Shown here one piece after another: positions 1 through 16,877 of a stretch of 16,877 nt of DNA. Numbering within the stretch: the first letter of the stretch is position 1; every line of letters starts with the position of its first letter. A model generated the notes under the pieces. The model was not told the origin of the DNA. It searched no databases and worked only from the letters and a program-made list of their open reading frames with translations. Both the position numbers and the translations under genes were made by a program. This DNA comes from an uncultured Bacteroidota bacterium (GTDB taxonomy: Bacteria > Bacteroidota > Bacteroidia > Flavobacteriales > Flavobacteriaceae): contig CAILTC010000169.1 of NCBI GenBank assembly GCA_903837025.1, positions 1 through 16,877 on the forward strand, given 5' to 3'.

Positions 1-2
1 CA

Positions 3-50
3 ATTGGGATTATATTTTACTTTGCTTATGGCAAAAAAATAGCGTCTTGA
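3..50 (+). CDS. C-terminal end of a membrane protein, probably a transporter (partial)
   Basis: The window opens inside a rightward gene. One of the three forward frames reads IGIIFYFAYGKKIAS and then a TGA stop at 48-50. A hydrophobic aromatic stretch followed by a short basic tail looks like the last membrane helix and cytoplasmic end of an integral membrane protein. Amino-acid permeases of the APC family often end this way, but 15 residues cannot establish a family. The gene points toward the terminator at 80-127, which fits a gene ending here. The other two frames also stop nearby, so the frame choice is an inference from the plausibility of the peptide. Confidence 0.45.
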   Translation: MGIIFYFAYGKKIAS

Positions 51-79
51 ACAATCCAGAAAAATAACATTATAAATAC

Positions 80-127
80 AAAAAAAGGGATTATAGAGTT
101 TTTAAAAACTTTATAATCCCTTTTTTT
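80..127. terminator. Bidirectional rho-independent terminator
   Basis: A nearly perfect inverted repeat with 24-base arms (80-103 and 104-127). Seven A's lead in, then GGGATTAT, and the mirror image ends in seven T's. The only imperfection is a G-T wobble (96 with 111). Because an A-run lies on one side and a T-run on the other, it can end transcription from both directions: the rightward gene ending at 50 and the leftward gene ending at 141. Confidence 0.9.
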
Positions 128-140
128 ATTTAGGATATTG

Positions 141-368
141 TTACAAATCAAAAACTGACGTCCTTTTTGCTCGAACTAAATCTTTCAATCTAATCCAAAA
201 AGCAAGCGTTAAATAAACACCAAACCACAAACCAGCCGTTACAAAAGTGATGTAAATAAAAAACAAACGCACGCTAGTAACCCGCATTCCTAATTTATCG
301 GCAAGGCGGGAGGAAACATGAAAACCGTGTTTTTCGAAAAAATATTTGAGTTGTATAACTGCTCGCAT
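141..368 (-). CDS. PspC-domain small membrane protein
   Basis: A 75-residue protein if started at the ATG at 366-368; a longer reading from a TTG at 395 adds nine residues and is less likely. The sequence has a basic, soluble N-terminal part with a RLADKLGMRVTSVRLFF segment, then one long hydrophobic stretch (about residues 38-60, FIYITFVTAGLWFGVYLTLA) and a basic tail. This is the pattern of the PspC family, membrane proteins first known from the phage-shock response. In flavobacteria many are short, stand-alone versions with no demonstrated role. The gene lies 97 bases downstream of the DUF2851 gene on the same strand, so co-transcription is possible, and it ends at the terminator at 80-127. 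Function in envelope stress is inferred from the family name only. Confidence 0.75.
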   Translation of the reverse strand: MRAVIQLKYFFEKHGFHVSSRLADKLGMRVTSVRLFFIYITFVTAGLWFGVYLTLAFWIRLKDLVRAKRTSVFDL

Positions 369-465
369 TTTTAGTTTATTTATTGAATTGGCCAATCGTT
401 TATTCAGAAAAACAAATTTACAACATTACAGCATTCACAGACAAACAAATCCTAAAATAACTGAA

Positions 466-1737
466 TTAACTTTTCTTCAATAATACCATTCCGATGCCGC
501 ATTCTAAACACCGGCTTTTGTTGCAATATTCATTTTTGAGTTGCAACAAGGATTGGGATTCAAAAGCATTTTTTGATTTGATTCCGAAAGAAGCGAACTT
601 ATCCATAATCGCATTTTTTTCTGGAGCGACTTCGTTTAATAACCGAATCAAATCTTCGGAAGTTTCTTTCCCCTGACTTTTGGCGTAAGCAAATTGAAGC
701 GGCATTATGGTATTTATAATAATCAAATCGATAAATGATTTAGAAAGTTGTTTCTTCTTTTTCGGGCTTTCTTTATCAAATTGATAATGATTTTGCCAAT
801 AATTCGATGCAGAAACACCGAAGGTTTCATAAATATTCGCAACTGAATTTGCCTCAATAATTTTCGAAAACAGATTTTGTTGAACATGGAATAAATAGGC
901 CAATTGCGACAATCGAATCGTCGGGAAATTATCGGGCCGATGTTTGAAAAACTGAACAGCTTCGACCGCTTTTTTCTCTAATTGGTATTTATGCAGCAAA
1001 TAAAAATAGCGAAATTTCAAATCCTTAAAATAATTATCTTCTTTTTCAACGTCTAATAATCCGGCGTTTCCTAGGAGCAAAGCTTCGAGGTTTTCGACTT
1101 CGAAACTTTCTTTTCTAATGATCGAAAACGGGATGGATTGAGCAATTTTCAAAAATATTTCACCATTGGTATTCAGTCCAAAATTTTTGGCCAAAAGGCA
1201 AAATAAGACCGCTTCCCAGTCGGAATTGGTTTCTTGCAAAAGCGCATAAATAGGTTTTGATTTTCTTTCTAAACGTTCGAAAAACAAACGTTCTTGCCAG
1301 TTTTTCATCGTGAATTCATTGATATCTTTTAATTGCTTTTCGCAAAAAATCCAAGATTTGGGAGTCATCAGCGTTTGATAATCTTCGATTGTAGCTTTTT
1401 CAACATAATTCTTAAGTTCTAAAACAGGAATTTCGGTGTTGTTTTTTCGGAATATTTCGGTATCATGTTCCCAAACTACGTGAAGAATTACGTTTTCATA
1501 AGACGCATCTCTTTCGTGATGATGCACATACCAATCGGAGGATTTGAGATGAATTTCGACATTTCCAGCCCACTTTTGATTCCAAATAATAATTTGAGCA
1601 TTGAAAAAATCGGGGCCTGCAAGTTCTAAATAGTGCCCAACAGTAACGATGGTGATTTCCTCTCCGTTTGAAGTTTCCAAATTCAGGGCGTTGAACTTCT
1701 TAAATTTCCAAAGATAATGGAGGAATTCTTCTTTCAT
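466..1737 (-). CDS. DUF2851 family protein
   Basis: A 423-residue protein from the ATG at 1735-1737. The N-terminal third carries the features I associate with DUF2851 proteins of Bacteroidota: a LELAGPDFFNAQI segment, GNVEIHLKSSDW, then a histidine-rich HHHERDASYENVILHVVWEHD stretch. The C-terminal end contains four cysteines in a CNKSRCLECGIG arrangement (CxxxxCxxC), which could hold a metal ion. There is no signal peptide or membrane segment, so it should be cytoplasmic. The length is normal for the family. The biochemical role is not known; the acidic and histidine residues near the N-terminus have led to speculation about nuclease-like activity, which nothing here proves. It sits between the exonuclease gene (119 bases upstream) and the PspC gene. 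Confidence 0.85.
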   Translation of the reverse strand: MKEEFLHYLWKFKKFNALNLETSNGEEITIVTVGHYLELAGPDFFNAQIIIWNQKWAGNVEIHLKSSDWYVHHHERDASYENVILHVVWEHDTEIFRKNNTEIPVLELKNYVEKATIEDYQTLMTPKSWIFCEKQLKDINEFTMKNWQERLFFERLERKSKPIYALLQETNSDWEAVLFCLLAKNFGLNTNGEIFLKIAQSIPFSIIRKESFEVENLEALLLGNAGLLDVEKEDNYFKDLKFRYFYLLHKYQLEKKAVEAVQFFKHRPDNFPTIRLSQLAYLFHVQQNLFSKIIEANSVANIYETFGVSASNYWQNHYQFDKESPKKKKQLSKSFIDLIIINTIMPLQFAYAKSQGKETSEDLIRLLNEVAPEKNAIMDKFASFGIKSKNAFESQSLLQLKNEYCNKSRCLECGIGMVLLKKS

Positions 1738-1826
1738 TTTAGACGTCTTAGATATTAGATAGCTAGACTAAAGTAATGAAAAAGTAACAACTTAGATGAA
1801 AAAAAGTAAAAATAAACTGATAAATA

Positions 1827-1857
1827 GGATTAGATGGCATCCGTTCCTCGCAATGAC
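1827..1857. repeat. Possible REP-like intergenic repeat remnant
   Basis: The short gap between the DUF2851 gene and the exonuclease gene contains a segment with a GTTCCTCGCAATGAC core (1842-1856). From memory, similar cores recur between genes in Flavobacterium genomes. Only one clear copy is visible in this window, so its repeat nature cannot be shown here. It abuts the exonuclease stop codon at 1857-1859. Confidence 0.25.
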
Positions 1858-2339
1858 TAACGAAGTAAATACAATTTGGCGCAAGCCCGCGCATCAGATA
1901 ATGCTTCGTGGTGGTTTAACGCAATTTTCATTTCGCGACAACAATCACTTAATTTGGTTGGTTTCAAACCTTTGGCCTTGTATATTTTCACAGTACATTC
2001 CCAGCGAGAACCAATATTCAGAGCCTCATAATCTAAGCCGTAAAGCGCCATTGATTTAGCAAGAACATTTCTGTCGAAGCTTTCGTTATGAGCTACAATT
2101 ACCCGATTTTGAAGTCGTTTTTGAATCTCTGGAAACACTTGCGCAAAGGTTTTTGCGTTGATGGTATCGCGTGGATAAATACCATGAACAGCTATTGTAT
2201 AAGGAGAATATTCGTTTTTTGGCGGTTTGATTAAAGTGACGTATTCGTCAACAATAACACCGTTTTCGACAGTAACAATTCCTACCGAGCAAGGATGATG
2301 GGCAATGGCAGTTTCAAAATCTATAGCAGTGAAGGTCAT
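1857..2339 (-). CDS. 3'-5' exonuclease, DEDDh (RNase T / DnaQ-like) family
   Basis: A 160-residue protein consisting of one DnaQ-like exonuclease domain. All three Exo motifs are visible: Exo I AIDFETA (D7, E9), Exo II AHNESFDRNVL (D89), and Exo III HHEALSDA (H144, D149). The His five residues before the last Asp places it in the DEDDh group, which uses two metal ions to remove nucleotides from 3' ends of DNA or RNA. It has no polymerase, BRCT or helicase extension, so it is a stand-alone exonuclease rather than a DNA polymerase III epsilon subunit with its tail. Substrate is unknown. The ATG at 2337-2339 is 34 bases downstream of the porin stop on the same strand, consistent with co-transcription. 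Confidence 0.9.
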   Translation of the reverse strand: MTFTAIDFETAIAHHPCSVGIVTVENGVIVDEYVTLIKPPKNEYSPYTIAVHGIYPRDTINAKTFAQVFPEIQKRLQNRVIVAHNESFDRNVLAKSMALYGLDYEALNIGSRWECTVKIYKAKGLKPTKLSDCCREMKIALNHHEALSDARACAKLYLLR

Positions 2340-2373
2340 TTGATTTATGATTTTAGATTTTTGAGATCTGATT

Positions 2374-4329
2374 TTATTCGAAGAAATTCCAAACTAAACC
2401 AAAGCGAATTGTAAAATCACGATACGGATTATTCGGCGCTGCATAAAAATTATTTCCCGAAAGCGACGAATTAAAATGTTCCGCAATTAGGTAAACTCTA
2501 GTTCGTTGAATTTTTCCATTAAAGAATAAATCAAAGTTGGGATAATTACCAATTTGTTTCTTGTTTTGAACAAAAAACTCACCAATTACCGGATTGTAAT
2601 CATTGGCATAATAATTTGTAAAATAGTTAAAAGTCACCCCCGTTTGAAAATACAAAGCTTTATGAAACATATCATTCGAATAATAAAACGTGTTTCTGGT
2701 TACAATTTCAGGAACGTTTAAAATCAAATTATTTTGGGTTGTTTTTTGATATAAAACAGAATTATCTAATGCAAATCTCCCGAATTTAAACTCTTTGCTC
2801 ACTTTGGCCGAAACATAATTTATAGTTCCGCTGTATTGTTTTGGAGCAATGATTTGCTGATTCAATGCCATTTGATCGGCAGTAGTCACATCGGCAAAAT
2901 ACAAATGATCGTTTAACGTAGAAAATTGCAAGGAAGCATCTAACCAAGGCGTTATAGCATTTGCACTAATCGCATTTATTTTTTCGTTCTTGAAATCATT
3001 AGACCAATTGTAATTCACAAAACTACTCTGATACAAATTATAATTATTATTAGGCAACTTGTTTATGTTTTGATAGCGAAAAAACAACTGCGTTTTGTCA
3101 CTCCAATCATATTGCATTTTGGCATCAAGATTTGACAAATTCTGATTGGTAAGTGATCTTGAATAGATAAATTTCCCCGTCCATTTATTTTTTTGATACT
3201 CATATTGACCGCCAACATTATCTATTCTAACATTTAATGCCGCAGGAATAGTGTTAGAATCTAGAATTAAAATTTGATGATAGTAGTAATTATTTGTAAA
3301 ATCTTCGGCAAAAAACTGAAATTTTCCTAAAGTAGTGTTTTCATAAACAAGCCCCAATTTATTATACATTCTATTGTATTGGGTTTGATCATAAATGTTG
3401 GCAGTTTTATAGGAATCTCCAAATCTATTGATAAAAGCGTTACCAACAGTAGACTGAACAGTTATTTGACTATAAACGAAGTTTTTATTTTCATAATTAA
3501 ATTGATGTGCAACATATAGATTATTGTTTCCTTTGACTGCATTAATTCTAATTAAATCATCAAAAAACAGTCGATTTCCGTGCAAATACGATTTTGCATC
3601 GGTCAAATAAACTTCGAGTCTTTGTCGGTTTGTAAAATCCGTATTTCCACTTTCAAAATCTTGTGGCGTTGTAATTCCGCCATTCTCCCCACTCGAAAGA
3701 TCTTGAGAAGTAAAATGTGCATTCACCGAAAATCTATTGTCTTTGGTATTATAGCTTGTGGTAAATCTAAAATTTCCGTTGCTATTAGTTTGGTTTATAT
3801 ATTTTCCTAGAGAACGCAACCCCTTGTAGGCAATCGAAAAATTGAGTTGCGGTGAGGTGTTTACCGCTATAAAAGCATCTACGGATTGCCCTTGCGCCAT
3901 TACGGTTTTCGAATATAATTCGGTTACTGGAGTTGCCACCGAAGCGTATCGAATTTGGTTCGCTTCTAGGAAATCAAAATGTTTTGCCTTGAAGCCAAAT
4001 TCCGGAAAAGGAGAATAATCCGTTAAGCTATATTGCAACGTATTATAAGTTCCACCTTCATTCGAAAATGGCAAAAGCCCGAAAGTATCTTTACGCAAAT
4101 AATTAAAGCTGTAGAGTTTTTTTATGGTTAACGAAGTATCGATATAAGTAGTATCTCGTTCTAGCGTGATGATGCGGTACATATCCATAGTAGCCACCTT
4201 CTTCTTTGCTTTTTTTATAGAATCCGAGCTATTGTATTTGCTGCTATAATCTAATCTATTCGTCTTATTCGCTTGAGAAAATAGAAAAAATGGCATTATA
4301 AAAAGAGATAAGAAAAAGAAAATCCTCAT
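2374..4329 (-). CDS. Putative outer-membrane porin (Porin_10 type)
   Basis: I start this at the ATG at 4327-4329 (651 residues), because it gives a clean signal peptide (MRIFFFLSLFIMPFFLFSQA, cut near residue 20); the frame is open to a TTG at 4353. The mature protein has no cysteine or hydrophobic helices but has many short alternating aromatic/polar stretches (for example TQLFFRYQNIN, FTIRFGLVWNFFE) typical of beta-strands in an outer-membrane barrel. It ends close to an aromatic pair, as barrel proteins usually do. Length and style match the Bacteroidota family called putative porin (Porin_10). Substrate is unknown. The gene is first in a leftward run with the exonuclease and faces rnhB across 174 bases, so the promoters of both should lie in 4330-4503. 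Confidence 0.8.
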   Translation of the reverse strand: MRIFFFLSLFIMPFFLFSQANKTNRLDYSSKYNSSDSIKKAKKKVATMDMYRIITLERDTTYIDTSLTIKKLYSFNYLRKDTFGLLPFSNEGGTYNTLQYSLTDYSPFPEFGFKAKHFDFLEANQIRYASVATPVTELYSKTVMAQGQSVDAFIAVNTSPQLNFSIAYKGLRSLGKYINQTNSNGNFRFTTSYNTKDNRFSVNAHFTSQDLSSGENGGITTPQDFESGNTDFTNRQRLEVYLTDAKSYLHGNRLFFDDLIRINAVKGNNNLYVAHQFNYENKNFVYSQITVQSTVGNAFINRFGDSYKTANIYDQTQYNRMYNKLGLVYENTTLGKFQFFAEDFTNNYYYHQILILDSNTIPAALNVRIDNVGGQYEYQKNKWTGKFIYSRSLTNQNLSNLDAKMQYDWSDKTQLFFRYQNINKLPNNNYNLYQSSFVNYNWSNDFKNEKINAISANAITPWLDASLQFSTLNDHLYFADVTTADQMALNQQIIAPKQYSGTINYVSAKVSKEFKFGRFALDNSVLYQKTTQNNLILNVPEIVTRNTFYYSNDMFHKALYFQTGVTFNYFTNYYANDYNPVIGEFFVQNKKQIGNYPNFDLFFNGKIQRTRVYLIAEHFNSSLSGNNFYAAPNNPYRDFTIRFGLVWNFFE

Positions 4330-4503
4330 TTGAAATGGTATATAATTAGGCAACTATTTTTATAATTTTATTCGAGCAAAGGTAAATGAAAAAACATATA
4401 AATAAAACAACACACTCATTTATGGGAATGTTTTAGCAAATGGAAATCGTGAAAGGTTTTTGAAGAAATTTTTATCATATTTGTTGTACCAATAAAAACG
4501 CAT

Positions 4504-5163
4504 ATGTTACTCCATAATTTCTCCGAATTTCTATTAGAAACCGGCACTGACGAAGCTGGTCGTGGCTGTCTTGCTGGCCCAGTTACGGCAGCGGCAGTAA
4601 TTCTTTCGCAGGATTTTGAAAATATAATATTGAATGACAGCAAGCAATTATCCGAAAAAACCAGAGAAAAGCTCCGACCCATTATCGAAAGCCAAGCCAT
4701 TACATTTGCTGTAACGCATTTGCATCCGAAAGAAATTGACGAAATCAATATCCTGAACGCTTCGATGAAAGCAATGCAAGAATCGGTTTTAAAATTAAAC
4801 GTAACACCCGAATTTATAATTGTTGATGGCAACCGAAAGCTCAATGCAAAATTAGGATTGAAAAGTACTTTTGGTAAACGCTTTTCGAAAACTGAAATCG
4901 AAATCTTAAAATCGATTCCCAACCAAAGCATTATAAAAGGCGATTCGAAGTATTTGAGTATTGCCGCGGCTTCGGTGCTGGCAAAAACGTATCGTGATGA
5001 TTATATGAACCAGATTCACGAGGAATTCCCCATGTACAATTGGAAGAAAAACAAAGGTTATCCGACGAAAGAACATCGGGAAGCGATACGCAAATATGGC
5101 GTGACGAAATACCACCGAATGACTTTTCGCTTATTGCCCGAACAATTGAAACTGGAGATTTAG
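4504..5163 (+). CDS. rnhB: Ribonuclease HII
   Basis: RNase HII cuts the RNA strand of RNA-DNA hybrids and starts removal of single ribonucleotides in DNA. The 219-residue protein is full length. It shows the GTDEAGRG motif near the N-terminus (catalytic D16, E17), [13 protein letters not shown] (residues 43-55), [10 protein letters not shown] (82-91), VDG (D108), KGD plus [10 protein letters not shown] (145-165, with D165), and NKGYPTKEH (183-191) with the conserved tyrosine. The ATG at 4504 gives the usual short lead before the first motif. It is the last core gene before the accessory region. Its last 96 bases (5068-5163) are repeated, with mostly synonymous changes, at 6407-6502, and its last 27 bases again at 11361-11387. 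The gene itself appears intact. Confidence 0.97.
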
Positions 5164-5208
5164 ATTGGTTTACTAGATTTCAATCTTGGTGAAATAGCTG
5201 ATTTTTCG
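5069..5208 (+). repeat. rnhB 3'-end repeat, copy A (within intact gene)
   Basis: This segment covers the last 95 bases of rnhB and about 45 bases beyond its stop. The same segment recurs 1339 bases downstream at 6408-6547. In the coding part 11 of 96 bases differ. Beyond the stop the match is weaker but clear (CAATCTTGGTGAAATAGCT against CAATCTTGACGAAATCGCT). Copy A lies in the intact gene, so it is the functional 3' end. Confidence 0.85.
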
Positions 5209-5478
5209 TTAAACTTTACTATCATAGCCCTGTCTGGGTTGTGAATTAAAACGAAGTTTTACTTTAAGCTTACTAAGCATTGTATAGTAAAGGTTGAAAA
5301 TTCTAACTATCCGTTTTTGTTCTTTTTTTTTAAGGTGTCGTCACTCCCTAATGTATATAAATTTTAGATTAATATACTCCAAAAACTATTAATACCGAAC
5401 CAATTCTCAGAAAACATGAAGCTATTATAATGATGTTAATATACTAATTAATAACAAAACAAAACTCGAAAATACTTA

Positions 5479-5511
5479 TTGTTAATCATTTATATTTTTT
5501 TTGTAATATTG
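5479..5511 (+). promoter_or_regulatory. Candidate Bacteroidota-type promoter of the secreted-protein gene
   Basis: A TAATATTG box (5504-5511) matches the Bacteroidota -7 consensus TAnnTTTG in all but one position, and a TTG at 5479-5481 lies 22 bases before it, a usual distance for the -33 element. Transcription would start near 5518, giving a leader of about 70 bases before the gene at 5588. The rest of the 424-base gap from 5164 is very AT-rich and holds no gene that I can see. Confidence 0.4.
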
Positions 5512-5587
5512 CGAAGCATTAATAATGAAATATAAACATTCGCAAAAAATAATAACCAAGAATTACATGAATTAAAAACTAAGAGTT

Positions 5588-6262
5588 ATGCACAAAAATT
5601 TAAAAAAAACAGTGTGGCTTTTTATATTACTTACCTTACCTGTAAGATTCTACGCTCAAAAAGATGTGACACAGTTCCTTGGCATTCCTGTAGATGGGAG
5701 CAAATCTGAAATGATACAGAAATTAAAAGATAAAGGATTTACAATTAGCCCTAATAAAAAAGATGCTTTAGTTGGTGAATTCAATGGAACAGATGTTAAT
5801 GTAGTTATTGTAACAAACAATAATAAGGTATGCCGAATTATGGTTTCTGATGCCAATACAAAGAATAAAACGGATATTAGAATAAGCTTCAACAAACTCG
5901 TGCAACAATTTCAGAATAACAAAAAGTATCTTCCTCTGCCAGAATCCACTATATCAAAATACAATATACCAGAAGACGAGGACATCTCATATGAAATATC
6001 TGTAAAGAGTAAACGTTACGAAGCTCTTTTTTATCAAAAGACATCAGATTATGACTCTTTAGCGATTGAAATGAGCAATCTTTACATAAAAGAGGTGCGT
6101 AATGATTCAGATAAGGAACGTCTTACTGTGATAACGAAAAAAATGATTGATGATAGTCTAAAGAAATCCGTTTGGTTTATGATTAGTGAGAGTTATGGAA
6201 AATATTTTATCTCAATATACTATGACAACGAATATAACAGAGCAAATGGAGAAGGACTTTAA
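5588..6262 (+). CDS. Secreted protein of unknown function
   Basis: A 224-residue protein that I cannot place in a characterised family. The first 23 residues form a clear signal peptide (basic MHKNLKK start, hydrophobic WLFILLTLP, end at YAQ), so it is exported to the periplasm or outer envelope. There is no lipobox cysteine. The mature part begins with QFLGIPVDGSKSEMIQKLKDKGF, a motif I recognise from small hypothetical exported proteins of Bacteroidota, followed by alternating beta-strand-like segments. No catalytic motif is visible. It stands alone, flanked by two copies of the rnhB 3' end, and has its own candidate promoter, so it looks like a passenger gene that arrived with the inserted segment. 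Confidence 0.7.
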   Translation: MHKNLKKTVWLFILLTLPVRFYAQKDVTQFLGIPVDGSKSEMIQKLKDKGFTISPNKKDALVGEFNGTDVNVVIVTNNNKVCRIMVSDANTKNKTDIRISFNKLVQQFQNNKKYLPLPESTISKYNIPEDEDISYEISVKSKRYEALFYQKTSDYDSLAIEMSNLYIKEVRNDSDKERLTVITKKMIDDSLKKSVWFMISESYGKYFISIYYDNEYNRANGEGL

Positions 6263-6340
6263 TTATAAAATGGACTAGTAAATGTGTCATCAAATACAAA
6301 ACCTGCCTCTAATATCCATTTGTAAATAGTGGGACTAAAC

Positions 6341-6406
6341 TTCCCGAACGCCCCAGCTATGCGGTAAATATCTCTTCCTCGCTAGCGCGGTTTTGCAAAT
6401 CCAACC
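6341..6406. repeat. REP-like element at the junction with the rnhB tail
   Basis: The gap 6263-6406 between the secreted-protein gene and the rnhB remnant is relatively GC-rich at its right end. It contains CCCCAGCTATGCGG and CTCGCTAGCGCGGTTTTGCAAATCC (6379-6400), including the palindrome GCTAGC (6381-6386). From memory this resembles dispersed REP/IS200-associated palindromes common in Flavobacterium intergenic DNA. It ends right where the second rnhB 3' end begins, so it may mark the breakpoint. The rest of the gap shows no gene. Confidence 0.35.
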
Positions 6407-6502
6407 CAAGAACATCGGGAAGCAATCAGAAAATATGGCGTGACAAAATACCACCGAATGACATTTCGGTTGTTGCCAGAACAATTGAAACTGGAGATTT
6501 AA
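6407..6502 (+). pseudogene. rnhB: rnhB 3'-end remnant (copy B)
   Basis: These 32 codons read [20 protein letters not shown], then [11 protein letters not shown] and a TAA stop. Apart from the first residue this equals residues 189-219 of the intact RNase HII. The DNA differs at 11 of 96 positions, and all but the first difference are synonymous or in the stop codon. Nothing upstream continues the gene. It is therefore a broken 3' end of a once functional, slightly diverged rnhB allele. Similarity to the intact copy continues about 45 bases past the stop. The convergent PPTase gene ends 49 bases further on. Confidence 0.9.
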
Positions 6503-6551
6503 GCTGTTTTCCTAAATTACAATCTTGACGAAATCGCTTTTTTTGGTCAAT

Positions 6552-7187
6552 TTATAAATAGTTTAAACTAAATTCTCCTTCATAACTACTAGTTGTCGCA
6601 ACCGAAAACCAGTACAAATCTTCTATAATCTGTGTTTCTAGTCTCAAAGAAATACCTTCGATCGTAACTAAATCTTCGATAACTTCAAAAGTGCTAAATT
6701 CGAGAAAAGCGCCATAACCCAAAGCTTTGGCAACCGCTTCTTTTCGTGTCCAAAATTTTAAAAAAAGAGATTCCGGCGATGTGTTATTCGAAATAACATC
6801 CCATTCTTTTGATGTAAAATAGTCTTTATAGAGCGTATAATCTATTTGCTTTTCTATTTCAACATCAATCCCAATGATGCCGTTTTTTACAAATCCCAAA
6901 AACACATTTTCCTCGGAATAGGAAATGCTAAAATCGAATGAAGCATCAAAAAAAGGTTTGCCATGTTTGTTGTATTTTAAATGCGCTAAACGATACTTAT
7001 TTTCATTTAATTGATGCTCCATTAGCACTTTCTCTAGGAGCAATAATCCTTTAATTCTGCCTTGTTGTTTTTGCACGGAATTGTAACTTCTTATTTTATG
7101 CTGAAGAAAATTCGGCAATGTAGAAATCTTACAAATAATTTCGTCTTTAGGCATACCAATGTGGTTCCTCTTTATATATATTTGCAT
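6552..7187 (-). CDS. Sfp-type 4'-phosphopantetheinyl transferase
   Basis: This enzyme moves the phosphopantetheine arm of coenzyme A onto the serine of carrier proteins. I chose the ATG at 7185-7187 (211 residues); an upstream TTG at 7208 would add seven. The family motifs are visible: GIDVE (106-110, metal-binding D108 and E110) and FWTRKEAVAKA (145-155, with E150), preceded by a KHGKPFF segment (75-80) and SISYSEE (88-93), where the conserved Ser-His is replaced by Ser-Tyr. The length and the conserved histidine-free SxS region suit the small Sfp/Gsp branch. It is divergent from the NRPS gene with only 83 bases between starts, so the natural substrate is probably the carrier domain of that protein (Ser554). 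Whether it also serves fatty-acid ACP cannot be told. Confidence 0.92.
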   Translation of the reverse strand: MQIYIKRNHIGMPKDEIICKISTLPNFLQHKIRSYNSVQKQQGRIKGLLLLEKVLMEHQLNENKYRLAHLKYNKHGKPFFDASFDFSISYSEENVFLGFVKNGIIGIDVEIEKQIDYTLYKDYFTSKEWDVISNNTSPESLFLKFWTRKEAVAKALGYGAFLEFSTFEVIEDLVTIEGISLRLETQIIEDLYWFSVATTSSYEGEFSLNYL

Positions 7188-7205
7188 AGAAACAGTTTTT
7201 AAGAA

Positions 7206-7213
7206 CAAATATA
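7206..7213 (-). promoter_or_regulatory. Candidate -7 box for the PPTase gene
   Basis: Read on the minus strand this is TATATTTG, an exact match to the Bacteroidota -7 consensus TAnnTTTG. It lies 18 bases upstream of the PPTase ATG, so the transcript would have a very short leader. No clear -33 TTG is seen at the usual distance. The 83-base divergent gap must also hold the NRPS promoter, for which I see no convincing box. Confidence 0.35.
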
Positions 7214-7270
7214 TCGCTTTCTCTTAAACCTTTTTTGTTATTAAAATTCTAAATAAAAAAAGATCATTTA

Positions 7271-10200
7271 ATGGAGGAATTAAGCATAATAGTAGGCGAA
7301 AAACGTCAAGATTTTTTCATTGAAGAAAGTTTAATATCTGTTTTTAAAACGACAACTTCTCATTTCCCAGAGAAGATTTCTCTCTATTATAAAAACCAAT
7401 CTATTACATATCAAGAACTAGATAATTGGTCGGATGCGATTGCGTATCAACTACAATCAAAAGGATTAAAAAGCAGTGATGCCTGCCTTATTTGGTGGAA
7501 TCGTGGTCTTGAACTCCATGTTGCTATTTTGGCCATTTTAAAATGTGGCGCAACTTATGTACCGCTAGATTTCGAAATGCCCGAAGAACGTGTTTTGTTG
7601 GTCATGGAGGATATAAAAGCGCCGTTTATTATTACCTCGCATCCTTTTAGTCATTCGTGTACCGTCATAAACGACTTAAATTATACCCCAGAAGATACGA
7701 GTAAATTTATAGCTGTAAATTTAGATCCAGACACGAATGCTTATGTTTTATTTACCTCTGGAACCACCGGAAAACCAAAAGGAATTCCGATTACCAATCG
7801 AAATATATGCCATTTTATTCGATCTGAAAATTCCGTTCTTACTGTAAATTCATCGGATAAAGTATATCAAGGATTCTCGGTTTCGTTTGATATGTGGTGC
7901 GAGGAAACTTGGATCAGCTATCTCGTTGGCGCTTCCTTATGGATTGCCGATAGCGTTACTTCAAAATCGATTGATGAGTTAAGCACTATTTTATTCGAAA
8001 ATGAAATTACCGTTTTGCATGCCGTTCCTAGTCTTTTGGCGGTGATGGAAACTATCGATTTAACAAAGTTACGTTTGATTAATGCAGGTGGCGAAGCCTG
8101 TACTCCGCTAGTTTTGAATAAATGGTCGAATGACAATCGGGAATTTTATAATTCGTATGGTCCTACCGAAACTACCGTGAGTGCTTCGATTGCGAAACTA
8201 ACAAAAGGCGAAATTATAACCATTGGCAAACCCCTTCCTAATTATGGTTTGGCTATTGTAGATGAAAACAGGAATCCAATTTTGATAGGAAATCACGGAG
8301 AATTAGTGATTTCAGGAATTGGCGTAAGCAAAGGATATTTGAATTTAGAAACACTTACCAAAGAAAAATTTATTCCCAAAAACGACTCCTTAAATGCTTT
8401 GCCAGGCGCTATAATTTACAGAACTGGCGATGCCGCTTATATGGATGAACATAAAAACATCCATTTTATTGGAAGAATTGACAGCCAAGTAAAACTAAGA
8501 GGTTTCCGAATCGAATTAGAAGAAATCGAAAGCCTATTAAACGACCAAGAAAATGTGCTACAAGCCGCTGTAGCACTCAAAAAAGATTCGAATGACCAAG
8601 AACAATTAACGGCTTATGTTGTTCTAAAAAAGGATACATTCTTTGTTTTTAGTGAATCCAAGTTAAAAGAAAACCTACAACAGCAATTACCCTCCTACAT
8701 GATTCCGCTAGTTATCATGGTATTAGAGGAATTACCCCGATTAGCAAGCGGAAAAATAGACCGAAAACTATTGCCAATTCCTGAAAATTATTTGGCACAA
8801 AATACCGCTCCAATACACATTCTCGAAACCGATGACATGGGTACCAAAGCGATAAAAATATTGCATAAAATCTTCATAAAAGAAGACATTACCCTAGAAA
8901 ATGATTTCTTTACCGATCTAAGCGGGCATTCGTTATTGGCGGGTTCTTTTGTTAGTTTGATGCGTTCCGAAGCCAAAGTGAGTCACGCTTCGTTAAAAGA
9001 TATTTATCAGTACCGACCGCTTTCGGCATTGGTCAGCAAATGGGAATCTACCGTTAAAGGAGAGTCCAAAGAACCTCGAGTTTTTAATACCGTTTTGAAC
9101 AGTCATTATTATTTATGCTGGTTTGCCCAAAGTGTAGCCTTAATTTTGATTTTCGGATTCTTGGCAACCGAGATTTTTATTCCTTATTTAGCGTATTATT
9201 TTACTCTTTTAAATACCGAAAATTATTTAGAATCCGCAATAAGTGCCCTTCTAATGTTTTGCCTAATTCCTCCCGTTTTCATCGGATTAGGAATTGCCGT
9301 TAAATGGATCGTAATCGGAAAATACAAAGAAGGAAAATACCCTCTCTGGGGAACGTACTATTTTAGATGGTGGTTCGTTAAAACTTTTAATAAAATCGTT
9401 CCCACCCAATTTTTCAACGGAACCCCTTTATATCCAGCCTATTTAAAAATGCTCGGCGTTAAGATAAAAGCAGATGCACAATTGAGTTCCTTTACCATGG
9501 GAGCCGAAGATTTAATAACCATAAAAAAAGATGTAAGCATCAGTTCGAATGTTATTTTGGACAATGCCGTAATCGAAGAAGGCTTTTTTATCCTATCCCG
9601 AATTACCATCGGAAATCACGGTTATGTGGGCAGTAGCTCTATCCTAGAAGGAAATACGACTATCGAAGATTGGGGCGAATTGCAAGATTTAAGCCTTTTG
9701 CAAAAAGACAAAACAATTGGTTATGCCCAAATCTGGAAAGGGAGTCCATCGCAATTGATAAAAACCAGAAAAGAAGAGGAACTTTTATACCCGTTGAAAA
9801 TTTCAAAAAGAAGACTATTTGCCTATAAAACAACTTATTCGCTGCTATTGTTACTCTTTCCGTTATTTATTCTAGTTCCTTTGATCCCCACAATAATAGC
9901 TATTTCTGAACTTGACAATGCCGCTGGCTATTTTGAATTCTATTACCTTTGGATAACACCGTTATTAAGCATCATCTATTTATTTTTGTTTGCTTCCTTT
10001 AATGTGATTTTGAGTAGATTACTTCAAAAAGGCATTCAACCCGGAGAATATCCGGTATATGGTCGGTTTTATGTCAAAAAATGGGTAGTCGAACAATTAA
10101 ATTCACTTTCGTTAATTGTCTTACACCCTATGTATGCGTCGGTATTTATCTCTAGCTATTTCAAGGCTTTAGGCGCAAAAATCGGAAAGGACACCGAGAT

Positions 10201-11215
10201 TTCGACAGCAAGCAACGTGACCCATCCCTTACTCGAAATAGGGACACGTTCCTTCATTGCCGATGCGGTAACTCTTGGCGAATCGGATGTAAGAGGGCAA
10301 CGGTTATTTTTAGAAAAAACAGTAATCGAAAACAATAGTTTCGTAGGCAATAGTGCCTTGATTCCGCAGGGATACCAGCTTTCCAGCAATATGCTAATAG
10401 GCGTATTGAGCGTTCCTCCTTCCGATGAACAGTTGACTACAGAATCCTTCAATGATTGGTTTGGATCTCCGGCAATTGGAATTCCGAGGCGTCAAGAAAG
10501 CGAATTATTCGATGAAACTCAAACTTTTTCTCCGTCTAAAAAAACATATTATACCAGAGCCACAATAGAATTTATTCGGATTATTCTCCCGCAAACCGTA
10601 ATCTTAATTTGCAGTATTTACTTCATAGCCTACACCAGCGAATTGATGGCAACAAAATCGGTTGGAATGATTCTGGGATTACTTCCTTTTTACTATCTGT
10701 TTTTTATGGGGATTCCGGTGCTATTAATTCCTGTTTTGATGAAGTGGATTTTAATTGGCAAATACAAAGAAAGCAGCCACCCTATGTGGAGTTTACAAGT
10801 TTGGAAAACAGAAATGATTACCTCAACGTATGAGGCTTTGTGCATTCCTTTTCTATTAGAATATCTAAAAGGAACGCCTTGGCTCCCTGTTTTTTTACGG
10901 TTATTTGGTGTCAAAATAGGAACAAAAGTAATGCTGAATACTTCCGATTTTACAGAATTCGATATGGTAACCATTGGCAATGACTGTGCTTTGAACGAAG
11001 ATTGCGGCCCTCAAACGCATTTATTCGAAGATCGGGTGATGAAAATAGGGAAAGTTGAAATTGGCAATCGAGTAACCATCGGCAGCCGAAGCATCATTTT
11101 GTACAATACCAAAATAGAAGACGACGTAAACATTGGCGATTTATCACTCGTGATGAAAGGAGAGATTATTCAAAAAGAAACCCAATGGGTGGGAAGCCCG
11201 ATAAGTGAGAAATAA
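7271..11215 (+). CDS. Pls-like membrane NRPS: A-PCP plus three membrane/beta-helix units
   Basis: A 1314-residue single-module nonribosomal peptide synthetase. The adenylation domain (about 25-510) has FTSGTTGKPKG (161-171), FDMWCEETW (206-214), YGPTE (296-300), YRTGD (383-387), GRIDSQVKLRGFRIELEEIE and SGKIDRK with catalytic K495. The carrier domain has DLSGHSLLAG with Ser554 as the phosphopantetheine site. After it come three repeats of two membrane helices and a soluble unit: helices near 616-640 and 660-685, 856-878 and 893-914, 1104-1124 and 1134-1163; soluble parts rich in hexapeptide-like turns (ITIGNHGYVG, LEIGTRSFIA, VEIGNRVTIG). No HHxxxDG condensation motif or thioesterase is visible. 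This is the layout and length of epsilon-poly-lysine synthetase (Pls, about 1319 residues), which polymerises one amino acid without a classical condensation domain. The product is not known; a homopoly(amino acid) is inferred. Confidence 0.88.
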   Translation: MEELSIIVGEKRQDFFIEESLISVFKTTTSHFPEKISLYYKNQSITYQELDNWSDAIAYQLQSKGLKSSDACLIWWNRGLELHVAILAILKCGATYVPLDFEMPEERVLLVMEDIKAPFIITSHPFSHSCTVINDLNYTPEDTSKFIAVNLDPDTNAYVLFTSGTTGKPKGIPITNRNICHFIRSENSVLTVNSSDKVYQGFSVSFDMWCEETWISYLVGASLWIADSVTSKSIDELSTILFENEITVLHAVPSLLAVMETIDLTKLRLINAGGEACTPLVLNKWSNDNREFYNSYGPTETTVSASIAKLTKGEIITIGKPLPNYGLAIVDENRNPILIGNHGELVISGIGVSKGYLNLETLTKEKFIPKNDSLNALPGAIIYRTGDAAYMDEHKNIHFIGRIDSQVKLRGFRIELEEIESLLNDQENVLQAAVALKKDSNDQEQLTAYVVLKKDTFFVFSESKLKENLQQQLPSYMIPLVIMVLEELPRLASGKIDRKLLPIPENYLAQNTAPIHILETDDMGTKAIKILHKIFIKEDITLENDFFTDLSGHSLLAGSFVSLMRSEAKVSHASLKDIYQYRPLSALVSKWESTVKGESKEPRVFNTVLNSHYYLCWFAQSVALILIFGFLATEIFIPYLAYYFTLLNTENYLESAISALLMFCLIPPVFIGLGIAVKWIVIGKYKEGKYPLWGTYYFRWWFVKTFNKIVPTQFFNGTPLYPAYLKMLGVKIKADAQLSSFTMGAEDLITIKKDVSISSNVILDNAVIEEGFFILSRITIGNHGYVGSSSILEGNTTIEDWGELQDLSLLQKDKTIGYAQIWKGSPSQLIKTRKEEELLYPLKISKRRLFAYKTTYSLLLLLFPLFILVPLIPTIIAISELDNAAGYFEFYYLWITPLLSIIYLFLFASFNVILSRLLQKGIQPGEYPVYGRFYVKKWVVEQLNSLSLIVLHPMYASVFISSYFKALGAKIGKDTEISTASNVTHPLLEIGTRSFIADAVTLGESDVRGQRLFLEKTVIENNSFVGNSALIPQGYQLSSNMLIGVLSVPPSDEQLTTESFNDWFGSPAIGIPRRQESELFDETQTFSPSKKTYYTRATIEFIRIILPQTVILICSIYFIAYTSELMATKSVGMILGLLPFYYLFFMGIPVLLIPVLMKWILIGKYKESSHPMWSLQVWKTEMITSTYEALCIPFLLEYLKGTPWLPVFLRLFGVKIGTKVMLNTSDFTEFDMVTIGNDCALNEDCGPQTHLFEDRVMKIGKVEIGNRVTIGSRSIILYNTKIEDDVNIGDLSLVMKGEIIQKETQWVGSPISEK

Positions 11216-11230
11216 AATGATTTTAAAAGT

Positions 11231-11362
11231 CTAATTCGTTTGAAAATCTGCACCAAAAAGCTTCGTGAAATGTTTTAGAATTTTTGCTTTCACTTCGGCT
11301 TCATCCACTTTTTCAACTCCAAGTTCTACGTTTAAAGAAGTTACTGCTTTAGCCCGAATACC
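11231..11362 (-). pseudogene. lipB: lipB 3' fragment (octanoyltransferase C-terminus)
   Basis: Read on the minus strand, 43 codons and a TAG stop encode GIRAKAVTSLNVELG, then VEKVDEAEVKAKILKHFTKL and FGADFQTN. GIR-x-KAVTSLN is the well-conserved segment after the active-site cysteine of LipB (lipoyl/octanoyl transferase), and the remainder fits the C-terminal helix. The residue before GIR would be the catalytic Cys in PCGIR; here the codon is TCT (Ser) and the match ends, so the gene is cut exactly before its active site. No upstream part exists to the right; the sequence becomes an rnhB tail instead. The fragment cannot be functional, so an intact lipB should lie elsewhere in the genome. Confidence 0.8.
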
Positions 11363-11387
11363 AGAAAAGTTGAAACTGAAGATTTAG
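11361..11387 (+). pseudogene. rnhB: rnhB 3'-tail remnant (copy C)
   Basis: Nine codons, CCA GAA AAG TTG AAA CTG AAG ATT TAG, read PEKLKLKI and stop. They match the end of RNase HII (PEQLKLEI) at 23 of 27 bases. It begins where the lipB fragment ends, with two shared bases. The two substitutions change Q to K and E to K, both common at the tail. It is short, but together with copies A and B it is unlikely to be chance. Confidence 0.65.
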
Positions 11388-11458
11388 CTTGTTGTTTTTT
11401 AATAAAACTCCTTTTGATGATTTACAACGAATTATTTATATATTTGAAAATAAATAAA

Positions 11459-11519
11459 GTCTGACGTTTGTCAGACAAAGCCACCCAATTTAGGGGTGAT
11501 AAGTCTGACTTTGTCAGTC
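11459..11519. other. Three tandem hairpins
   Basis: Three stem-loops follow one another: GTCTGAC-GTTT-GTCAGAC (11459-11476, perfect 7-bp stem), CACCC-AATTTAG-GGGTG (11482-11498, perfect 5-bp stem), and CTGAC-TTT-GTCAG (11505-11517, extended by a G-C pair after one mismatch). The first and third share the sequence AAGTCTGAC and are near copies. There is no T-run, so a classic terminator is unlikely. The block lies between the rnhB tail and the integrase gene. Confidence 0.7.
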
Positions 11520-11534
11520 CTATATACTAGTTAT

Positions 11535-11749
11535 CTACAACTTTTCATTCAACCCTCCCATTTGCACTTAAAGTGTTGTATTCATTGACTTTATAAAATT
11601 GAACAATGCAATTTTAAGCAACAAAAAGCAACGAAATACTTGTTTTGTTGTACCCAATGTTGTACCTTCGTATTACGATGCACCCGATTGAAACCCCTTA
11701 TTTTAAAGTACCTTCACTCCTTTGCACCGCCTTTCAAATATAGTACAAC
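11535..11749. promoter_or_regulatory. Cluster of GTTGTA motifs upstream of the integrase fragment
   Basis: Five copies of GTTGTA (or its complement) occur in about 215 bases: 11536-11541 (minus), 11575-11580, 11647-11652, 11659-11664 (plus) and 11744-11749 (minus). Two of them extend to GTTGTACC and are spaced 12 bases apart. An 8-bp inverted repeat CAACAAAA/TTTTGTTG (11619-11626, 11643-11650) overlaps one. Arrays of this kind next to a tyrosine recombinase gene may be arm-type binding sites or an operator. The whole gap 11388-11769 contains no gene that I can see. Confidence 0.4.
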
Positions 11750-11769
11750 AATCCTAAATTCCTATTATT

Positions 11770-12011
11770 ATGGCATCAATTAAACTAATTTTAAGAACAC
11801 ACCAGGTAGACCAAACAGGACACAGCCCTTTGTATATCCGAATTATAAAAGATAGAAAAACGAAATTTATCACTGCTGGAGTGAAACTCAAAGAGAACGA
11901 GTGGGATGAAGTAAAACAGAAAGTAAAAAAGAACCATTCCAATAGTGCCAGAATGAATGCTGCATTATCACAAAAAATTGCAGATGCTGAAGGTCAGGTT
12001 GGAAAATCCGG
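11770..12011 (+). pseudogene. Tyrosine recombinase (integrase) N-terminal fragment, cut by the IS
   Basis: About 80 codons from the ATG at 11770 encode MASIKLILRTHQVDQTGHSP, LYIRIIKDRKTKFITAGVKL and KENEWDEVKQKVKKNHSNSA, ending near ADAEGQV. This is the N-terminal arm-binding domain typical of Bacteroidota phage-type tyrosine integrases (strand pattern, then ITAGVKLKENEWD). The SAM-like core-binding domain and the catalytic R-H-R-Y domain are missing because the IS21 element begins at about 12012; the frame runs 9 codons into it and stops at 12037-12039. I find no recognisable continuation after the right end of the element, so the 3' part has been lost or diverged. The protein cannot recombine DNA. 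Confidence 0.85.
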
Positions 12012-12017
12012 TCAAAT

Positions 12018-12096
12018 TGACCACCACTTTCCAGTTTAAATTGACCACCATTTCCGGAGCAAACTGACCACCACTTTCCAGTTTAAATTGACCACC
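12018..12096 (+). repeat. Left-end terminal repeats of the IS21 element
   Basis: TGACCACC occurs four times (12018, 12042, 12065, 12089), at steps of 24, 23 and 24 bases. The longer units alternate: units 1 and 3 read TGACCACCACTTTCCAGTTT. IS21-type transposases bind several such sites at each end. Confidence 0.9.
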
Positions 12097-12180
12097 TAAT
12101 TTTGGGGGTAAATTGGCAATAAAAAACTACTCACTTTTTTCATGTTGTTAGAACCATAAATTCGTTAAAAAAAACGGATT

Positions 12181-13728
12181 ATGGCAAACAAAATAACAGA
12201 CATGAGTAAAATTAGAAAAGCAATTAAATTCTATTGTAACGGAAAAAGTAAGTTGTTTATAAGTAAGTACTTATCGCTTTCCAGAAATACCGTAAAGAAG
12301 TATATTTCTTTATTTGAAACACTAGGACTAAGTTTTGAAGCAATTAATGAAAAGACAGATGCTGAACTAGAACTTTTGTTTTCACATACAACTGTGGAAT
12401 CAATTAGTCCCAAACTGCAAATTCTTTATGATTTTTTCCCTAAAATGGAACGAGAACTGAAAAAAGTTGGCGTTACCATACAGCACATGTGGGAACAATA
12501 TATTGCCCTAAACCCCGATGGCTACAAGAGTTCACAATTTTGTTATCATTATAAAATATGGGGTAAACGAGTCAATCCAGTAATGCACATGAATCACAAA
12601 GCGGGTGATAAAATGTATGTGGATTATGCTGGAAAAACACTCTCTGTTGTTGATAAAGACACAGGAGAAATCAAAGAAGTACAGTTTTTTGTAGCCATAT
12701 TAGGAGCGAGTCAATACACGTATGCCGAAGCCTCCATGAGCCAACAAAAAGAAGATTTTGTTACTTCTGTAGAGAATGCCATGCGTTTTTTTGATGGTAC
12801 TCCTGCTGCAATTGTTCCAGATAATTTAAAATCTGCAGTAATAAAAAGCAGTCGTTTTGAACCAACAATTAATGAAACCTTAGCAGATTTAGCCGAACAC
12901 TATGAAACTACAATCTTACCTGCTAGAGCTTATAAACCAAGAGACAAGTCATTAGTTGAAGGAGCTGTCAAGATTTTGTACAGAAGGATTTATGTAAATT
13001 TAAAAGAAACTAAATTCTTTTCTTTGGAAGAATTAAATCAGCAGATATGGGATTTACTTGATTCTCATAATGATAGAAAACTCACTGCACGTCCTTATTC
13101 TCGCTTGGAATTATTTTTGGAAGATGAGCAGCAAAAACTACGTCCACTGCCACAAGAACGTTTTGAAATCAAATACCAATGCTTTGCAACAGTAATGCAG
13201 AACGGACATGTTCAATTAAGTCAGGATAAAAACTATTACAGTGTTCCCTATCAATATGTGAAGAAAAAAGCCAAACTATTGTACACTAAATCAACCGTAG
13301 AGATTTATTATAAATACAATCGAATAGCAGTCCATACGAGAAATTACAAACCTTATGTCTATACCACAACACCTGAGCATTTAGCAAGCACACATCAATT
13401 TGTAGCCCAATGGAGTGCTTCTCGCTTCATTGATTGGGCCAATAGCATTGATGAGTCAGTAGGAGATTATATCCTGCAGATAATCGAAAGTAGAAACCAT
13501 CCTGAGCAAGCCTATAAAAGTTGTTTGGGAATACTAAACTTTGAGAAAAAGGTTGGAAAACAGCGATTAATAAATGCTTGTAAACGGGCTCTTGATTTTA
13601 AGATATACAATTTTAAGACCATCCAGAATATTTTAGAAAACAACTTAGACCATGTTGATTTTGAACAAGAATCCGAGCAAGAACTCCCAAATCACAGTAA
13701 CATTAGAGGTAAACAGTATTATAACTAA
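12181..13728 (+). CDS. istA: IS21 family transposase IstA
   Basis: A 515-residue DDE transposase. The N-terminus has a helix-turn-helix (about 20-45, IRKAIKFYCNGKSKLFISKY then LSLSRNTVKKYI). The catalytic core shows D148 (KMYVDYAGKTL), D214 (IVPDNLKSAV) and E260 (SLVEGAVKILYRRIYVNL), with the usual spacing. The C-terminal part contains the YYSVPYQYV segment, seen in the small beta-barrel of IstA proteins. The length is normal and no frameshift is visible, so it should be active. The stop at 13726-13728 is followed 17 bases later by istB, with which it acts: IstB prepares the target and IstA cuts and joins the DNA. Confidence 0.95.
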   Translation: MANKITDMSKIRKAIKFYCNGKSKLFISKYLSLSRNTVKKYISLFETLGLSFEAINEKTDAELELLFSHTTVESISPKLQILYDFFPKMERELKKVGVTIQHMWEQYIALNPDGYKSSQFCYHYKIWGKRVNPVMHMNHKAGDKMYVDYAGKTLSVVDKDTGEIKEVQFFVAILGASQYTYAEASMSQQKEDFVTSVENAMRFFDGTPAAIVPDNLKSAVIKSSRFEPTINETLADLAEHYETTILPARAYKPRDKSLVEGAVKILYRRIYVNLKETKFFSLEELNQQIWDLLDSHNDRKLTARPYSRLELFLEDEQQKLRPLPQERFEIKYQCFATVMQNGHVQLSQDKNYYSVPYQYVKKKAKLLYTKSTVEIYYKYNRIAVHTRNYKPYVYTTTPEHLASTHQFVAQWSASRFIDWANSIDESVGDYILQIIESRNHPEQAYKSCLGILNFEKKVGKQRLINACKRALDFKIYNFKTIQNILENNLDHVDFEQESEQELPNHSNIRGKQYYN

Positions 13729-13745
13729 ATTAAAATCAAATAATT

Positions 13746-14483
13746 ATGAATGAATCAACAGTAACAAAAATGAAACAAATGAAGCTTTATGGAATGCATA
13801 ATGCTTTTAAAACAGCTATTGAAAGCGGAAAAACAGACCATTACACTCTCGACCAATTTGTGTCTATGATTATTGATGCAGAATGGGATGAAAGGCACAA
13901 TCGTCGTATTGAACGAAGTATCAAGAATGCCCGATTCCATTACAAATCCAATATTGAAACTATCAATTTTGACCAAGCCCGTAATCTTGACCGCAACATG
14001 GTACTTCGTCTAGCGGAATGTGAATTTGTAGAAAAAAATGAAAACATTTTAATTACTGGAAGTACAGGTGTAGGTAAAAGTTATTTAGGTACCGCATTAG
14101 GTTACCAGGCCTGCATACAAGGTTATAAAGTAAGTTACTTTAATACTTCGAAGTTGTTTGCTAAATTAAAAATGGCCAAAGCAGATGGTTCTTACTTGCG
14201 AGAACTGGCCAAAATAGAACGGCAAGATGTTATTATTCTTGATGATTTTGGGCTCCAAGCCTTGGATAGCCACAATCGAATTACCCTTTTAGAAATCATC
14301 GAAGACAGGCATAATAATGGTTCTATAATTGTAACCTCACAAATACCAGTTCAAGGGTGGTATGATATAATTGGAGAAAAAACCATAGCTGATGCTATTT
14401 TGGATAGATTAATACATCAATCGCATCGTCTTGAATTAAAAGGGGAATCAATGAGAAAAAAAAGAGGTACTAATAAAGTTTAA
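13746..14483 (+). CDS. istB: IS21 helper ATPase IstB
   Basis: A 245-residue AAA+ ATPase related to DnaC. Walker A is GSTGVGKS (105-112) and Walker B is VIILDDFG with D166 and D167; a sensor-like VTSQIP (198-203) and an arginine-rich C-terminus (RLIHQSHRLELKGESMRKKR) follow. In IS21 transposition IstB forms an ATP-dependent oligomer on target DNA and directs IstA. The length is normal and the gene is intact. The start at 13746 is the first ATG after the istA stop, and the pair is probably one transcript. Confidence 0.95.
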   Translation: MNESTVTKMKQMKLYGMHNAFKTAIESGKTDHYTLDQFVSMIIDAEWDERHNRRIERSIKNARFHYKSNIETINFDQARNLDRNMVLRLAECEFVEKNENILITGSTGVGKSYLGTALGYQACIQGYKVSYFNTSKLFAKLKMAKADGSYLRELAKIERQDVIILDDFGLQALDSHNRITLLEIIEDRHNNGSIIVTSQIPVQGWYDIIGEKTIADAILDRLIHQSHRLELKGESMRKKRGTNKV

Positions 14484-14545
14484 TATTTTTAGGTATATTT
14501 GAATAATTAACAGATGAAAAAAAGTAGTTTTTTATGAAAAATTGG

Positions 14546-14625
14546 GGTGGTCATTTTACTCCGGAATTAGGTGGTCAGTTTGAATTGGAATCAGGTGGTC
14601 ACTTTAAATTGGAATTGGGTGGTCA
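14546..14625 (-). repeat. Right-end terminal repeats of the IS21 element
   Basis: GGTGGTCA, the complement of the left-end TGACCACC, occurs four times (14546, 14570, 14594, 14618) at exact 24-base steps. The number of sites therefore equals that on the left end. Confidence 0.9.
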
Positions 14626-14635
14626 ATATCACCGG

Positions 14636-14893
14636 AATATGCAGTTATAAGCCAGCAGTGCTCAGATCTACTAGGTGAAATTACGTCGTGAAATAATTTA
14701 ACCGTCATATTAATATTGCTATCGATGTCAAAGTTATAAAAAACTGCGACTACTAGTATTTATTATGGAATGATTTTTTAAAATCGTCTAGTGTAGCATA
14801 TGATTATTATTTTTGATGTCGTAAAACTTTCTATTATGCTTCAAATTTAACTGAGAAACAAGTAAACAGATTGCTGATAATTAGATTTTGAAT
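14636..14893. other. Non-coding stretch between the IS and the AbiE locus
   Basis: About 260 AT-rich bases. All frames are broken by stops. The short peptide read directly across the right IS junction (PEYAVISQQCSDLLGEITS) does not look like an integrase to me, so I do not see the missing part of the interrupted recombinase here. It may be degenerate mobile DNA. Confidence 0.5.
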
Positions 14894-15745
14894 TTATTCT
14901 ATCTTTAAGTATGAAACTAAGTCATGAAAGTATGTGGACGACCATATATCTAATTGTTGAGGATCTTTTATAAATCGAATTACATCTCTCTTTACATATT
15001 CCATATTTACAGTGTCAATTTTTTGTGATAGCAATTCTTTGAATTCCTTTTCTGAAATTGTTTCCTCTTTCCAGTCGCCGCTATCTTTTGCTCTAGTTAA
15101 GAAATGACTTAGATCAAGTTTAATTCCTTTCTTAATATACCATTCCATGTCGTACCAGTCACGTCCTTTTACATTAGTTCCCCATTTACGGAATAGTAGT
15201 GCATGCATCTTACCAGCAAAGAGATCTGGTAGAGTAAAACACTTAACATAGAAAGAGAAAGGCTGTAAGAGAAGTTTTTCTTCTATTTTAAAATTCAAAG
15301 GGGGTTCTGTATCTACCTCGATCTTGATTTTTATGTTAGCTTTAGTGTCCAGACCAATTTGAGGTATGATAGTTTCCAGTTTTAATTCACTCCATAGGGT
15401 TTCCGATTTTAGGAAAGCTGAATTGATGTTATTCTGCTTCACTTTCTGTTTCTTACTTATACTTACATTCATGCCTAATGCTGCAAATTCATTTACAATT
15501 GCATCTTGGTACTTTTCCAAAGAGAAATCTTGTTCTGCTTGTAGTAAAGAGAAATCAAGGTCTTCGGAGAAACGCTCCAGTTTATGGAATATTCTCAAAG
15601 CTGTACCTCCATAAAATGCTGCTTTGTCAAAAAAACCAGAGCGGTAGAGCCCAGCCAGAGCAATTTCCTGCATAATTTCGCGAAGTGCAGATTGTGCTTC
15701 TTCTTTGTTTTTAGGTTTGTAACTTTCAAGCCATTCTTTTATCAT
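14894..15745 (-). CDS. abiEii: AbiEii toxin, nucleotidyltransferase of a type IV TA system
   Basis: A 283-residue protein if started at the ATG at 15743-15745, which overlaps the antitoxin stop as ATGA; the frame is open further up but this coupling decides the start. It carries the AbiEii/AbiGii nucleotidyltransferase motif GGTALR-x(6)-RFSEDLDF (46-65; D62 and D64 bind metal). The later AGKMHALLFR (177-186) and KGRDWYDMEW (193-202) are the other conserved blocks of the family. AbiEii toxins stop growth, and in AbiE abortive infection they defend against phage; related enzymes add nucleotides to tRNA acceptor ends. No domain is missing. It is the second gene of the pair, downstream of the antitoxin, the usual order. 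Confidence 0.9.
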   Translation of the reverse strand: MIKEWLESYKPKNKEEAQSALREIMQEIALAGLYRSGFFDKAAFYGGTALRIFHKLERFSEDLDFSLLQAEQDFSLEKYQDAIVNEFAALGMNVSISKKQKVKQNNINSAFLKSETLWSELKLETIIPQIGLDTKANIKIKIEVDTEPPLNFKIEEKLLLQPFSFYVKCFTLPDLFAGKMHALLFRKWGTNVKGRDWYDMEWYIKKGIKLDLSHFLTRAKDSGDWKEETISEKEFKELLSQKIDTVNMEYVKRDVIRFIKDPQQLDIWSSTYFHDLVSYLKIE

Positions 15746-16380
15746 AATTTCTCTATCATTTTTATTACTATTTCCAAGCTGTCTTTTTTTGGTGCATCTG
15801 ATAACCAAGAACGCATTTGAGTAGTATCAAAATCTTTTAAATCGGATTGTTCCATTCTTAGATTTTCGAAAACATAATTTTGGGCATTTTTCATGCTTCT
15901 CAGTATAACCCCCGGAGTAGTTACTATTTTATCAGCCAGTGCTTTTTCTGGTGATGCCATAATTACCCTCTGATTCTCCTGAAGTTTTACATTCTTAATT
16001 CCAAAAGCATAATAAGGTAGTGGAAGATAGGAATAACTATATAATCCAATTGAAGTCTGGAAGTCTTTTGAAGGTTTTGTTGTCATCGATGTTACTGTGT
16101 ATACACGTTCTGGAATCAAGCCGTAATGGGATAAGGCGGTCTCCATCGATAAATAACTTGGACCATAAATATGATTGGCAATTAAACTACTTTCAGGCAT
16201 TTGCATATTTACATTTTCCCCGGGAATGTAGATTCCTCTTTTTACAGATTTTATTATTCCTTTGTCTTTCAGTGTTTTAATTTTATCGTTAGGTCGCTTG
16301 TATTGACGCAGTAGGCTGGTCAAAATTTGATGGGTTATTGGCTGTCCTTCAAACGCAGATAATAATTTGCTGAAATCCAT
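15742..16380 (-). CDS. abiEi: AbiEi antitoxin and transcriptional repressor
   Basis: A 212-residue protein from the ATG at 16378-16380. The N-terminal 55 residues form a winged helix (ILTSLLRQYKRPNDKIKTLK then DKGIIKSVKRGIYIP), as in AbiEi-type antitoxins. The C-terminal part has SYLSMETALSHYGLIPERVY and the ASPEKALADKI motif (about 143-153) typical of the family. In type IV systems the antitoxin does not bind the toxin but counteracts it and represses its own promoter through inverted repeats. Just upstream lies a 14-base inverted repeat (16407-16439) that fits an operator. The stop overlaps the toxin start by 4 bases, so translation of the two is coupled. Confidence 0.88.
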   Translation of the reverse strand: MDFSKLLSAFEGQPITHQILTSLLRQYKRPNDKIKTLKDKGIIKSVKRGIYIPGENVNMQMPESSLIANHIYGPSYLSMETALSHYGLIPERVYTVTSMTTKPSKDFQTSIGLYSYSYLPLPYYAFGIKNVKLQENQRVIMASPEKALADKIVTTPGVILRSMKNAQNYVFENLRMEQSDLKDFDTTQMRSWLSDAPKKDSLEIVIKMIEKL

Positions 16381-16406
16381 GATTAAGATAATTTTGTGAA
16401 ATTATA

Positions 16407-16452
16407 AATAGACAATCGATTTTTTATCGATTATCTATTCGCAAATATACAT
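16407..16452 (-). promoter_or_regulatory. Operator-promoter region of the abiE operon
   Basis: An inverted repeat with arms AATAGACAATCGAT (16407-16420) and ATCGATTATCTATT (16426-16439) matches in 13 of 14 positions around a T5 centre. Directly upstream on the minus strand is TATATTTG (16442-16449), an exact Bacteroidota -7 box. The start of transcription would lie inside the inverted repeat, so a protein bound there would block it. A second, similar module is found at 16480-16517. Confidence 0.6.
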
Positions 16453-16479
16453 TTTTTGTTGTGGTTTTAAAAGTGTTTA

Positions 16480-16517
16480 ATCGATATTTAATTTATTTCT
16501 TATTCGTAAATATACAC
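16480..16517 (-). promoter_or_regulatory. Second copy of the abiE promoter-like module
   Basis: TATTCGTAAATATACAC (16501-16517) matches 16436-16452 in 15 of 17 bases, and ATCGAT (16480-16485) repeats the core of the inverted repeat. The -7 like box is less good (TATATTTA). It could be an additional operator site or an older promoter. Confidence 0.4.
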
Positions 16518-16690
16518 ATAAATCATATAAAGGTGTTTTATCAACAAATTAATTATAAACTACTATGATTGAATATAAATAATTTAAAAACAGGAAGGCA
16601 CTTTCAATTTTACGGAGTTTTGATTCCCTTTTGGTGAGTCTTGATAATGAAATTTTGCATAGTATTATTAGTTTAAAAAGTTCGAACTAA

Positions 16691-16839
16691 TTTTTTTGAA
16701 AAGAAAAAAGGAAAAAAAAGAAAGCTGAAAATACAGTAGGAATGACGAACGGGAATGGAGGGAGACACGACCGACTGGAAGTGAGGAATGGATGGTAAAT
16801 TTGCTGCATTTTTTTTACTTTCTTTTCAAAAAAAATGCA
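16691..16839. repeat. Purine-rich segment bounded by inverted repeats
   Basis: A run TTTTTTTGAAAAGAAA (16691-16706) is the complement of TTTCTTTTCAAAAAAA (16819-16834). Overlapping the right arm is a perfect 12-bp hairpin, TGCA plus eight T's (16805-16816) with eight A's plus TGCA (16828-16839). Between them lies a GC- and purine-rich stretch (16740-16796) that contrasts with the rest of the window. No gene is visible from 16518 to 16877. From memory, segments of this type occur in Bacteroidota conjugative elements; this is not proven here. Confidence 0.5.
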
Positions 16840-16877
16840 CTATAGTTCTTGTTGGATTTACAGGAGAGTTCTTTTGG

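Follow-up and report, generated by a model that had tools for sequence, protein, structure and literature searches.

The locus analyzed here raises the question of what two adjacent, divergent genes of an uncultured flavobacterium make, and how they came to lie where they do. They are located on a stretch of 16,877 nucleotides, hereafter the window (Table 1), which is a single contig of an assembly with 665 contigs, a completeness of 89.4% and a contamination of 4.6%. An earlier note on this DNA had described the genes as a Pls-like polymer synthetase and its phosphopantetheinyl transferase (PPTase), and the ORF list showed both reading frames to be uninterrupted, with coordinates and lengths exactly as reported there. 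We consider it probable that the pair forms a horizontally acquired Pls/PosA-family unit that synthesizes a homopolymer and supplies its own activation. Judged from sequence, it represents a new member of a known, named family, consisting of an enzyme and an activating helper for the synthesis of a probable ornithine polymer.

Table 1. Coordinates of the synthetase unit, its domains and the flanking elements in the window.
Feature	Position	Strand	Basis or remark
rnhB, left chromosomal flank	4504..5163	+	Left of the 224-residue ORF
224-residue ORF, no Pfam match over cut-off	5588-6262		Between the rnhB 3' copies
Second, displaced copy of the rnhB 3' end	6399..6544	+	83.6% identical to 5060-5205
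Sfp-type 4'-phosphopantetheinyl transferase, divergent from pls	6552..7208	-	PF01648; Sfp 1QR0; GIDVE
Second TATATTTG	7177-7184	+	By eye
TATATTTG, TAnnTTTG-like element ahead of PPTase	7206..7213	-	By eye, without chance control
Pls/PosA-type synthetase	7271..11215	+	1314 aa; Pfam, TIGR02353, pocket code, hydropathy
A domain of Pls	residues about 20-505	+	Pfam AMP-binding
Carrier of Pls, Ser554	residues about 530-600	+	SGHS motif
C-terminal polymerization region of Pls	residues 619-1311	+	TIGR02353
C1 repeat, membrane pair plus hexapeptide-like soluble part	9113..9799	+	Hexapep match below cut-off
C2 repeat	9800..10561	+	Hexapep match below cut-off
C3 repeat with QTHLFEDR (H1250, E1253, D1254, R1255)	10562..11212	+	Hexapep 27.3 bits, cut-off 27
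lipB 3' end, separate from intact lipB on another contig	11231..11383	-	Comparison with same-genus loci
Tyrosine integrase N-terminal arm domain, frame ends inside IS21 end	11770..12039	+	PF17293
IS21 element (istA/istB) genes	12181-14483		Pfam/NCBIfam; IS ends 12007-12103, 14538-14636

The family assignment of the synthetase is carried by its C-terminal region, whose score of 616.2 bits exceeds the cut-off of 423.1 for TIGR02353, the curated NCBIfam equivalog-domain model named "Pls/PosA family non-ribosomal peptide synthetase"; the match spans the full length of the profile (2-695 of 695). This search had been proposed in the earlier note, where a missing match would have spoken against the Pls-type architecture; the result instead backs it. 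Toward the N-terminus, the Pfam AMP-binding model covered residues 27-357 (E 9.8e-65) and TIGR01733 scored 357.5 bits on the A domain (cut-off 317.4), while AMP-binding_C and hexapeptide-type repeats were also matched at E <= 0.001. The carrier bears the motif SGHS, and the Pfam PP-binding model scored 15.5 bits on this piece, under its cut-off of 20.8. No condensation, thioesterase, or reductase domain was found in the protein by Pfam at E <= 0.001, and its sequence lacks an HHxxxD motif. Hydropathy revealed six membrane segments arranged in three pairs (613-644/652-684, 849-884/888-919, and 1097-1128/1130-1165), and the three units following the carrier are internal repeats, with C1 being 32% identical to C3 (E 9e-27) and 24% identical to C2 (E 3e-14). 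The hexapeptide model exceeded its cut-off in C3 only and was weak in C1 and C2, and PDB matches of the C-terminal half were hexapeptide transferases and gamma-carbonic-anhydrase-like proteins (best E 3.7e-7). The TIGR02353 match, a single A domain with a carrier, six helices in three pairs, and the lack of condensation and thioesterase domains place the protein in the Pls/PosA family. Since the domain, motif, hydropathy, and repeat results agree, the earlier description of the synthetase is correct, both for what it had reported (an A domain, a carrier with Ser554, and three membrane/soluble repeats) and for what it had reported missing (the condensation motif HHxxxDG and a thioesterase).

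The residues lining the substrate pocket (D207, M208, E211, H250, N271, G273, S295, V303, S304, and K495) form the code DMEHNGSVSK. As a reference, we used a PosA-type protein from an Acinetobacter baumannii strain different from that of the PosA paper (PMC10522769); eight of its residues (D217, M218, E221, H260, N280, T304, V312, and S313) match all eight positions that were checked against that source. Its code, DMEHNGTVSK, shares 9 of 10 residues with the window protein, to which it is 38% identical over 1301 aligned columns. Across code positions 1, 2, 3, 7, and 9 (Asp, Met, Glu, Thr, and Ser in PosA), four of five are identical, and position 7 is Ser (Ser295), not Thr. The pattern DMEHNG[ST]V[ST]K was present in all 120 listed homologues, of 7994 matches, as well as in 82 of 84 further relatives, a set that in part overlaps the first; the other two carry DMESNGSVSK. 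Different codes were read from an Azospirillum relative (DLEDIGSVVK) and a Streptomyces relative (DFECLSAVTK), the latter encoded at a locus that also contains diaminobutyrate transaminase and aspartate kinase genes.

PosA produces delta-poly-L-ornithine of 7-12 units, and its pocket Asp, Glu, Thr, and Ser contact ornithine, with Asp217 and Glu221 being essential and with Thr304 and Ser313 touching the side-chain amine; losing Thr304 costs 33-fold (PMC10522769). Delta-poly-L-ornithine is therefore our best, though conditional, prediction for the window enzyme, and a specific and cheap one in naming both the monomer and the linkage. The A domain would activate L-ornithine, the PPTase would load phosphopantetheine onto Ser554, and the holo-carrier would present the ornithinyl thioester to the membrane-bound polymerization domain of three hexapeptide-type repeats. 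Chain length, export, and biological role, like the substrate and the delta linkage, are predictions for this enzyme, and substrate calls from A-domain codes can be wrong; the ornithine call could err because of the conservative change from Thr to Ser and the overall identity of 38%.

It is nonetheless unlikely that the same mechanism operates here on another basic monomer, such as lysine, 2,4-diaminobutyrate, D-ornithine, or a modified ornithine. The Ser at code position 7 would allow for this, as would the reports that the PosA A domain accepts D-ornithine to within a factor of about two, and lysine weakly, and that arginine is used modestly by a family member whose pocket is unusual (PMC10522769). 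However, the nine residues shared with PosA include Met208, the equivalent of Met218, which was proposed to set substrate chain length and is replaced by Ala in lysine enzymes and by Phe in diaminopropionate/diaminobutyrate enzymes (PMC10522769). With Met rather than Ala at code position 2, polylysine is not the first choice. The cationic monomer anticipated in the earlier note is thus consistent with the pocket, but the likeness it drew to polylysine synthetase does not extend to the pocket, which resembles that of the ornithine enzyme PosA.

How such an enzyme joins monomers was approached through conservation in 209 aligned sequences (the window protein, 4 distant relatives, 4 from phylum-sample genomes, 80 from loci, and 120 listed proteins, some of them duplicates). 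Nineteen positions were checked, chosen from residues invariant in nine divergent proteins plus some others, and 15 were identical in 209/209: D207 and E211 in the pocket, G552, H553, and S554 in the carrier motif, and D998, E1229, Q1248, T1249, H1250, E1253, D1254, R1255, K1258, and Y1278. The remaining four were H952 (206/209), H985 (200/209), D1231 (207/209), and E1298 (208/209 plus one gap). The stretch QTHLFEDR sits in C3 only, with Ala in C1 and Ser in C2 of the window protein at the position of H1250. In hexapeptide acyltransferases, a His serves as the catalytic base. We infer that a single active site with His1250 as the base may perform the condensation, which provides a named candidate for how Pls-type enzymes act without a condensation domain. 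The three C-terminal units were proposed to form one catalytic domain in PMC10522769, which, in the available part of its text, names no catalytic residue in this domain and states that there is no structural information on it.

The neighboring gene is an Sfp-type PPTase, as the earlier note had recognized: its product matched PF01648 (55.4 bits, cut-off 25; E 7e-15) and Sfp (PDB 1QR0; E 5e-7), contains GIDVE as the GxDxE motif, and aligns WTRKE with the W-x-x-KE motif of Sfp. As the NCBIfam AusB model scored 47.4 bits against a cut-off of 225, the protein is not assigned to the AusB equivalog. The TTG start at 7208 probably lies 21 bases ahead of the true one, for which an ATG at 7187 is the better candidate. 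Elements resembling TAnnTTTG, which we take to be the Bacteroidota promoter consensus, lie near this start (Table 1); by eye, CAAATATA, the complement of TATATTTG, was also seen in the corresponding intergenic regions of the related loci L055, L045, and L046 and not of L048. Sigma-70-like promoters were uninformative (17 found, 17.1 expected).

The pairing recurs among relatives. A profile search covered 71 related loci that extend 700 bases or more upstream of Pls; in 17 of them the PPTase gene is divergent and adjacent, and the other 54 gave none next to Pls. Of 9 loci with less upstream sequence, 2 contained a partial copy. Over 81 loci, PPTase is the commonest neighbor family, narrowly (19 against 18 for the next, with many close kin among them), and its position is the same in all fetched loci that have it, with no other placement among 80 loci. 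Within the close clade, it was present at 7/7 distinct loci with enough upstream sequence (the window, L045, L046 with a partial copy, L048, L055, L168, and L169); L047, with about 270 bases upstream, gave no match. Other arrangements occur elsewhere: of four genomes examined from the phylum sample, three have the PPTase next to Pls, either codirectional and downstream (G211) or in convergent orientation (G053 and G075), and none was found within the 18 kb fetched from the fourth (G317), while a Sphingomonas plasmid has the order Pls, PPTase, GNAT acetyltransferase. This recurrence, the constant position, and the alternative arrangements led us to reject a chance neighborhood. The pairing is not obligatory, given the 54 loci without an adjacent copy and a second PF01648 gene in the same assembly, and the comparisons point to a recurrent partnership. 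As the purification of PosA included added Sfp (PMC10522769), a linked PPTase makes sense, and the claim that pls carries its own activating enzyme gains support; a matched PPTase is also available for expression of this Pls.

Genes 3' of Pls vary among relatives. A GNAT acetyltransferase follows directly in 16 of 81 loci, including 14/14 Chitinophaga loci (one representative confirmed by Pfam), and its product might acetylate the polymer, either to protect the producing cell or to end the chain. Mucilaginibacter-type loci carry transglutaminase-like genes (16 loci) and proteasome-type genes (15 loci; the representative just under the Pfam cut-off) downstream of Pls.

The distribution of the synthetase is patchy. 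Since TIGR02353 matches under the cut-off occurred in 56 of 60 genomes at E <= 0.001, only those above it were counted, and in samples that overlap, these were present in 0/36 relatives of the same genus, 1/23 others of the order, 3/298 other genomes of the genus sample, and 4/295 others of the phylum sample. The Pls of a congener, G211, is 49% identical to that of the window. A quick tree of 85 proteins gave the close clade a support of 100, with warnings on long branches and uneven composition. Plasmid carriage was not borne out, as all 2847 matching records of a plasmid collection were under 60% identical, the best (38%) being A. baumannii records, some of which are chromosome-sized. Viral contigs gave no match with patterns that reach close relatives only.

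Furthermore, the unit lies at a site where a gene neighborhood is conserved. The genes rnhB and lipB converge at a distance of 12-1236 bases in 19 of 24 loci from the same genus, an arrangement found in 0/5 loci of other families; in the window, the order is rnhB, the 224-residue ORF, the second rnhB 3' end, PPTase, Pls, the lipB 3' end, the truncated integrase, IS21, and an AbiE pair. The two rnhB 3' copies, identical at 83.6% over 146 bases, flank the 224-residue ORF, a layout resembling that left by a small element entering the end of rnhB. An intact lipB with a different C-terminus is located on a different contig (L156, G000:C380), which, together with the detached lipB end, suggests integration into the 3' end of lipB. 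At L055, whose Pls is 85% identical, one side of the unit borders an intact lipB and the opposite side a decayed copy of the lipB 3' end. Duplicated 3' ends beside an integrase are a trace of site-specific integration into gene ends, and the site may accordingly be an insertion hotspot, although the arrangement could also stem from a misassembly. In other close relatives, inspection placed the unit near a Sua5-like gene (L045, L047, and L168), a prolyl-oligopeptidase-like gene (L046), NADH-dehydrogenase-like genes (L048), or a P-type-ATPase-like gene (L169, where Pls is 88.9% identical over 1232 residues and cut by the contig end). Beyond the unit, the first 113 bases of the L055 contig are a copy, 93% identical, of the right end of the window's IS21 (about 12007-14636), an AbiEi/AbiEii type IV toxin-antitoxin pair occupies 14894-16380 (PADLOC E 1.8e-75 and 3.3e-123), and no RNA element was found in the window at Rfam gathering thresholds.

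Because of the patchy distribution and the insertion site, horizontal spread is the best reading of these comparisons, in line with the accessory location and horizontal acquisition suggested earlier: the genes are sporadic in the genus and lie between genes that are neighbors elsewhere. The same flanks would also suit a decaying or silent passenger of a genomic island that no longer makes a product, a reading compatible with the others: duplicated gene ends, a broken integrase, and IS21 surround the unit, and a third gene found in relatives is missing (see below). Yet both ORFs are intact and the residues that are invariant in relatives are present, and we regard this state as improbable.

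The third gene encodes a secreted protein of 314-321 residues, judged barrel-like by eye, directly 3' of Pls in 6/6 distinct close loci whose contigs continue (L045, L046, L047, L048, L055, and L168). No Pfam cut-off was passed by the three such proteins examined (one weak autotransporter match, E 0.59) and no NCBIfam model matched in four; a protein search listed 41 homologues. Similarity to L055 breaks off at 11225 of the window and is picked up again at 11231, in the lipB end, showing that the barrel gene is missing from the window, and a search of the incomplete assembly, made without a positive control, revealed no copy. Thus, the two-gene system described earlier holds for the window, but close relatives have a three-gene unit; as its third gene is absent, the window copy may be incomplete.

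Among 398 genomes of the genus, 8 matched the barrel family, the window's own genome not among them. Four of the eight contain Pls (G587, G560, G623, and G700) and four do not: G535, with a barrel gene 70% identical and no Pls over E 1e-80, and G425, G436, and G017, with versions 27-30% identical near genes named by inspection as RND efflux-like. These four weaken an exclusive partnership of barrel and Pls, and at G211 no barrel gene lies within 19.5 kb. At L183, L184, and L185, inspection placed distant barrel relatives next to a gene for a DRDQ-rich protein and no more than a few kilobases from TolC/MFP/RND efflux-like genes.

A more far-reaching reading, which we put forward tentatively and think rather doubtful, is that PPTase, Pls, and an outer-membrane barrel form a three-gene cassette that moves among flavobacteria, makes and exports delta-poly-L-ornithine and has inserted at several chromosomal sites, that a single His-Glu-Asp-Arg site, located in the third hexapeptide helix, carries out condensation, and that the window copy has lost the barrel; if true, this would answer where Pls-type enzymes form bonds. 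That the enzyme makes a short conjugate, or moves ornithine to a carrier-bound or lipid acceptor with no free homopolymer, is very improbable: its repeats resemble hexapeptide acyltransferases, a Pls/PosA domain has been reported inside a hybrid lipid-peptide cluster (PMC13291983), and close relatives retain the barrel-like neighbor, but no further biosynthetic gene was recognized in the window by Pfam, NCBIfam, or the ORF list, and PosA alone yields free polymer (PMC10522769).

The family, its occurrence, and its name are known, as it is widely distributed (PMC10522769) and the name Pls/PosA family is already attached to several of the 120 Bacteroidota-type homologues listed; the earlier view of a family best studied in actinomycetes is refined accordingly, in that it is not only actinobacterial. 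Five polymer terms looked for in PMC9248904 are absent from it, and literature searches within an open-licence library brought up no characterized cationic homopoly(amino acid) from Bacteroidota, though the enzymes are annotated there. To family membership, domain order, pocket residues, PPTase linkage, patchy distribution, and insertion site, all read from sequence comparisons, we add two testable points: the C3 histidine, and a unit that moves and may have a barrel partner. Compared with known systems, the PPTase shares PF01648, GIDVE, and W-x-x-KE with Sfp/AusB-type enzymes without reaching the AusB cut-off. Bacteroidota relatives (Mucilaginibacter, Chitinophaga, Flavipsychrobacter, and others) are 53-57% identical and have the same or nearly the same code; their PPTase is often not adjacent, and the Chitinophaga loci carry GNAT downstream instead. 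Pls from Streptomyces albulus (A domain, PDB 7WEW) has A, carrier, and C1/C2/C3 as in the window but Ala, rather than Met, at code position 2 (PMC10522769), and its A-domain match is weaker than that of PosA (205.9 against 333.3 bits). PosA from A. baumannii (PDB 8G95-8G98) has the same domain order, a similar length, and three membrane-plus-soluble units (PMC10522769), and differs from the window enzyme in overall identity and in Thr304, which corresponds to Ser295, while sharing the rest of its code.
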